The translations under genes and the position numbers were made by a program. The notes beneath the pieces were generated by a model. It saw only the letters and a list, made by a program, of their open reading frames with translations, searched no databases and was not told where the DNA came from. 64,000 bases of DNA from Mariprofundus sp. EBB-1 (lineage in GTDB: Bacteria > Pseudomonadota > Zetaproteobacteria > Mariprofundales > Mariprofundaceae): positions 1 through 64,000 of the forward strand of contig NZ_RCFQ01000004.1 in assembly GCF_003665155.1 (NCBI RefSeq). The letters are read 5' to 3'. Positions 1-64,000 of the stretch are shown piece after piece. Every line of letters begins with the position of its first letter. Position 1 is the first letter of the stretch.

Positions 1-587
1 ATTAAAAATGGCTATTCTTTCCGTCATATAGCTCTGCTTTTCGAGAGATAACACGAACTATATTTATATGGTTTTGCGCACTCTAAATCTACTCACCTCT
101 TATGATAACAAGCATAAACTATTGATATTAAATAATTATTCACTTTTTCTCTGATTTCTTATCATCTCACCCATCTGATTATGCATTAAGCCCCTACTTT
201 CACTCTCATACCAACACTTAATTTATAACAATTTCTTAGCTTACAGATGATGAATGCACACGCTTTCTCCATAAGTTTACTTTTTTAATCATGCCAATGT
301 CGAGCAACTTGCTCTCGTTGGAAGTATTAATTCATTTGTCTATCCTTATCCTTCATTCCATTGCTAAAATAGAATCTTTAACAAGCTTACTGATTATGTA
401 TAGCCCTTGACTTTATTGTGCAGTAACTCAACTATCGACTATTGAGATTCCATAAAATAAACGTCTAGCTCATGAGACATTTCCTACACCAAGACTCAAC
501 TCACTAGCGTTTCTCTTACTGTTTATAGATATATATATGAAATAGTTAGAGGCAGGTAATTTTGAATTTCGCATCAAAAGGAAAACT
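1..587. other. gene-free AT-rich stretch
   Basis: No convincing reading frame is visible on either strand. The stretch is AT-rich with frequent stops in all frames. The only site I can support is the ribosome-binding sequence AAAGGAAA just before the gene starting at 588. It probably holds the promoter of that gene, but no clear promoter pair stands out. Confidence 0.5.
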
Positions 588-1151
588 ATGATTACTTGGA
601 TTGAAATCGTAAGTTGGACGGTTCTTTTGTCGAGCCTTGTGTTGAGTCTAGTCATTCTGATTGCAACAGTACGCGATCAAATCGTGATGTATTTAGACAA
701 AAAAGATTTTTGGCTATCCTTTTCACCATGGCTAGTTCTTTTTTTTGGACTTTCATCTCTGGTATCTATGCAGGAACCAGGAAGCGAAGTGAATTATCAA
801 AACTTATCAATGGTTCAACAAAGTGTCTGGTATATTGAATGGATCGTGATTATTTTTTTATGCACTGCCACGACGTACTTAAGTATCAAATACAACCGCA
901 GTGTGATCATTGGTATTGTAGTATCTTTTTATAAGATAATTTTATCACTAGTAGTGGTAATAGGTGTCCTAGGTCAATTATCAATAATATTTAATCGTAA
1001 ATCTAGCTTACTTCAACAAAGTAAGGCGGCGCTTATTTTTGCCTTGTTATCGACTATCCGGGATGAGCTTATTAATGGTAAACAAGTATATGCAGAAAAA
1101 TCCTGGAAGTTTCCACAACCTATAAAAATAACGTTAAATAAACTTGAGTAG
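588..1151 (+). CDS. hypothetical integral membrane protein (187 aa)
   Basis: I do not recognise the family. The protein has four likely membrane segments: about residues 7-27, a short one near 43-60, one near 82-100 and one near 106-130. A charged C-terminal tail of about 50 residues follows, probably cytoplasmic. The start is supported by AAAGGAAA seven bases upstream of the ATG. It stands alone, divergent from nothing and convergent with coaD. Its AT-rich composition differs from the housekeeping genes that follow, so it may be accessory. No catalytic motif is visible, so no function is assigned. Confidence 0.6.
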   Translation: MITWIEIVSWTVLLSSLVLSLVILIATVRDQIVMYLDKKDFWLSFSPWLVLFFGLSSLVSMQEPGSEVNYQNLSMVQQSVWYIEWIVIIFLCTATTYLSIKYNRSVIIGIVVSFYKIILSLVVVIGVLGQLSIIFNRKSSLLQQSKAALIFALLSTIRDELINGKQVYAEKSWKFPQPIKITLNKLE

Positions 1152-1297
1152 TCGGAACCTGACTTTGATATTTTCGACGCTTTGAAATTGCTCCAAGCTG
1201 GAAAAATTAAATTATACAACAAGTATGATATAGGGACTGACTCCCACAGGATAAAAACTTTTCTTACCGTCTTGGCTATAAATTTCCGCTCAAAACA

Positions 1298-1777
1298 TTA
1301 TTCATGGTTTTTGGCCAGGTATGGAATCACTACAGGTGGAACCAATTCGGAAACATCGCCACCCATACTAGAAATCTCTCGGATGAATCGGGATGAGACG
1401 AAGGTGTAATCTTCACGAGCCATGACAAATACTGTTTCGATGCGCTCATCGAGTCGGCGATTCATCGTTGCCATCTGAAACTCATATTCAAAATCGGATG
1501 CTGCTCGCAGACCGCGCAGTAGCGCTGTGCCCTGATGTTCATGGGCCAGATCAACCAACAGACCAGAGAATCGTACGGCCTCGACATGCTCCTCATCCTT
1601 AAATGTTTCGCGCACCATCTTCAATCGTGTCTCAACATCGAACATCGGACCCTTACCCGGATTATCGGCAACACCGATCACTACACGATCAAACATTTTC
1701 AATCCGCGTCTAGCCACATCAACATGACCCAATGTAATCGGATCAAAGGTGCCTGGATAAATTGCTGTACGCTTCAT
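1298..1777 (-). CDS. coaD: phosphopantetheine adenylyltransferase
   Basis: CoaD transfers AMP from ATP to 4'-phosphopantetheine, giving dephospho-CoA in the fourth step of coenzyme A synthesis in the cytoplasm. The N-terminus has the nucleotidyltransferase signature GTFDPITLGH at residues 9-18. The family sequence GLRAASDFEYEFQMATMNR lies mid-protein, and the SSRFIREISSMGGD segment lies near residue 130. The length of 159 residues is typical. GGAG lies just upstream of the ATG. The gene is last in the leftward series after mtnA, with a small hairpin in the intervening gap. Confidence 0.96.
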   Translation of the reverse strand: MKRTAIYPGTFDPITLGHVDVARRGLKMFDRVVIGVADNPGKGPMFDVETRLKMVRETFKDEEHVEAVRFSGLLVDLAHEHQGTALLRGLRAASDFEYEFQMATMNRRLDERIETVFVMAREDYTFVSSRFIREISSMGGDVSELVPPVVIPYLAKNHE

Positions 1778-1814
1778 GAGTACTCCATATCAATATTCAT
1801 CATCTGGCATTTAA

Positions 1815-1841
1815 GGAAGCGCTGTTTTAATCAGCGTTTCC
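1815..1841. repeat. hairpin with motif shared at 61.9 kb
   Basis: A 10-bp stem (one G-T pair) with a 7-base loop lies between mtnA and coaD. The bottom-strand arm GGAAACGCTGATTA also occurs at about 61901-61914, preceded by TTAA at both places. This suggests a short dispersed hairpin element. It could also act as a weak terminator or RNA processing site in the mtnA-coaD transcript. There is no T-run. Confidence 0.45.
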
Positions 1842-1923
1842 ATTCAGCTTATGGATGGGCTGCCAATCCGACCACATAAATTGCGAACTGATTCTTGGCA
1901 GGATGCCATGAATCAGGATCTTA

Positions 1924-2940
1924 TCAAACTGACCAGAGACCGTTCTCGCTTACAATACCTGTAAGGTTGGCACTGGGTGTGACATCAAATGCGGGGTTAT
2001 TAGCTCGCACACCGGCAGCCGCAATCCGGACATCGTGCAACTCTCCTGCTTCGTTCATTCCATCCATGCGACAGATCTCATCATCATCACGTTGTTCAAT
2101 CGGAATATCTTTTCCCGTTAGACAGGCTGTATCAAAGGTTGAACTTGGTGCTGCAACATACATCGGTACACCATGTTCTTTCGCTGCCAGTGACAATGCA
2201 TAGGTGCCAATCTTATTGGCTACATCGCCATTAGCCGCAATGCGATCTGCACCAACAACGATCGCATCCACCTTACCCTGTGCCATCATCCACGCCGCCG
2301 CTCCATCAGCCTGAATGCGACAATCAATACCTTCCTGATTTAATTCCCAGGCAGTCAAACGCGCACCTTGCAGGCGCGGTCTCGTTTCATCCACCCAGAC
2401 GAATGGGCTCTCTCCCGCTTTCGCCAACTGATAAATACCTGATGTTGCAGTGCCCCAATCAACAGCCGCGAGCCATCCGGCATTACAATGGGTGAGAATA
2501 CGGCGCTCACCTACTGCCAACAGGTCAGCCATCGTTTGACCCATGCGCTGATTTGCAGCCACCTCTGCATCGGCATAGGCCTGAGCGCGTTCTATCATTT
2601 GAGCAGCAGTCGGACTCTCTTCAGCACAGTTTTGCATGGTGTCACAGGCATGAAAAAGATTGATCGCTGTCGGACGTGTTGCACGAAAACGTGGTAACCA
2701 ATGCGTGAAGAATCCTTGTTCATCTTCCTGCCAAGCCAGCGCCAAGCCATAAGCTGCAGTCGCTCCAATTGATGGTGCGCCACGCACTTGCATGGATTCA
2801 ATGGCAATAGCCACATCTTCCGGTTTACGACTACTAACTTGCTTAAATTGATGCGGCAATAATCGTTGTTCAATCCACTCAACAGATTCCGATTCTCCAT
2901 GCCAACACACAGCTCGGCACGACTTACCATTTACCCGCAT
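1924..2940 (-). CDS. mtnA: methylthioribose-1-phosphate isomerase
   Basis: MtnA isomerises 5-methylthioribose-1-phosphate to 5-methylthioribulose-1-phosphate in methionine salvage. The substrate-binding RGAPSIG lies at residues 53-59, the catalytic cysteine is C152 in LTHCNAGWLA, and the catalytic aspartate is D232 in GADRIAANGD. The protein has 338 residues, close to the usual length, and keeps the eIF2B-alpha-like fold signature near NKIGTY. AGGGG precedes the ATG. It lies between parB and coaD with no other methionine-salvage gene in the window, so the rest of the pathway must be elsewhere. Confidence 0.95.
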   Translation of the reverse strand: MRVNGKSCRAVCWHGESESVEWIEQRLLPHQFKQVSSRKPEDVAIAIESMQVRGAPSIGATAAYGLALAWQEDEQGFFTHWLPRFRATRPTAINLFHACDTMQNCAEESPTAAQMIERAQAYADAEVAANQRMGQTMADLLAVGERRILTHCNAGWLAAVDWGTATSGIYQLAKAGESPFVWVDETRPRLQGARLTAWELNQEGIDCRIQADGAAAWMMAQGKVDAIVVGADRIAANGDVANKIGTYALSLAAKEHGVPMYVAAPSSTFDTACLTGKDIPIEQRDDDEICRMDGMNEAGELHDVRIAAAGVRANNPAFDVTPSANLTGIVSENGLWSV

Positions 2941-2979
2941 ACGAAACCCCTGGTAATTTTCTATTCATTCTTTTCGAGA

Positions 2980-3831
2980 CTATTCTGAGCGCAGTCTTCT
3001 TAACACACCATCAAGTTCAGCAGCCTGGGTGTAAGCAATACGCATTTCACCAGCTCCATTCTTCTTGCAACAAATCTGTATAGGTAATCCTAGTGTTCGG
3101 GTCAACTCTTCCTGCAATGCTATTACATCAGCATCCACTACTTTTTCTTTTGTTATTGTCGGTGCTTTGGCTGCTTTTTTTGCCTCTTGCTCCATTTGGC
3201 GAGCACTCCAACCATGATCAACACACATGCGCGCGAGACGCTCTGCCGTGTCTGTTGGCAAGCCCACCAATGGACGGGCCTGCCCCATACTTAACTGACG
3301 TAAGCCGATCATAGTCTGTATAAGGTCAGAGAGTTGTAGCAGACGAATCAAGTTACTGACCTGAACTCGAGACACTCCAACTTTTTCAGCAACTTGTTGC
3401 TGCGTACAACCAAATTCACTGATCAAGCGCTGGTATGCAGCAGCAGATTCAATGGAAGTTAAATCATCACGTTGTTCATTTTCAACAATCGCTAATTCTA
3501 ATGCTTGCAGATCACTAACATGTCGAACAACGGCTGGAATCTCTGTAAGACCAGCTGCCTGTGATGCTCTCCAACGGCGTTCACCCGCAATCAGTTCATA
3601 CCCATCACCCAGAGGACGCAATAAAACCGGCATCAATACACCATCCCGTCTAATTGAATCCGTTAATAAATTCAGCTCATCAGAAGAGAAATTTGTTCTC
3701 GGTTGATAACTATTGGGTTGAATTTTTGATATCAGAATTTGTGAAGACTGTCGCATCACTTCAGGTGTAGGTGTATCTCCCAATAGCGCATTCAGGCCAC
3801 GCCCCAGCCCACGATTTTTGATCACTGCCAT
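2980..3831 (-). CDS. parB: chromosome partitioning protein ParB
   Basis: ParB is the CTP-dependent clamp that loads at parS and marks the origin for segregation. The CTP-binding GERRWRA lies at about residues 83-89, ENEQRDDL at 117-124, and a helix-turn-helix at about 142-165 (TQQQVAEKVGVSRVQVSNLI). A C-terminal dimerisation region follows. I prefer the ATG at 3831, because GGAGGAGGGG lies immediately before it; a GTG five codons upstream (3846) overlaps that site. The gene is 31 bases downstream of parA in the same transcript. Three matching parS sites in the window support the role. Confidence 0.96.
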   Translation of the reverse strand: MAVIKNRGLGRGLNALLGDTPTPEVMRQSSQILISKIQPNSYQPRTNFSSDELNLLTDSIRRDGVLMPVLLRPLGDGYELIAGERRWRASQAAGLTEIPAVVRHVSDLQALELAIVENEQRDDLTSIESAAAYQRLISEFGCTQQQVAEKVGVSRVQVSNLIRLLQLSDLIQTMIGLRQLSMGQARPLVGLPTDTAERLARMCVDHGWSARQMEQEAKKAAKAPTITKEKVVDADVIALQEELTRTLGLPIQICCKKNGAGEMRIAYTQAAELDGVLRRLRSE

Positions 3832-3862
3832 AATCCCCTCCTCCACTCAAACCATTCTTTAA

Positions 3863-4672
3863 TCAGGTCACTACTTTTCTGCGATGAATAAATTCACGCG
3901 CAACAGACAAATAGGCCTGCGCACCTTTTGAACGCACATCATGATACATCACAGGAACACCATAACTCGGCGCTTCAGACAAACGTACATTTCTCGGAAT
4001 GACTTCGTTATAGACCTGAGAGCCGAAATACTCTCTGACATCCTGCTCGACTAGCATGGACAGTTTGTTGCGACGATCCACCATCGTTAACAGCACTCCT
4101 TCAATACTCAAAGCCTTATTCAATGCCTGCCGTACACGACGAATGGAATCCAATAACTGAGTAAGTCCTTCCATTGCATAAAACTCTGTCTGCAACGTGA
4201 CCATTACTTCATCTGCTGCTGTTAAAGCATTTACTGTTAACAAGCTCAATGCAGGTGGGCAATCAATAAAGACATAATCAAATGGTTCGCCTTGGTAGGA
4301 AGAAAAAGCCTCATTCAAGCGAGACTCTCGGGCCATTTCATTAACCAACTCAATCTCAGCACCAGCCAAATCCATGCTAGCAGGTAATAGCCACAGGCGT
4401 TCACACTCTGTTTGAATAATACTTTCACTCAATACAGCATCACCCATCAACACATCATAGGTACCTGTAGTTACATTACTTTGATCCGTTCCAAGCCCAG
4501 AAGTTGTGTTACCTTGAGGATCTAAATCTATAAGTAGAACCCGATGATCAAGGGCTGCAAGTGATGCAGCCAAATTGATACTGGTTGTAGTTTTACCTAC
4601 TCCCCCCTTCTGATTTGCAATGGCAGTAACCGGCCCCATTCCTTGATGTTTCACGTGAAACCTCCCTGTCAT
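3863..4672 (-). CDS. parA: chromosome partitioning ATPase ParA
   Basis: ParA is the deviant Walker ATPase that moves ParB-bound origins. KGGVGKTT lies at about residues 22-29 with both lysines of the ParA type, LLIDLDPQGN at about 47-55 and VFIDCPP further on. The chosen ATG lies one base after the rsmG stop, suggesting translational coupling. An alternative ATG at 4639 would start at MGPVTAIANQKGG. The first residues FHVKH are encoded by a parS site, so the choice of start decides whether parS is coding or leader sequence. Length 269 residues is normal. Confidence 0.95.
   Translation of the reverse strand: MTGRFHVKHQGMGPVTAIANQKGGVGKTTTSINLAASLAALDHRVLLIDLDPQGNTTSGLGTDQSNVTTGTYDVLMGDAVLSESIIQTECERLWLLPASMDLAGAEIELVNEMARESRLNEAFSSYQGEPFDYVFIDCPPALSLLTVNALTAADEVMVTLQTEFYAMEGLTQLLDSIRRVRQALNKALSIEGVLLTMVDRRNKLSMLVEQDVREYFGSQVYNEVIPRNVRLSEAPSYGVPVMYHDVRSKGAQAYLSVAREFIHRRKVVT
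4647..4662. promoter_or_regulatory. parS site 1, within the parA start
   Basis: TGTTTCACGTGAAACC matches the canonical 16-base parS (TGTTTCACGTGAAACA) at 15 of 16 positions, with the full 14-base palindromic core. ParB should load here. It overlaps codons 4-9 of parA, which encode RFHVKH. Confidence 0.95.
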
Positions 4673-4673
4673 T

Positions 4674-5225
4674 TCAACAAAACCGATAACAGCGAATCAA
4701 TTGATTTTCATCTGTCCAATTATCTACATTCACTGAATATTCAGCTGTCATTTCCCAACCCTCTACATGAACAGGAGGGTGAGCTCGGGGTACGGGCAGT
4801 ACAGCAATTGCCCCATCATTTACATGACCGGTGAACATTTTTAGAAGCATCGCCTCGTCAGCAACAGCTCGCGCCACACACACATCAATGTTCAGTGATG
4901 GTAAGTCATTAATATCAGCATCATACACTTCTGCATTCAATTTCAATTTTCTTACCACATGCCTCAAAAATTCGGCACGTTTTTTTCTACGCTCCACCAA
5001 CACACCAGTGAGTCCTGGCTTAGCCGCCAACAGTGGAATCCCAGGCACCCCCATACCACTACCGACATCCAGCACTCGTCCTTGATCAGGCATCATATCC
5101 ACCATCGCCAGTGAAGGACGAATGAATCTAGCATGGAAAATATCTCCATCTTTTACTGATGTTAAATTCAGAGCCAATCGGAACTTGAGCACCTCTTGAA
5201 CATAAGCATCACATAAATCAGGCAT
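4674..5225 (-). CDS. rsmG: 16S rRNA (guanine-527-N7) methyltransferase RsmG
   Basis: RsmG methylates G527 of 16S rRNA using S-adenosylmethionine. The SAM-binding motif [16 protein letters not shown] lies at residues 53-68, followed by the basic [12 protein letters not shown] segment typical of GidB. At 183 residues it is slightly shorter than the E. coli protein, mostly at the N-terminus. It overlaps the end of mnmG by 8 bases and is followed by parA after one base, so mnmG-rsmG-parA-parB is a tight operon, the classical origin-proximal order. Confidence 0.95.
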
Positions 5226-7098
5226 TTCGACTCTTCCTCAAATACAACATTAAACTACTAATCGCTGCCGGAGTAATGCCAGTCATGCGTGACGCATGTC
5301 CAAGTGTTCTTGGTTCACCAGCAGTCAAACGCTGAGCACATTCAATACTAATACCTTTTATTGCGCTGTAATCCACGCCTTCGGGTATAGACATACCCTC
5401 CAGCAAACGGAATCGATCAACTTCATCCTGTTGTTTATCGAGGTAACCATCATAATGAATAAGTGATAATAATGTCTTCACTTCACGATTATCTAGATCC
5501 TGATAACCATCAAGCAATTTTATAGCCTGCAAAGGTTTCACATCCGAACGATGCGCATAAGCTACAACACTCATCGGTTGCGATGGTGACGGCAGATCCA
5601 GTTCCGATAATTTCTCTTTCCATGCAACACCGGTGCCGATTGTTGTGGAGCGGGCAATTTCTAAGCCCGTTGCCAACCGCTCCTTACTCATTTCATATTT
5701 ACGAATGCGGTCCAAATCGTACAAACCAAGTTGGATTGCCGCATCACCCAATCGTAAGAATGCATTATCTTCCCGCAATTGAAGCCTGAACTCTGCACGC
5801 GAGGTAAACATACGGTAGGGCTCAGTAATTCCCTTTGTAACCAGATCATCTACCATCACGCCGATATATGCTTCTGAGCGATTAGGCACCCACGACTCTA
5901 GATCGTTAGCACGAGCTGCCGCATTGATGCCCGCCAGAACGCCTTGTGCAGCAGCTTCTTCATAACCAGTTGTGCCATTGATTTGCCCTGCATGAAACAG
6001 ACCAGAGACTTTTTTCGTCTCAAATGTTGGCTTCAATTCAGTTGGGTCTACATAATCATATTCAATGGCATAGCCTGGGCGAATAATAATTGCTTGTTCC
6101 AAACCCTCTATACTACGAATAAATTTCCACTGAACATCGACAGGCAAGGAAGTTGAAATGCCATTTGGGTACACCTCATTATGATTTCTTCCTTCTGGTT
6201 CAAGAAATATCTGATGACTATTTTTATCTGCAAATCGCACAACTTTATCTTCAATGCTTGGACAATAGCGCGGTCCAGTGCTTTCAATTTTGCCAGAATA
6301 CATTGGAGAGTGTTGTAGGTTTGCACGTATAATATCATGCCCTGCTTCACTCGTTCTGGTGATGGCACATGGAACCTGGTCCTGTATTACTGCACTATGC
6401 TTTGTTGAAAAAGGCAACATATCCACTTCACCGGGTTGTGATAACAGATCATCCCAGCGAATGCTTTTTTTATCCAACCGGGGAGGAGTCCCTGTTTTCA
6501 GACGCCCAAGTTTCAGTTCCCTCTGATATAATTCATCAGTCAAACCATGCACTGCAGAATCGCCAGCACGTCCCGCCGGAATCGTTTTATTTCCAACATG
6601 TATCAATCCACCAAGAAATGTGCCGGTTGTTAACACTACTGCTCTTGCCATATGACGAACTGCAAATTCATCGACGACACCACAAACCTTATCCCCTTCA
6701 AACAACAACTCGGAAATAGTACCCTGATGCAAATGTATGTTTGGATGCTGATCCAGCAGCCCTCGCATGACCATGTGATAAATCGTCCTGTCACATTGCG
6801 CTCTAGTCGCCTGAACAGCAGGACCTTTTTTCCGGTTCAATACCCGGTACTGCAATGCTGCTTTATCTGCAGCAATCCCCATTAAACCTGAAAGCGCATC
6901 AACCTCATGAACAAGGTGCCCTTTACCAATGCCACCAATAGCCGGATTGCATGACATTTTTGCAATCGTATCAAGGTTTTGGCTAATCAGGCGCACCTGT
7001 GCACCACGGCCGGCAGCACTCCATGCTGCTTCACAACCGGCATGGCCAGCGCCTACAACAATCACATCAACGTCATCAGGGTGTTTCACGTGAAACAA
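5218..7098 (-). CDS. mnmG: tRNA uridine-34 modification enzyme MnmG (GidA)
   Basis: MnmG is the FAD enzyme that acts with MnmE to install carboxymethylaminomethyl groups at wobble uridine of tRNAs. The dinucleotide-binding [11 protein letters not shown] lies near residues 15-25, and family blocks such as [14 protein letters not shown] and [18 protein letters not shown] are present. Its 626 residues are full length. The TTG at 7098 is taken as start because it reads MFHVKH; a GTG three codons later is equally possible. GGAG lies close upstream but is badly spaced for either. The start region is itself a perfect parS site. The partner mnmE lies one gene upstream. Confidence 0.95.
7082..7097. 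promoter_or_regulatory. parS site 2, perfect, at the mnmG start
   Basis: TGTTTCACGTGAAACA is identical to the canonical parS over all 16 bases. It spans the start of mnmG, encoding the FHVKH residues, about 6.7 kb from the centre of the origin region. Confidence 0.97.
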
Positions 7099-7211
7099 AT
7101 CTCCATTAATACCACACAGCTAAGATTGCAAAACAACCAAGGCTGATCAAAATCGCCCTATGTAGAATTCTAATTTCTTGCCGACAACGATAAGGCTTGG
7201 CTGAATGACTA

Positions 7212-7244
7212 GCAAATAAAAAGGGTAGCCATTGGCTACCCTTT
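7212..7244 (-). terminator. intrinsic terminator of prk
   Basis: A perfect 11-bp stem (AAAGGGTAGCC paired with GGCTACCCTTT) with a 3-base loop spans 7220-7244. On the bottom strand it is followed by TTTTTATTT. It lies 30 bases after the prk stop codon and separates prk from mnmG. Confidence 0.9.
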
Positions 7245-7274
7245 CATAAAACAAACAGAATTATCTGTCGTTTT

Positions 7275-8141
7275 TCATCTGTTTTTGCGTTTAGCTTCCA
7301 GTAATTCATGAACAATTGGAGAAAGAATCAACTCCATCGCTAATGAGAATTTAGATGAAGGAACAACCAGTGTGTTACGACGAGACATAAAAGAACCATT
7401 CAACATCGCCATCAACCATGGGAAATCAAGACCCCATTTTTCTGGTTTACGCACCCTAATTACCATCAAGCTCTCATCTGGTGTTGGCACATCGCGAGCA
7501 ATGAATGGGTTAGAAGTATCCACTAAAGGAACACGCTGGAAGTTAATATCAGTATTGGTGAATTGAGGCGTAATGAAATGTATATAGTCATGCATACGGG
7601 AAAGAATATTATCCACAACGGCTTCCTGAGAATAACCACGCATAGCCGTATCACGATGAATTTTCTGAATCCATTCCAGATTCACAACAGGTACTACACC
7701 CAACATTAGATCAACATAAGGACGCACTTCTTCTACACCACCATGAAGTCCTTCATAGAACAACAAGTCAGACCCTTCACCTACTTCACGCCAATCGGTA
7801 AATTTACCAGCATCAACGCCGTATATCTTCGCTTCTTCATCATCATGCACATACGTACGTGCATATCCACGACCAGTGCGCTGATAAGAGTCAAACAACT
7901 CAGCAATTTTATCGAATAAATTAGATTCATCAGAGAAGTGACTAAGACGTTTACCCGCCGCTTCAAATTCTTTCGCTTTAGCGCGGAATTCCATGCGGTC
8001 AAATTTATGGAAACAATCGCCTTCGATGATTGCAGGGGTAACCTGCTCACGTCTAAAGATATGCTCTAAAGCAATTTTAGCAGTGCTTGTACCTGCGCCG
8101 GAAGAACCGGTAACAGAAATAACTGGATATTTAGTTGACAT
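7275..8141 (-). CDS. prk: phosphoribulokinase (type I)
   Basis: Phosphoribulokinase makes ribulose-1,5-bisphosphate from ribulose-5-phosphate and ATP, the substrate-regenerating step of the Calvin cycle. The Walker A motif GSSGAGTST lies at residues 12-20, and conserved blocks EGDCFHKFDR and FYEGLHGG follow. The length of 288 residues and the short P-loop region fit the proteobacterial octameric type. GGAGAG lies upstream of the ATG and a strong terminator follows, so it is transcribed alone. No Rubisco gene is in the window. Its position between mnmE and mnmG is unusual. Confidence 0.96.
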   Translation of the reverse strand: MSTKYPVISVTGSSGAGTSTAKIALEHIFRREQVTPAIIEGDCFHKFDRMEFRAKAKEFEAAGKRLSHFSDESNLFDKIAELFDSYQRTGRGYARTYVHDDEEAKIYGVDAGKFTDWREVGEGSDLLFYEGLHGGVEEVRPYVDLMLGVVPVVNLEWIQKIHRDTAMRGYSQEAVVDNILSRMHDYIHFITPQFTNTDINFQRVPLVDTSNPFIARDVPTPDESLMVIRVRKPEKWGLDFPWLMAMLNGSFMSRRNTLVVPSSKFSLAMELILSPIVHELLEAKRKNR

Positions 8142-8331
8142 AATCTCTCCAAATAAGTTCTTTAAAAACAGGTAGTTAGAATGAATTATCTTAGACTTTT
8201 CCCCATTCCCTCGTGATTACTAACAAAAAGGATGGCCATTATGCCTTAAAACACAACTAACATTCAAGGAAAAGGGATATTTGATGAATGATATCGCAAG
8301 TCTCTGCTCAATATTTGAAAAATATGGTGTA

Positions 8332-9681
8332 CTATTTTCCGATACAAAACTCTGAAAATACGCGATCTAAAATATACTCAACATCACCAATACCAAGAAT
8401 GCTACCTAGCAGGCTCCAAGCTCGTCGCCACTCCATGGCCGTTAAATCCATATGTTCTTCATGATGAAGTGTATCCAGCCCCATCTGTAAATGAGCTACC
8501 GTCTGCTGTAAAATAAGCCTGTGACGTTCCCGTGTAACCAACAGACCATCATCCGCCAAATGGGTGTCTCCCAATTGCAAGGCAAGCGCATCAGTTAATG
8601 ATTCGAGATTACCGTCTTGTTTAATGCTTACATGCATAAAACGGTCTGGAATGTCATCATGCACTAAATCAATTTTATTCATGAGATAAATATCCACTTC
8701 ATCAGATATTTCCCATGTTTCAGGCCTGGAAGCATCAGCAACAAGGATAGTAGCATCAGCATGTTTTGCGGTTAATTTAGCCCGCCGAACACCCTCCTGC
8801 TCAACAAGGTCATCACTCACTCTCAATCCAGCCGTATCGGCAAGCCGAACAGGAATGCCATGCACCTCAAAATCAATCTCAAGCACATCGCGGGTAGTGC
8901 CGGGTATATCACTCACAATAGCTCTATCACGTCCTGATAAAGCATTAAGCAGACTCGACTTGCCAACATTAGGAGCCCCTATAATAGCAACTACAGCTCC
9001 ATCAAATAGACGCTCACCCAAAGTGGCCGTTGCCAGCAAGGCCTTGATTGGATCAAGCACATTCTCTTGCAACTGTTTGGCAATCTGTTCAAAAAAACGA
9101 TCCGGAATTTCTTCTTCTGGAAAATCGAGACTAGCTTCCAGGTGTGCAACTTCCCCGGTCAACTTCTGCATCAGATCTTCAATATGTTGCCCAAAAGCAC
9201 CTTGCAGCTGACGCTGAGCCTGTTTTCCTGCTCTTACTGTAGCTGCATCAATACAGGCAGCCACGGCCTCCGCTTGGGATAAATTAATTTTACCATTTTC
9301 AACGGCCCTGCGAGTAAATTCACCCGGTTCAGCTGGACAACAACCCAATTGATACAACCGTTCTAGCAGTGCACGTAATAATACAGGGCTACCATGCCCC
9401 TGAATTTCAACAACATCCTCACCCGTATACGAATGCGGATGTTGAAAATAAACGACTAAGCCGTGATCCAGAACATCACCTTGTTGATCAAGCCAATAGG
9501 TGAATGTTGCAAGTCTGGGTTCTAATGGCTCTTTTAATGTACTAATTTGCTGAATGATAGGCAGCGCATTCGGGCCCGAAATACGCACTATTCCAACACC
9601 ACCACGACCGGCAGGCGTAGCAATTGCAGCTATCGTTGTCTGCCTGCTTTGAGCTTGATGACTCATAGCCGATGACTGCAT
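8332..9681 (-). CDS. mnmE: tRNA modification GTPase MnmE
   Basis: MnmE is the GTPase partner of MnmG in wobble-uridine modification. An N-terminal tetrahydrofolate-binding domain (AIATPAGRGGVGIVRISG) is followed by a helical domain. The inserted G domain has GAPNVGKSSLLN near residue 235, DIPGTTRD, DTAG and NKID. The protein ends with the invariant FCIGK, whose cysteine is needed for modification. Its 449 residues are normal. It follows yidC by 51 bases in the rpmH-rnpA-yidD-yidC-mnmE series. A second ATG five codons in is possible. Confidence 0.96.
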   Translation of the reverse strand: MQSSAMSHQAQSRQTTIAAIATPAGRGGVGIVRISGPNALPIIQQISTLKEPLEPRLATFTYWLDQQGDVLDHGLVVYFQHPHSYTGEDVVEIQGHGSPVLLRALLERLYQLGCCPAEPGEFTRRAVENGKINLSQAEAVAACIDAATVRAGKQAQRQLQGAFGQHIEDLMQKLTGEVAHLEASLDFPEEEIPDRFFEQIAKQLQENVLDPIKALLATATLGERLFDGAVVAIIGAPNVGKSSLLNALSGRDRAIVSDIPGTTRDVLEIDFEVHGIPVRLADTAGLRVSDDLVEQEGVRRAKLTAKHADATILVADASRPETWEISDEVDIYLMNKIDLVHDDIPDRFMHVSIKQDGNLESLTDALALQLGDTHLADDGLLVTRERHRLILQQTVAHLQMGLDTLHHEEHMDLTAMEWRRAWSLLGSILGIGDVEYILDRVFSEFCIGK

Positions 9682-9732
9682 AAAAAGCCTACAAATGGAC
9701 TTTTTACAAGGTCATGAGAGAAAACTAGCCGA

Positions 9733-11334
9733 TTAATCGACATTCATCCTCTTCATCACCCAACGCTGCTGAACAATAGCCAAACAGTTATTCACAACCC
9801 AGTACAGAACAAGACCAGCAGGGAAGAACAAGAACATCACTGTAAACATCGGTGGTAAGAACTGCATCACTTTAGCCTGAATTGGATCTGGTGGCTGAGG
9901 GTTTAGTTTCTGTTGAATGTACATGGAAATACCCATCAATACAGGCAATACAAAGAACGGATCCTGTACAGACATATCTGTAATCCAACCAATAAACGGC
10001 GCCTGACGCATTTCAATCGACATTAGCAGTACTTTATACAAAGCAAAGAATACTGGGATTTGAATAATAATTGGCAAACAACCGCCGAGCGGGTTCACCT
10101 TATGTTTCTTATACAACTCCATTACTTCCTTACTCACGCGTTGGCGGTCATCACCATACAGGTCCTTAATACGTGCCATTTCCGGCGATAACTTACGCAT
10201 CGCTGCCATGGACTCATAGGATTTTTGAGTAGGATAAAAGAAGATGGTTTTGATAAGAATTACCAAAATAATGATACAAAATCCGAAGTTAGGGATATAG
10301 TCATAAATCCAGCCAAGGAAATTATGCATCGGCTTAGAAATCGGTGAGAACCAGCCAAAATCAACAGAACGCTCTAGTTCAGAGCCTGCCGCTTCAAGAA
10401 TTGGAGTGGCTTTAGGTCCAACATACAGATTAGAGGTAAAAACAGCGTCTTTTCCTTCCACTATTCCATCATCAATCAAGCCAGCCTGATAAGATCGACC
10501 ATCACCTTTAAAATAATACGGATAGTTTTGCTCAGGGTTAGAGATCAAAGCAGCTATGAAATAACGATTCATGATCGCTGTCCAACCACCCAGTGAAGCC
10601 ATGCGCTGAGAACCAACTTCGTCCAGATCATCATAATCAGGCTCAATCAACTTGCCATTAAAGAGCGCTGTTGGCCCCATATGCTCATAAAATGTATTGA
10701 GTTTTTTGTCTGGAAAGCGCTCAACAACTTGGCGATATACCTTCATGCCCGCGCCATCAACAATGCGGTCTTCAATCTGAATAATATAAGAACCGGGAAC
10801 CAGCGTAACCTGACGTTGCCAAACATGACCATCATCCAAAGTTGCATGCAAGCGAATAGATCTTTCGGTCTGTTCAGCAACTGTGAATGGCTGTTCCAGG
10901 CTTCTATTCAATACACCGGCATTCACATAAACAGAGTGTCCACCATCAGCTGCAATGGTCAAAGCAGCAACATTTCCAGCACCTGGCTCCAACGATTCAA
11001 GGTAATCACTTAACAGAGCTTGTGTTAACCACCCTTTATCATTCACTGTCAAACGCATCAGATCATTACTGATTTCAAATGTTTGACCGGTAGAAGCATC
11101 ATCAACAATATCGGAAACAGGTTGAGTATTTGAAACAGGTACAGCATCACTATTCAATGGTGGAAGTGCAAGTTCATCAGAACTGGTTTCAACACTTCGC
11201 TCTACAATATCAGTTGTAATCGATTGTGTTGGTTCAGTTACAGCGACCTTCTTCTCATCAGGAAAGATCACTCCCCATCCCAAGAGCACAATCATTGATA
11301 ATGCCATTGCCAGAATTAAATTCCGTTGTTCCAT
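9733..11334 (-). CDS. yidC: membrane protein insertase YidC
   Basis: YidC inserts and folds inner-membrane proteins, alone or with SecYEG. An N-terminal membrane segment at residues 5-23 is followed by a large periplasmic domain, as in Gram-negative proteins. The conserved C-terminal five-helix core follows, with NFGFCIIILVILIKT, NPLGGCLPIIIQIPVFFALYK and LPPMFTVMFLFFPAGLVLYW. At 533 residues it is full length. It lies 73 bases after yidD, within the origin-proximal operon. Confidence 0.96.
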   Translation of the reverse strand: MEQRNLILAMALSMIVLLGWGVIFPDEKKVAVTEPTQSITTDIVERSVETSSDELALPPLNSDAVPVSNTQPVSDIVDDASTGQTFEISNDLMRLTVNDKGWLTQALLSDYLESLEPGAGNVAALTIAADGGHSVYVNAGVLNRSLEQPFTVAEQTERSIRLHATLDDGHVWQRQVTLVPGSYIIQIEDRIVDGAGMKVYRQVVERFPDKKLNTFYEHMGPTALFNGKLIEPDYDDLDEVGSQRMASLGGWTAIMNRYFIAALISNPEQNYPYYFKGDGRSYQAGLIDDGIVEGKDAVFTSNLYVGPKATPILEAAGSELERSVDFGWFSPISKPMHNFLGWIYDYIPNFGFCIIILVILIKTIFFYPTQKSYESMAAMRKLSPEMARIKDLYGDDRQRVSKEVMELYKKHKVNPLGGCLPIIIQIPVFFALYKVLLMSIEMRQAPFIGWITDMSVQDPFFVLPVLMGISMYIQQKLNPQPPDPIQAKVMQFLPPMFTVMFLFFPAGLVLYWVVNNCLAIVQQRWVMKRMNVD

Positions 11335-11407
11335 GCTTCTTCTCCCTAAAACTCTTCTTAACCTTGATTCTCGGATCTCATCACATTTCCATTACACTGT
11401 TATTACA

Positions 11408-11650
11408 TTATGGAACTGGATCATAACCGCCTTTTGAAAAAGGATGGCAACGTAATAAACGTTTCACACCAAACCACACACCGCGTCCTGCCCCATGCTT
11501 CTGAATCGCTTCCACCATATAATTCGAGCATGTTGGTGTATGCGCACAATGCGGAGGAATAACGGGTGAAATAAACAATTGATAAAAACGAACCAGCAAT
11601 AGAATAGAGCGCTGGGTAAGTTGGCGAAGCATCTTCACTAGCATGCTCAT
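11408..11650 (-). CDS. yidD: membrane protein insertion efficiency factor YidD
   Basis: YidD is a small, membrane-associated protein that aids YidC-dependent insertion. The family pattern is clear: [53 protein letters not shown]. Eighty residues is normal. Its start overlaps the rnpA stop by 4 bases, indicating translational coupling. A second ATG two codons in is also possible. Confidence 0.94.
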
Positions 11651-11979
11651 GAACGCTGTATTTTACCCAGCGCCATCTGAAAATCATGGGCTGGGTGCAA
11701 TATTTTTTCTGCGCCCTGCATCGGAATTGCCAATACATCGACACTCATCTGGTGATAGTCGCCGGTACGAAATGTATCACGCAACTGTCTTTTAAAACGA
11801 TTACGCTGCACTGCATTGCCATATTTTCGAGATACAGCCAAACCTAAACGTGAAAAACCAAGTTTATTATCCAGGTAAACCAAGCGAATAGCACCATAGC
11901 TGATTCGTCTGCCTTTACGCATACCTGCAAAATCAGCTTTGGATAATAATCTAAACGACTTGGTAAACCGTTGATTCAT
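11647..11979 (-). CDS. rnpA: ribonuclease P protein component
   Basis: RnpA is the protein cofactor of RNase P, which trims tRNA 5' ends. The RNR signature appears as [15 protein letters not shown], with the upstream [10 protein letters not shown] strand. The length of 110 residues is normal. It is 18 bases after rpmH and overlaps yidD, the universal rpmH-rnpA-yidD order next to dnaA. Confidence 0.95.
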
Positions 11980-11997
11980 TTAATGAATCAACCGAAA

Positions 11998-12132
11998 TCA
12001 GGTTGAAAGACGAACGCGACCTTTAGCTCTGCGACGATTAATCAAGGCGCGGCCTGAACGTGTTGCCATACGTGCACGGAAGCCATGACGGCGGGCGCGG
12101 CGGATGCGGCTGGGTTTATATGTAAAGCTCAT
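11998..12132 (-). CDS. rpmH: 50S ribosomal protein L34
   Basis: This 44-residue gene encodes L34. It starts [20 protein letters not shown] and ends with a basic stretch, [11 protein letters not shown]. The family usually begins with KRTYQPS; here the start is SFTYKPS, a mild variant. It is divergent from dnaA with about 100-140 bases between them, which must hold both promoters. Confidence 0.96.
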
Positions 12133-12269
12133 GGTCTTACTCCTGTTTCCCTACTTAAAAAGGGTCGCGCATAATAAATGCCACAAACATAGTGTCAAGA
12201 ACACAATTTTTTAATCCGTAAATATTTATTAATGTGGATGATCACAATGATGCATGTATTATTCAGCCG

Positions 12270-13601
12270 ATGTCCCATATTTCGAACGATTCCTTCTGGC
12301 AACACATTTCAGACCAACTGCAGAGTGAGATTCCTGCGGCGCGGTTTGATGCGTGGATTCATTCTCTTTCAGCCCATTACAGCGATCATAAACTGACCAT
12401 AAAAGTTCCCAGTCGGTTTTTTGTTGATGGTTTAAAATCCAATTATGGGCAACGCATTACTGAAATTGCCTGTGACTTAGCCGGATCTCCTGTCACCATC
12501 AGCTATGAAGTGGATGCTTCATTGGCCAGTCATTCAGTACAAAGCGATAAGAATGAAGAACCTGCTTCTCCGGCATCTCTTGTTGATGGTTTTATTGACC
12601 CTCGTTTTACCTTTGCCAACTTCGTAGTTGGTTCCGGCAATGAATTTTGTCATGCCGCCAGCCATGCTGTGGCAGATAATCCTGGCGAGATTTATAATCC
12701 ACTCTATCTCTATGGTGGTGTTGGTCTCGGTAAAACCCATCTTATTAATGCTGTTGCCAACTGTTTAATTGATCGCGGCATTACAAAAATTGCCTATCGC
12801 ACAGGTGAACGCTTTACCAACGAACTGATTCAAGCCATTCGTAACGGTACATCTGAACAATTTAGAAACCAGTATCGTCAGGTTGATGTACTCATTATTG
12901 ATGATATCCAGTTCATTGCCGGTAAAGAGAAGACTCAGGAAGAGTTTTTCCACACCTTCAATGCACTCTATGAAGTGAAAAAACAGATTATTTTAACCTC
13001 GGATAGAAGCCCGCGTGAACTCACCAATCTTATGGAACGTCTGCGCTCCCGCTTTAACTGGGGTCTGGTTGCTGATATTCAGGCACCTGATCTTGAAACT
13101 CGCTTAGCTATTCTTTCCAGTAAAGCTGAACTGGCCGGAGTAACACTGGATAAAGATGTCGGCCACCTGCTCGCAGCTCGCATTACCAATAACGTACGTG
13201 AATTAGAGGGGGCATTAACCCGATTGACTGCGCACTCTACTTTAACAGGACGTGTTATTGATCTTACCTTTGCCCGTCATGTCTTGCGTGATCTACTGCA
13301 TGAAGAAGTACGTTCTGTGAATATTGAAGATATTCAAAAGAAGGTTGCCTCCTATTTCAATATCAACATCAGAGAAATGTCTTCAAGTAAACGCAGTAAA
13401 AACATCGCCTACCCTCGCCAGGTGGCTATGTATGCCACAAAAGAGCTTACTACCATGTCACTACCAGAAATAGGCAGGAACTTTGGTGGAAGAGATCACA
13501 CCACGGTACTGCATGCTGTACGTAAGATAAAAAAAATGCGCGATGAATCTGATGATTTCAATGAAGAAATGAACAGGATCATCAATCTACTCAAACAATA
13601 A
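12270..13601 (+). CDS. dnaA: chromosomal replication initiator DnaA
   Basis: DnaA binds DnaA boxes and opens the origin. An N-terminal DnaB-interacting domain starts FWQHISDQL. The AAA+ domain has Walker A GGVGLGKTHL at about residues 149-158 and Walker B VLIIDDIQFI. The C-terminal DNA-binding domain carries the signature GGRDHTTVLHAVRKI. I prefer the ATG at 12270, giving 443 residues and a family-typical N-terminus. A GTG at 12234 would add twelve residues. Neither has a clear ribosome-binding site. The putative origin lies immediately downstream. Confidence 0.96.
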   Translation: MSHISNDSFWQHISDQLQSEIPAARFDAWIHSLSAHYSDHKLTIKVPSRFFVDGLKSNYGQRITEIACDLAGSPVTISYEVDASLASHSVQSDKNEEPASPASLVDGFIDPRFTFANFVVGSGNEFCHAASHAVADNPGEIYNPLYLYGGVGLGKTHLINAVANCLIDRGITKIAYRTGERFTNELIQAIRNGTSEQFRNQYRQVDVLIIDDIQFIAGKEKTQEEFFHTFNALYEVKKQIILTSDRSPRELTNLMERLRSRFNWGLVADIQAPDLETRLAILSSKAELAGVTLDKDVGHLLAARITNNVRELEGALTRLTAHSTLTGRVIDLTFARHVLRDLLHEEVRSVNIEDIQKKVASYFNINIREMSSSKRSKNIAYPRQVAMYATKELTTMSLPEIGRNFGGRDHTTVLHAVRKIKKMRDESDDFNEEMNRIINLLKQ

Positions 13602-13830
13602 ACCATCAGAAGTGCCCTGAATAACGGCTTGGCACTGCACTCCTACATCAATAATAGCGAAACGGTTCTTGTCACAGGAATAGTTCCTGCGTCACATCCA
13701 TCGTTTTCTTTTAAGTATGTTTCTGAAAAAACACCTCTTTCCTGATCGCCTCCAATAAGATTATCTGGTGATAATATATTCATAATAACTGACAAAAAAC
13801 TACCTATTTATGATTTTTAGCCCCATGTAA

Positions 13831-14050
13831 ATCATGTGCATACTACCCCTCATCACCTGTGGACAAGATGGTTATAACTGGCATCCATGACAATTTCACA
13901 AACAACACAATCAACCATTCACATATTATCCACAGAAAACCGGAGTATCTGTTCACATATTTTAAGAAAAATTATGAAACAGGCTAAAGCTTTTATCACT
14001 TATACACCTTGTTCACAGGCCCTATGACTACTACTAATTTTTTTATAAAT
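13831..14050 (+). repeat. origin module copy A
   Basis: The sequence aligns without gaps to 14896-15115 at a constant offset of 1065 bases, with 149 of 220 positions identical by hand count (about 68%). The best-conserved parts are the first 20 bases, the AATCAACNATTCACATA segment at 13909, and the final 60 bases with CACAGGCCCTATGA. It carries a perfect DnaA box at 13926 and TTATACACC at 14000. Confidence 0.9.
13926..13934 (+). promoter_or_regulatory. DnaA box (TTATCCACA)
   Basis: This is the only perfect consensus DnaA box I found in the intergenic region. It lies in module copy A. The corresponding position in copy B (14991-14999) reads CTGTCCACA. Confidence 0.85.
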
Positions 14051-14299
14051 ATGGGTATCTAAAAGAGTAGAGCAATAACTGGGCACTACAAATATAACTG
14101 CTAACTTGCTAGCTATAAAATAATTGAAAACATACAGAAACTTCAACAAGCAGATGATTCATCCTGGGAGATATAAATATATAATAATGAAAAATATACT
14201 AAAGCATGAATTAATTCATAAATAAAACGATTAAAAAAACCAATAACCAATTGAATCGAAGACTAAAATCGGCCGTTAGTATTTTGGCGAATAATTTAT

Positions 14300-14845
14300 T
14301 TATCTAAATATGTATTGAGATACTAGAACCGTATCTCCGATCTTAACTAATGATGCTCTAGGGATTTTATATCTAACAGTTTCTCCTGATTCCATTTTTA
14401 TAGTCATATAACCTTTTATCATTAGATCCAGATGAGTTTTTATGAACAACGCCTTTAACTGCTTTAATATTTTTTGTCAGATATTGATAGAAAATAGACA
14501 CTTAATAACTAGGTAATCATTATTATAAAGACCACTAGAAAGAGTTTTTGATTTCGTTTCTTTAGATCTAGGTTATTTACTAGTTCATAAGCAGACTTAT
14601 TCTGCTATTCGAATGTAATAAAGTCTTCATTCATCCAAAGAGCCTCACACTTCATTATTTAACTCATAACCCAGACAATAAAACCCAGTACTTTATACGC
14701 ATAAAATATACTATTTATCATCAATATTGATGTAAAAACAAACTTTTTTCATCTTTTTAGTAGATGGTATGAGTTCTTCTGCACAGTCTGTTTAAAAAAC
14801 TAATTCAATGGGTAGCAGGATTTTTTTCTTTATTTCTGTGTTCAT
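14300..14845 (-). pseudogene. decayed gene between the two origin modules
   Basis: On the bottom strand, protein-like fragments follow one another in different frames, broken by stops and frameshifts. Examples are MNTEIKKKILLPIELVF, then after a stop TDCAEELIPSTKKMKK, later NEDFITFE, QNKSAYELVNNLDLKKRNQ, LTKNIKAVKGVVHKNSSG, and finally GETVRYKIPRASLVKIGDT close to the last stop. The last two fragments join if one base is removed near 14417. I do not recognise the family. AT-rich DNA can give lysine- and isoleucine-rich frames by chance, but the orderly series and one direction argue for a real former gene. Confidence 0.42.
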
Positions 14846-14895
14846 CCAATGAATCTAAAACTCAGTTTTATTTTTTCCTCTCCATAAGCACGCAT

Positions 14896-15115
14896 ATCCT
14901 GTGCACAATACCCCTGAACAGTTGTGGATTGATTGAGTATAAGTCGCGAAAACGATAAGCTAGCGATCGATATAATCAACGATTCACATACTGTCCACAG
15001 TAATTTATAGTATGTGTCCACATCACAAAAACTTATTTATTAAGCAGAGTAAGGCTTTTACGACTTATCCACTTCGTCCACAGGCCCTATGATGATGACT
15101 AATTTCTTTAATAAA
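14896..15115 (+). repeat. origin module copy B
   Basis: This is the second copy of the 220-bp module, ending 21 bases before dnaN. It carries TTATCCACT at 15065, at the position equivalent to TTATACACC in copy A, and several TGTCCACA-like words. It also overlaps the region where the dnaN promoter and leader should be. Confidence 0.9.
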
Positions 15116-15136
15116 TAAGAGAAAAAGGAAGTAGGT

Positions 15137-16237
15137 ATGCATTTAACCATAACCAGAGCGTCTTTATTACAGTCTGTACAGCATTGTCAGAGCATTGTTG
15201 AAAGACGTCATACTATTCCAATTCTTGCTAATCTTTTATTAGAGGCGAAAGATAACTTACTATCGATTACCGCTACTGACCTGGAAGTTGGTTTACGTAG
15301 TCAATCTACTGCCGATGTGAAAGCCGAAGGATCAATAACTGTATCTGCACGTAAATTATTTGAAATTATTAAAGAGCTGGATCCTGAAGAGGATGTTAGC
15401 TTAGAAACAGGTGATGGATTTATAGCGATTCGCAGTGGTCGCTCTCGTTTCAGAGTCGCTTCACTTGCTGCAGGTGAATTTCCATCTATTTCTGAAGAAT
15501 CTAATGAAGCATCCATTTCATTATCTAGCGATACCATGCGTGATATGATTTCTGCTACCAGTTTTGCCATGTCCACAGATGAAACAAGAAAGTATCTTAC
15601 GGGTACACTGTTTGAAATTGATGAACAACAAATGTTGCGATTAGTGACAACAGATGGGCATCGATTAGCACTATCTGAAATCCGATTAGAACAGACCTCT
15701 GAAAAGAAAACCTGCATTGTGCCAAGGAAAGCAGTGATTGATTTAAGTAAATTGTGTGATCATTGTGAGGAGCAAATAGAACTCTCTCTTGGTGAACGTC
15801 AAATCAAGGTGAAAGCGGGTTCAAATGTATTGGTTTCAAAATTGATTGATGCACGCTTCCCTGTTTATCAGGATGTGATTCCTGTTGATAACCCATCAAA
15901 AGCAGTCGTTGAACGAACCCCTTTTGATCAGGTGTTGCGTCGTAGTATGATTGTTGCCAATGAGTTTACCCATGATATCCGTCTGGTGTTTTCTGAGCAG
16001 GGAATTGATGTATCAGCACATAATACCGAACAGGAAGAAGCGGAAGAGCATATTGCAGCAGATTATAATGGTTCGGAAGTTGCGGTAGGTTTTAATGGTA
16101 AATATTTACGTGATACATTGAGTGCGATTAAATCTCCCTCTGTGTCCATCGCATTGAAAGATGAGTTATCCCCTATTCTTATTTCCAGTGATGAGCATCA
16201 GCAATCCAGGTATGTTATTATGCCAATGCGGATTTAG
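15137..16237 (+). CDS. dnaN: DNA polymerase III beta subunit (sliding clamp)
   Basis: DnaN forms the ring that tethers the replicative polymerase. The protein has 366 residues and three similar clamp domains. The second begins near the RKYLTGTLFEIDEQQMLRLV stretch, and the C-terminus YVIMPMRI matches the family ending. AAGGA precedes the ATG closely. It is first in the dnaN-recF-gyrB series and starts 21 bases after origin module B. Confidence 0.97.
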   Translation: MHLTITRASLLQSVQHCQSIVERRHTIPILANLLLEAKDNLLSITATDLEVGLRSQSTADVKAEGSITVSARKLFEIIKELDPEEDVSLETGDGFIAIRSGRSRFRVASLAAGEFPSISEESNEASISLSSDTMRDMISATSFAMSTDETRKYLTGTLFEIDEQQMLRLVTTDGHRLALSEIRLEQTSEKKTCIVPRKAVIDLSKLCDHCEEQIELSLGERQIKVKAGSNVLVSKLIDARFPVYQDVIPVDNPSKAVVERTPFDQVLRRSMIVANEFTHDIRLVFSEQGIDVSAHNTEQEEAEEHIAADYNGSEVAVGFNGKYLRDTLSAIKSPSVSIALKDELSPILISSDEHQQSRYVIMPMRI

Positions 16238-16274
16238 TTCGCTTATTACGATGATGATATGGGTAAATATCTGA

Positions 16275-19855
<3,581 letters not shown>

Positions 19856-19877
19856 AGTAGTAATAAAGGATTTCATT

Positions 19878-20924
19878 GTGACTGATAAGAAGAGTTTAAG
19901 TTATGCCGATTGCGGTGTGGATATTGATGCAGGAAATGCCTTTGTTGGCAGAATTAAAAAGGCGGTAAACAGCACCATGCGTCCGGAAGTCTTATCCGGC
20001 CTTGGTGGTTTTGGTGGTCTGTTTAAACCTGATTTTTCGGATATGGAAGAGCCTGTTTTGGTTTCGGGTACTGATGGTGTGGGCACCAAATTATTACTGC
20101 TGCAGGAATATGATAAACCACATGTTGCCGGTATTGATGCTGTAGCGATGTGTGTTAATGATCTGGCTGCACTTGGTGCTACCCCACTGTTTTTCCTCGA
20201 TTACCTGGCGACGGGTAAACTGGCTGGTGAAACATTAGCCGGTGTGGTTGAAGGCATCGCCGACGCATGTAATACATGCGAATGCTCTCTGGTGGGTGGT
20301 GAAACCGCTGAAATGCCGGGTATGTATGCACCGGGCCATTATGATATCGGTGGTTTCTGTGTTGGTGTAGTTGATAAACCGAAAATGGTGGATGGTAGCA
20401 AGATTACAGCTGGTGACATTATTGTCGGTGTGGCTTCTAATGGTCCGCATTCAAATGGTTTCTCGATGGTTCGCAAGCTACTGGAGCTTGGTGAAGCCGA
20501 TTTACTCAATGATGTGCTATCTGATGGCCGTAAGGCCGTAGAAGGCGTTTTAGCCCCTACTCGTCTATATGTACCTGCTGTGAATGCATTGATGAAATCT
20601 GATGCCGATATACACGGTTTTTCACACATCACCGGTGGTGGCATGTTTGATAATTTCGAACGTCTGTTGAGTGATGACCTGGCGGTAACGATTGATGTAA
20701 GTGCGTGGGCTGTGCCACCAGTCTTTGAATATCTGCTTGGTTTTGCGGATGTAGCGCGTGATGAGCGCTACCGTACCTTCAATATGGGGATTGGTTTTGC
20801 TGTTGTGCTGCCTGAGAAGGAAGCAGAAAAAGTGGAAGCTGTGTTGAAAGAAGCGGGTGAAACCACCTATCGTATTGGTCATGTCCATGCTCGCGATGGT
20901 GAAGCCGTTACCTTGATCGATTAA
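19878..20924 (+). CDS. purM: phosphoribosylformylglycinamidine cyclo-ligase
   Basis: PurM closes the imidazole ring to give AIR in purine synthesis. Conserved parts include SGLGGFGGLFKPDF, VSGTDGVGTKLLL, GIDAVAMCVNDLAALGA, GGETAEMPGMY and HITGGGMFDN. The length of 348 residues is typical. The start is a GTG with AAAGGA seven bases before it. It follows gyrB by 22 bases and ends at a clear terminator. purN, the enzyme three steps earlier in the pathway, follows under separate control. Confidence 0.96.
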   Translation: MTDKKSLSYADCGVDIDAGNAFVGRIKKAVNSTMRPEVLSGLGGFGGLFKPDFSDMEEPVLVSGTDGVGTKLLLLQEYDKPHVAGIDAVAMCVNDLAALGATPLFFLDYLATGKLAGETLAGVVEGIADACNTCECSLVGGETAEMPGMYAPGHYDIGGFCVGVVDKPKMVDGSKITAGDIIVGVASNGPHSNGFSMVRKLLELGEADLLNDVLSDGRKAVEGVLAPTRLYVPAVNALMKSDADIHGFSHITGGGMFDNFERLLSDDLAVTIDVSAWAVPPVFEYLLGFADVARDERYRTFNMGIGFAVVLPEKEAEKVEAVLKEAGETTYRIGHVHARDGEAVTLID

Positions 20925-20948
20925 TTTGTTCTCCTGATATTCATAACA

Positions 20949-20980
20949 AGAGGGTGCTTTGTGTAAGCGCCCTCTTTTTT
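20949..20980 (+). terminator. intrinsic terminator of purM
   Basis: AGAGGGTGCTT pairs with AAGCGCCCTCT (one T-G pair), with a short loop, followed by TTTTTT. It lies 25 bases after the purM stop. Confidence 0.92.
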
Positions 20981-21153
20981 GATCTCGGTTGGTTTTAAGT
21001 GCATTTTCGGCTATTGTGAATGATGGCGACAGTGTTGTTCATGTCACCAATGACCACCATTCGTAACAGTACAAAGGGTAATTGGATCGTCTGCTTGCTT
21101 TCTGTTGCTGATGATTAAGAGTTTGCATTATCAATGATAATGATGGGTGATGT

Positions 21154-21771
21154 ATGAATTCAAAAAAAGCAATTGCGGTGATGGCATCAGGTCGCGGTAG
21201 TAACCTCAAAGTAATTCTTGAATCAGTCGCAGCCGGAGCATGTCCCGTAGATGTACGCCTGGTGATTTCTGATAAAGCGGATGCAGAAGCATTGCAGATT
21301 GCTCGCGCTGCCGGTGTGGCGCATGTCGTCTGGATGAATCCGAAAGATTATCAGGATCGTGCTCAATTTGATGCGGCATGCGCTGACTTGATTGATCATC
21401 ATGGATGTCAGTGGATTGTACTGGCCGGTTATATGCGCATTCTCTCCTCTTTTTTCGTACGCCGTTTTCCACAACGTATTATTAATATCCATCCTTCTAT
21501 ACTACCCTCTTTTGCAGGAGCCAGGGCGGTTGAAGATGCACTTTCTTATGGAGTAAAAGTTTCAGGATGTACTGTGCACCTGGTGGATGAAGTCCTCGAT
21601 GGCGGTTCAATTTTAGCACAAGCCATAGTGCCGGTTCTCGATCATGATACCCGCGAAAGTCTGCATGTACGCATTCAGAAAGAAGAACATCAACTCTATC
21701 CGAAGACACTCACACGTATGGTTGAACAGGGTTTTAAAATTGATGGTCGTAGCGTGATCTGGTTATCATAA
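21154..21771 (+). CDS. purN: phosphoribosylglycinamide formyltransferase
   Basis: PurN transfers a formyl group from 10-formyltetrahydrofolate to GAR. The N-terminal VMASGRGSNL binds phosphate. INIHPSILPSF contains the catalytic asparagine and histidine, and SGCTVHLVDEVLDGG contains the catalytic aspartate. At 205 residues it is normal. About 170 bases separate it from the purM terminator, so it has its own promoter. Confidence 0.95.
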   Translation: MNSKKAIAVMASGRGSNLKVILESVAAGACPVDVRLVISDKADAEALQIARAAGVAHVVWMNPKDYQDRAQFDAACADLIDHHGCQWIVLAGYMRILSSFFVRRFPQRIINIHPSILPSFAGARAVEDALSYGVKVSGCTVHLVDEVLDGGSILAQAIVPVLDHDTRESLHVRIQKEEHQLYPKTLTRMVEQGFKIDGRSVIWLS

Positions 21772-21825
21772 ATTGATCTATCTGAAATAGAATTACTTTT
21801 TAAAACAATAATTTACTCACCTTTA

Positions 21826-21841
21826 TGTGATTTATATCACA
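21826..21841. promoter_or_regulatory. Crp/Fnr-type operator
   Basis: TGTGATTTATATCACA is a perfect TGTGA-N6-TCACA inverted repeat. Its centre also fits the FNR core TGAT-N4-ATCA. It lies 69 bases before the ribosome-binding site of the following lipoprotein gene. Two Crp/Fnr-family regulators are encoded elsewhere in the window, but which protein binds cannot be told. Confidence 0.65.
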
Positions 21842-21909
21842 TTACAAACATTAGCAGAACCGATACTCACGACCGAATGAATAAGGCTTGAAAGTGTGTT
21901 GGAGGTTTG

Positions 21910-22713
21910 ATGTTTTTGGAACGTATATGGTGCCAGTTTCGTTGGAAAATGGCACAAGTGTTGAGTCTGGTGGCTTTGGTAGTGCTCACATCATGTGCGG
22001 GCATCCATAGTAAACCCGTTGCACTGGAGCAGAGTCAGAACAATACCCTTCGTACCATTGGTTTACCTAAGTTTGAGGTCAGTAAGCGCATTGATATTCG
22101 CCGGGATAACCCGATTTATGCCATTATTGGGGTAAGCGCCAAGGTGATACAGCAAGTGGTGCGCGAAACCAAACGGATTAAATATCAAGATGCAAACCCA
22201 GCATTACTTCATGTTGCGATAACCAAGATGCGCAAAGGTATTAAATATCGCTTGCGGCGTTTGGGATATCGTGTGGTTGATTTGGATATGACCTACTGGG
22301 AAGCACAAAAAAAATATCGTAAACAAGATGTTGGTGGCAAACATATTGATGCCTTGTTAAGGGTAGATATTAAACGTTTTGGTTATGCATCTGGTTCACC
22401 ATATAAACCGTATCGACCGGGAATGGTGCTAGCCGCTGATTTGTATTCAATCCATGATCGAACCTTACTGTCATCGAACGTATATAATGTTGGATATGAT
22501 AAGGATGATCTTTCACATTATACGCTTGAAGTAGGTTATATCAGCCATATTCAGGTTGAAGATCGACGTTATTTTTATAAAAACTTTGATACATTGATGG
22601 GCAATGCGACAAAAAGTAGAAAAGGCTTAACCTTTATTGCAGGTGTTGCTGCTGAGAGTGTTGCTGGAAATTTGAAGAAAAAAACAGAGCTTTATAAGTT
22701 AGTCAGACGATAA
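21910..22713 (+). CDS. putative lipoprotein of unknown function
   Basis: I do not recognise the family. A signal sequence of about 28 residues ends in the lipobox LTSC, so a lipid-anchored envelope protein is likely. The mature part is basic and rich in tyrosine, about 240 residues, with no catalytic motif that I see. The ATG at 21910 has GGAGG five bases upstream; a TTG just before is less likely. It lies under a perfect Crp/Fnr-type palindrome and is convergent with the histidine kinase downstream. Confidence 0.7.
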   Translation: MFLERIWCQFRWKMAQVLSLVALVVLTSCAGIHSKPVALEQSQNNTLRTIGLPKFEVSKRIDIRRDNPIYAIIGVSAKVIQQVVRETKRIKYQDANPALLHVAITKMRKGIKYRLRRLGYRVVDLDMTYWEAQKKYRKQDVGGKHIDALLRVDIKRFGYASGSPYKPYRPGMVLAADLYSIHDRTLLSSNVYNVGYDKDDLSHYTLEVGYISHIQVEDRRYFYKNFDTLMGNATKSRKGLTFIAGVAAESVAGNLKKKTELYKLVRR

Positions 22714-22725
22714 GTATGCTAATTT

Positions 22726-24234
22726 TTAAACGACAGGGTGTGTTTTGGTGAGAATATCATTCAGTCGATTCTGATGATTTAGATTCAGGGCAGTACCGGA
22801 TAAGGGCAGGCGTATATAGAATGCTGCGCCCTCACCGAGTTTGCTATCCACCCAAATATCACCATCGTGGGCATCGACAATGCGCTTGCAAATTGCCAAT
22901 CCCAAACCAGCACCTTCACCATCTTTACGGCAGCGCGCATCATCAGCACGGTAAAAACGATCAAACAGTTGCTTCTGTTGTTTTTCTGCAATCCCGGGAC
23001 CTTCATCGCGGATACAAATAATGGCTGAATTTCCTTCCGACCTGGCGGAGAGAAAAATGCTCGATTTTTCCGGGGCATGTTTAAACGCATTAGAGAGTAA
23101 ATTCATCACGGTGCGCTCAATTTGATTTTCCTCGCCCATCATAATGAGATCATCTTCGATTTGCATATCAAGATTAATGTGCTGAGAGTCGAATAGAATC
23201 AGGTGTTGTTGTCCCACTTCCTGCAATAAAAGTGACAGATCTACCGATGTCTGCACCAATTCAAATTGGCCTGCTTCAGCCCGTGCTAGTGTGAGCAGAT
23301 CATTCACAATGCGTTGAATGCGATCAATTGTACCAAGTTGTTGTTGCAAAATTTGTTGGTATTCCTCTTCGCTGCGAGGGTGGCGCAAAGCGACTTCAAT
23401 TTCACCCTTTAAAATGGTGAGTGGTAGGCGTAATTCATGTGAGGCGTCGGCGGTAAAGCGCTTCTGGGCTTTAAAACTTGTCTCGAGATCACCGAACATC
23501 TTATTCAAAACACGCACAAGAATTTGAATCTCTTTATCCTGAGATTTGGACTTTAGGCGTCTGGATAGATCCCCTGCTGCGACACCACGTGCGGTGGTGG
23601 TGATTTCCTGAATGGGTTCCAAGGCCCGTTTGGCCATGTAATAACCAGCTACGGCACTGATAATGATAGAAATCAGACCAAGAATTCCACCTACAACATA
23701 CAAAATATTAAAAAAGGAGCGAATATCGGCTGTACTATGACCAAGTAACAGTGTTGCCGTGACTCGCCCACCCTTATGAACGGGAAATGCGATAACGCGG
23801 ATATTTGCTTTATTCAACAGAGATTTTGTTGAAGCAAAAGAGGGGGTGCCGTCGCTAAAGGTATGCGCAAGTGCCCGGCTTACATCGTTGCCGCCTTTAT
23901 CAATCAGCGAGAGGTTAGCGCTAAAAAGGATTAGTCCGTTTGCACCTACCAGTTGAACCGGACCTTGAAAATGATCTGCATAGGTACCCAAATGACCTGA
24001 CCAGAAATAAAAAGGGGAACGCTCCAGTTCATCAACCAGAGAACCTGCCTGAGTCATCAACTGTTCATCTACTTCATGATAAATACGGTTGGATAATACA
24101 TTGTACAGTACAACTGCTGTAAACAATAAAATACTGAGTTCTAAGGTAATGTAGAGCATGGCCAAGCGACCACGAAAGGTACGGAAAACATTAGAACGTA
24201 ACCAGTGAAGTATGCTCATAGGATTACTTGTCAA
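22726..24234 (-). CDS. two-component sensor histidine kinase
   Basis: This is an inner-membrane kinase of the EnvZ/QseC/CusS class. A first membrane segment lies at about residues 26-46 and a periplasmic domain of about 120 residues follows. A second segment near 175-200 is followed by a HAMP domain. The phosphoacceptor is in FTADASHELRLPLTILKGE. The ATPase domain has NLLSNAFKHAPE, DEGPGIA and GAGLGLAICKRIV. The usual RTPL after the histidine is RLPL here. It follows its regulator by 57 bases. The signal is unknown. Confidence 0.92.
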   Translation of the reverse strand: MTSNPMSILHWLRSNVFRTFRGRLAMLYITLELSILLFTAVVLYNVLSNRIYHEVDEQLMTQAGSLVDELERSPFYFWSGHLGTYADHFQGPVQLVGANGLILFSANLSLIDKGGNDVSRALAHTFSDGTPSFASTKSLLNKANIRVIAFPVHKGGRVTATLLLGHSTADIRSFFNILYVVGGILGLISIIISAVAGYYMAKRALEPIQEITTTARGVAAGDLSRRLKSKSQDKEIQILVRVLNKMFGDLETSFKAQKRFTADASHELRLPLTILKGEIEVALRHPRSEEEYQQILQQQLGTIDRIQRIVNDLLTLARAEAGQFELVQTSVDLSLLLQEVGQQHLILFDSQHINLDMQIEDDLIMMGEENQIERTVMNLLSNAFKHAPEKSSIFLSARSEGNSAIICIRDEGPGIAEKQQKQLFDRFYRADDARCRKDGEGAGLGLAICKRIVDAHDGDIWVDSKLGEGAAFYIRLPLSGTALNLNHQNRLNDILTKTHPVV

Positions 24235-24291
24235 AACGGTTGCTGCTTTGCGTGGATGAATAATGATTCAGAAACAATGTGATGAATCCGG

Positions 24292-24975
24292 TTAGGTTGG
24301 TGGAGAATTATCGCTAAGCAGATACCCCTGACCACGCAAGGTGTGTAGCAGCGATATTTCATGACCTTTATCAATTTTAGAGCGCAAATGACTGACATAC
24401 ACATCAATAACATTACTTTCCGGATCGAAATTCATATCCCATACATGCTCACCAATCAGGGTGCGAGACAAGACTTTATTGGGATTACGCAATAGGTATT
24501 CCAACAACGCATATTCTTTGGTGGTCAGGCGAATAGGATTATCATTTCGTGTTACCCGGCGACTGATGGGATCAAGTGACAGGTCGGCCATGCTGAGTAC
24601 TGGAGATTTGTTGTCGGACTGACGACGCAACAGAGCGCGAACGCGTGCAAGCAGCTCTTCAAAGGCAAATGGTTTGGGCAAATAATCATCAGCACCAGCA
24701 TCAAGACCGCGTACTTTATCCTCGACAGAATCGCGTGCAGTCAGCATCAATACGGGCGTAGATACTCCGCCGGCGCGCAGTTCACGACAGACCACAATAC
24801 CATTTTTCTTAGGCAGCATAAGGTCAAGAATGATCAAATCATAATCATTGACTGAGCCTAAAAATTCACCATCTTCGCCATCATAAGAGACGTCAACAGC
24901 ATGTCCTTCTTCCTTTAAACCTTTCTGAATAAAGTGGGCTACCCGTTCTTCATCTTCAACAACCAGAATCTTCAT
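24292..24975 (-). CDS. OmpR-family response regulator
   Basis: A receiver domain (MKILVVEDEERVAHF, phosphorylated aspartate in LIILDLMLPKKNG, KPFAFEELLARV) is joined to a winged-helix domain (RLTTKEYALLEYLLRN, DVYVSHLRSKID, TLRGQGYLL). I chose the ATG at 24975, which gives the family-typical start and 227 residues; an upstream ATG at 25038 would overlap nudF. It is cotranscribed with the kinase downstream and divergent from nudF, only 61 bases apart. CusR/QseB-like, but the target is unknown. Confidence 0.93.
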   Translation of the reverse strand: MKILVVEDEERVAHFIQKGLKEEGHAVDVSYDGEDGEFLGSVNDYDLIILDLMLPKKNGIVVCRELRAGGVSTPVLMLTARDSVEDKVRGLDAGADDYLPKPFAFEELLARVRALLRRQSDNKSPVLSMADLSLDPISRRVTRNDNPIRLTTKEYALLEYLLRNPNKVLSRTLIGEHVWDMNFDPESNVIDVYVSHLRSKIDKGHEISLLHTLRGQGYLLSDNSPPT

Positions 24976-25036
24976 GCGGCTTACTGTATCATTGATGGAT
25001 AGTGTGCGGGAAGGATTATCAGTGTGGAGGTTCGGC

Positions 25037-25618
25037 ATGGATTATAAAATACTCAAAAAAGATCGGGTATATCAGGGTTTTTTTGGCATGGATGAATATC
25101 TGGTTGAGCATGATCGATTTGATGGGGGCTCATTGCAAATAAAACGCGAAAACATGGAGCGTGGCGATGCTGCAGCCATTCTATTATATGATCCCAAACA
25201 GGATGAGGTGCTATTATTGGAGCAGTTTCGTATTGGCCCTGCTGCGCGCGATGATAATCCATGGTTGACAGAAATTGTTGCAGGCATGGTAGATCAAGGT
25301 GAAACTGCTGAGCAGGCCGTGATTCGCGAAGCAGCAGAAGAATCCGGTTATATTCCTGCTCAGGTCACATTTTTAGGTCGTTATTATACGACCCCTGGTG
25401 CTTGCTCTGAGCGTATCGATCTGTTTTTTGGCCTGGTAGATAAAGGTAAGCAGGCTGGTGTTGGTGGCGGCTGCGATGCTGAGCAGGAAGATATTCGCAC
25501 GCGTTGGGTTTCACGTGAAACTAGTTTGGAGTTGTTGGCTGAAGGAAAAATTGCTTCCGGTGCACCGATGCTGGCTTTGATGCTGGCCTTTGGTTGGAAG
25601 GGTGTAATCGACGTATAG
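25037..25618 (+). CDS. nudF: ADP-ribose pyrophosphatase (Nudix hydrolase)
   Basis: The enzyme hydrolyses ADP-ribose to AMP and ribose-5-phosphate. The Nudix box is complete, G-x5-E-x7-REAAEESGY, at about residues 77-99. The tyrosine/proline-rich segment RYYTTPGACSERI and an acidic residue region after it fit the NudF type. The ATG at 25037 has GGAGG six bases upstream. The gene contains the third parS site, which encodes the VSRETS stretch. Confidence 0.9.
   Translation: MDYKILKKDRVYQGFFGMDEYLVEHDRFDGGSLQIKRENMERGDAAAILLYDPKQDEVLLLEQFRIGPAARDDNPWLTEIVAGMVDQGETAEQAVIREAAEESGYIPAQVTFLGRYYTTPGACSERIDLFFGLVDKGKQAGVGGGCDAEQEDIRTRWVSRETSLELLAEGKIASGAPMLALMLAFGWKGVIDV
25507..25522. promoter_or_regulatory. 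parS site 3, inside nudF
   Basis: GGTTTCACGTGAAACT has the full 14-base palindromic core GTTTCACGTGAAAC and differs from canonical parS only at the two outer bases. It lies about 11 kb from the middle of the origin region, on the side opposite the other two sites. Confidence 0.88.
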
Positions 25619-25686
25619 ATGAACACGGGCGCTTGAACTGAGGGCATAGTGTTTTACAGTGCTGCAACTATTGATGGGAGTCACAG

Positions 25687-25968
25687 ATGTTTAAAACCAA
25701 TGAATACTTCGATGGAAAAGTAAAATCCATCGCATTTGAAACAGACAAAGGCCCGGCTACTATCGGTGTGATGGCGGCAGGTGATTACGCCTTTGGTACA
25801 TCTACGAAAGAGATTATGTCGGTTACCTCCGGTTGCCTTGAAGTGAAATTACCAGGTGCATCGGAATGGGCTACGTACAATGCGGGTGATGAATTTGTTG
25901 TTGAAAAAGATAACACATTTGACGTTCGCTCAGTTGGTCAGACCGCCTATCTTTGTCTTTACTTGTAA
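25687..25968 (+). CDS. ppnP: pyrimidine/purine nucleoside phosphorylase PpnP
   Basis: This small cupin-fold enzyme (former DUF1255/YaiE) splits nucleosides with phosphate. The 93 residues match the family throughout: [67 protein letters not shown] and TAYLCLYL at the C-terminus. GGGAG lies upstream of the ATG. It follows nudF by 68 bases and may share its transcript. Confidence 0.93.
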
Positions 25969-26004
25969 CACTATTTTTATCTAAACAGTTCCAATACCAG
26001 TGAT

Positions 26005-26598
26005 TTAGCGTTTGGCTAGATCGCATGAACGGGCCAGAACATTCATATGATCAAGGCCAAAGAAGAGTTCCGGTCGCGCAGATGGTGTATGCAAAACAAA
26101 TGAAGGGACACCAAAGGCACCTGTTTTGAGTGCTAGTTTGGTGTTCTCTTCAAAGGCATCGCTATCAAGCTTCAGCCATTGTCGAGGTAAAGCACTGCTT
26201 TCAATGATCTCTGTTAACCACGTCTCCCCTTTCATATCTACGCTACCTGACCAAATAGCTTCGAATAAGGTCACACAGAATCGGGTACGTTGATCCCCTT
26301 CCAATGCTCCGGCGATGCGCATGGCAGGTCTGCTATCAAATGATCCGGGACGAATCATTTTGAAAGGTTGTTCCAGATATGTTGCCCAGCGTTTGAGATC
26401 GCGCAGAGAATAGAGCGCTTTATTTTTCACAGAAACGGGAGAGATATTACCAGACTGTTTCATGAGCCTGGGTAAATTGACTGGCAGCCAATGGAATGTA
26501 ACCTCATGTTGGATTTCAAATGATTTGATCTGTGTTGCAGCTAGATAGCTGTAGGGACTGATAAAATCGAAATAAAAATCAATAATAGGTTTATTCAT
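26005..26598 (-). CDS. DsbA-family protein, 2-hydroxychromene-2-carboxylate isomerase type
   Basis: The protein has a thioredoxin-like fold related to kappa-class glutathione transferases. DFYFDFISPYSYLA at residues 7-20 carries the active-site serine instead of the CxxC of true DsbA. GAFGVPSFV near residue 165 is the cis-proline loop, and FFGLDHMNVL is a family ending. There is no signal peptide, so it is cytoplasmic. The substrate is unknown; no aromatic degradation genes are nearby. It overlaps the preceding thioesterase-like gene by 8 bases. Confidence 0.87.
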   Translation of the reverse strand: MNKPIIDFYFDFISPYSYLAATQIKSFEIQHEVTFHWLPVNLPRLMKQSGNISPVSVKNKALYSLRDLKRWATYLEQPFKMIRPGSFDSRPAMRIAGALEGDQRTRFCVTLFEAIWSGSVDMKGETWLTEIIESSALPRQWLKLDSDAFEENTKLALKTGAFGVPSFVLHTPSARPELFFGLDHMNVLARSCDLAKR

Positions 26599-27079
26599 GG
26601 TGACTAAGGTAACCCTGTGGACGAATTGCTACGCAATTTTTTATTTCGGTACAAACCTTTCCATCATCGCGTATATACTGCATTTTAAAACATGGTGTGG
26701 AGCGTCCGTGTGTTTCCAGATCCTGTCTAATGGTCTGTTCAAGTGTTTCATCAAAATCAAAATGTAAGGTCAGATGAGAATTGCCGATGCGAATAAAATG
26801 AAGCTCCAGTTTTTTTGTTGCAACGCGATAGCCCGGAAATTTTTTCAAACAGGCCAGTGCCGGAACAGGATCGGCAAGGCTCGCCTGATAACCTCCGTAC
26901 ATATTGCCGGCAGCATTGGCGGATGCCCAGTTCAACGGTAGCCGAATCCGCAAGCTACTCCAGTCATCTGATATCGTTAGCACCTTAGCGCGCATTAGAA
27001 AAAAAGGAGGAAATAACTCCAGACGTCGTTTGTCTGAAAGAAACGTAAGTTTTTTTAACAGAAGCAGGCTATTGCGCAC
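26591..27079 (-). CDS. hotdog-fold thioesterase-like protein (DUF4442)
   Basis: The protein has the DUF4442 pattern: FFLMRAKVLTISDDWSSLRI, LPLNWASANAAGNMYGG and a hydrophobic ALADPVPALACL-like helix. This is a single hotdog domain, probably acting on acyl-CoA or acyl-ACP. I prefer the GTG at 27079, four bases after GGAGG, giving 162 residues. An open frame extends to a TTG at 27136. It is translationally linked to the DsbA-like gene. Confidence 0.72.
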   Translation of the reverse strand: MRNSLLLLKKLTFLSDKRRLELFPPFFLMRAKVLTISDDWSSLRIRLPLNWASANAAGNMYGGYQASLADPVPALACLKKFPGYRVATKKLELHFIRIGNSHLTLHFDFDETLEQTIRQDLETHGRSTPCFKMQYIRDDGKVCTEIKNCVAIRPQGYLSHHE

Positions 27080-27256
27080 AGATCCTCCGTGAACGATGAA
27101 TATGCTTATCTTGCCAGCGGACGCATAGCGATACAAACAGGGTGTGAGTTTGAGATATGAAAAAATAAATATTTTTCTGTTTGCTAGGCTTCGCCCTACT
27201 TTTTATCGAGCGTAAAGAGACCTTTTTAGTGGAGAGTTGATCGGCTGAAAGGAAGT

Positions 27257-27904
27257 TCAGTTCAGAGAAACTTCAGAGTCGTAATTCAGACTGTAAACCT
27301 GGCAATTAGCATTCAAGAACGGTTCTACAGCTTTTCGGGTTGGTGTGATCCAATCGTTATACACTTTTTGTGGCGCATTGAAGAAGATGCGAGTGGGTGA
27401 ACGGCCCATCTGTTTGAGTTGTTCCAGTGTTAACAGGGTTTGATTGATGGCGCCGAGTTTGCATCCAACAACCAGCCATACTTCTGCATCGGGGGTCGCT
27501 TCAATCCAGTCGGAGACTAGCCAGTTGTCGGTGATCGGAACCATCAGCCCCCCCACTCCTTCAATCAGGCAGGTATCGACATGATCAGCTTCTTTTTTGC
27601 ACCAAGTGGTGAGCTTATCGGTATCTACAATCGCATTTTCTGCTGCGGCGGCTTGTGAGGGAGCGGCGGGCATGGCGTAACGGAACAGGTTGATTTTGTC
27701 TGCATCGTTGAAGCCCTGAGCCGCAAGTAGAATTTCAATATCATCATTCAGTCCGGCTTCATTTAAACCGCAGGCGATGGGTTTGAGTGCTTTGGCAGAT
27801 ATGCCCTTTTTTAACAGCGCACGAATTACTGATGCTGTAACCCAGGTTTTTCCAGCATCGGTATCGGTAGCAGTGATGAAAATGGTCTGTTTTGAACAAC
27901 TCAC
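27257..27904 (-). CDS. bioD: dethiobiotin synthase
   Basis: BioD forms the ureido ring of dethiobiotin from 7,8-diaminononanoate, CO2 and ATP. The P-loop TDTDAGKTWVTA lies near residues 12-23. KALKPIACG and EGVGGLMVPI are family blocks. At 215 residues it is normal. The start is a GTG directly abutting the bioC stop, so it is last in the bioF-bioH-bioC-bioD operon. bioA and bioB are not in the window. Confidence 0.94.
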   Translation of the reverse strand: MSCSKQTIFITATDTDAGKTWVTASVIRALLKKGISAKALKPIACGLNEAGLNDDIEILLAAQGFNDADKINLFRYAMPAAPSQAAAAENAIVDTDKLTTWCKKEADHVDTCLIEGVGGLMVPITDNWLVSDWIEATPDAEVWLVVGCKLGAINQTLLTLEQLKQMGRSPTRIFFNAPQKVYNDWITPTRKAVEPFLNANCQVYSLNYDSEVSLN

Positions 27905-28816
27905 TTAGAGACCATCTGTGCGCACATCACCATCGGCACGAATGGGAATCATATTGTCGCGGTGTTCATATCCTGCTTCTTTGTACCATGCCTGTGCATA
28001 GAGCGCTTCGAAGGTGGCACGAATACGACCATCATCATTGCGGTGTTTTTCGCTGTATTGTTCTTCCAGTTTGCGAATAAGTGCACGGCCATAGAGGCCG
28101 CTTTTGCGACCGCGAATAGCGGAAGCAGATGCGCCCAAGCCTTTGAGTTCACGTACCAGTGAGATGGTATCCGGGTACGTTAAGGTAAACAGATCAGCAT
28201 CGGTTACCGGCATTTCAATGGCTACTTTCATCATTGAATCACCCAGGCTCATGACATCGGGGAATGGTAGTACCAGCCCGGCATTGACCGGATCAATTTC
28301 TGCCAGCGTTTGGCGTAGTTCAAACAAGGTGCGGCGGCCAAAGGTGGAGAAGAGCATCAGTCCACCCGGTGCGAGTACGCGGCGCATCTCCGTCATCATA
28401 TCGGCAGGATCGGCAATCCACTGCATGGCTAAATTGGAGCAGACCAGATCAAAACTAGCATCTTTGAACGGCATAGCGGTGGCATTACCAATGCTGTGCA
28501 GATGGCGGCCATGCCATGGCATTCGGCGGTTGTGGGCTTTGCGGGTGGTATTGACCATCGAGTCAGAGAGATCAAGGGCGGTGATTTCAGACTTTTTATA
28601 TTTATCACGCAATAGACGTGTGAAATAACCAGTGCCACAACCGACATCGAGAATGCGCTTAGGTTCCAACTTGGTGAAATTCAGGTGCGCAATAAGGCGA
28701 TCCCCTATTTCACGTTGCAGCACTGCATGTTCATCATAACTGTCTGATGCGCCGGAAAACGAGCGTTTGACCTGATTGGTATGGATATGGGATTGATTCA
28801 CTGTTGTTGCCACCAT
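27905..28816 (-). CDS. bioC: malonyl-ACP O-methyltransferase BioC
   Basis: BioC methylates the free carboxyl of malonyl-ACP, disguising it for fatty-acid synthesis at the start of biotin formation. The N-terminal FSGASDSYDEHAVLQREIG is typical. The SAM motif ILDVGCGTGYFTRLL lies near residue 56, and DLVCSNLAMQWIAD and APGGLMLFSTFG follow. At 303 residues it is longer than the roughly 250-residue norm because of a C-terminal extension. It overlaps bioH by 19 bases. Confidence 0.92.
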   Translation of the reverse strand: MVATTVNQSHIHTNQVKRSFSGASDSYDEHAVLQREIGDRLIAHLNFTKLEPKRILDVGCGTGYFTRLLRDKYKKSEITALDLSDSMVNTTRKAHNRRMPWHGRHLHSIGNATAMPFKDASFDLVCSNLAMQWIADPADMMTEMRRVLAPGGLMLFSTFGRRTLFELRQTLAEIDPVNAGLVLPFPDVMSLGDSMMKVAIEMPVTDADLFTLTYPDTISLVRELKGLGASASAIRGRKSGLYGRALIRKLEEQYSEKHRNDDGRIRATFEALYAQAWYKEAGYEHRDNMIPIRADGDVRTDGL

Positions 28817-29532
28817 GTGTGAAGTGTTTGGTTAAACGCTGTTGCCTGCGTCAGAAAGGGCGCATGGCCGCAGTTGTGAAAGAACTGTTGCTGTGAAGCG
28901 CATTGCTTAGCCAGCCAATGCGCTGCCTGAACGGGAATCACGGCATCGCTATCGCCATGCATGAGCAGTGTGGGTTGGGTTATCTCTGTTGCAGTGCTGC
29001 GCAGGTCGAGCTGTTCGAGCAGTGCCAGACCAAGCTCCAGTCCGGACTGACTGACTCTGTGTTTCCGATTTACCGCAGCTTTGGCTATGGTATTATAATC
29101 ACTGCGAGTGATTGCATCACCGTGCAACATCAGTGCAAAAAAGCGATTCAACGCCTTGGGAGAACCAGAAGAGAGTGCCTGCCTGAAACCTTCAAATAGT
29201 TCATCGGAGCTGCCATGTGGCCACTCATGTGATGCCTTGAAACGTGGCGTGGTGGAGATCAGCGCCAAGGCAGCAATACGCTCAGGGAAAGCTGTTGCAA
29301 TCTGCATGGCAAGCATACCTCCGAGTGACCAGCCAACCAGCAGGCAGGGGTGCTCGGGCAATTGTGCGGCGATGGTATCCACCCAGGTATCAAGTGGTGC
29401 GTCGGCTGCTCCGCCGTGGCCGGGTAGATTGAGAAACAAGGCATCGGGAAACAGTGCACGCTGCTGATACCAGACCTGTTGCGATTGGGCCCAGCCATGC
29501 AGGAATACGATGGGGATATTGGATGCCGTCAT
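28798..29532 (-). CDS. bioH: pimeloyl-ACP methyl ester esterase BioH
   Basis: BioH removes the methyl group added by BioC, ending pimelate elongation. It is an alpha/beta hydrolase: FLHGWAQSQQVW oxyanion region, nucleophile elbow GWSLGG, aspartate in LMHGDSDAVIP, and histidine in NCGHAPFL. I chose the ATG at 29532, which forms an ATGA overlap with the bioF stop and has AAAGG six bases upstream, giving 244 residues. An upstream TTG at 29550 is less likely. Confidence 0.92.
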   Translation of the reverse strand: MTASNIPIVFLHGWAQSQQVWYQQRALFPDALFLNLPGHGGAADAPLDTWVDTIAAQLPEHPCLLVGWSLGGMLAMQIATAFPERIAALALISTTPRFKASHEWPHGSSDELFEGFRQALSSGSPKALNRFFALMLHGDAITRSDYNTIAKAAVNRKHRVSQSGLELGLALLEQLDLRSTATEITQPTLLMHGDSDAVIPVQAAHWLAKQCASQQQFFHNCGHAPFLTQATAFNQTLHTWWQQQ

Positions 29533-30680
29533 AGTAAACCTTTCAGACAATCGGTGAGCAGCTCAATCTGCTCACGCGTGTGGTTTGCGGTGATAGTAAA
29601 GCGCAGGCGAGCGGTGCCTTCAGGTACTGTGGGGGGGCGAATAGCCGGCACAAAGAATCCGGCTTCGCGCAGCTGCATGGCCATCTTCAGTGCCGCTGCA
29701 TCGCTGCCAATGACCAGTGGTTGAATCGGACTATCAGAAGCCATGAAGCCGAAATCTGCCGTGCGCCGTTTAAACAATGCCAAATTCTGTTGCAGTTGCC
29801 GGCGCTCTTCACCGCGTTGAATAAGTAGCAAGGATGTTTCTGCCGCAGCAATCAAGGCCACAGGCAAGGCTGTGGAATAAATCATACTGCGTTGACGTTG
29901 GCGTAATCCTTCAATGATTTCATGATTGCCCAGAATAAAGGCGCCGTAAGAACCAAAAGATTTTCCAAATGTGCCGACCTCAATCAGGCGGGACTGGTTC
30001 TCAATATTACAAACAGCGGTAATACCCTTGCCATCAGGGCCCATGCAGCCAATGCCGTGGGCATCATCGATGATTAAGAGGGCATCATGTGCTTCGGCCA
30101 GTGCCAGCAGATTGGTGGGGCTTGCTGCATCACCATCCATACTGAAAATTCCATCGGAGACAATGATGCGGCGCTTGGCAGGGTGTTTCACCAATAACCG
30201 TTCGAGTTGCGCGATGTCGAGATGAGAGAACCGATGCACAGCCGCACCGGAAAGTCTGGCTCCATCGACCAGAGAAGCATGATTAAGGCGGTCAGAAAAA
30301 ATATGCGTGTGGCGATCTGCCAGTGCTTGCAATAGCCCTATATTGGCTAACATGCCTGAACCTACGAGGAGACAGGCTTCAAAACCTTTCCAGTTCGCCA
30401 GCTTTGCTTCCAGTCGATGCATCATGGGATGATCACCGGATACCAAGCGCGATGCGCCGCTGCCAACAGATTCCGCACAGGCGCCTTGTGCTCCCATACA
30501 GACAGCTGTGTGTGTACTTAATCCCAAATAATCGTTGCTGGCGAAATTGATTAGCGCTGCATCATCGACATGAATCATTACGCCGTCTCGTCGTGAGGCG
30601 AGAAAGCGGCGGCTACGATGAGCACTGACATCAGCAAACCAATTGCGTGCGTTTAACATATCCGGCATGCTGGTAGGCAT
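29529..30680 (-). CDS. bioF: 8-amino-7-oxononanoate synthase
   Basis: BioF is the PLP enzyme that joins pimeloyl-ACP and alanine. The PLP lysine is in GTFGKSFGSYGAF. NFASNDYLGLS, GSGASRLVSGDHP and DDAHGIGCMG are family blocks. Its 5' end overlaps the divergent comF gene and no ribosome-binding site decides the start. ATGs at 30680, 30668 and 30659 are all possible. It leads the bioFHCD operon. Confidence 0.93.
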   Translation of the reverse strand: MPTSMPDMLNARNWFADVSAHRSRRFLASRRDGVMIHVDDAALINFASNDYLGLSTHTAVCMGAQGACAESVGSGASRLVSGDHPMMHRLEAKLANWKGFEACLLVGSGMLANIGLLQALADRHTHIFSDRLNHASLVDGARLSGAAVHRFSHLDIAQLERLLVKHPAKRRIIVSDGIFSMDGDAASPTNLLALAEAHDALLIIDDAHGIGCMGPDGKGITAVCNIENQSRLIEVGTFGKSFGSYGAFILGNHEIIEGLRQRQRSMIYSTALPVALIAAAETSLLLIQRGEERRQLQQNLALFKRRTADFGFMASDSPIQPLVIGSDAAALKMAMQLREAGFFVPAIRPPTVPEGTARLRFTITANHTREQIELLTDCLKGLL

Positions 30681-31434
30681 GGAGAAGCTGTCAACCAAAG
30701 GAAGCCGTTTGGTTAACCGGATGCGGGATGTTGTGTTTCCTCCGGTCTGTCTTTTTTGTAAAAAGGCAGAGCGGGATGGGGCATGCTGTTGTAGCCGCTG
30801 TTTGCAGAGTATTCATGTTTATGCGCATGATTGTTGTTTGGCTTGCGGGGTTGAACTGCCTGAGTCCTTAGCGCCGGGGCCATGTGGCCACTGTTTGCAA
30901 CATCCACCGCCACAGTCGCAAACCCATAGCCTGTACCAATATAACGGGCCGGTACGGGATGCGGTTTTGGCCTGGAAGCTGCAAGGCGATGATAGTGCAG
31001 TGCGTTGGTTGGTGCAGCAGGCCATGCCGCGCTTGCGAGAAAGTATTGATGAGCATGCGCTTTTGTTGCCTGTACCCATGCCACTATCTCGCATGCGCAA
31101 ACATGGTCAGCATCACGCTGCCAATATGTGTCGCTGGCTGGCGGATGATATTGGATGCGCATGGGACTGGCGTATATTGCGGCGCATTGGCGAACAGCCA
31201 AGGCAGTCTGCTTTGAGCGGAAGCGCGCGGCGAAAAAATTTACGTAAGGCTTTTGCCCTTGCAGCCGACTATGAGCAACGTTGCCTGGATATTTCCCCTA
31301 CTCCGAATGCAGTTTGGTTGGTGGATGATATTGTAACGACTGGATCAACATTATACTTTGCCGCTAAAACCTGTTTGGATTTGGGCATTACGGTGAAGGT
31401 GTTGTCGCTGGCACGTACATCATACAGAGGATAG
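30679..31434 (+). CDS. comF: ComF/GntX-family phosphoribosyltransferase-like protein
   Basis: An N-terminal zinc ribbon (VVFPPVCLFC, CCSRC, CLACG, CGHC) precedes a phosphoribosyltransferase-like domain. The domain ends with VWLVDDIVTTGST, the PRPP-binding loop. Relatives act in DNA uptake or in the use of external DNA as a nutrient; the role here is unproven. The start is uncertain (30643 to 30721). The ATG at 30679 shares its bases with a possible bioF start on the other strand. Confidence 0.85.
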   Translation: MEKLSTKGSRLVNRMRDVVFPPVCLFCKKAERDGACCCSRCLQSIHVYAHDCCLACGVELPESLAPGPCGHCLQHPPPQSQTHSLYQYNGPVRDAVLAWKLQGDDSAVRWLVQQAMPRLRESIDEHALLLPVPMPLSRMRKHGQHHAANMCRWLADDIGCAWDWRILRRIGEQPRQSALSGSARRKNLRKAFALAADYEQRCLDISPTPNAVWLVDDIVTTGSTLYFAAKTCLDLGITVKVLSLARTSYRG

Positions 31435-31443
31435 GTTTTCGAT

Positions 31444-31701
31444 ATGGCAAAGATAGAAGTATATTCAGGGGATTTCTGCCCCTATTGCGTGAAAGCAAAA
31501 TCACTATTAAAAAAGAAAGGTCTTGAGTTTTCAGAATATAATGTGAAACGGGATATGAAACGTCAGGCTGAAATGCAGGATCGTGCCCCAGGTTCCCGTA
31601 CGATTCCTCAGATTTTCATTAACGACCGTCATGTTGGTGGTTGTGATGATTTGTATGCATTGGAAAATAGAGGTGAACTGAATCAGTGGTTGGAATCATA
31701 A
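31444..31701 (+). CDS. grxC: glutaredoxin 3
   Basis: An 85-residue glutathione-dependent disulfide reductase with active site CPYC at residues 12-15, TIPQIFIN with the cis-proline, and HVGGCDDLYALE for glutathione binding. It starts nine bases after comF and ends three bases before the carbonic anhydrase gene, suggesting one transcript. Confidence 0.94.
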   Translation: MAKIEVYSGDFCPYCVKAKSLLKKKGLEFSEYNVKRDMKRQAEMQDRAPGSRTIPQIFINDRHVGGCDDLYALENRGELNQWLES

Positions 31702-31704
31702 TCT

Positions 31705-32364
31705 ATGTGTGATCCGGGCACGCTGTTAGAGAATAATCGACACTGGTCGCAGCAGCAGTTGGTAAATAATCCGGATTTTTTTAAACACCTTTCAGCACTG
31801 CACAGCCCCGAGTATTTCTGGATAGGCTGTTCCGATAGTCGTGTGCCAGCTAATGAAATCGTAGGGTTGGAATCAGGTCGTGTATTTGTGCATCGTAATG
31901 TGGCTAATCAGGTACACCATACGGATCTGAATTGCCTATCTGCAGCGCAATATGCAGTCGATGTGCTGAAGGTGAAGCATATTATTATTACCGGGCATTA
32001 TGATTGCGGCGGGGTGAAAGCTGCGATGCAAGGTCAGCATCATGGTATCGTGGATAACTGGATTCGCAGTATCCGTGATACCTATGTGCTGCATCATGAT
32101 GAGTTGGATGCCGTGCATGAATCAAAGCGCATGAACCGTTTATGTGAACTGAATGTGATGCGTCAGGTAGAAAATATCTGCCATACCCGAATTATTCAGA
32201 ATGCATGGGAACGCGGTGATCCCTTATCTGTGCACGGCTGGATTTACAGTCTGAAAGATGGCTTGTTGCATGACCTGAAAGTAACGAAAAGCGCGCCGAA
32301 AGATGTGGCCCCATTGTATCGGATCACTCCGAGCGAAGGCAGTTCATGGCCGGTATCGAGCTAA
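31705..32364 (+). CDS. can: beta-class carbonic anhydrase
   Basis: The zinc enzyme interconverts CO2 and bicarbonate. C42 and D44 in GCSDSRVPAN and H98 and C101 in GHYDCGG are the zinc ligands and switch residue. NVANQV and HGWIYSLKDG are family blocks. The length of 219 residues fits the E. coli Can type. In an organism with phosphoribulokinase it likely supports CO2 fixation as well as general bicarbonate supply. Confidence 0.95.
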   Translation: MCDPGTLLENNRHWSQQQLVNNPDFFKHLSALHSPEYFWIGCSDSRVPANEIVGLESGRVFVHRNVANQVHHTDLNCLSAAQYAVDVLKVKHIIITGHYDCGGVKAAMQGQHHGIVDNWIRSIRDTYVLHHDELDAVHESKRMNRLCELNVMRQVENICHTRIIQNAWERGDPLSVHGWIYSLKDGLLHDLKVTKSAPKDVAPLYRITPSEGSSWPVSS

Positions 32365-32524
32365 ATCCTTTCCTTAATGCAGCAAAAACATGTTTAAATT
32401 TTATTTTTTCGGGTGATATACCCATGAATGTGGATCAGTGATGGATAAAATATGATCGCAATGATTTGATCCAGGCGATCCTGTAACAGCATTGAATGTT
32501 AATAACTATTTGATGGGTGGAATA

Positions 32525-32571
32525 TTTAATGCGTTCCTTCTAATTCATAGTGTTAGAAGGAACGCATTAAA
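32525..32571. terminator. 19-bp perfect inverted repeat after the cyclase gene
   Basis: The arms 32525-32543 and 32553-32571 are perfectly complementary over 19 bases around a 9-base loop. The hairpin begins directly at the stop of the leftward cyclase gene and also ends the rightward carbonic anhydrase transcript. There is no long T-run on either strand, so it may work as a bidirectional terminator or RNA-stabilising stem. Confidence 0.65.
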
Positions 32572-33630
32572 TTATTTGTTGATATACATTGCCACGTCAT
32601 CAACTTCTTTCTCTGCATATGCGAATGCCTCTGGTTCTGACAAAAGATTGTATGCATGTTTTGAAATACAAATGTAGTCCGGTGTACCATATTTTTGAAA
32701 ATGCCCGGCAATATCAAGCACATGATCACACAGCGTTTCCAAAGGCATGTTTTCATCATAAGCAACTTTACCCGAATTAATGCCACAACGAATGTGAAAC
32801 GGTTGCTGAATGGTGCGTTCCTTATGATTAAAAGGTTCTAAATCGGCAAGAATTTGTTTGGCTGCCCCGACAGCCCCATCAGCGCTGGGAAAGCAGCACA
32901 TGACTCCATCTGGAGTCCAGGCTGCTTTGAGGTAGCCGTGGTGTTTAAATGCGGCCTCTACAAGCTGATTATAATGCTGGAAATCCAACTCTGCATCGAT
33001 GGCCTTTTCTCCTTTTTTCATGCCTGTGGAGTCAACAACATCAATAGATAGGAAGGTGAGTTCCCTCTTCATCTCTTCAAGGCTACGGTGAACCTGACCA
33101 TATAGATCAAGCATTTCCTGTCTGCCCATTTTATTGTTTTTTACAAGTCCCTTCAGATTAGACTCCAGTTTTACAAGCCCCTTGGTATCCATTGAATCAC
33201 CATCACCACTTTTGGCAGCTTCCAGCTTCTGAAACACTCTTCTAAGTTTTAGATATTTTATATGATCACTGATCGTTTCAGTGATGAGATTTAGAATATA
33301 ACGCACCACAAAAACGCCTATAATAATGACAATCTGCGGGATAGTTACGCCATTCACGGTTAGCACGTGCAACTGACTCAGGAAGGGTAAATAAAAATCA
33401 CGAAAACCTGATTCTAGTTTGAGAAAAAACTGTACAGTCTCATTGTCTGCGGGGATAAATGTAATGGCATAAAATGCCAACAAGGCCAGCCCGAAGAGCA
33501 TGAGTAAATATTTTAATATTTCGCCTATATAATAGATGGGAGGCAAGAGCATCAATAAAGGGAGGGTAAGGAATCGAGGTAATACGAACATATTCGCATC
33601 TTCTGCGTCTTTAATTTCTATTTCAGTCAT
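32572..33630 (-). CDS. membrane-anchored class III adenylate/guanylate cyclase
   Basis: Three membrane segments (about residues 18-35, 40-60 and 98-118) are followed by a linker and a C-terminal cyclase domain. The domain has LTFLSIDVVDST with metal-binding aspartates, a lysine then TPDGVMCCF where most cyclases have a GDGVMA-like sequence, and HIRCGINSGKVAYDE. The change of GD to PD keeps the second metal aspartate. Activity and substrate (ATP or GTP) are unknown. The two Crp/Fnr proteins in the window could be downstream of a cyclic nucleotide, but that is speculation. A GTG at 33642 is an alternative start. Confidence 0.82.
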   Translation of the reverse strand: MTEIEIKDAEDANMFVLPRFLTLPLLMLLPPIYYIGEILKYLLMLFGLALLAFYAITFIPADNETVQFFLKLESGFRDFYLPFLSQLHVLTVNGVTIPQIVIIIGVFVVRYILNLITETISDHIKYLKLRRVFQKLEAAKSGDGDSMDTKGLVKLESNLKGLVKNNKMGRQEMLDLYGQVHRSLEEMKRELTFLSIDVVDSTGMKKGEKAIDAELDFQHYNQLVEAAFKHHGYLKAAWTPDGVMCCFPSADGAVGAAKQILADLEPFNHKERTIQQPFHIRCGINSGKVAYDENMPLETLCDHVLDIAGHFQKYGTPDYICISKHAYNLLSEPEAFAYAEKEVDDVAMYINK

Positions 33631-33642
33631 GATGATATTCAC

Positions 33643-34048
33643 ACCTTTTCTGTATTATTGAGGATCGATATCGTCTAAAATAGCTACAATACAATACCGT
33701 GATCTGCCGGATTTTTATCAAAATCATTTGAAATACATCGCCTTGAACCAATATACCAAGCCAGTTTCTCCACCTGCTCGCTACGATTCGCTCTGGCCCG
33801 ACAGAATCCCGAATACTTTATAGCAGGTTACATGCTGATTGCAAGCTCACAGGCACTGCTGCATGTATAAACTATAACCCAAAGAGGATGGAAAGAAGTG
33901 CTTGATTACCTCAAAGAAAGTCATCGCAACGAAGTATTACGTGCCCCTAAGTGCTCTTTATCGCTGTCATCGATGCGTTATGCCAGCTCACCTATGTGGT
34001 ATATTGTTAACTTGCTGGGTTCCTTTAAATCGAACCGGATGTATTGAT
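33643..34048. other. gap before mfd, no certain gene
   Basis: Two short overlapping frames exist on the plus strand. One runs from a GTG at 33898 to 34047 (49 residues, VLDYLKESHRNEVLRAPKC onward) and another from 33902. Neither has a good ribosome-binding site or a known motif. The region probably contains the upstream control of the cyclase gene. Confidence 0.3.
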
Positions 34049-37000
34049 TTAAGCCAACAGCTCATCAAGGAATGCGATACATGATTTGAGCTGATCACGT
34101 TTATCGGCTGAAGCATGTAAGAGCGTTAAATTACCATCCGGGGTGAGACGGAAACGGTTGGGTTCACTTTGTACGCGTATCATCAATGCGGCCGGGTCAA
34201 TGGTTGATTCAGCGGTGAAGTTGAGGCGGAAACCGCCGCCATTTTCATAACTGCCAATGCCACGAATACCGGATAAGTATAGTGCTTGGGCACGCCAGCG
34301 CAGGCGGGCTGATTCCAGACAGAATTTGGCTTCATCCGGCATGCGTCCGAAGCGGTCGGTCATCTCCTCAAACAAGAGAATGACCTGTGCATCATCTTCT
34401 GCCCGCGAGATACGGCGATACAGATTCAGGCGTTCACCTGATTGTGGCATATAGTCCGGAGGCAGGATGGCATTGATGCCCAAATGTAGTTCCATGGGCT
34501 GGTTGGCTTTCACTTTTTCACCGCGCGCTTCAGAGACAGCCTGGGTTAACATATCCAGATACATATCCAGACCAATCTCTTCAATTTTACCACTCTGTTC
34601 GGCACCGAGTAGATTTCCGGCCCCACGAATTTCCATGTCCTGTCGGGCTAGTAAAAAACCTGCACCGAGTTCCGTGTGTTCAGCAATCGCCTGCAAGCGA
34701 TCACGTGCGTCCGCTGTCATGGCACGTGCATCCGGGGTGAACAGGTAGGCATAAGCCTGTCTGTGGCTGCGCCCTACCCGCCCGCGAATTTGATGCAGTT
34801 GTGAGAGGCCAAGCAGATCAGCCCGTTCCACGATCAGGGTATTGGCATTGGGCACATCCAAACCTGATTCGATAATCGTGGTACATAAGAGGATGTGAAT
34901 ACGCCCTTCATAAAAGGCCAACATCTGCCGGTCAAGTTCGGCCGGGCTCATCTGACCATGTGCGACACCTATTTCCGCTTCCGGTACATCCTCTCTTAAG
35001 CGTGCAGCAATGCGTTCGATGCTTTTAACGTGGTTGTGTAGATAATAGATCTGACCACCGCGGTAGAGCTCGCGTCTGATCGCTTCTGCTGCAATATGCG
35101 GATCGAAACTTGATACCATGGTGCGAATCGCTTCACGCTCTGCTGGCGGGGTACTGATGATTGATACCGTACGCAGTCCGGAGAGCGTTTGATGCAGGGT
35201 GCGCGGAATGGGCGTGGCAGTGAGTGTAAGTAGATCGACACTGGCATGTAGTGCTTTGAGTTTCTGTTTATGTTTTACACCAAAACGTTGTTCTTCATCA
35301 ACGATGACCATACCAATGTCTGCAAATGTAAATTGATCAGATAATAGTCGATGCGTGCCGATAATGATGCGAATATCACCGTTGGCTAGTTCACGGGTGA
35401 TGCGATCAGCTTCTTTTTTACCCTGCAGACGCGAAATAAGATCAACTTTTAGACCTGTACCGGCATAACGTTCGGAGAAACTGCTGAAATGTTGATTAGC
35501 CAGCACGGTCGTTGGTGCAAGCACAGCGACTTGTCGGCCGGATTGGGCGACGATAAAAGCAGCACGCATGGCGACTTCTGTTTTGCCAAAACCGACATCA
35601 CCGCAGATGACACGGTCCATCGGTTTATGGTGGGTTAAATCACGTAAAATGGCATCGATACTCTCGGCTTGGTCATCGGTCTCCTCAAAAGGGAAACGGG
35701 CTGCAAATTCATCATAGGCATCAAGCAGAGGCCCCTCAATGGGATAGGGTTCGCGCTTATTACCACTGCGTGCCGCTTCAACTTCGATCAATTCATGGGC
35801 CATGGCAAACAGATCATGTTTGACCCGTTCGCGGGTACGTTTCCATTTTTCAGAGCCCAGTTTATTTAGTTTAGGAGACTCTTCACCGGTATAGCGATGC
35901 AAGCGCGCCAACTCTTCAACCGGTACAAAAATACTGGCTTTCTCGGCATATTCGATCTTGATGAAGTCGGCCAGATCACCATCTTCATCAATACTTTCCA
36001 GACCCTGATAGCGGCCGACACCATGATCTTCATGTACAACCGGATCACCAATTTGCAGCTCTGCGAGGCTGGAGAAGATATCGGCATGTATGACTGATCT
36101 GTTACGGCTACGTCTGCGTGGCAGGTGTTGCCCAAGCAGTTCACGCCCGGTCAATATCAGCAGTTTCTCTTTCGGAATGGCAAAACCACTATCGAGATAG
36201 CCGATGGTGGAAGAGAGCGAGAGATCATGACAATTTTTTAAGCGTGTTTGCACGACAATATCAGATGCCAGTTCACCACATGCTTCAATCATGCGTTCCT
36301 GCTGTCCCAAACCGTGTGCAATAAGGCATAGTTTCCAGCCAGCCTGCAACTGTTTTTGTAACAGGCTGCGCATGGCATGCAGTGGTTGGGCGCGGTCAGT
36401 GTAATCACTCAATGATGGGGCAGGAGCAAGCTTTAAATTCGGCAAGATTTTGGCTTTTAACGGTGTCTCAACGGCATACAACTCTTGCGGGCTGATACTT
36501 GGTTCAGCACTGGCGCGAACCATTTCAAACTGGGCACGCACCTGTTCCGAAAAACCATGGCGCTGCTGTTCAATATCGTGATCAGCATAAAGCTGGTAAC
36601 CCTCAGGTAAATAATCAAGCAAGCGTGCCATCTGCTGATACGCCAGCGGAAGCAGTGCTTCAATGCCCGGGTGAGGGCGGCCGGATTGCACTGCCGAGAG
36701 CATGGGATGTTTGCGTAAATGCGGGAACCGGCTACGAAAATTAGCGATAAAAGTGTCACGACCGGTTTTGTCGAGAATGACTTCACGTACGGGTACGGAA
36801 ATGAAGTGATCTAGAGCTTCTCCGGAACGCTGATTTTCAGGGTCAAAACGGCGAATGGATTCAACATCATCACCAAACAGATCAATGCGTAGCGGCGTAT
36901 CTTCTGTTGCAGGCCAGATATCGAACAAGCCGCCACGAGCAGCAAACTCTCCGGGTGCTAACACCCTGTCAGCCGGAATCATGCCTGCTTCAGCCAGACG

Positions 37001-37438
37001 TGTTTTAAGGCCAGAGACATCCAGTTGCATATTTACTTTTAATTGCCATACATGTGCGGCGACTGATTCCGGTGGGGCAATACGCTGCAACCAGGCCGGT
37101 AAAGCTGTTAATAGGATGCCTGTCGGGTTGGGGGTATTGAGTAAACGGCCGAGGGTGGCAAAGCGTTCACCAACGATACTGTGATGGGGAGAGACGCGAT
37201 CATAGGGTAATACTTCCCAGGCAGGGAAACGCCACAACAAGGCTGGTTGATCCTGTAGAAAAAAACCAAGCTCTTCAGATAGCTGCCGATAACTGCGCAG
37301 ATCCGGGCAAATCCAGACATGCAGTCCTGCTGATTGATTCGATTTGGCCAGTTGAGCCAGACGCCATGCCAATCCATTGAAGGGGCTGGCTGTTTGATTG
37401 GTCTGTTTGTTACCGGATTCAGTCGCTGTGCTATTCAT
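34049..37438 (-). CDS. mfd: transcription-repair coupling factor Mfd
   Basis: Mfd removes RNA polymerase stalled at lesions and recruits UvrA. The order is a UvrB-like N-terminal region, an RNA-polymerase-interacting domain (GDPVVHEDHGVGRYQGL), then the RecG-like helicase with CGDVGFGKTEVAMRAAF, DEEQRFGVKHKQ and RGRVGRSHRQAYAYL, and a C-terminal TRCF domain. At 1129 residues it is full length. It stands alone, 28 bases downstream of the small receiver gene. Confidence 0.97.
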   Translation of the reverse strand: MNSTATESGNKQTNQTASPFNGLAWRLAQLAKSNQSAGLHVWICPDLRSYRQLSEELGFFLQDQPALLWRFPAWEVLPYDRVSPHHSIVGERFATLGRLLNTPNPTGILLTALPAWLQRIAPPESVAAHVWQLKVNMQLDVSGLKTRLAEAGMIPADRVLAPGEFAARGGLFDIWPATEDTPLRIDLFGDDVESIRRFDPENQRSGEALDHFISVPVREVILDKTGRDTFIANFRSRFPHLRKHPMLSAVQSGRPHPGIEALLPLAYQQMARLLDYLPEGYQLYADHDIEQQRHGFSEQVRAQFEMVRASAEPSISPQELYAVETPLKAKILPNLKLAPAPSLSDYTDRAQPLHAMRSLLQKQLQAGWKLCLIAHGLGQQERMIEACGELASDIVVQTRLKNCHDLSLSSTIGYLDSGFAIPKEKLLILTGRELLGQHLPRRRSRNRSVIHADIFSSLAELQIGDPVVHEDHGVGRYQGLESIDEDGDLADFIKIEYAEKASIFVPVEELARLHRYTGEESPKLNKLGSEKWKRTRERVKHDLFAMAHELIEVEAARSGNKREPYPIEGPLLDAYDEFAARFPFEETDDQAESIDAILRDLTHHKPMDRVICGDVGFGKTEVAMRAAFIVAQSGRQVAVLAPTTVLANQHFSSFSERYAGTGLKVDLISRLQGKKEADRITRELANGDIRIIIGTHRLLSDQFTFADIGMVIVDEEQRFGVKHKQKLKALHASVDLLTLTATPIPRTLHQTLSGLRTVSIISTPPAEREAIRTMVSSFDPHIAAEAIRRELYRGGQIYYLHNHVKSIERIAARLREDVPEAEIGVAHGQMSPAELDRQMLAFYEGRIHILLCTTIIESGLDVPNANTLIVERADLLGLSQLHQIRGRVGRSHRQAYAYLFTPDARAMTADARDRLQAIAEHTELGAGFLLARQDMEIRGAGNLLGAEQSGKIEEIGLDMYLDMLTQAVSEARGEKVKANQPMELHLGINAILPPDYMPQSGERLNLYRRISRAEDDAQVILLFEEMTDRFGRMPDEAKFCLESARLRWRAQALYLSGIRGIGSYENGGGFRLNFTAESTIDPAALMIRVQSEPNRFRLTPDGNLTLLHASADKRDQLKSCIAFLDELLA

Positions 37439-37466
37439 AGGCCGGCGTATGCTGCCATGAGTGCGT

Positions 37467-38084
37467 TTACGTTTCAGCGTTTGTGTTTGTAGAGAGTGTT
37501 TGGCGATGCTTCTTGATTAAGCGGTTGATAAGTTCACTTGAATCGATGATACCTGCAATATGCTCTTTTGTTTGTTCCGAGGAGGCATTCATCAATAACA
37601 GTTCTGCGGTCATGATAATGCCGGTCAGGGCATTGTTCAGGTCATGAGAGAGTTCCTTGCAGAAGTTTTCCATGCGCAATTGAGCCTGTTGAGCCGCATT
37701 GTTGCTTTGCATATGTGCTAAACAGCTGTTCACTTTTAACGTGAATAGAGCCATGTTGAATGGTTTTGGCAAGAAGTCGTCAACCCCGGCTTCAATAAAT
37801 GTTGCAACAGTTTCCAGGTCATCAATGCCTGAAATCAGGATGACAGAGATATGTTTTAATCGTTCATCTGTGCGCACAGACTTGAGGACTTCCATGCTAT
37901 CGACACCGGGCATGATCATATCGAGTAGAATTACATCGGGTTGATGCTGGCGAATAATATGTTGTGCTTCGGTACTGTTGGCGGCCTGTAAAGCACTGTA
38001 GCCGAGCGCATGAATCATTTTAGCCAATATTTCGCGAATGATAATTTCATCATCCACTATAAGAATCAGAGGTGTTTCTCGCAT
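37467..38084 (-). CDS. receiver protein with C-terminal kinase-like dimerisation helix
   Basis: Residues 1-125 form a receiver domain: LILIVDDEIIIREIL, aspartate in DVILLDMIMPG, KPFNMALF. The C-terminal 75 residues contain FCKELSHDLNNALTGIIMTAEL, like the phosphoacceptor helix of histidine kinases (histidine in SHDLNN). No ATPase domain follows; the frame stops at 205 residues. It could be a phosphotransfer or kinase-interacting protein, or a truncated hybrid kinase. AAGGG precedes the ATG. It lies directly upstream of mfd and divergent from the ArsR gene. Confidence 0.8.
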   Translation of the reverse strand: MRETPLILIVDDEIIIREILAKMIHALGYSALQAANSTEAQHIIRQHQPDVILLDMIMPGVDSMEVLKSVRTDERLKHISVILISGIDDLETVATFIEAGVDDFLPKPFNMALFTLKVNSCLAHMQSNNAAQQAQLRMENFCKELSHDLNNALTGIIMTAELLLMNASSEQTKEHIAGIIDSSELINRLIKKHRQTLSTNTNAET

Positions 38085-38184
38085 ATAGAACCCTTATATT
38101 GCTGTATCAAATATTTGCAGCTGCAGGCCGAACTGCATGTTAGTTTCAGTGTAATCCTTACACTGAGGGGCAATGATCAGAGGG

Positions 38185-38213
38185 TCAATTAAATAATAAA
38201 TTGATTATATAAT
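38185..38213. promoter_or_regulatory. candidate operator of the ArsR-type regulator
   Basis: Two AT-rich palindromes lie at the arsR-like start: TCAATT...AATTGA (38185-38204, eight bases between arms) and ATTATATAAT (38204-38213). The second includes a TATAAT that overlaps the first possible start codon. Position suggests autoregulation. Similar AT-rich palindromes lie before the DUF2892 and SQR genes at 48.2-48.5 kb. Confidence 0.4.
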
Positions 38214-38544
38214 GAAAGTAGAATATATTTCGGCAATGAAGGAAATACCAGAAGATAAAGTAAAAGAAGCGAGTCAGGGCTTGAGAGCGATCGGGCATGA
38301 ATTGCGCCTGTCTGTATTATGCCTGTTGCTGGATAAACCGATGTGTGTGCATGAGTTAATGGAAGCCACAGGGGCAGCCCAGTCTAATCTATCGCAGCAT
38401 CTGGCGAAGATGCGCTTGTTAGGAATTGTTGAAAATGAGAAGCGAGGGCAACAAGTATTTTATCGCATTTCCAACCCCGCCTGGGAAGGTTTAGTAGAAT
38501 CGCTAAAACAGATTTATTGCCCTGAAATGTGCGTCCAAAGCTGA
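38212..38544 (+). CDS. ArsR-family repressor, possibly persulfide-sensing
   Basis: A winged helix-turn-helix regulator of 110 residues: LRAIGHELRLSVLCLLL, VHELMEATGAAQSNLSQHLA, MRLLGIVENEKRGQQVFYRI. Cysteines are C37, C45, C103 and C107. BigR/SqrR-type relatives sense persulfides through one cysteine near the first helices and one near the C-terminus, and C37 with C103 or C107 could play this part. The sulfur genes downstream support that. The typical CxC arsenic site is absent. An ATG at 38236 may be the true start, because a TATAAT overlaps the first one. Confidence 0.85.
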   Translation: MKVEYISAMKEIPEDKVKEASQGLRAIGHELRLSVLCLLLDKPMCVHELMEATGAAQSNLSQHLAKMRLLGIVENEKRGQQVFYRISNPAWEGLVESLKQIYCPEMCVQS

Positions 38545-38560
38545 GAGTAAGGAGTGAGAC

Positions 38561-39934
38561 ATGTCTGTGCGCACTTATATATTAGATAATTATAATTTAG
38601 TTATGAATAAGCCATTGCTGTTGACATTGCTGTTGATGACGGCTGGAAGTGCGAATGCTGTTGAGATCAGTTCGTTGCGACAGGGTGTGGATTATGCGCT
38701 GGCGCATAATCGTATGCTGGCTATGGATAATAGTTCGGTTGATCAATCTCGAGCGAATCAGGATTTGGTTAAAAGCCAGTTTATGCCGCGTTTAGATCTT
38801 TCTACCGGTGTGGTTCGAACAGATGCACCGGGTAGATTTTTTGGTACCAAATTGAATCAACAGCGGATTAAAGCTGCTGATTTCACGCCAGCTTTTCTTA
38901 ATAATCCCGGTTTTATTAACAATTACCAAACACGCCTGAATATTAATATGCCTCTTTATCAGGGCGGTGCGATGTGGGCTGGAAAAGAACAGGCTGATCA
39001 TGATGTTGAAGCTTCTGAGTTGCAGCATGAATATATGCAGCAGCAGATTGTGTTTCAGACGATTCATGCCTATACACGGGCACGGCAGGCAAAAGCAGCC
39101 ATTCAAGCTATGCAGGCAGCGGTCAATGCGGCAGAAAAGCGTTATCAGGACACATTGGTACTGGAAAAACGGGGTGTATTGATCGCCAGTGATGTGATGG
39201 ATGCACGGGTTCACCTCTTGCGTAGTGAATTGAAATTCAAGCAGGCCAATAATATATACGCGCATACGTTGGAGCTGTTGCAACGTGTGCTGGCGCTGGA
39301 TAGTGATGCAAGATTGAACGTAGATGGTGAACCTGAGCTTGCCACTGCACAGATGACACTGGCAGAAGCACTGGAAAAATCATTACAGCAGCGTGTTGAT
39401 TTAAAAGCCATGGAAGCTTCATATCGGGCTAGTAAGGCTGGTGTTGATGCATCAAAAGCGACTTTTCTACCGCGCGTGGATCTGGTGGCCGGGCAAGAGT
39501 GGAATGCATCGACCCCTGCCCTGAAGAATCGCAATAGCATGATTGGTGCAACAGTCAGCATGAATCTTTTTTCGGGCGGTGCAGACAGAGCGAGGTTGCG
39601 CGCTTCTCGTGCTAAAGAAATGAATATGGCATACAAAATTAGCGACCTTAAACAGCAGATTCACAATGAAGTAACACAGGCTTGGCGCATGCTGGACGAA
39701 AGTAAAATCAGTGATGCCAGTGAACGCGAAGCACTCAAGCAGAGTGAAGAGTCGTTACGTATCAAGTCACTGCGTTATCAGCAGGGCCTGGCCAAAACAT
39801 CCGACCTGCTTGACGCGCAGTTGCAGGTGGATACGACGCGTTTAGCAAGTATTCGGGCTAAATACGATGTGACTATAGCCAAGGCAGTATTGCAATTGGC
39901 CGTAGGCACATTGAATGAGAAAATAATCCAATGA
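38561..39934 (+). CDS. TolC-family outer membrane efflux protein
   Basis: The outer-membrane channel of a tripartite efflux system. AAGGAG lies six bases before the ATG at 38561, giving a signal peptide with a long N-region ending near SANAVE. Two outer-membrane efflux repeats follow, with the typical coiled helical pattern (QAKAAIQAMQAAVNAAEKRY, QGLAKTSDLLDAQLQVDTTR). It has 457 residues. It overlaps the adaptor gene by 4 bases and follows the ArsR gene by 16 bases, so all four genes form one operon. Confidence 0.9.
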   Translation: MSVRTYILDNYNLVMNKPLLLTLLLMTAGSANAVEISSLRQGVDYALAHNRMLAMDNSSVDQSRANQDLVKSQFMPRLDLSTGVVRTDAPGRFFGTKLNQQRIKAADFTPAFLNNPGFINNYQTRLNINMPLYQGGAMWAGKEQADHDVEASELQHEYMQQQIVFQTIHAYTRARQAKAAIQAMQAAVNAAEKRYQDTLVLEKRGVLIASDVMDARVHLLRSELKFKQANNIYAHTLELLQRVLALDSDARLNVDGEPELATAQMTLAEALEKSLQQRVDLKAMEASYRASKAGVDASKATFLPRVDLVAGQEWNASTPALKNRNSMIGATVSMNLFSGGADRARLRASRAKEMNMAYKISDLKQQIHNEVTQAWRMLDESKISDASEREALKQSEESLRIKSLRYQQGLAKTSDLLDAQLQVDTTRLASIRAKYDVTIAKAVLQLAVGTLNEKIIQ

Positions 39935-40959
39935 ATAAGAAAATCGTATTGGTATTGATGGCACTATTTGTGCTGCAGGCATGCAGTGAAGATGGAGAAA
40001 GAAGCAAGAGCACTGCCCAGGTGGTAGTGACGCAGGCTAGCAGCATAATATTGCAATCTATCGATGTTGAATCCCACTATGTTACCAGTGGAACGGTGAC
40101 CTCGGATCACCGTGTTTCGATCAGTTCGCGTATTTCAGGTTATATTCGCAAACTATCCGTGCGTGAAGGAGACCGTGTGAAAAAAGGTCAGGTGCTGGTA
40201 CGTGTTGATCCGGTCAATGCGAAACAATCACTGGTTCAGGCTGAGGCGGCTTTGGCCAATGCAACGGCTGATCTGAAACGTTATGAACTGCTTTATAAAG
40301 AGCATGCCACCAGCCAGCAACAGCTGGATAAGGTGCGTCTGCGTTACAAGGTTGCGCGTTCTCAGGCTGCTCAGGCGCGTAATCAATTGGGCTATGCTGA
40401 GGTGCGTTCGCCGGTTAATGGTGTTGTGGTTGAAAAACGCCTAAGTAAAGGTGATTTGGCTCAGCCAGGAGCAATGATTTTAACATTGGAAGACCCTGCC
40501 AGTTTGTTGGTGGAAACCTATGTTTCTGAGCAGTTTGTCAGCAGCATACACATCGGTGATACTGTTAATTTGGAAATTCCCTCAATACAATCACACCTTA
40601 TAGGCACTGTGCGTCAGGTAGTTGAAGCTGCAGATGCGGTATCCCATCAGTTCCTGGTCAAAGTTGCACTACAGGCGGATTCGGCGGTACATGCCGGCAT
40701 GTATGTGCAAATAGGTTTTAGCACTGGCATGCGCAAAGCAGTGGTGGTGCCCTCTGCGGCCGTCGTTGAGCGTTCAGGTTTGCAGGGTGTATATATTGTT
40801 GATGCGCATAAAATTATACATTATCGACAGGTGCGGACAGGCGAGACATCGGCCAATAACAAGATAGAGATCTTGGCTGGTTTACGCGATGGTGATGTGA
40901 TTGCCTGGGATGGGGATCCTTTCTTACAGACAGGCATGAGCCTGCAGGCGAAAAAATAA
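39931..40959 (+). CDS. RND efflux periplasmic adaptor (lipoprotein)
   Basis: The membrane-fusion protein links the RND pump to the TolC channel. A signal sequence ends in the lipobox LQAC at residues 15-18. The lipoyl/barrel-sandwich halves are visible (SRISGYIRKLSVREGDRVKKG and GYAEVRSPVNGVVVEKRLSKGD), with a helical hairpin between. The 342 residues are normal. It overlaps both neighbours (ATGA before, one base after). Confidence 0.93.
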   Translation: MNKKIVLVLMALFVLQACSEDGERSKSTAQVVVTQASSIILQSIDVESHYVTSGTVTSDHRVSISSRISGYIRKLSVREGDRVKKGQVLVRVDPVNAKQSLVQAEAALANATADLKRYELLYKEHATSQQQLDKVRLRYKVARSQAAQARNQLGYAEVRSPVNGVVVEKRLSKGDLAQPGAMILTLEDPASLLVETYVSEQFVSSIHIGDTVNLEIPSIQSHLIGTVRQVVEAADAVSHQFLVKVALQADSAVHAGMYVQIGFSTGMRKAVVVPSAAVVERSGLQGVYIVDAHKIIHYRQVRTGETSANNKIEILAGLRDGDVIAWDGDPFLQTGMSLQAKK

Positions 40960-43900
40960 TGTCCAATCAGCCACCGTTAAATATAGCAGGCCGCCTCGGC
41001 AAGGCAGCGATGTTCACCAATTTAACGCCGATGATCAGTATTCTTATTTTTCTAATCGGCGTGATTGCACTGATGGTAACGCCACGGGAAGAAAATCCCC
41101 AGATTGATGTGCCGGCTGCTAATGTGTTTGTGCAGATGCGGGGGGCTTCACCGCAGGAAGTGCAAAATCTGATTGTCCGACCAATGGAAATGGTGTTGCG
41201 TGAGATGACCGGGGTGGATCATACCTACGGCATGGCTATGGATTCAATGGCTGTTGTGACGGTGGTGTTCAAGGTTGGAGAAGATAAAGAATCAAGCCTG
41301 TTGAAGCTCTATGATCGTATTATGCATAATCTTGACCGTATTCCGGCCGGAGCTTCACAGCCGCTGGTCAAACCGCTGGATGTCGATGATGTACCGGCAT
41401 CAGTAATTACGCTTTCATCGACGGAGATGGATGGCTTGTCCTTGAAGCGACTGGCTGAGCGCGTACGTGATCAACTCAGTCCACTGCCAGGTGTGTCGGT
41501 GGCCAATATTATTGGTGGCCGTGATCATGAGGTCAGTATCAAACTCGACCCGGTCAGGCTGGCGGCTTATCGTATTGCACTGGATCAGTTGCATCAGGTG
41601 TTGTTATCAGCCAATACGGGTGGACCTGTTGGTTCGCTGGTGGGCAATAATAACGAGACAAAAATCTGGTTGGATGGTTATCTCAAAACGGCGAATGAAG
41701 TCGGTCAACTGGTGGTTGGCGAGTGGAAAAACAAGCCGATCTATTTAAAAGATGTGGCGGATATTTCCGATGGGGCCAGTGATGTAGAGCATTTTCATCG
41801 CATTGGTTTTGGTGCTCATCATCTACCTCAGGGAGCGATAGGAGAGCCTGAATTGCCGGCCGTGTCCATTACACTGGCCAAGAAACGCGGCACCAATGCC
41901 GTGGTGGTGACGCAGGCCATTGAAGAGAAATTGAATGCACTTAAAGGTGATTTTATCCCCGATAATGTGCAGGTAAACATCACCCGTGATTCGGGCAACC
42001 GTGCCAATGCAGCAGTAAATATGCTGATTGAGCATCTCGGTATTGCAATCGGTACGGTGATTTTGATTCTGTTGCTGTTTTTGGGCTGGCGTGAGGCGGC
42101 TATTGTTACCCTCAATATTCCGCTGATCCTGTTTGTGGTGCTGGCAATTGGATTGCTGGCAGACCAGACGATTAACCGTATTACCCTGTTTGCCCTGATT
42201 TTAGCACTTGGTCTGTTGGTGGATGATGCCATCGTGGTGATCGAAAATATTCATCGTCATCTGCACAAGGGTGTGAAATCCGTAAAGGACAAAGCACGCC
42301 TGATCGTGATGGCGACCAATGAAACGGGTAAACCGACCATTGTTGCTACCATTGCAGTGATTCTGGCATTTGTTCCGATGGCATTTGTGACCGGTATGAT
42401 GGGGCCATATATGGGGCCGATTCCATTCAATGCACCGGTAGCAATGGCTGCATCGCTGGTGATTGCCTATATGTTTACACCGTGGATAGCACAGCGCTTT
42501 TTACCGACTACGATTCAGACGACTGATTCAGTTCATGAAGATCATGCGACGAAAGATTGGGTTTATCGCAGTTATGTGCGGCTTGCCACGCCGTTGATTG
42601 AATCACCGATTGTACGCAAGTTATTCTGGCTAGTGACGCTGGTGCTGTTTGTGGCTGCCATGATGCAGCCTGGTTGGCAGTTCTTACGTCCTGCTGGAAT
42701 TAACGGCCCACTGACGCCGGGTACGGTTGAACTGAAAATGTTACCTAAAGGTGATAATAATACTTTTAATATCACCATTGATTTGTACGAAGGAGCCTCT
42801 CTGGAAGAGACGGATCGCGTGGCGCGTGAAGTGGCTGATGTGCTGAGAAACCATCCGATGGTGGTGGATTATGAGACCTTTGTTGGTCAGGCCGGCCCCA
42901 TTGATTTCAACGGTATGTTGCGTGGTGCGGTACTGCGTAAGGGAGCTAATCTGGCTGATATACGTGTCAATCTGGTGGATAAACATGATCGTTCTATCCG
43001 TTCTGATGCCATCGTGCTGGAACTGCGTGACTTGTTAAGTCCTGTTCTAAAAGCCAATCCGCGTGCCAATATCAAGCTGGTGGAAGATCCACCGGGGCCA
43101 CCTGTACGTGGTACACTGTTAGCTGAGATTTATGGGCCTGACTATGAGACCCAGCGTGCATTGGCTAAACAGGTGCGCAAAAAATTTGAGGCGACCTATG
43201 ATGTTGTTGATGTCGATGATTCAGTTGGAGACGAACAACTACAGTTGAATATTCACGTGGATAAAGAGCGTGCTGCGCATCTTGGTGTGGCAACATCACA
43301 GGTAGAAACTGCCCTGCACGACTTTTTACAGGGTTATGATTTTGGGGCTATCCATACGGATGATGAGCGTCATCAGGTAAAATTACATGTGCGCCTGCCC
43401 AAAGCGCTGCGTGCGCATGCAGAAGATTTGCACCGTATCTATGTGTCCGGTTCGCAGGGTGCTGTGCCGCTATCTGCATTTGCTACTATTGAAGAGAGTG
43501 TGGCCTCCAAACCGGTCTATAGTAAAGATGGCCATCAGGTGGTCTATGTGATGGCCGAACCGAAACAGGGTTCGCAGGTCTATCCACTTCTGGAGATGGA
43601 TTGGGCCATAGATGGCACTGAAGTGGTGCCCGGGGCTAAACTCAAAACCGGGGGTATGCGCTTTACCAACACTGCACCTGATAACACTTTTGGTTATCAC
43701 ATGCTGTGGGATGGTGAGATGCGTCTGACCTTGGATGTGTTTCGCGATCTGGGTGCGGCCTTTATTGTGGCGATGGTGCTTATTTACCTATTGATGGTGG
43801 CCTATTATGGGCAGCTTATCCTGCCGATGATGGTGATGGCACCGACAGCGCTGACCATGATCGGTATTTTTCCGGGTCATTGGATTACCGGACAGCCGTT

Positions 43901-44219
43901 CACCGCTACATCGATGATCGGTATGATCGCTCTGGCCGGTATTGTGGTGCGCAACTCCACCCTGTTGATTGATTTTATTCTTGATTACCGCAGCAAGGGT
44001 TTCTCAGTGAAAGATTCAGTTCTGGAAGCTGGAGCTGTGCGTGCTCGTCCAATTCTGCTGACAGCACTGGCTGTGATCGCAGGAACGTCTGTGATGATAA
44101 GTGATCCGGTGTTTGGTGGTTTAGGTGTATCGATGGCCTTTGGTACGCTGGCAGCCACGATCTTAACCATGTTTATCACACCATTGATGTATTACCTGTG
44201 GCAGCGGGAAAAGGCATGA
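40959..44219 (+). CDS. RND-family efflux transporter
   Basis: A proton-driven inner-membrane pump of 1086 residues with twelve predicted membrane helices in two halves and two large periplasmic loops. The helix-4 motif LGLLVDDAIVVIENIHRHLH carries the paired aspartates of proton transfer. The second half ends with GIVVRNSTLLIDFI and ITPLMYYLWQ. It resembles the HAE1/AcrB-like group with a slightly longer central region. The substrate is unknown; its place in a sulfur cluster suggests a sulfur compound or sulfide-stress product. It ends the first operon of the island. Confidence 0.92.
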   Translation: MSNQPPLNIAGRLGKAAMFTNLTPMISILIFLIGVIALMVTPREENPQIDVPAANVFVQMRGASPQEVQNLIVRPMEMVLREMTGVDHTYGMAMDSMAVVTVVFKVGEDKESSLLKLYDRIMHNLDRIPAGASQPLVKPLDVDDVPASVITLSSTEMDGLSLKRLAERVRDQLSPLPGVSVANIIGGRDHEVSIKLDPVRLAAYRIALDQLHQVLLSANTGGPVGSLVGNNNETKIWLDGYLKTANEVGQLVVGEWKNKPIYLKDVADISDGASDVEHFHRIGFGAHHLPQGAIGEPELPAVSITLAKKRGTNAVVVTQAIEEKLNALKGDFIPDNVQVNITRDSGNRANAAVNMLIEHLGIAIGTVILILLLFLGWREAAIVTLNIPLILFVVLAIGLLADQTINRITLFALILALGLLVDDAIVVIENIHRHLHKGVKSVKDKARLIVMATNETGKPTIVATIAVILAFVPMAFVTGMMGPYMGPIPFNAPVAMAASLVIAYMFTPWIAQRFLPTTIQTTDSVHEDHATKDWVYRSYVRLATPLIESPIVRKLFWLVTLVLFVAAMMQPGWQFLRPAGINGPLTPGTVELKMLPKGDNNTFNITIDLYEGASLEETDRVAREVADVLRNHPMVVDYETFVGQAGPIDFNGMLRGAVLRKGANLADIRVNLVDKHDRSIRSDAIVLELRDLLSPVLKANPRANIKLVEDPPGPPVRGTLLAEIYGPDYETQRALAKQVRKKFEATYDVVDVDDSVGDEQLQLNIHVDKERAAHLGVATSQVETALHDFLQGYDFGAIHTDDERHQVKLHVRLPKALRAHAEDLHRIYVSGSQGAVPLSAFATIEESVASKPVYSKDGHQVVYVMAEPKQGSQVYPLLEMDWAIDGTEVVPGAKLKTGGMRFTNTAPDNTFGYHMLWDGEMRLTLDVFRDLGAAFIVAMVLIYLLMVAYYGQLILPMMVMAPTALTMIGIFPGHWITGQPFTATSMIGMIALAGIVVRNSTLLIDFILDYRSKGFSVKDSVLEAGAVRARPILLTALAVIAGTSVMISDPVFGGLGVSMAFGTLAATILTMFITPLMYYLWQREKA

Positions 44220-44257
44220 GCCAAATGATTACCTCGATCACTCAGGGAAGTTTTTCT

Positions 44258-44357
44258 TGTGTAAACACCCTCACCTTCAGGACACAGAGTGCATAGAGGG
44301 AAGAAAAACACAAAAAAGGATTTTCTCTGCGTCCTTCGCGTCCTCAGCGGTGAAAAA
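44258..44357. repeat. dispersed intergenic repeat, copy 1
   Basis: The right end reads CTCTGCGTCC TTCGCGTCCT CAGCGGTGAAA and the left part contains CTCACCTTCAGGAC. The same family recurs at 46.8, 50.1 and 62.2 kb. The left part shares 14 identical bases with the copy at 62.2 kb. Confidence 0.75.
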
Positions 44358-44383
44358 ATTTAGATTTTGATAGGAGTTCAACC

Positions 44384-44593
44384 ATGACAATTAGTCGCAT
44401 GATTCGCATTATCGCAGGCACATTTATCCTGCTCAGTATTTATCTTTCTACACGCTATAACGGAGTGAACTTTATGGAGCCTACATGGCTCTGGTTCACC
44501 GCTTTTGTTGGAGCAAATCTGCTGCAGTCTGGTTTTAGCCAATGGTGTTTGATGGAAGTTATTCTGTCTAAACTGGGTTTCAAACACGGCTGA
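44384..44593 (+). CDS. small DUF2892-type membrane protein
   Basis: Sixty-nine residues with two hydrophobic segments and the end QSGFSQWCLMEVILSKLGFK, which fits the pattern GFCPMxxILxxLGFK of DUF2892 proteins, often found with rhodaneses (the membrane part of YgaP). GGAG precedes the ATG. The role is unknown. A second, more typical relative lies at 48.2 kb. Confidence 0.75.
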   Translation: MTISRMIRIIAGTFILLSIYLSTRYNGVNFMEPTWLWFTAFVGANLLQSGFSQWCLMEVILSKLGFKHG

Positions 44594-44613
44594 GACGGTT
44601 GCGTCCAGTCAGG

Positions 44614-44680
44614 AGTATGTAGGACTGAAGGTAGCTGTAGCGAGCGGTTGCCGATTAACAATGCAAAAGTCCGACATACT
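44614..44680. repeat. inverted repeat with AGTATGT ends
   Basis: AGTATGTAGGACT (44614-44626) pairs with AGTCCGACATACT (44668-44680) with one internal mismatch, around 41 bases. A shorter element with the same GACATACT end lies at 53657-53704. It might be a small mobile or structured element. It lies upstream of the membrane rhodanese. Confidence 0.45.
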
Positions 44681-44787
44681 TCTAAACAGTTGATAGGTAC
44701 AGATGGTGCTCTCTTCCCTCCCTTCCTAGTTGGCATCGTCTGTGCCTGTCTTATTAACTTAACGATCTTTCTGGAGTTGAAGAAAAA

Positions 44788-45195
44788 ATGGAATTTATTG
44801 AACAAAACATGGTGTATGTTGTATCAGCTCTCTTGATTGTCTGGATATTATGGAAGCGTGTGCTTGCACCAAAGCTGGCCGGAGTAAAATCACTCTCCGC
44901 TGCTGATTACATGCAGTTTCGCCATCAAGAACATATCATATTGGATGTGCGCCAGCCTGCTGAATGGTCCTCTGGCCACGCCAAAGATGCAATGCATATG
45001 CCGCTTTCTGAAGTGGGAGCACATATGCATGAAATAAGCCGGGATAAGCCTGTTGTGGTGATCTGTGCATCGGGCAACCGTTCTGCAATGGCTGCAACGG
45101 CCCTGGCCAAAGCAGGCTTTGATATGGTTTACAATTTTTCCGGTGGTATGGGAGCTTGGCAGGGTGCTGGTCTGCCGACGCAATCGGGTGCGTAA
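44788..45195 (+). CDS. membrane-anchored rhodanese
   Basis: A sulfurtransferase domain tethered by one N-terminal membrane helix at residues 8-24. LDVRQPAEWSSGHAKDAMHMP and the active-site loop VVICASGNRSA with C93 are clear. At 135 residues it is a single-domain rhodanese. It probably faces the cytoplasm by the positive-inside rule (KRVLAPK after the helix). It precedes the TauE/SafE gene by three bases and is surely cotranscribed with it. Confidence 0.9.
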   Translation: MEFIEQNMVYVVSALLIVWILWKRVLAPKLAGVKSLSAADYMQFRHQEHIILDVRQPAEWSSGHAKDAMHMPLSEVGAHMHEISRDKPVVVICASGNRSAMAATALAKAGFDMVYNFSGGMGAWQGAGLPTQSGA

Positions 45196-45198
45196 AAG

Positions 45199-45954
45199 GT
45201 GACACTTTCTCTGTGGTTGGCGGCACCGTTTATCGGACTACTGTTGTCGTTGTTTGCTGCAGGTGGAGGTATGGTTGCTGTTCCATTGCTGCATTTTGGC
45301 CTTGGTATGCCGCTGAAACAGGCTGTTGCTACAAGCTTGGTGATTGTTGCCTGCGTTAGTCTTATGGCGTTGTTGCAAAAGAAGCGTTGGCAGTTGATTG
45401 AATGGCGGCTGCATCGTTTTTTTGCATTTGGAGGTGTGTTGGGTGGCTTTGGGGGGGCAAGTCTTGGCTTGTACATGTCCAATCAATTGCAATCTATGGT
45501 TTTTGCTATGCTGGTATTGTTTGTTGCCTGGTTAATGCATGGTGAATGGATGAAATCCATTACGGTGAATGCCAAAAGTATGCCGTGTGATTGTCGTCTT
45601 TCGATACTTGCTGGCCTTGGGACAGGTTTTATGACGGGGCTGCTCGGTGTAGGTGGCGGTTTTTTGATCGTACCGTTGTTGTTAATACTCGGTGTGGCCA
45701 GTTATCAATCGGCTGTGGCACATTCGCTGGCGTTAATTGTACCAAGTTCGCTGGTTGCCGCTCTGAGGTATGCTGGAAATCTGGAAATGAGTTGGAGTCC
45801 GGTTTTCGCCATTGTTATTTTGGCCTTCATGGGGACATATTTGGGTAATTTTATAGCTGACAGGTATTCCTCTACTTATATGCAAAAGGCTTTTAGTTTG
45901 ATGTTGACTGTGATGGGTGGATGGATGTTGCTGAAATTATTTGCGATTGAATGA
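45199..45954 (+). CDS. TauE/SafE-family membrane transporter
   Basis: A 251-residue inner-membrane protein with about eight helices and the two family repeats (SLFAAGGGMVAVPLLHFG and GLLGVGGGFLIVPLLLILG). Family members export or import sulfite, sulfoacetate, taurine products or other sulfur anions. Next to rhodaneses it may move sulfite or thiosulfate, which is inference. The start is a GTG three bases after the rhodanese stop. Confidence 0.88.
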   Translation: MTLSLWLAAPFIGLLLSLFAAGGGMVAVPLLHFGLGMPLKQAVATSLVIVACVSLMALLQKKRWQLIEWRLHRFFAFGGVLGGFGGASLGLYMSNQLQSMVFAMLVLFVAWLMHGEWMKSITVNAKSMPCDCRLSILAGLGTGFMTGLLGVGGGFLIVPLLLILGVASYQSAVAHSLALIVPSSLVAALRYAGNLEMSWSPVFAIVILAFMGTYLGNFIADRYSSTYMQKAFSLMLTVMGGWMLLKLFAIE

Positions 45955-46001
45955 AGTAGTGAAACGAGGTTGGATAATAAACACATGATAAGGAGTGAAA
46001 T

Positions 46002-46415
46002 ATGAAACGATTGATAATGATGGCTGTAATTGTTGTGGCGATGCCACTGGTTGCGACGGCGTGTGGTCTTAGTGAACAGACGGCGGATGGCTATGAAAAT
46101 GCCACTGTTGCCCATACACATGATCACTGGTTGCAGGGCGATAAGTCACCCGTACCATTTATGCTATTGGATGTGCGTACCTCAGAAGAATATGCAGAAG
46201 GTCATATTGCAGGGGCAACTCTGATTCCGATACAGGTGTTGGCTGAACGTTTGAGTGAAGTGCCAAAGAATAAGCAGGTTTATGTGTATTGCCATTCAGG
46301 CGCGCGTTCAGCGCGGGCATCAAAATTACTGGCCAAACACGGATTTAGAAATATTGAAAATATAATGGGTGGTATTGTGGCTTGGAAAGATGCCGGATAT
46401 CCGGTGGAGAAATAA
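46002..46415 (+). CDS. rhodanese lipoprotein
   Basis: A signal sequence ends in a lipobox-like ATAC with C21, so the protein is probably anchored in the periplasmic face of a membrane. The rhodanese domain has MLLDVRTSEEYAEGHIAGA and VYCHSGARSARA with catalytic C97. The protein has 137 residues. AAGGAG precedes the ATG. It is followed with a one-base stop-start overlap by a cytoplasmic rhodanese, giving paired sulfurtransferases on the two sides of the membrane. Confidence 0.88.
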   Translation: MKRLIMMAVIVVAMPLVATACGLSEQTADGYENATVAHTHDHWLQGDKSPVPFMLLDVRTSEEYAEGHIAGATLIPIQVLAERLSEVPKNKQVYVYCHSGARSARASKLLAKHGFRNIENIMGGIVAWKDAGYPVEK

Positions 46416-46747
46416 TGCTTGAATCAAAAAATGTAAATGAACTCTATCCGCTTTGGTTATTGGGTCGGGAAAAAAGTGAACCGCTTGTTATCATTGATGT
46501 GCGTGGCTTGGATGAGTATCAGAATGGGCATGTGCCGGGTGCGAAGTTGATTGCGCTCAATACATTGATGGCGCGTGTTGATGAAATTCCAGAAGAGGGT
46601 GATGTGTTTCTTATCTGTCACTCCGGTATGCGATCAGCTCAGGCAGGGACCTATTTAAAGAGAGAGTGCGGACGAAATAACGTAATCAATGTTTCTGGTG
46701 GTACGCAGGCCTGGATCAATGCAGGTTATCCGGTAGCAGAATCATAA
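46415..46747 (+). CDS. cytoplasmic rhodanese
   Basis: A single-domain rhodanese of 110 residues: VIIDVRGLDEYQNGHVPGA and FLICHSGMRSAQA with catalytic C68. I chose the ATG at 46415, overlapping the previous stop (TAATG) with GGTGGAG upstream. No signal peptide or membrane helix. It shares the CHSGxRSA loop with its upstream neighbour and may have arisen by duplication. Confidence 0.88.
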   Translation: MLESKNVNELYPLWLLGREKSEPLVIIDVRGLDEYQNGHVPGAKLIALNTLMARVDEIPEEGDVFLICHSGMRSAQAGTYLKRECGRNNVINVSGGTQAWINAGYPVAES

Positions 46748-46751
46748 AAGC

Positions 46752-46895
46752 ATTCACCGCAAAGGGCGCAAAGTAAAACCGAAGAAGAATAAGCTGATAT
46801 AGAAGCAACATGCACCAATCAGCGCGAGAGCGGGATAAAATACCAAATAGATTTTGACTTTACTCTGCGAAACTTTGCGTTCTTTGTGGTAAAAA
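46752..46895. repeat. dispersed intergenic repeat, copy 2
   Basis: The ends are inverted versions of each other: TTCACCGCAAAGGGCGCAAAG at left and CTTTGCGTTCTTTGTGGT at right, with a CTCTGCGAAA word between. This is the clearest complete copy of the family. It separates the rhodanese pair from the DUF302 gene. Confidence 0.8.
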
Positions 46896-46919
46896 TATTT
46901 TGTCTATAAGGAGAATATC

Positions 46920-47309
46920 ATGAGTGAATATGGCATGAGCACAGTATTTGATGGGGATATGGCGGAAGCTGAGGCCGCGATCACTGATGCCTTGAAAGCT
47001 GTTGGTTTTGGCATTCTCACACGCATTGATGTGGCGGACACGCTGAAAAAGAAAATCGATGTGGATCGGTCTCCGTATGTGATATTGGGAGCTTGTAATC
47101 CGAACCTTGCTAATCAGGCGTTGAATTTAGAGCCTGAACTCGGCTTGATGTTGCCCTGTAATGTTATTGTGTATAGCGAAAAAAATGGGCAGACGATCGT
47201 ATCAATCATCGATCCTGAATCGATGGGGGGTATGATCGATAATGCTGCTTTGGAATGTCTGGTTAAAGAAGCAAAGCCGCTTTTGATGCAAGCCTTGCGA
47301 AGTATTTAG
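46920..47309 (+). CDS. DUF302 family protein
   Basis: A 129-residue cytoplasmic protein. AAITDALKAVGFGILTRIDV, PYVILGACNPNLANQALN and GLMLPCNVIVYSEKNG match DUF302, whose function is not established but which often accompanies rhodanese and SQR genes. AAGGAG precedes the ATG. It is followed by the Crp/Fnr gene after one base. Confidence 0.88.
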   Translation: MSEYGMSTVFDGDMAEAEAAITDALKAVGFGILTRIDVADTLKKKIDVDRSPYVILGACNPNLANQALNLEPELGLMLPCNVIVYSEKNGQTIVSIIDPESMGGMIDNAALECLVKEAKPLLMQALRSI

Positions 47310-47310
47310 T

Positions 47311-48006
47311 ATGAGCGCAGTAGCAGCATCGAGCCGAGAATGGTTGGCGGAATTTCCTCGTTTGCACGATATCAGTGACAATGTTTGGCAAATGGATGCG
47401 GGTAAAGCAGTTCGTATGCAGGTCAAATCCGGTACAGTGTTATTTCGAGATGGAGATGCTTGCCAGGCTTATGTGCTGGTGGTTTCCGGTTCTGTGCGTG
47501 TTCAGAAAATGGATCCACAGGGTCATGAAATTGTATTGTATCGTGTTGAAGAGGGGCAAAGCTGCATGCTCACTACAACCTGTCTATTGGGTTCCCGCAG
47601 TTACCCGGCTGAAGGCATCGCTGAAAGTGAAGTGGATCTGGTTATGCTGCCGTTGAAAATCTTTGAACATGCCTTGGCAGGTTCTGAGGGGTTTCGCCAC
47701 TTTGTCATGAATAATATTGGTGAGCGCATATGTGATCTGATGTTATTATTGGAGGATGTGGCTTTTGGTCGTATGGATGTACGGCTGGCTCGATTATTAC
47801 TGAAAAATATCGACACAAATGCAAGCAACACAGATTTAACATTGATTCGAACACACAGAGAACTTGCTGTTGAACTTGGTACAGCGAGAGAAGTTATTAG
47901 TCGCTTGTTAAAAAGCTTTGAGCGTAATGGTCTAGTCGAATTAAGTCGTAATCAGATCACTTTATGCGATTTGAAAGCGCTGCAAAAGTTAATTGATCAG
48001 GGTTAA
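47311..48006 (+). CDS. Crp/Fnr-family regulator
   Basis: An N-terminal cyclic-nucleotide-binding-like barrel (GTVLFRDGDACQAYVLVVSG) is joined to a C-terminal helix-turn-helix (THRELAVELGTAREVISRLLKSFERNGLVEL). The barrel lacks the RxS cAMP-binding sequence and there is no N-terminal cysteine cluster, so it is neither classical Crp nor Fnr. Two cysteines in GQSCMLTTTCLLG could sense sulfur species; this is speculation. It directly follows DUF302 and precedes the SQR group, which it may regulate. Confidence 0.9.
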   Translation: MSAVAASSREWLAEFPRLHDISDNVWQMDAGKAVRMQVKSGTVLFRDGDACQAYVLVVSGSVRVQKMDPQGHEIVLYRVEEGQSCMLTTTCLLGSRSYPAEGIAESEVDLVMLPLKIFEHALAGSEGFRHFVMNNIGERICDLMLLLEDVAFGRMDVRLARLLLKNIDTNASNTDLTLIRTHRELAVELGTAREVISRLLKSFERNGLVELSRNQITLCDLKALQKLIDQG

Positions 48007-48165
48007 TTAGCAATTATCAACTCAGGCGCTTGTGCGCATCATTCTGATTCCGGGAGTCCATTCGCCTCACCCAGAGGGTGTGATAAAGCATACCCACAGC
48101 GCTTTCCTGCGGAATTGTGATCGGCTGTCCATATCCTGCTTTTTCAGATTATTCTTAGGCACTTG

Positions 48166-48201
48166 GTGACAATGTCACTGACTTAATATATGAGTATATT
48201 A
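48166..48201. promoter_or_regulatory. paired palindromes before DUF2892
   Basis: GTGACAATGTCAC (48166-48178) is a perfect odd palindrome and TAATATA-TGAG-TATATTA (48184-48201) is a second one. They lie 30-66 bases before the next start codon, where a promoter should be. The first might bind the neighbouring Crp/Fnr protein and the second the ArsR-type protein. Confidence 0.4.
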
Positions 48202-48231
48202 GCATACACCTAAATTAATGGAGGTATTGTT

Positions 48232-48435
48232 ATGAAATCAAATGTAGGTGGTATTGATAGAATTGTTCGTTTGTTGGCAGGCTTGGCGCTGATAGCTGTA
48301 GGGGCACTCGGTCTAGTAGCTGGTCCATGGGATATGGTGGCAATTGGTGCAGGGGCGGTTTTCGCATTGACTTCAGTGATTAGCTTCTGTCCGTTATACA
48401 CACTACTAGGCATTAATTCCTGTCCGGTAAAATAA
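48232..48435 (+). CDS. DUF2892 membrane protein
   Basis: Sixty-seven residues: NVGGIDRIVRLLAGLALIAVG, two membrane helices, and SFCPLYTLLGINSCPVK with two conserved cysteines. This is the standard DUF2892 form. GGAGG precedes the ATG. Its function is not established; it is commonly next to rhodaneses and persulfide-related genes. Confidence 0.88.
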   Translation: MKSNVGGIDRIVRLLAGLALIAVGALGLVAGPWDMVAIGAGAVFALTSVISFCPLYTLLGINSCPVK

Positions 48436-48455
48436 TTCTTTACTAATTATATTAT

Positions 48456-48469
48456 CATATTATAATATG
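48456..48469. promoter_or_regulatory. AT-rich palindrome upstream of the SQR unit
   Basis: CATATTATAATATG is a perfect 14-base palindrome 20 bases after the DUF2892 stop. It resembles the ATTATATAAT palindrome at the arsR-like start and could be an operator of that regulator. Confidence 0.35.
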
Positions 48470-48545
48470 CATATCTGAGTAAAACGCTCGGTATTTAGAA
48501 TGGAAATCTTTTAAAGATATTATACTGAAGATTGAACAGCTGACG

Positions 48546-48686
48546 ATGGTTCAAAATAATCATTTGTTCGGGCGATTTTCGGTGTTCCATTTTTTGATAC
48601 TTGGTCTGATAGGCACTTCTCTCTGGTTCCATTGGGAGCCGATCATTGAGAGTCTGATGCCATTTATTTTAGGTGCTATCGCATAA
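48546..48686 (+). CDS. possible small membrane protein (46 aa)
   Basis: A frame from the ATG at 48546 encodes a single hydrophobic helix (FSVFHFLILGLIGTSLWFHW) with a short polar start. The frame is open for 21 codons before the ATG. The ribosome-binding site is weak. It ends in a CGCATA/TATGCG hairpin just before SQR. I do not recognise it; it may be a small subunit of the sulfide-oxidising membrane complex or a chance frame. Confidence 0.38.
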   Translation: MVQNNHLFGRFSVFHFLILGLIGTSLWFHWEPIIESLMPFILGAIA

Positions 48687-48759
48687 CACGGCTATGCGAA
48701 TAAATATAATAATTACAGGGGGTCATAGTGAATACCCTCGATGAAGGAGATATATAACT

Positions 48760-50037
48760 ATGGCACATGTTGCAATTATTGGAGCTGGTATTGGCGGTAT
48801 GCCTGCAGCATATGAGATGAAAGACGCCCTCAAAAAACTCGGTGGTGAACATGAGGTGACAGTAATATCCAATGTGGATTACTTTCATTTCACGCCTTCA
48901 AATCCGTGGGTTGCCGTGGGTTGGCGTGATAAAGAACAGATTAGTTTTGAATGTTCTCCTTACCTGAATAAAAAAGGCATTAACTTTTTATCCTGTGGTG
49001 TGGATGAGATCTTAGCTGATGAAAGTCGTTTACGTTTGGGCAACGGTCAGCATCTGGATTATGATTATTTGATCATTGCATCGGGCCCACGCCTAGCCTT
49101 TGAATTGGTGCCCGGCATGGGGCCGGAAGGGCATTCACACTCCATCTGTCATGTTGATCATGCGGTGGAAGCCTACAATGCTTTTGAAGAGTTCTGTAAA
49201 GATCCTGGTCCGATTGTGATTGGTGCTGTGCAAGGTGTGTCCTGTTACGGACCGGCCTATGAATATGCCTGTATTATTGATACTGAACTGCGTCGCCGTA
49301 AAATTCGCGACAAAGTACCGATGACCTTTATTACTCCAGAGCCATATATTGGCCACCTGGGTCTGGGTGGTGTAGAGGATTCTAAGGGATTACTGGAATC
49401 AGAACTGCGTAAACGTGATATCAAATTTATTACCAATTGCAGAACTACTGAAGTTCATGAACACAGCATTGATTATGAAGAAGTAAATCGTCACGCAGAA
49501 GTGATTGCCTCTGGTTCGTTAGATCATAAATTTGCTATGTTGATGCCTCCATTTCGCGGCGTTGGCCCAGTTGCCAACTGTGAAGGTCTGGTAAACCCAT
49601 TGGGTATGGTGAAGATCAATGATTATCAGCAAAGCCCGGAATTCAAAAATATTTTTGCCACGGGTGTAATCGTTGCGATTCCGCCAGTAGAAGAATGCCC
49701 ATTGATGGTGGGAACGCCAAAAACAGGCTTTATGATTGAATCCATGACTACGGCAATTGTACATAACATTGTCCATGACCTGAAAGGTGAAGAACCTGAG
49801 CAGTGCGGTACATGGGGTGCAATTTGTTTGGCAGATTTCGGTAATGGCGGTGTGGCACTGGTCGCATATCCGCAGATTCCACCGCGTAATATGGTATGGG
49901 CTAAAGGCGGTAGCTGGGTGCATGTTGCCAAAGTTGGTTTCGAAAAATATTTCATGCGTAAAATGAAAACGGGTGTATCTGAACCCTTTATCGAGAAAGC
50001 ATTCTTGAAACGCATGGGTATCGAACGCCTGAAATAA
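48760..50037 (+). CDS. sqr: sulfide:quinone oxidoreductase
   Basis: A membrane-associated flavoprotein that oxidises sulfide to polysulfide and reduces quinone. The sequence closely follows the Acidithiobacillus type: HVAIIGAGIGGMPAAYEMKD for FAD, YFHFTPSNPWVAVGW, and three catalytic cysteines C130, C162 and C356. The C-terminal amphipathic part FEKYFMRKMKTGVSEPF matches the membrane-binding end. Its 425 residues are normal. AAGGAG precedes the ATG. It is the only enzyme in the island with a known sulfide-oxidising reaction. Confidence 0.94.
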   Translation: MAHVAIIGAGIGGMPAAYEMKDALKKLGGEHEVTVISNVDYFHFTPSNPWVAVGWRDKEQISFECSPYLNKKGINFLSCGVDEILADESRLRLGNGQHLDYDYLIIASGPRLAFELVPGMGPEGHSHSICHVDHAVEAYNAFEEFCKDPGPIVIGAVQGVSCYGPAYEYACIIDTELRRRKIRDKVPMTFITPEPYIGHLGLGGVEDSKGLLESELRKRDIKFITNCRTTEVHEHSIDYEEVNRHAEVIASGSLDHKFAMLMPPFRGVGPVANCEGLVNPLGMVKINDYQQSPEFKNIFATGVIVAIPPVEECPLMVGTPKTGFMIESMTTAIVHNIVHDLKGEEPEQCGTWGAICLADFGNGGVALVAYPQIPPRNMVWAKGGSWVHVAKVGFEKYFMRKMKTGVSEPFIEKAFLKRMGIERLK

Positions 50038-50052
50038 AGAAGCATCAAAAAC

Positions 50053-50266
50053 ATTTCACCGGCCTCTCTAGTGCATTCATGCACCCGAGGCATTTGTGCA
50101 TCGTGCACGTCACAGAAACACAGCGTTTCGCAGAGTAGAGGCAAAACCATTTCGGTTAAAAGTGTTATTCCCGAGATGTTTTATCGGGAGTCCAGTTTAG
50201 CATGGGTTTCCGCTGCGTTGCTTTTGAATTTACTTTGCGTAACTCTGCGTACTTTGCGGTGAAAGT
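50053..50266. repeat. dispersed intergenic repeat, copy 3
   Basis: The right end reads TTTGCGTAACTCTGCGTACT then TTGCGGTGAAAG. The left has TTTCACCGG and, inside, CAGCGTTTCGCAGAG. Internal small hairpins (GTGCATTCATGCAC and a TCCCGA/TCGGGA pair) make this copy longer than the others. It separates SQR from the AhpD-like gene. Confidence 0.75.
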
Positions 50267-50342
50267 CTTTGACTATAAGTGAATTGCACTTGTGCAAGAG
50301 GAGATGCCCAGGGCAACTTCGTGGTGAAAAAAGGAGAAAACC

Positions 50343-50687
50343 ATGTCTGAAACATATGCAGAATATACCCAGGATCTTTCGGCAACTATTGGTGGCATCC
50401 GTAAGGATATCCCCGAGGTGATGCAGGGCTTTTCGGCGATGGCAGGAGCTGCACTGGCCGATGGTGCATTGAGCAAGAAGACCAAGGAACTGATTGCACT
50501 TTCTATTGGTGTAGCTGGTCATTGTAAGGGGTGTATAGGCTTTCATGTCAAAGCCCTGATTGCATTAGGAGTGACAAGGGAAGAGTTGGCAGAAGCACTT
50601 GGCATGGCCATCTATATGGGCGGAGGTCCATCTTTGATGTACGCCGCTGAAGCGATGCAGGCGTTTGAGGAATTTACGGCAGAATGA
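50343..50687 (+). CDS. carboxymuconolactone decarboxylase/AhpD-like protein
   Basis: An all-helical 114-residue protein with the redox motif CKGC (C61, C64) and H68, as in AhpD-type disulfide reductases. ELIALSIGVAGHCKGCIGFHVKALIALG is split here into LIALSIGVAGHC and IGFHVKALIALG. GGAGAA precedes the ATG. It may reduce persulfides or peroxides. It overlaps the next gene by 4 bases. Confidence 0.88.
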   Translation: MSETYAEYTQDLSATIGGIRKDIPEVMQGFSAMAGAALADGALSKKTKELIALSIGVAGHCKGCIGFHVKALIALGVTREELAEALGMAIYMGGGPSLMYAAEAMQAFEEFTAE

Positions 50688-50935
50688 ATCGTATCATCAT
50701 CTGGTTGCACTATCCGCCCATGATGATGTTGATTGTGGCGGCATTGCTGCTCGGATCTATGCCTCTGGTGCCCGAACCACATCTGTTTCAAAAAATAAAT
50801 ATGCTGATGGCAGGCACGATGGTGAAGCCAGTCGATATATTTGATTTGGTCTGGCATAGCTGGCCAGTACTATGGATCGTTCTACGTATTTTCACGCTTC
50901 CTCTGGTAGATAAAGGCGTACCAATAGACTCATGA
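50684..50935 (+). CDS. small membrane protein of unknown function (83 aa)
   Basis: Two hydrophobic segments (residues 10-28 and 57-70) are separated by a polar loop VPEPHLFQKINMLMAGTMVKP. I believe similar short proteins are sometimes labelled RND transporter in annotations, but I cannot verify that. It overlaps the AhpD-like gene (ATGA) and is followed by a tiny frame, so it is clearly part of that operon. Confidence 0.7.
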   Translation: MNRIIIWLHYPPMMMLIVAALLLGSMPLVPEPHLFQKINMLMAGTMVKPVDIFDLVWHSWPVLWIVLRIFTLPLVDKGVPIDS

Positions 50936-50982
50936 TGATGGTCGCATTACATTTTGTCCTGTTCATTGTCTTGATGGGCTAA
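50932..50982 (+). CDS. possible 16-residue membrane peptide
   Basis: Starting in an ATGA overlap with the preceding stop, a frame encodes MMMVALHFVLFIVLMG and ends two bases before the next GTG start. The peptide is wholly hydrophobic. The tight spacing on both sides suggests translation, but a chance frame is quite possible. Confidence 0.25.
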   Translation: MMMVALHFVLFIVLMG

Positions 50983-50984
50983 GT

Positions 50985-51257
50985 GTGAGAGCTTATCACC
51001 GTCAATCATTATGGATCAGGTTTATTCCTTTTCTATTATTGAAGTTGGCTGAAGGGCGAGCAGCTATTGTGCAACTATTGATTTATGCGCCGCTTTTTGT
51101 GGTATGGCTATTGGCTTGTCACTGGTTAGATGTGCAGGGCTGGCATGGCTTAGGTGCATCGGGCATTGGTTTTGCGATGTTATTAGGCCTTCAGGCATTG
51201 AGAATGTTGGAAGAAAATCAAAAACGATTGCGTGAAAAAATCAGTAATGCAGGCTAG
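50985..51257 (+). CDS. small membrane protein of unknown function (90 aa)
   Basis: Two likely membrane helices (about residues 28-46 and 55-70) are followed by a charged tail ALRMLEENQKRLREKISNAG. The start is a GTG. No family is recognised. It lies between the 83-residue protein and the cytochrome c peroxidase, ten bases before the latter, so the four genes form one unit. Confidence 0.65.
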   Translation: MRAYHRQSLWIRFIPFLLLKLAEGRAAIVQLLIYAPLFVVWLLACHWLDVQGWHGLGASGIGFAMLLGLQALRMLEENQKRLREKISNAG

Positions 51258-51266
51258 GAGAAGATA

Positions 51267-52244
51267 TTGAAATATTTTGTAATGTTGATATCAATGATGG
51301 GGCTATCTTTAAATGCGATAGCCAGTGAGATTCCGGACGGCATGGGTGTATTACCTTCTGCTGTACCTGTCCCGGCGGATAACCCGATGAGTAAGGCCAA
51401 ATTAGAATTGGGCAAGAAGCTCTATTTTGAACCAGCCCTTTCAAAAAGTGGTCATTTTTCTTGTAACTCCTGTCATAATTTGGCGACCTGGGGAGTGGAT
51501 AATCAGAAATTTTCCCTTGGCCATAAATGGCAACGTGGTGGTCGCAATGCACCAACCGTACTGAATGCTGCTTTCTGGAGTAAACAGTTCTGGGATGGCC
51601 GCGCACCACTGCTGGAAGATCAGGCGAAGGGGCCACCATTGAACCCGGTTGAAATGGCTGCAGATTCTGAAGCATATGCTGTGGCACGCCTGAAAGCGGC
51701 TGGTTATGATGCTGAATTTGAAGCTGTTTTTGGTAAAAATAGTGTCTCATACGATAATATGGCCAAAGCCATTGCGGCTTTTGAACGTACTTTGATCACA
51801 CCCAATGCCCCCTTTGATCTCTTTGTACAGGGCAAGGGAGATATTAGTGCAGCAGCCAAACGCGGCATGAAAAAAGTAGATGCAGTGGGTTGTACTTCTT
51901 GTCACTCAGGGCCTTTGTTCAGCAACAATGCATTTGTTCCCTTTGCGTATGGTAAAGATACCGGCCTGCAAAGTGTGACCGGTAAAGATACAGATGATCA
52001 TGTTTTCCGCGTGCAGTCGTGGCGCAATGTGGCCATGACAGCGCCCTACTTCCATGATGGCTCTGCAGCGACTCTGTCCGAAGCCGTCAAGATCATGGCT
52101 AAGGTACAGTTGGACACTGAACTCTCTGCTAAAGATGTAAGTGATATTGTTGCGTTTCTTGAGACCTTAACCGGCGAAGTGCCTGCGATTACATATCCAC
52201 AATTGCCACGTCCGAATGGTCATGCTCTGAACTGGCAGGAATAA
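51267..52244 (+). CDS. diheme cytochrome c peroxidase family protein
   Basis: A periplasmic diheme protein of 325 residues. A signal peptide ends near NAIAS (residue 20). The heme sites are CNSCH (C66, C69, H70) and CTSCH (C209, C212, H213). GRNAPTVLNAAFWSKQFWDG and PYFHDGSAATL are family blocks of the CcpA/MauG group. The start is a TTG with GGAGAA upstream. In this operon it probably uses electrons from the sulfide or iron pathway to reduce peroxide, or transfers sulfur-derived electrons. Confidence 0.9.
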   Translation: MKYFVMLISMMGLSLNAIASEIPDGMGVLPSAVPVPADNPMSKAKLELGKKLYFEPALSKSGHFSCNSCHNLATWGVDNQKFSLGHKWQRGGRNAPTVLNAAFWSKQFWDGRAPLLEDQAKGPPLNPVEMAADSEAYAVARLKAAGYDAEFEAVFGKNSVSYDNMAKAIAAFERTLITPNAPFDLFVQGKGDISAAAKRGMKKVDAVGCTSCHSGPLFSNNAFVPFAYGKDTGLQSVTGKDTDDHVFRVQSWRNVAMTAPYFHDGSAATLSEAVKIMAKVQLDTELSAKDVSDIVAFLETLTGEVPAITYPQLPRPNGHALNWQE

Positions 52245-52252
52245 GATGTTAT

Positions 52253-52286
52253 AGCCTCGCTTGGGTGAACCAGGCGGGGCTTATTT
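52253..52286 (+). terminator. probable terminator after the peroxidase gene
   Basis: AGCCTCGC pairs with GCGGGGCT (one T-G pair) around a 13-base loop, followed by TATTT. It lies 9 bases after the stop codon. Confidence 0.6.
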
Positions 52287-52298
52287 GATGAGGATGCA

Positions 52299-52388
52299 AT
52301 GAAATATATATTTTTAATACTTACCTTTTTTTCGGGTACGGCTTTTGCTGACCCCTTAGACCAAGGTGAAGCATACACCACCCTGTAG
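52299..52388 (+). pseudogene. truncated secreted-protein gene
   Basis: The ATG at 52299 begins a good signal peptide (MKYIFLILTFFSGTAFA) followed by DPLDQGEAYTTL and a stop, only 29 residues. A signal peptide with almost no mature protein suggests the 5' remnant of a gene whose body was lost. The DNA after it has a different texture, with hairpins and no reading frame for 490 bases. Confidence 0.55.
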
Positions 52389-52576
52389 ACTCCTATTAGT
52401 ACATAAATTTAGTTATGCAGAAAGCAATCAATTCAGCAGGTCATTCAACATCTTGTTGGCGACTGACTCAAGTCGGCCAACTTCGGCCACTCAGGGCATC
52501 TCTAAATATATAATCGGGGCCCGGTTTAAAAAAAATCCGCGAATCAAGGTTTGCCCCTCCCTTTTTCTCACCAATA

Positions 52577-52650
52577 AAACCCTAAGGGGATGATCGTTTA
52601 GCTTAGCTAAATCAGAAGTGAGGATTTCTCACATGTTACCCTTAGGGTTT
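52577..52650. other. branched inverted-repeat structure
   Basis: A perfect 12-bp outer stem (AAACCCTAAGGG at 52577 with CCCTTAGGGTTT at 52639) encloses two inner hairpins: TTTAGC-TTA-GCTAAA at 52597-52611 and GTGAG-GATTT-CTCAC at 52618-52632. The 74 bases would fold as a three-way junction in single-stranded DNA or RNA. It could be a recombination site, a mobile-element end, or a structured RNA. The stretch 52389-52877 around it contains no gene. Confidence 0.55.
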
Positions 52651-52823
52651 ATCTCATAAGCTAAGTTTAAATAGACGCGAGCTTCCAAGGACAGTGCCTG
52701 CTGCCACACCTATGGCGCCACCGACAACCATCATAGCTAATTGTTATTTTAGCTATTGCTACGTAATTTCTTTTGACAACACCGTAGTGTAATGATGCAG
52801 CACATACCTTTCAAACGCCCAAA

Positions 52824-52861
52824 CTAAGGCCCTCTCCCATTCTCGGGGGAGAGGACCTTAG
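52824..52861 (-). terminator. 15-bp hairpin after the secreted-protein gene
   Basis: CTAAGGCCCTCTCCC pairs with GGGAGAGGACCTTAG, one mismatch, with an 8-base loop. It begins 16 bases after the stop of the leftward gene at 52878. There is no T-run, so it may be a weak or factor-assisted terminator. Confidence 0.5.
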
Positions 52862-52877
52862 CTAGAGCAAAGAACAA

Positions 52878-53618
52878 TCAATGTGTGTCATTCTCAAAAT
52901 ATGAGTTAATAGCATTCCCTGTAGAGAGTGAAATAACAAGGATCGACACATGATCTATATGTTTGCTGATCGGAGATCTGTACTGGATGACAAGGTCATC
53001 TGAACCATCTCCGTCAGCATCCACGATAGCCGAAGAACGAACATCGAGATATCCCATCGTAGCTGAGTGTGTGTATGTACCTGTGTAGGTAACTTGACCT
53101 GTAACCGGGTTAATCACTGTTACCCTTACCTGGCCTCCAAATTGGCCTTTTGCTTCCTGCAGCGTCACACCTGCCAGGGACACAAGGGCGGTGGAGCCAG
53201 TAAGTCTTGCAGCCGTTAATGTTTCGAGAAATTTTGGTTTGTCCTTGCGAACAACGACCGACACACTAAATACATTATTTATGTCCACTGGGCCCGATAA
53301 AAGGGTATCATAGCTAGCTGACATCACAGCCACTGTACGATGGGATCCCACTTTACCTTTGACAGGGGTAATAAGTAAGCCATCAGGGCCTACTGCAGCC
53401 TTTTTAGTACGCTTCAGGTCCTTGCTAGATATGGAAAATTCAGTATTACTTTGATATTTAATTCTTTCCAAACCAGGGTTTACAACCACCAACTCCTGAA
53501 AGGCGCTTAACATACCTTCATCAATGTTTACGCTTGGATTCGTTGATCCCGCTGCCATAGCAGAAGGAATAAAACCCAAGGTTAAGACTGATAATATTGT
53601 TATTGATAATCTTTTCAT
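52878..53618 (-). CDS. secreted protein of unknown function
   Basis: A signal peptide ending in SAMAAG is followed by about 220 residues, mostly beta-strand-like. A calcium-binding-type VDADGDGSDDLVIQY repeat near residue 200 resembles FG-GAP/VCBS elements of surface proteins. GGGAG precedes the ATG. I do not recognise the whole protein. It stands in a disturbed region, and an FNR-type box lies 244 bases upstream, which could control it. Confidence 0.75.
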   Translation of the reverse strand: MKRLSITILSVLTLGFIPSAMAAGSTNPSVNIDEGMLSAFQELVVVNPGLERIKYQSNTEFSISSKDLKRTKKAAVGPDGLLITPVKGKVGSHRTVAVMSASYDTLLSGPVDINNVFSVSVVVRKDKPKFLETLTAARLTGSTALVSLAGVTLQEAKGQFGGQVRVTVINPVTGQVTYTGTYTHSATMGYLDVRSSAIVDADGDGSDDLVIQYRSPISKHIDHVSILVISLSTGNAINSYFENDTH

Positions 53619-53656
53619 GATAACACTCCCTTTTTTATTTTCATTCGTTCCAAAAA

Positions 53657-53704
53657 AGTATGTCTCACGATTGTGCTCCAGTCTGACGGACGTCGGGACA
53701 TACT
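53657..53704. repeat. inverted repeat with AGTATGT ends, short form
   Basis: AGTATGTC (53657-53664) and GACATACT (53697-53704) are perfectly complementary across 32 bases. The end GACATACT is the same as in the element at 44614-44680. Confidence 0.35.
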
Positions 53705-53861
53705 AGGATACCGCCAGTTCTAAATGATTTTAAGTTCACAACTCGGGACAATGCGACAAACAACGAGTTGGAAGTTATTGCCATTGCTCTAAACAAAACG
53801 AATTGTATGCGAAACAATCTAGGCACACCTTGATGCAAGTTATCTTTGAGGCAGTTTTTTC

Positions 53862-53875
53862 TTGATATAGATCAA
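53862..53875. promoter_or_regulatory. FNR/DNR-type box
   Basis: TTGATATAGATCAA is a perfect match to TTGAT-N4-ATCAA. It lies 244 bases upstream of the secreted-protein gene and 246 bases downstream of a Crp/Fnr-family gene whose helix-turn-helix fits this class. Confidence 0.65.
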
Positions 53876-54120
53876 TAGTTCGGTGCCCTACCTGAAAAAA
53901 CAATACCTCTGCTGAATGAATTCGTGTTAAGGACTGTTTACCTTAACTAGAATAAGTATTATGTATTCATGCATTTAATCTGAGAGTAATACAGGACGAT
54001 TGCTCGTTATTTATCAAATTAATGTAAACAGAGCCTAATACGCCCCAACGCGGATATGCAGGGAGATGTAGCAAGATTGGCTGGTATTGAGAGATGAAAA
54101 TTATAGCCTAATAATAAAGC

Positions 54121-54798
54121 TTATGATGATGACCGTAATTTTTCAATACTATGAACCTCAATGACTTTATTATTAATGCTTATAAGGCCATCTTCACTGA
54201 GTTCATGCAGAATTCTGGAAAATGTTTCGGGGGTAATGTTCAGGGATGATGCAATATCTAACTTGGCAAGTTTCAGTGTAACTTGCCCTCCATCATTGGA
54301 ATTAGCGAGTAACCGACTAAGTAAGAAACCGATAACACGGTGCTTACTAGAGGTAACCGTCATGGATCCCATTGATTTAACCATCATATACATTTGATGG
54401 CTTAGATCGTGAATTATGTTGCAGGCAGCGACAGAGTCTTCTGTAATAAGCTTTAATAGAATTTCAGAGGGGATTAATATTACCTTAGCCTTAGTAAGAG
54501 TCTCAACGTTTACAGGGCTAACTTGTTTGGTGAATACCAAAACTTCTGCAAAGGTATGTCCGGGGCTGGCAATACGCACTATATGCTCCTTACCTTTCCT
54601 CGATAGAAAAGCAACCTTGATATTGCCCTGAACCGTTATGTACAAGCCTTTACTGACATCACCTTGACGTATAATGGAGTGTTTTTTTTCAAACCTGAAA
54701 CAGTAAGAGTGTTCAGCAATATGCTGCAGGGAATCACCATTCAAGTCCTTGAACCATGATATGTTTTGTATCGCAGAATAGATTTGGTCAGCAGTCAT
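54121..54798 (-). CDS. Crp/Fnr-family regulator (DNR-like)
   Basis: A cyclic-nucleotide-like barrel (SIIRQGDVSKGLYITVQGNI, GHTFAEVLVF) and a C-terminal helix-turn-helix (LAKLDIASSLNITPETFSRIL). The TPETFSRIL pattern is shared with FNR/DNR regulators that bind TTGAT-N4-ATCAA. There is no N-terminal cysteine cluster, so it should not carry an iron-sulfur cluster and may sense nitric oxide or redox by another route. I chose the ATG at 54798 with GGTGGGA upstream (225 residues); an upstream start at 54876 is possible. Confidence 0.87.
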   Translation of the reverse strand: MTADQIYSAIQNISWFKDLNGDSLQHIAEHSYCFRFEKKHSIIRQGDVSKGLYITVQGNIKVAFLSRKGKEHIVRIASPGHTFAEVLVFTKQVSPVNVETLTKAKVILIPSEILLKLITEDSVAACNIIHDLSHQMYMMVKSMGSMTVTSSKHRVIGFLLSRLLANSNDGGQVTLKLAKLDIASSLNITPETFSRILHELSEDGLISINNKVIEVHSIEKLRSSS

Positions 54799-55264
54799 AA
54801 GTCCCACCGTGGAATTAAAGACGCCCCGTCCCGAGGAGTCCAATATATTAATAGACGTATACTGGTGAATTGTCAATCTGGAGTCGTTTCAAATATGAAA
54901 TGAGTCTGAAATCGTCATTAGCTCTGTCAATCATATGGGGATGGTTATCCAGATGGATGAAAAGAAGATAAAAATGGTTGCAGATGTTTCCGCATTTCTG
55001 GCAGGAACAGAACGGACCGAACTGCGGATGTAGGGCAGCAAGGATGATATTTACGCCTGGGTAGAGCGAACACTAAATCGACTGGAAAGATCGATAGGGT
55101 CAGATACTCGATTGATATTTAACTAAGCCTTCCGACCGACCGGGTTTGGCCGGTTTGAGACAGTCGCCAAACAGCTAGACTAGTCCACATTCCGGAAGTA
55201 GCAGGGAGAATGGGTTAAAAAAAGAGGAGACTTTTTATGTACTAGCTCAACCCCTCCGCAGTGG
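54799..55264. other. disturbed region with transposase remnant
   Basis: Besides the remnant at 54953-55126, the stretch has a strong ribosome-binding sequence (AGAGGAG at about 55222) followed by ATG-TAC-TAG, a start without a gene. This suggests that a junction or deletion lies just before the membrane protein gene at 55265. Confidence 0.4.
54953..55126 (+). pseudogene. remnant of an integrase-type transposase N-terminus
   Basis: A frame from the ATG at 54953 reads KMVADVSAFLAGTERTELRM, then a stop, then GSKDDIYAWVERTLNRLERS. The pattern of a short N-terminal helix followed by (E/D)xIYAWVERTL resembles the start of a common integrase-core transposase that continues with MTGLSRAQVTRLI. An in-frame stop and missing rest mark it as dead. 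The assignment is from memory of the family. Confidence 0.4.
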
Positions 55265-55621
55265 ATGGATAGCATTGATTTTGGCCTGCTATTGGTCAAT
55301 TACGGTGTGTTTGCTCTGATGGTAATTGCTATGGGCTGGTTCTTTTTTAAAAAGCCGCATTATCTTAATCGTTTAGAGTCTTTGATTTGTGCCCCGTTCC
55401 TGGCCATCTTTACCACAGCGAAATGCGCTGGTGGCGTGAATAAGTTCATTCTACAGGTCTTTGGTGGCCTGTTGATTTTTATTACCCTGACGGCTTGGGT
55501 CTTTTTCTGTCAGTGGCTTAAACATATAGGTCTGGGAGCAATCTCAATGACTGGTCTGGCCTTTGCAGCATTTATGCTGGTTAGGCTACTTAAAGGTAAA
55601 GAAAAACCACAACCCATTTAA
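55265..55621 (+). CDS. membrane protein of unknown function (118 aa)
   Basis: Three hydrophobic segments at about residues 7-28, 62-85 and 92-108, with FKKPHYLNRLESLICAPFLA between. No ribosome-binding site lies at the ATG, so the 5' end may be damaged or the start misjudged. It precedes the rhodanese by 42 bases and may share its transcript. I do not recognise the family. Confidence 0.55.
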   Translation: MDSIDFGLLLVNYGVFALMVIAMGWFFFKKPHYLNRLESLICAPFLAIFTTAKCAGGVNKFILQVFGGLLIFITLTAWVFFCQWLKHIGLGAISMTGLAFAAFMLVRLLKGKEKPQPI

Positions 55622-55663
55622 GTGCGTGATGATTGAACGAATACGCTTATGAAGGAGACAACG

Positions 55664-56044
55664 ATGGCAAAAGGATTACAGGATTTTGTGGCAGCAGCCA
55701 AAGCAAGCGCACAGGAAACAAGCACGGAAGCCGTTGCATCCACATTGGGTGAGACTGTGTTGTTATTGGATGTGCGTGAGCCGGGCGAGTTGCAAGCTGG
55801 ATTTATACCCGGAGCCATCAATATTCCGCGCGGTATTCTGGAACTGAAAGCTGACCTGAATTTTCCGATGCGTGATCCAAAACTTGCTGATCGTGAGCAG
55901 GAAGTCGTGATCTATTGTGCCAGTGGTGGTCGCAGCTTGCTTGCTGCTGTAACCCTGCAGGAGATGGGATTCACCAACGTGAAATCCATGGCCGGTGGCT
56001 TTGGTGCCTGGGCTAATGAAGGCCGCGAAATCATCAAAACCTGA
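55664..56044 (+). CDS. rhodanese domain protein
   Basis: A soluble rhodanese of 126 residues with an N-terminal helix (LQDFVAAAKASAQ) before LLLDVREPGELQAGFIPGA and the active-site loop VIYCASGGRSLLA with C85. The ATG at 55664 has AAGGAG upstream. It is the fourth rhodanese of the island, separated from the others by the insertion-like segment. Confidence 0.9.
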   Translation: MAKGLQDFVAAAKASAQETSTEAVASTLGETVLLLDVREPGELQAGFIPGAINIPRGILELKADLNFPMRDPKLADREQEVVIYCASGGRSLLAAVTLQEMGFTNVKSMAGGFGAWANEGREIIKT

Positions 56045-56380
56045 TCAGGCCGACACCATACCCTTATGTGTTCTGCTAGATACGGACCACATATTTATAT
56101 GTTTGTTAAATTAGGCTGGCTATGGAAAGAGTACAGTAGGTGATCACAGCTCCTGCCAGCGGAACAAAGATAGTGTCTAAGATATTTATGATAAAAGAAC
56201 GTGAGCGACGAACTTAAAAAGGTATAAGTGATAGCAGCGGTGAAAGCAAAGCTAACTCAAAAAAACAATTGAAACCCGATCTAAGCATCGACCATTTCAA
56301 CCCTTATCAAGCTTCCTGAATGATTTTCCATCAGTTCTTAAATAGGTAATTTAACCTATTAACATCTATGCCTAAAGCTT
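56045..56380. other. intergenic region without visible gene
   Basis: No reading frame or repeat stands out. It lies between the convergent rhodanese and GIY-YIG-like genes and probably holds only transcript ends. Confidence 0.5.
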
Positions 56381-56725
56381 CTAAGACCTCAGATACATAT
56401 CCAACACTTCGTCTGAACTAATGCCCTCTAACCTTTCATTTTTACGACCAGTTCGGCCCCTAACTCGATAACATTCCAACCTAGATAAGATGGCTTTCTC
56501 TGCAATTTCAATATTTTCCACAAAAGCGATCGGCTTGAAGTTAACGTTTTCTTTGCCGAATGTTCTGAAATAATTCTTTTCTCGTATATAAAGGTTTTTA
56601 GCCTTTCCGACTTTGCAGTTCTGTTTGGTTACTTTGATGGCACGGTCAGCAATTCTGGGGTCTTGGGCATTAACAGATATTGGCTGCTCATTGTTTAAAG
56701 TTACAATGTATATTCCGGAGTCCAT
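56381..56725 (-). CDS. small GIY-YIG-like protein
   Basis: The 114-residue protein starts SGIYIVTLNNEQ and continues with CKVGKAKNLYIREKNYFRTFG, a pattern like the T5orf172/GIY-YIG nuclease fold (KVGKSxNxxxR). The glutamate in VENIEIAEKAILSRL could be catalytic. AGGAGA precedes the ATG at 56725. Such proteins are common in phages and mobile elements. No companion gene is nearby, so its role is unknown. Confidence 0.6.
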   Translation of the reverse strand: MDSGIYIVTLNNEQPISVNAQDPRIADRAIKVTKQNCKVGKAKNLYIREKNYFRTFGKENVNFKPIAFVENIEIAEKAILSRLECYRVRGRTGRKNERLEGISSDEVLDMYLRS

Positions 56726-56850
56726 GCTTCTCCTCGCGAGATTCGTCTCTGCTTCACTACACGCTTCTCCCTTCAGTTTGTCCACAACTATACATTCGCC
56801 CGAATGTCCTGAGTTGCTCGAAAAGAGCCACTCGCAAATGAATGATGAAC

Positions 56851-57660
<810 letters not shown>

Positions 57661-57689
57661 GCAGGTACGCTGGGCAGGCTATGTTCGTT

Positions 57690-59885
57690 TTAGAACGTAG
57701 CATGTGCCTGAACGAAGAAGTTTCTACCTTCACCGGGAAGGCGTGTGCCGGTGGCAACGGCAGAAGCCCTACCTGCTGCATCGGTGGTAATTCTGTTATA
57801 ACCACTCAGGTGATCCTGATAGAAGCGATCGAGTACATTGTTTACCCCTGCACTGATGGCCATGTTCCGGCTAAGCGCATAACGGCCATGCAGATTAAAC
57901 AGGCTATAACCGGCTGTTTTACTTTCTGCATTGGTGCTTGAAACCTTATCCTGCTTCCCGAAGAAATTTCCTTCGGCTGTAACGGACCAGTCAGCATCAC
58001 CATAATAACTCAGGCCAATGGTAGAGTTGAGCGGTGCAATTCTGTACAGGTTATCCGTGATATCACGGCGTTTACCACGCACATAACTGATGGTGCCATC
58101 GACGGAAATATGGTCAGTGATATTGGCTCCGAAACCTGCATCGGCACCATACATGTCAGCATCCACATTGGAAAATTGTAGCGGCACACAGAAAGGATCC
58201 AGTGGATTGGCGGTACAGAAGCCTGCCCCTTTGAGCATATTGCCCTGCATCACACGGAAATTATAAGCCGGCCCTGTTGTTGAAGCGGTGCCTTGAATAT
58301 AATTATTCACACGTTTGAAAAACAGACGTGGGGTGAAATAGATGGCATCAGATTTCCACTCCAGACCAAGATCAACATTATAGGATGTTTCCGGATTCAG
58401 GTTCACATCACCGACATAAGTGCGTTTGTCAGCTAGGCCTGCCGTGGATTCCAGCGGAGACCAGAGATAACGCTCTTGATAGGACGGAGCACGCTGTTTT
58501 CTGGCGGCACCGAATGTCACTTTAAGATTGTCATTGACGGTTTGTGTGAGCAGCAGGGAGATATCAATCAGATTATCATTCTGACTGCGCTGGCTGGCAT
58601 TGAAATTGGTGGCCAGGGTATTAATGGCTGTTGCCATCATGCCGGCAAAGCCGCTGGTGCTTACGGTCCCTGAACTCATATTTACACGGCTGTAACGCAC
58701 ACCTGTTTGAATTTCCAGGCTGTCGCTTAGTGACCCCTTCCATTCGGTAAAGAGGCTGAAACGGTTACGTTTTACGTTATTATAGTTTTGCAGGCTGAAG
58801 GCCGCATTGGTCGGATCGAACACATCGGCTTGATGTTTGGCCAGCCAGCCATCTGTGCCAACTGTAATAGAGCCACTATTCACAGGTATGATGGCATGCA
58901 ATTTATAGCCAATATCTTTGGCATTGGTGAGCGCGAAGCGTTGCATGAGTCGTCCCCCCATGCCAAGCATGGCAGGCGGTGTACGCAGGGAATAATTATC
59001 CATATTATGATCTGTATCCATGTAGTGGGCATCGGCGAACCACTGGATGCCATTGCTAGCGCGATCACTGTTAAAAGCGGCCGAGAATGCATTGCCTTTG
59101 ACATAAATAATATCCATTGGCAGCGCCGGGGAACCGGAGTTATCAACACGCTCATTGTTATAGCCGAGGCTGAACTCACCGGCAGAAAAGCGATGGCCAT
59201 AATCAGCGCCGAAGGTGCGGCGTTGGTATTGTGTGGGTAAAATATCCAGACCATTACCTGCTTGCATGGCTTGCCCTTTATCGAGATTACCATTGAGTTG
59301 CAGGCGATCACTAGCTGAACTGCCGCCGAGCTGGCCACCGACGCTGTAGGCGTTGTTGTTGCTTTCGTAGCCAGATGTGAAACTGCCGTGCGGGCGGGCC
59401 TCACCTACTTCAGAGTAAGGCTGTTTTGCTGTTTTGGCATTGATGCTGCCACCAATGCTTTCTGCACCGGCACTGACCGGAGAAATGCCGCGAATGACGG
59501 TGATGCTTTCCATTTGTGATGTCGGCAGATGACTTAATGGCGGGTCCATCCAGTTGGGGCCAGCTGGTGCAACATTCAGCCCGTCAAGTTGAGTGTTGAT
59601 ACGAGAACCGAACATACCGCGATATTGCGCGATGCCTGTGAGTGGGCCATTCTTGTTTACATTAGCACCAGGTACAGATTTTAGCGTATCAGCGGCATCG
59701 GCTGGTATATAATCCTGCTCTAGCGGTTTGACGGTAACGGTGTTGGCGCGCTCAATAGCGGTGTCTTCTACATTGATGATAGGGGTAGAATCTTCAGCAA
59801 TAGCAATGCTTGAAAAAATTATCAGACTTGCAAGTGTCAAGCTGGATCGGCTGATGGCGCTGGAAGGGTGAAAATGGGTATGCAT
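57690..59885 (-). CDS. TonB-dependent outer-membrane receptor
   Basis: A signal peptide (residues 1-30), a plug domain (LKSVPGANVNKNGPLTGIAQ, YRGMFGSRINTQLDG, MDPPLSHLP) and a 22-strand-type barrel ending in the aromatic FFVQAHATF. The protein has 731 residues. The RGMFGSRI/MDPP sequence of the plug recalls copper/metal receptors, so a metal chelate is the likeliest substrate, but this is not certain. It leads a two-gene operon with tonB and is divergent from regB. Confidence 0.9.
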   Translation of the reverse strand: MHTHFHPSSAISRSSLTLASLIIFSSIAIAEDSTPIINVEDTAIERANTVTVKPLEQDYIPADAADTLKSVPGANVNKNGPLTGIAQYRGMFGSRINTQLDGLNVAPAGPNWMDPPLSHLPTSQMESITVIRGISPVSAGAESIGGSINAKTAKQPYSEVGEARPHGSFTSGYESNNNAYSVGGQLGGSSASDRLQLNGNLDKGQAMQAGNGLDILPTQYQRRTFGADYGHRFSAGEFSLGYNNERVDNSGSPALPMDIIYVKGNAFSAAFNSDRASNGIQWFADAHYMDTDHNMDNYSLRTPPAMLGMGGRLMQRFALTNAKDIGYKLHAIIPVNSGSITVGTDGWLAKHQADVFDPTNAAFSLQNYNNVKRNRFSLFTEWKGSLSDSLEIQTGVRYSRVNMSSGTVSTSGFAGMMATAINTLATNFNASQRSQNDNLIDISLLLTQTVNDNLKVTFGAARKQRAPSYQERYLWSPLESTAGLADKRTYVGDVNLNPETSYNVDLGLEWKSDAIYFTPRLFFKRVNNYIQGTASTTGPAYNFRVMQGNMLKGAGFCTANPLDPFCVPLQFSNVDADMYGADAGFGANITDHISVDGTISYVRGKRRDITDNLYRIAPLNSTIGLSYYGDADWSVTAEGNFFGKQDKVSSTNAESKTAGYSLFNLHGRYALSRNMAISAGVNNVLDRFYQDHLSGYNRITTDAAGRASAVATGTRLPGEGRNFFVQAHATF

Positions 59886-60073
59886 GGCTAGAGTTATCTC
59901 CTGTGTTTGCTGCGAATACTAGAGAGGGATGACGGCTATCGGGATGTGGCAAATTGTCGCATGGTCTTCATTATAGGCTGTTGTAAACTTGCCGGAGCGG
60001 GTGCGCTGGATACGGGATAGTGAATGATTGTAAGCGATGATGGTCACTATCACCCTGATGAACTGGAGAGAGA

Positions 60074-61342
60074 ATGAGCTTGTTTGGAATGAGGGAAGGC
60101 GTCGGTATTTTATCTGCCAACATGGGGCGCCTTTTACTGATGCGTGTTGTGTTGATTTTGTGTCAGTTGCTATTGGTGCTGGTTTCTCTGTTCTATGATG
60201 GCATTGATCTGGCGCTGCCGCAGCTGATGACGCTTATTACACTGTATATTGCGGTAAATGTGGCATCTTTTTTATTTTTGATTCGAAACAAAGGACTCAA
60301 TGAACGCAATTATTTTTGCCAGTTAATGGTGGATGTGCTATTTCTGACTTTGTTGCTCTATTTTTCTGGTGGTTATACCAATCCGTTCATCTCCCTATAT
60401 CTGCTGCCACTGATTATTGTTAGTTCTACTCTGGGTAGGCGACAAGCGATGGCGATGGCATTGGTTATTCTGGTAAGTTATACGCTCTTGGTTTTTTTCT
60501 ATCAGCCACTGTTTGTGATGGGCGCCACGGCCGCCACTTCCGGCTTTCACATGCACTTGTTGGGTATGTGGTTCAGTTTTGTATTAAGTGTGGGTTTAAT
60601 TGTCTTTTTTATCATGCGTATGACAGAAAGTATTCATAAGCGGGATTTGCGGCTGGCCGAGATGCGGGAAGTGGCCGAACGTGACAGCCACGTGCTGGCA
60701 CTCGGAGCGATGGCGGCAGGAGCTGCCCATGAACTGGGAACCCCATTGGCAACGATGGCGGTGGTATCGCATGAGCTAGAGTGTGATTTTTCCGATCATC
60801 CGGAGATTACTTCGCAAACAGCACTGCTCAAAACAGAATTGGCGCGTTGTAAACAGGTCTTATCCCAGCTCTCTGCCAGTGCAGGTCAATTGCGTGCGGA
60901 AGGTGGGCGTAGTCTTTGCTTTGATGCTTATATGCGTGAAGTAAGCACGCAGTGGCAGATGATGCGTCCGCGTGCAGAAATGCGATTACATCAGCATTCA
61001 GAGGGCTCAGCACCAGAGTTGGTCGCAGATATTACGTTGACACAGGCGCTGTACAATTTGCTGAATAATGCCGCCGATGCATCACCAACTGGTCTGATGC
61101 TTGCCTTCGGATGGAATAATGATGCGTTATGGCTGGAAATTGGTGATCAGGGGCCGGGGTTTCCTCAATATATACTGGAGCATTCCGGCCAGCCTGAAAT
61201 ATCGACCAAGACTTCCGGTAGTGGATTAGGACTGTTTCTCAGTCGAGCCGTACTAGAGCGCTTGGGGGGCAAACTGGAACTCTCTAATCCTGTAGAGGGC
61301 GGTGCTTGTGCCCGGGTGACTTTACCGAGGAATCAGGAATGA
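60074..61342 (+). CDS. regB: redox sensor histidine kinase, RegB/PrrB type
   Basis: Six membrane helices in the N-terminal half include the quinone-site heptapeptide GGYTNPF at residues 99-105. The phosphoacceptor H219 is in LALGAMAAGAAHELGTPLAT. C259 in ELARCKQVLSQLS lies 40 residues after the histidine, the same spacing as the redox cysteine of Rhodobacter RegB (H225/C265, from memory). ATPase motifs are NLLNNAADASP, DQGPGFP and GSGLGLFLSRAV. In relatives this kinase controls CO2 fixation, respiration and nitrogen metabolism by quinone redox state. Confidence 0.92.
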   Translation: MSLFGMREGVGILSANMGRLLLMRVVLILCQLLLVLVSLFYDGIDLALPQLMTLITLYIAVNVASFLFLIRNKGLNERNYFCQLMVDVLFLTLLLYFSGGYTNPFISLYLLPLIIVSSTLGRRQAMAMALVILVSYTLLVFFYQPLFVMGATAATSGFHMHLLGMWFSFVLSVGLIVFFIMRMTESIHKRDLRLAEMREVAERDSHVLALGAMAAGAAHELGTPLATMAVVSHELECDFSDHPEITSQTALLKTELARCKQVLSQLSASAGQLRAEGGRSLCFDAYMREVSTQWQMMRPRAEMRLHQHSEGSAPELVADITLTQALYNLLNNAADASPTGLMLAFGWNNDALWLEIGDQGPGFPQYILEHSGQPEISTKTSGSGLGLFLSRAVLERLGGKLELSNPVEGGACARVTLPRNQE

Positions 61343-61881
61343 TGTCGCTGCCGAATCTGCTATTGGTGGATGATGATGTTGTCTTTTGTCAGGTGTTGGC
61401 GAACGCGATGCAAAAACGTGGGTTTGACGTGACTACAGCGAATAGCGTGGCACAAGCGAAGATCTTGCTGGATGAAGGCTTATTGCCGGATTATGCAGTC
61501 GTGGATCTCTCCATGCCCGGAGGGGCATCCGGGCTGGTGTTGGTGGAACTGTTGCATGGCTTCTCTGCCGAGATGCGTATTGTGGTGCTGACCGGTTACG
61601 CCAGTGTTGCGACGGCGATTGAGGCGATCAAGTTGGGTGCAACCCACTATTTGGCCAAACCAGCCAATGCGGATGAAATCATGAAGGCATTTGGCAAGGC
61701 ATCGGGCGATGCTGATGCAGGTGTGAGTGATCAGAGGGTCTCAGTTAGGCGTTTGGAATGGGAACATATCCAGAAGGTGTTAGCCGATTGTGATGGTAAT
61801 ATTTCAGCCGCCGCACGTGAGCTCGGCATGCATCGACGCACCTTGCAGCGCAAGCTGGCCAAGCGGCCAGTAAAAAACTAG
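61339..61881 (+). CDS. regA: redox response regulator, RegA/PrrA/ActR type
   Basis: A receiver domain (LLLVDDDVVFC, phosphorylated D56 in AVVDLSMPGG, KPANADEIMKAF) is joined to a short linker and a Fis-type helix-turn-helix (WEHIQKVLADCDGNISAAAR, ELGMHRRTLQRKLAK), the RegA signature. The linker has DQRVSVRR instead of the usual proline run. It overlaps regB (ATGA); 180 residues is normal. Calvin-cycle genes such as prk are plausible targets. Confidence 0.92.
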   Translation: MMSLPNLLLVDDDVVFCQVLANAMQKRGFDVTTANSVAQAKILLDEGLLPDYAVVDLSMPGGASGLVLVELLHGFSAEMRIVVLTGYASVATAIEAIKLGATHYLAKPANADEIMKAFGKASGDADAGVSDQRVSVRRLEWEHIQKVLADCDGNISAAARELGMHRRTLQRKLAKRPVKN

Positions 61882-61914
61882 GGCCTGTTAACAGACCTTA
61901 AGGAAACGCTGATT
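61882..61914. repeat. short motif shared with 1.8 kb
   Basis: GGCCTGTTAACAGACC (61882-61897) is nearly palindromic and is followed by TTAAGGAAACGCTGATTA. The latter also occurs, on the other strand, in the hairpin at 1815-1841. It lies between the convergent regA and tusA genes. Confidence 0.4.
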
Positions 61915-62134
61915 ATTTTTCGATCAATAACAGATGTTTGTCGTTATCCGTCGGTTCATTGGATAGTACTTTAAAGCCCTGCTCTTCACATGAGCGGGGT
62001 ACATTTTCCAGCGGTTCCCCTGCATTAAGTAGCACTTCCAGTTGTTCGCCTGTGTCCATTTTGGCCAGTTGTAGTTTGACCTTCACAAAGGTCATCGGAC
62101 AGGTTTCGCGGGTAATATCGAGAAAATGTTTCAT
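61913..62134 (-). CDS. tusA: TusA-family sulfur carrier
   Basis: TusA proteins carry a persulfide on the conserved cysteine and pass it on. Here it is C12 in ETCPMTFVKVK. The 73-residue protein has the usual beta-alpha-beta-alpha form with ENVPRSCEEQGF. AAGGAA precedes the ATG. With DsrE2 nearby it fits the sulfur-relay sets of sulfur-oxidising bacteria rather than only tRNA thiolation. Confidence 0.9.
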   Translation of the reverse strand: MKHFLDITRETCPMTFVKVKLQLAKMDTGEQLEVLLNAGEPLENVPRSCEEQGFKVLSNEPTDNDKHLLLIEK

Positions 62135-62169
62135 GTTATGGTTCCTTGAGTAAATTGGTATTCAAAATC

Positions 62170-62255
62170 TTTCACCGCAGTCCCCCAGGGGAGCCTCTCA
62201 TGTGTAAAACACACTCACCTTCAGGACGCAAAGGTACGCAGAGGAAAGACAAAGC
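62170..62255. repeat. dispersed intergenic repeat, copy 4
   Basis: TTTCACCGCAG at the left, then TGTGTAAAACACACTCACCT and TCAGGACGCAAAGGTACGCAG. The part CTCACCTTCAGGAC is identical to copy 1. It lies between tusA and dsrE2. Confidence 0.75.
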
Positions 62256-62353
62256 ATTGTATGATAGCAGCATAAATCTTTATAGCATCCAAACATAGAG
62301 TTTGGGTAATAATACCTTTCAACTATTGCGATAAAAAATATTTTTTAGTGGGA

Positions 62354-62842
62354 TTAGATGAAAATGATGTGAGAGTTTTCTGATTCATTGAGGAAGGTGG
62401 CAACACCGACAACACTTTCCACTTCTTCAATCATATCGCTTTGCTCAACTTCCAGAATTTTCATGGCCATTTCACATGCGACAATGCGAATGCCGAGTGC
62501 ATGCGCTGCTTCTACTAGTTCAGGTAGCGTGGCGACATTATGATCTTTCATCATTTTGGTCATCAGTATGGGGCTGGCGCCAAAAAAGTTCAGGCGGGAT
62601 AGAGGTAGATTGTTGATGCCACCCATTAAAAAGTTGAATGCTCTGGCCATCAGGCTGTTACCGGTTGCAACACGCCCTTTTTTCTTTTTCAGAGCATTCA
62701 AGCCCCAAAAGGTGAAAAACATAGTGACTTCACGGTTGGTGGCAGCAGCACCTGTAGCAACTGTAAAAGCTGCGACCATTTTATCGAAATCGCCGGAAAA
62801 ACAGACGATAGAAATTTTCTTTTTATCCACTGGTGTGCTCAT
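62354..62842 (-). CDS. DsrE2-like sulfur carrier
   Basis: A 162-residue DsrE/F-like protein of the DsrE2 (COG2210) type. ISIVCFSGDFDKMVAAF and VTMFFTFWGLNALKKKK are typical, and the conserved C123 in IRIVACEMAMKIL can carry sulfane sulfur. One hydrophobic stretch near residues 68-78 may bind the membrane. GAGGT precedes the ATG. It is next to tusA, an arrangement seen in bacteria and archaea that transfer sulfane sulfur to oxidation complexes. Confidence 0.88.
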   Translation of the reverse strand: MSTPVDKKKISIVCFSGDFDKMVAAFTVATGAAATNREVTMFFTFWGLNALKKKKGRVATGNSLMARAFNFLMGGINNLPLSRLNFFGASPILMTKMMKDHNVATLPELVEAAHALGIRIVACEMAMKILEVEQSDMIEEVESVVGVATFLNESENSHIIFI

Positions 62843-62932
62843 GATTTTACCTCAATAGACTGTAATAAGTCGGCAAGTTTATCATGAGATATAAATATAA
62901 ACAGATGCGTCGAACGAGGCCGGAAAGTGAAA

Positions 62933-63103
62933 TTAATCATCATCCTGTTGCAGGGCTTGCTGCTTTTTCTTTTCCTCACTGCGAGAATAGAGATATACAA
63001 TGCCATTCTTAATGCCGAACATAAACACGAAAAAAATAAGTCCTAATAAAAAACCAACCATAGGGTGCTCTTGCAGCAGTGTGATGAATGCAATGACGTT
63101 CAT
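62933..63103 (-). CDS. small single-pass membrane protein (56 aa)
   Basis: MNVIAFITLLQEHPMVGFLL begins a short protein with one helix (VGFLLGLIFFVFMFGIKNGI) and a charged tail SRSEEKKKQQALQQDDD. AGGAG lies nine bases before the ATG. It sits 19 bases after the end of the cytochrome gene and is surely cotranscribed with it. It could anchor or assemble the cytochrome. No family recognised. Confidence 0.7.
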   Translation of the reverse strand: MNVIAFITLLQEHPMVGFLLGLIFFVFMFGIKNGIVYLYSRSEEKKKQQALQQDDD

Positions 63104-63122
63104 GGATATCTCCTGTGTATGT

Positions 63123-63980
63123 TTACTTCAGAATACGCATCACTTTATGGCGGTAAGATGTGTGACAGGCCATGCAAGCGCTTAGCATCTGCGACTGATG
63201 TCGAAGTAATAGTGGCATATCTTTCGCTTTAGCGGCGGCTTCAGCTTTGATGGCAAGAGCATGAATGGCATCATCACGCATTTTGAAGTTCCGCATCTCT
63301 GTGCCAAGCGCTTGTTTGATTTTCATGCGCTGTTCCAAGCCGATCTTTTCATGCATCGCGATGCCGTGGGCTGCTTTTGCAGCGGTTGCGAAGTTTCCAA
63401 CCAGGATAGCCTGATCCAAGTCAGCGTAATCAATAGCAATCTGCTGCATGATCTGTTTCAGGCTTCCTGCAGTAGCTGAGTTTGGTGCAGCCTTTGCCGC
63501 GGGAGCTTTAACTGTTTGCTTTGCGCACTTGCGGTTAAAATTCTTTTTTATTCTTGTGAAATGTTTCAGGTCGCCTTCGGCTTTGGCCTTTTTCATGGCG
63601 GCTTTCATGTGTCCGCATGGCCTGGCAAATGCTTCATCATGAATATAAGCCGCAATTTTGCGCACATCACTTTCTTCTACACCCGGATTTGGCATGACAC
63701 CAAGATGTTTAACGGCCATTTTCAGAATAGCTTTGTCCTCGTTTGGGTCCGTTGCAAACGCAGTTACTTTTTCTATAAAGGCATCCCGGTTGGCCGTTGC
63801 CCGTTTATAATGTTTCTGCACGCCGTACATTGGCGGTGCCTGTGGTGGATCAAGATCAGCGTTGTGGCAAACGAAGCAGTTTTCATGAAATAATCGATTG
63901 CCTTCTGCCATGTCGTTGCTGCTGGCAATGGCATTGCTCGCCAACAACATGGTCACTGAGAGTATGATTATTTTTTGCAT
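63123..63980 (-). CDS. two-domain cytochrome c (class I plus cytochrome c'-like)
   Basis: A periplasmic protein of 285 residues. A signal peptide ends near NAIAS. The N-terminal class I domain has CFVCH (C35, C38, H39) and a methionine ligand in LGVMPNPGVEESDV. A lysine-rich linker follows, then a helical domain ending in CMACHTSYRHKV (C269, C272, H273), as in cytochrome c' with the heme near the C-terminus. The CGH and CAK cysteines in the linker are not heme sites. It is probably an electron carrier. AAGGAG precedes the ATG. Confidence 0.87.
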   Translation of the reverse strand: MQKIIILSVTMLLASNAIASSNDMAEGNRLFHENCFVCHNADLDPPQAPPMYGVQKHYKRATANRDAFIEKVTAFATDPNEDKAILKMAVKHLGVMPNPGVEESDVRKIAAYIHDEAFARPCGHMKAAMKKAKAEGDLKHFTRIKKNFNRKCAKQTVKAPAAKAAPNSATAGSLKQIMQQIAIDYADLDQAILVGNFATAAKAAHGIAMHEKIGLEQRMKIKQALGTEMRNFKMRDDAIHALAIKAEAAAKAKDMPLLLRHQSQMLSACMACHTSYRHKVMRILK

Positions 63981-64000
63981 GGGGGCTCCTTGTTGACGCT

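Follow-up and report, generated by a model that had tools for sequence, protein, structure and literature searches.

In the window, the 64,000-nucleotide stretch of DNA analysed here as a whole, the genes run from the rnpA/yidC side through dnaA, a 1.5-kb gap, dnaN and recF to gyrB, names that we assigned by reading the protein sequences. Both genes flanking the gap lie on the plus strand: dnaA (12234–13601) is an ORF of 455 amino acids, the protein that adjoins dnaN in relatives, and dnaN (15137–16237) is an ORF of 366 amino acids that served as the query for finding those relatives, which belong to Mariprofundus, iron-oxidising Zetaproteobacteria. The genus sample comprised 23 genomes including the window's own (G000); G009 gave no DnaN match, and dnaA–dnaN spacers were read in the other 22, among them the sister genome G006, whose DnaN is 99% identical to that of the window, and M. 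erugo (G002).

Module alignment places two complete oriC modules of ~245 nt in the dnaA–dnaN gap of the window, both on the plus strand, at 13826–14070 and, adjoining dnaN, at 14892–15136. The left module aligns over its full length and with few small gaps to the right module and to the single-module origins of the genus, and the two window modules are 78% identical over 74 nt and 69% identical over 222 nt. They have in common the order of their elements and, with few small gaps, the spacing: a CTGTGGAT box, a TTGAGTATAA-like stretch and a TTATCCACA-like box, followed by a tandem pair of boxes, CCTATGA with trios, an AT-rich end and the dnaN leader. A pattern scan locates the left unwinding core at 14000–14036 (+), where boxes precede the trio element; DnaA-box-like TTATACACC (14000–14008) and TTGTTCACA (14009–14017) are followed by CTACTACTA (14028–14036), which reads as three 3′-GAT-5′ DnaA-trios on the opposite strand. 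The right core, found by the same scan, spans 15065–15097 (+) and consists of TTATCCACT (15065–15073), TCGTCCACA (15074–15082) and ATGATGATG (15089–15097). A loose pattern of DnaA-box plus trio occurs in 22 of the 33 modules collected from the genus versus 4% of shuffles, and three perfect consensus trios are found, among the 33, only in the left copies of G000 and G006. With at least two DnaA-box clusters near dnaA and other DNA between them, the window has the layout by which multipartite origins are defined. A search of 13500–15200 for RNA families gave no match. The gap between dnaA and the left module also holds one arm of a 16-nt inverted repeat (94%; 13784–13799) whose other arm lies in the spacer (14470–14485); scored against each other as reverse complements, the two arms reach 34, above all 200 shuffles (maximum 33).

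Between the modules lie 738 AT-rich bases (14131–14868; GC of 14040–14880, 28%). In G006, both modules are present, and opposite the 738 bases of the window stand ~106 unalignable ones, with no significant similarity between the two (P = 0.17). Outside the spacer, the window and G006 are 90.8% identical in the gap from dnaA to the left module, 88.9% in the left module and 96.6% in the right module (over 14870–15136). A sister genome that carries both modules around a different, short spacer argues that the duplication is common to the pair and the spacer is not, a conclusion we consider well supported by the alignments. The initial annotation had proposed that the origin was either split by an insertion or duplicated together with a gene that later died. 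The first proposal falls because both modules are full-length copies; the second does not agree with G006, which has the duplication without any such gene, and hence a dead gene does not explain the duplication. What stands of that proposal is the presence of two origin modules with intervening DNA that is absent from the sister. Whether the window gained this DNA or G006 lost it is less clear-cut, and replacement on both sides is possible since the remnant in G006 has no similarity to the window spacer.

A second sister pair behaves in the same way. G001 and G015 are 85% identical until ~35–50 bases beyond the left module and 97% identical starting ~30 bases before the right module, and the sole best local similarity of their inter-module stretches is a 37-base piece that is itself the end of the left flank. 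Taken together, the two pairs indicate faster turnover in the inter-module gap than in the non-coding DNA to its left. Among the inter-module stretches of six genomes (the window, G012, G001, G015, G011 and G002), 14 of 15 pairs are no more similar than shuffles, the exception being the G001/G015 piece just described. Nor does the window spacer derive from its neighbours by co-duplication of dnaA or dnaN pieces, a candidate that we rejected because it resembles neither gene (forward P = 0.42 and 0.79); when the five other spacers were compared with the window dnaA and the initial 700 bases of its dnaN, the only match was 15 exact nt of dnaA in G012. A second copy of the spacer in its own genome was likewise rejected, the next best hit being a 21-nt match at a site of the motif described below, and a search of plasmids with the spacer DNA gave no match.

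One part of the spacer has similarity elsewhere. In a search of 61 genomes with the spacer DNA, in which at most nine candidates per genome were scored, matches at E ≤ 0.01 were confined to ~14698–14760, which has similar stretches at numerous sites of G009 and G012, apart from a single 21-nt match in G034 (E = 0.005); seven phage records gave short, weak matches (E = 0.005–0.2), the best of which covers the same region. Here we find a promoter/operator-like motif (14679–14754, minus strand) that points left and contains the palindrome ATCATCAATATTGATG (14717–14732). Exact copies of the palindrome number 47 in G012 and 25 in G009 when both strands are counted, corresponding to 24 and 17 places; G000 has 2 and the other 58 of the 61 genomes 0–2 each, and the backward control has 0. 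When up to three mismatches are allowed, G000 has four motif places, those outside the window being C35:8121, C24:28288 and C28:1810. Alignment of 44 copies (24 places in G012, 17 in G009 plus one near-copy, and 2 in G000), oriented by a rule that favours the A-rich upstream side, reveals the palindrome preceded by A-rich sequence and, in many copies, followed ~21 bases on by a TGTAG-like element. Of 39 usable G009/G012 copies, nine were dropped for their upstream letters; against a profile built from the other 30, the window copy exceeds shuffles in its upstream flank (P = 0.002) and on its promoter side (P = 0.005), with a score below that of most training copies. The genes neighbouring the motif are mixed, several appearing by eye to encode exported or lipoprotein-like products. 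One copy in the window's own genome (G000:C35, L004 ~1505–3051) sits between a response-regulator-like ORF and ORFs that we take to be TnsA/TnsB-like. No paper containing the letters of the palindrome was found in the literature searched. We interpret the motif as a putative operator with a promoter, whose direction favours former leftward transcription of a gene of at most ~118 codons. Because the motif points left, such a gene could start near 14655, and the fragments to the right of 14754 would lie outside it.

The bottom strand of the spacer had been read initially as one dead gene of about 180 codons, broken into protein-like fragments in changing frames. The fragments are there: five pieces (14608–14655, 14512–14604, 14467–14508, 14415–14501 and 14303–14413, all minus strand) make up a candidate small-gene remnant of at most ~118 codons at 14303–14655, with a frame change near 14414 and with GETVRYKIPRASLVKIGDT (14330–14386, minus strand) inside a 58-codon stop-free run. 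They are not above what chance produces, however, as similar fragments arise in shuffled sequence, and a single gene of 180 codons is unlikely because the motif at 14679–14754 lies in the middle of its span. In 2000 dinucleotide shuffles, the 58-codon run is matched in 43% of cases for 14280–14860 and the longest stop-free run gives P = 0.52 for 14131–14868; runs of at least 30 amino acids give P = 0.46 and 0.07 for the same two intervals. Amino-acid make-up (P = 0.56; 500 shuffles) and the best chain of fragments on one strand (P = 0.19; 300 shuffles) are equally unremarkable, and the top strand has fragments too, of 48 amino acids. These tests on fragments and chains, together with homologs not having been found, favour a plain non-coding AT-rich spacer left by repeated indels, in which the fragments would be a chance reading of 28% GC DNA; we put this account of the spacer's content at somewhat better than even. 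The best of six hexamer frames does fall on the bottom strand, at ~14327, but 95 of 100 shuffles reach its score, under a null that is flawed in that the training set included the spacer itself, and we place no weight on this score. The dispersed promoter-like motif counts against a plain spacer, as it gives that part of the DNA the history of a regulatory region.

The same motif, directly upstream of the fragments, is one reason to entertain a decayed small gene at 14655–14303 (minus strand), no longer than ~118 codons and encoding an N-terminal membrane helix and a C-terminal beta-rich domain, in which four short strands are predicted. The 112 codons of the chosen pieces have 64% purines at position 1 and GC contents of 38, 27 and 24% at the three positions, the pieces having been chosen post hoc. 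With three different sets of limits, a frameshift-tolerant codon path consistently scores higher on the bottom strand (P = 0.18, 0.03 and 0.08) than on the top strand (P = 0.89, 0.68 and 0.93). For comparison, 12 artificially broken genes reached z = 1.6–9.8, versus 1.0, 2.3 and 1.5 for the window, a control whose power on a gene of 28% GC is limited because the training genes had 40–46% GC. The bottom-strand coding signal is thus at most weak, and we see no clear Shine-Dalgarno sequence by eye. We regard a decayed gene as a doubtful reading, tempered by the consideration that a fast-evolving small gene could escape homology searches, so that a missing homolog does not amount to proof of absence. 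Such a decayed gene is compatible with the explanation of the locus that we prefer (see below).

The search for protein relatives yielded no convincing homolog; with similar fragments also arising in shuffles, both of the grounds for refutation that the initial annotation had named for its dead gene apply. Nothing in Pfam or NCBIfam came near a cut-off, the best matches being Pilin_N (E = 0.026) and Tet(46) (E = 0.049), and PHROGs and the PDB gave nothing better than E = 0.11 and E = 0.053, respectively. The very weak profile matches might be taken to favour a gene, but shuffled peptides draw Pfam matches too (2 of 10, best E = 0.074), a small control relative to which Pilin_N is somewhat better. 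Membership of DUF7489 (PF24315; E = 0.07–0.18) led nowhere, since its 12 and 13.5 bits are below the family cut-off of 27 bits; DUF7489 was detected in none of 299 genomes and none of 14 controls, which makes this family uninformative either way. Translated searches had best foreign E values of 0.098 in 61 genomes and 0.014 in 398 genomes, and none at or below 0.02 in a further set of 368 genomes, where the lack of any positive genome makes the empty answer uninformative on its own. By eye, the weak foreign matches from the 61 genomes, for some of which the strand is uncertain, included no protein of the expected make-up, and several were plainly other genes. Plasmids (best E = 3) and phages (best E = 1) gave no relative either, and none of the pattern matches in genome contigs (285) and viral contigs (46) was confirmed. 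The predicted structure has a confidence of 59.7, no better than the 63.9 of a control fragment, and the fold of the 58-residue run is too uncertain for structure comparison. One membrane protein encoded next to a motif site in G009 was set aside, its similarity to the spliced peptide reaching only E = 3.3.

The repetition of the module extends beyond the window. Comparison of spacers across the genus Mariprofundus shows more than one module in 7 of the 22 readable genomes (G000, G006, G012, G001, G015, G011 and G002), with three modules in M. erugo, and one of the seven, G011, is a one-contig genome; in the remaining 15, spacers of 247–339 nt leave room for one module. On the DnaN tree, the multi-module trait needs five changes, at least three of which, as gains or as losses, are forced by well-supported (starred) branches. 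The trait does not cluster clearly there, with 83 of 500 shuffles of the labels needing as few changes. In the module tree, which has only 10 starred branches among its 30 inner ones, left copies join the right copies of their own clade. From these trees, the module seems to have been duplicated separately, and an origin copied more than once in the genus; an older duplication or a single gain, with losses and gene conversion, is a possible alternative. We are unsure whether G012 (spacer ~240) shares the duplication of the window because its two copies group with each other and its left copy matches that of the window only in short pieces.

Extra DNA is present in further gaps as well. In the dnaA–dnaN gap of M. 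erugo P3 (L087:988–3000), the leftmost of three modules lies between 48-nt inverted repeats with dispersed copies elsewhere in that genome, and an IS-like transposase fragment was noted by eye upstream; the two features hint at IS-assisted movement of an origin module. In the L082 gap, a foreign-looking ORF lies between dnaA and the single origin module, and in the L091 gap a MITE-like piece with the ends GGAAGCTCTGAA...TTCAGAGCTTCC was noted by eye beside the origin module.

The copies differ in constraint. Across the two sister pairs, with module tails excluded, differences affect 9 of 466 columns in right modules versus 48 of 469 in left modules. Within the left module, the core differs at 5 of 124 columns versus 43 of 345 in the rest of the module, upstream (P = 0.009; two sister pairs); for the window and G006 alone, the counts are 3 of 62 in the left core versus 22 of 173 upstream, and 0 of 61 in the right core. 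The left copy thus appears, from its pattern of substitution, to be fast-evolving with the unwinding core kept. Its upstream part is no better conserved than the adjacent gap in G000/G006 (P = 0.26), a pattern that slow decay could also produce. This, and the faster evolution of left copies in general, raises the question of whether the left module is a relic, a duplicate of the origin that no longer works. The trio pattern is lacking in 11 of 33 modules, among which are, as expected of relics, the M. erugo middle copy and the left ones of G001, G015 and G011, but the right copies of the latter three genomes lack it too. Moreover, the left core is conserved beyond its surroundings, and the seven left copies as well as the M. 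erugo middle copy align to single-module origins with few small gaps. We consider a relic rather unlikely.

The reading that we prefer, to which we assign a probability of about 70%, is that 14131–14868 is foreign or rearranged AT-rich DNA between two complete, earlier-duplicated oriC modules of a multipartite origin, in a gap that turns over freely. The spacer piece would have been gained in the lineage of the window; a small leftward gene that has since disappeared or decayed beyond recognition may have been part of it. On this reading, both modules would act together as one multipartite origin, with DnaA bound at both clusters. The main unwinding site would be the right module, adjacent to dnaN and more constrained, and the left module, its boxes and trios kept, would serve as a second or an auxiliary such site. 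DNA would enter and leave the tolerant gap between the two, and the dispersed repeats in M. erugo and the ORF in L082 are instances of extra DNA in other gaps. It is improbable that the locus instead holds two or three complete origins, each active by itself, within 1–2 kb, with meeting forks that make the gap a hotspot of breakage and DNA capture, an idea that would account for wholesale gap replacement between sister species with flanks 85–97% identical.

In Bacillus subtilis and Helicobacter pylori, clusters of DnaA-boxes flank dnaA, and one side unwinds. The window resembles these bacteria in having two DnaA-box clusters near dnaA and an unwinding core of DnaA-box, spacer and trio, and differs from them in having full modules (two, as against three in M. 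erugo), each with core elements, in the single dnaA–dnaN gap. PMC4403523 names the origins of both bacteria as bipartite. Both window modules fit the search pattern of the basal unwinding system, BUS, as set out in PMC8287927 (a DnaA-box with at most two mismatches, a spacer of at most 16 bp and at least three NAN trios), which describes one BUS per origin, unlike the repeated module of the window. The literature searched on origins, mostly outside subscription journals, showed no report of a duplicated oriC in Mariprofundus. The bacterial chromosome is taken to have a single origin (PMC4403523). In several species of Mariprofundus the complete module is present two or three times, apparently from more than one event, and the genus thereby offers a natural test of the cost of an extra origin, of the parts of oriC that are required and of the way in which bipartite origins come about; the dead gene itself is of little importance. 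The same review (Gao 2015, PMC4403523) lists putative double origins in Acidaminococcus, M. bovis BCG Pasteur and others, which are like the present case in having more than one oriC-like region per chromosome, some explained by duplication. In its two cases with copied genes, dnaA or a whole gene cluster is present twice, unlike Mariprofundus, where only the ~245-bp module is repeated, in several species of the genus.
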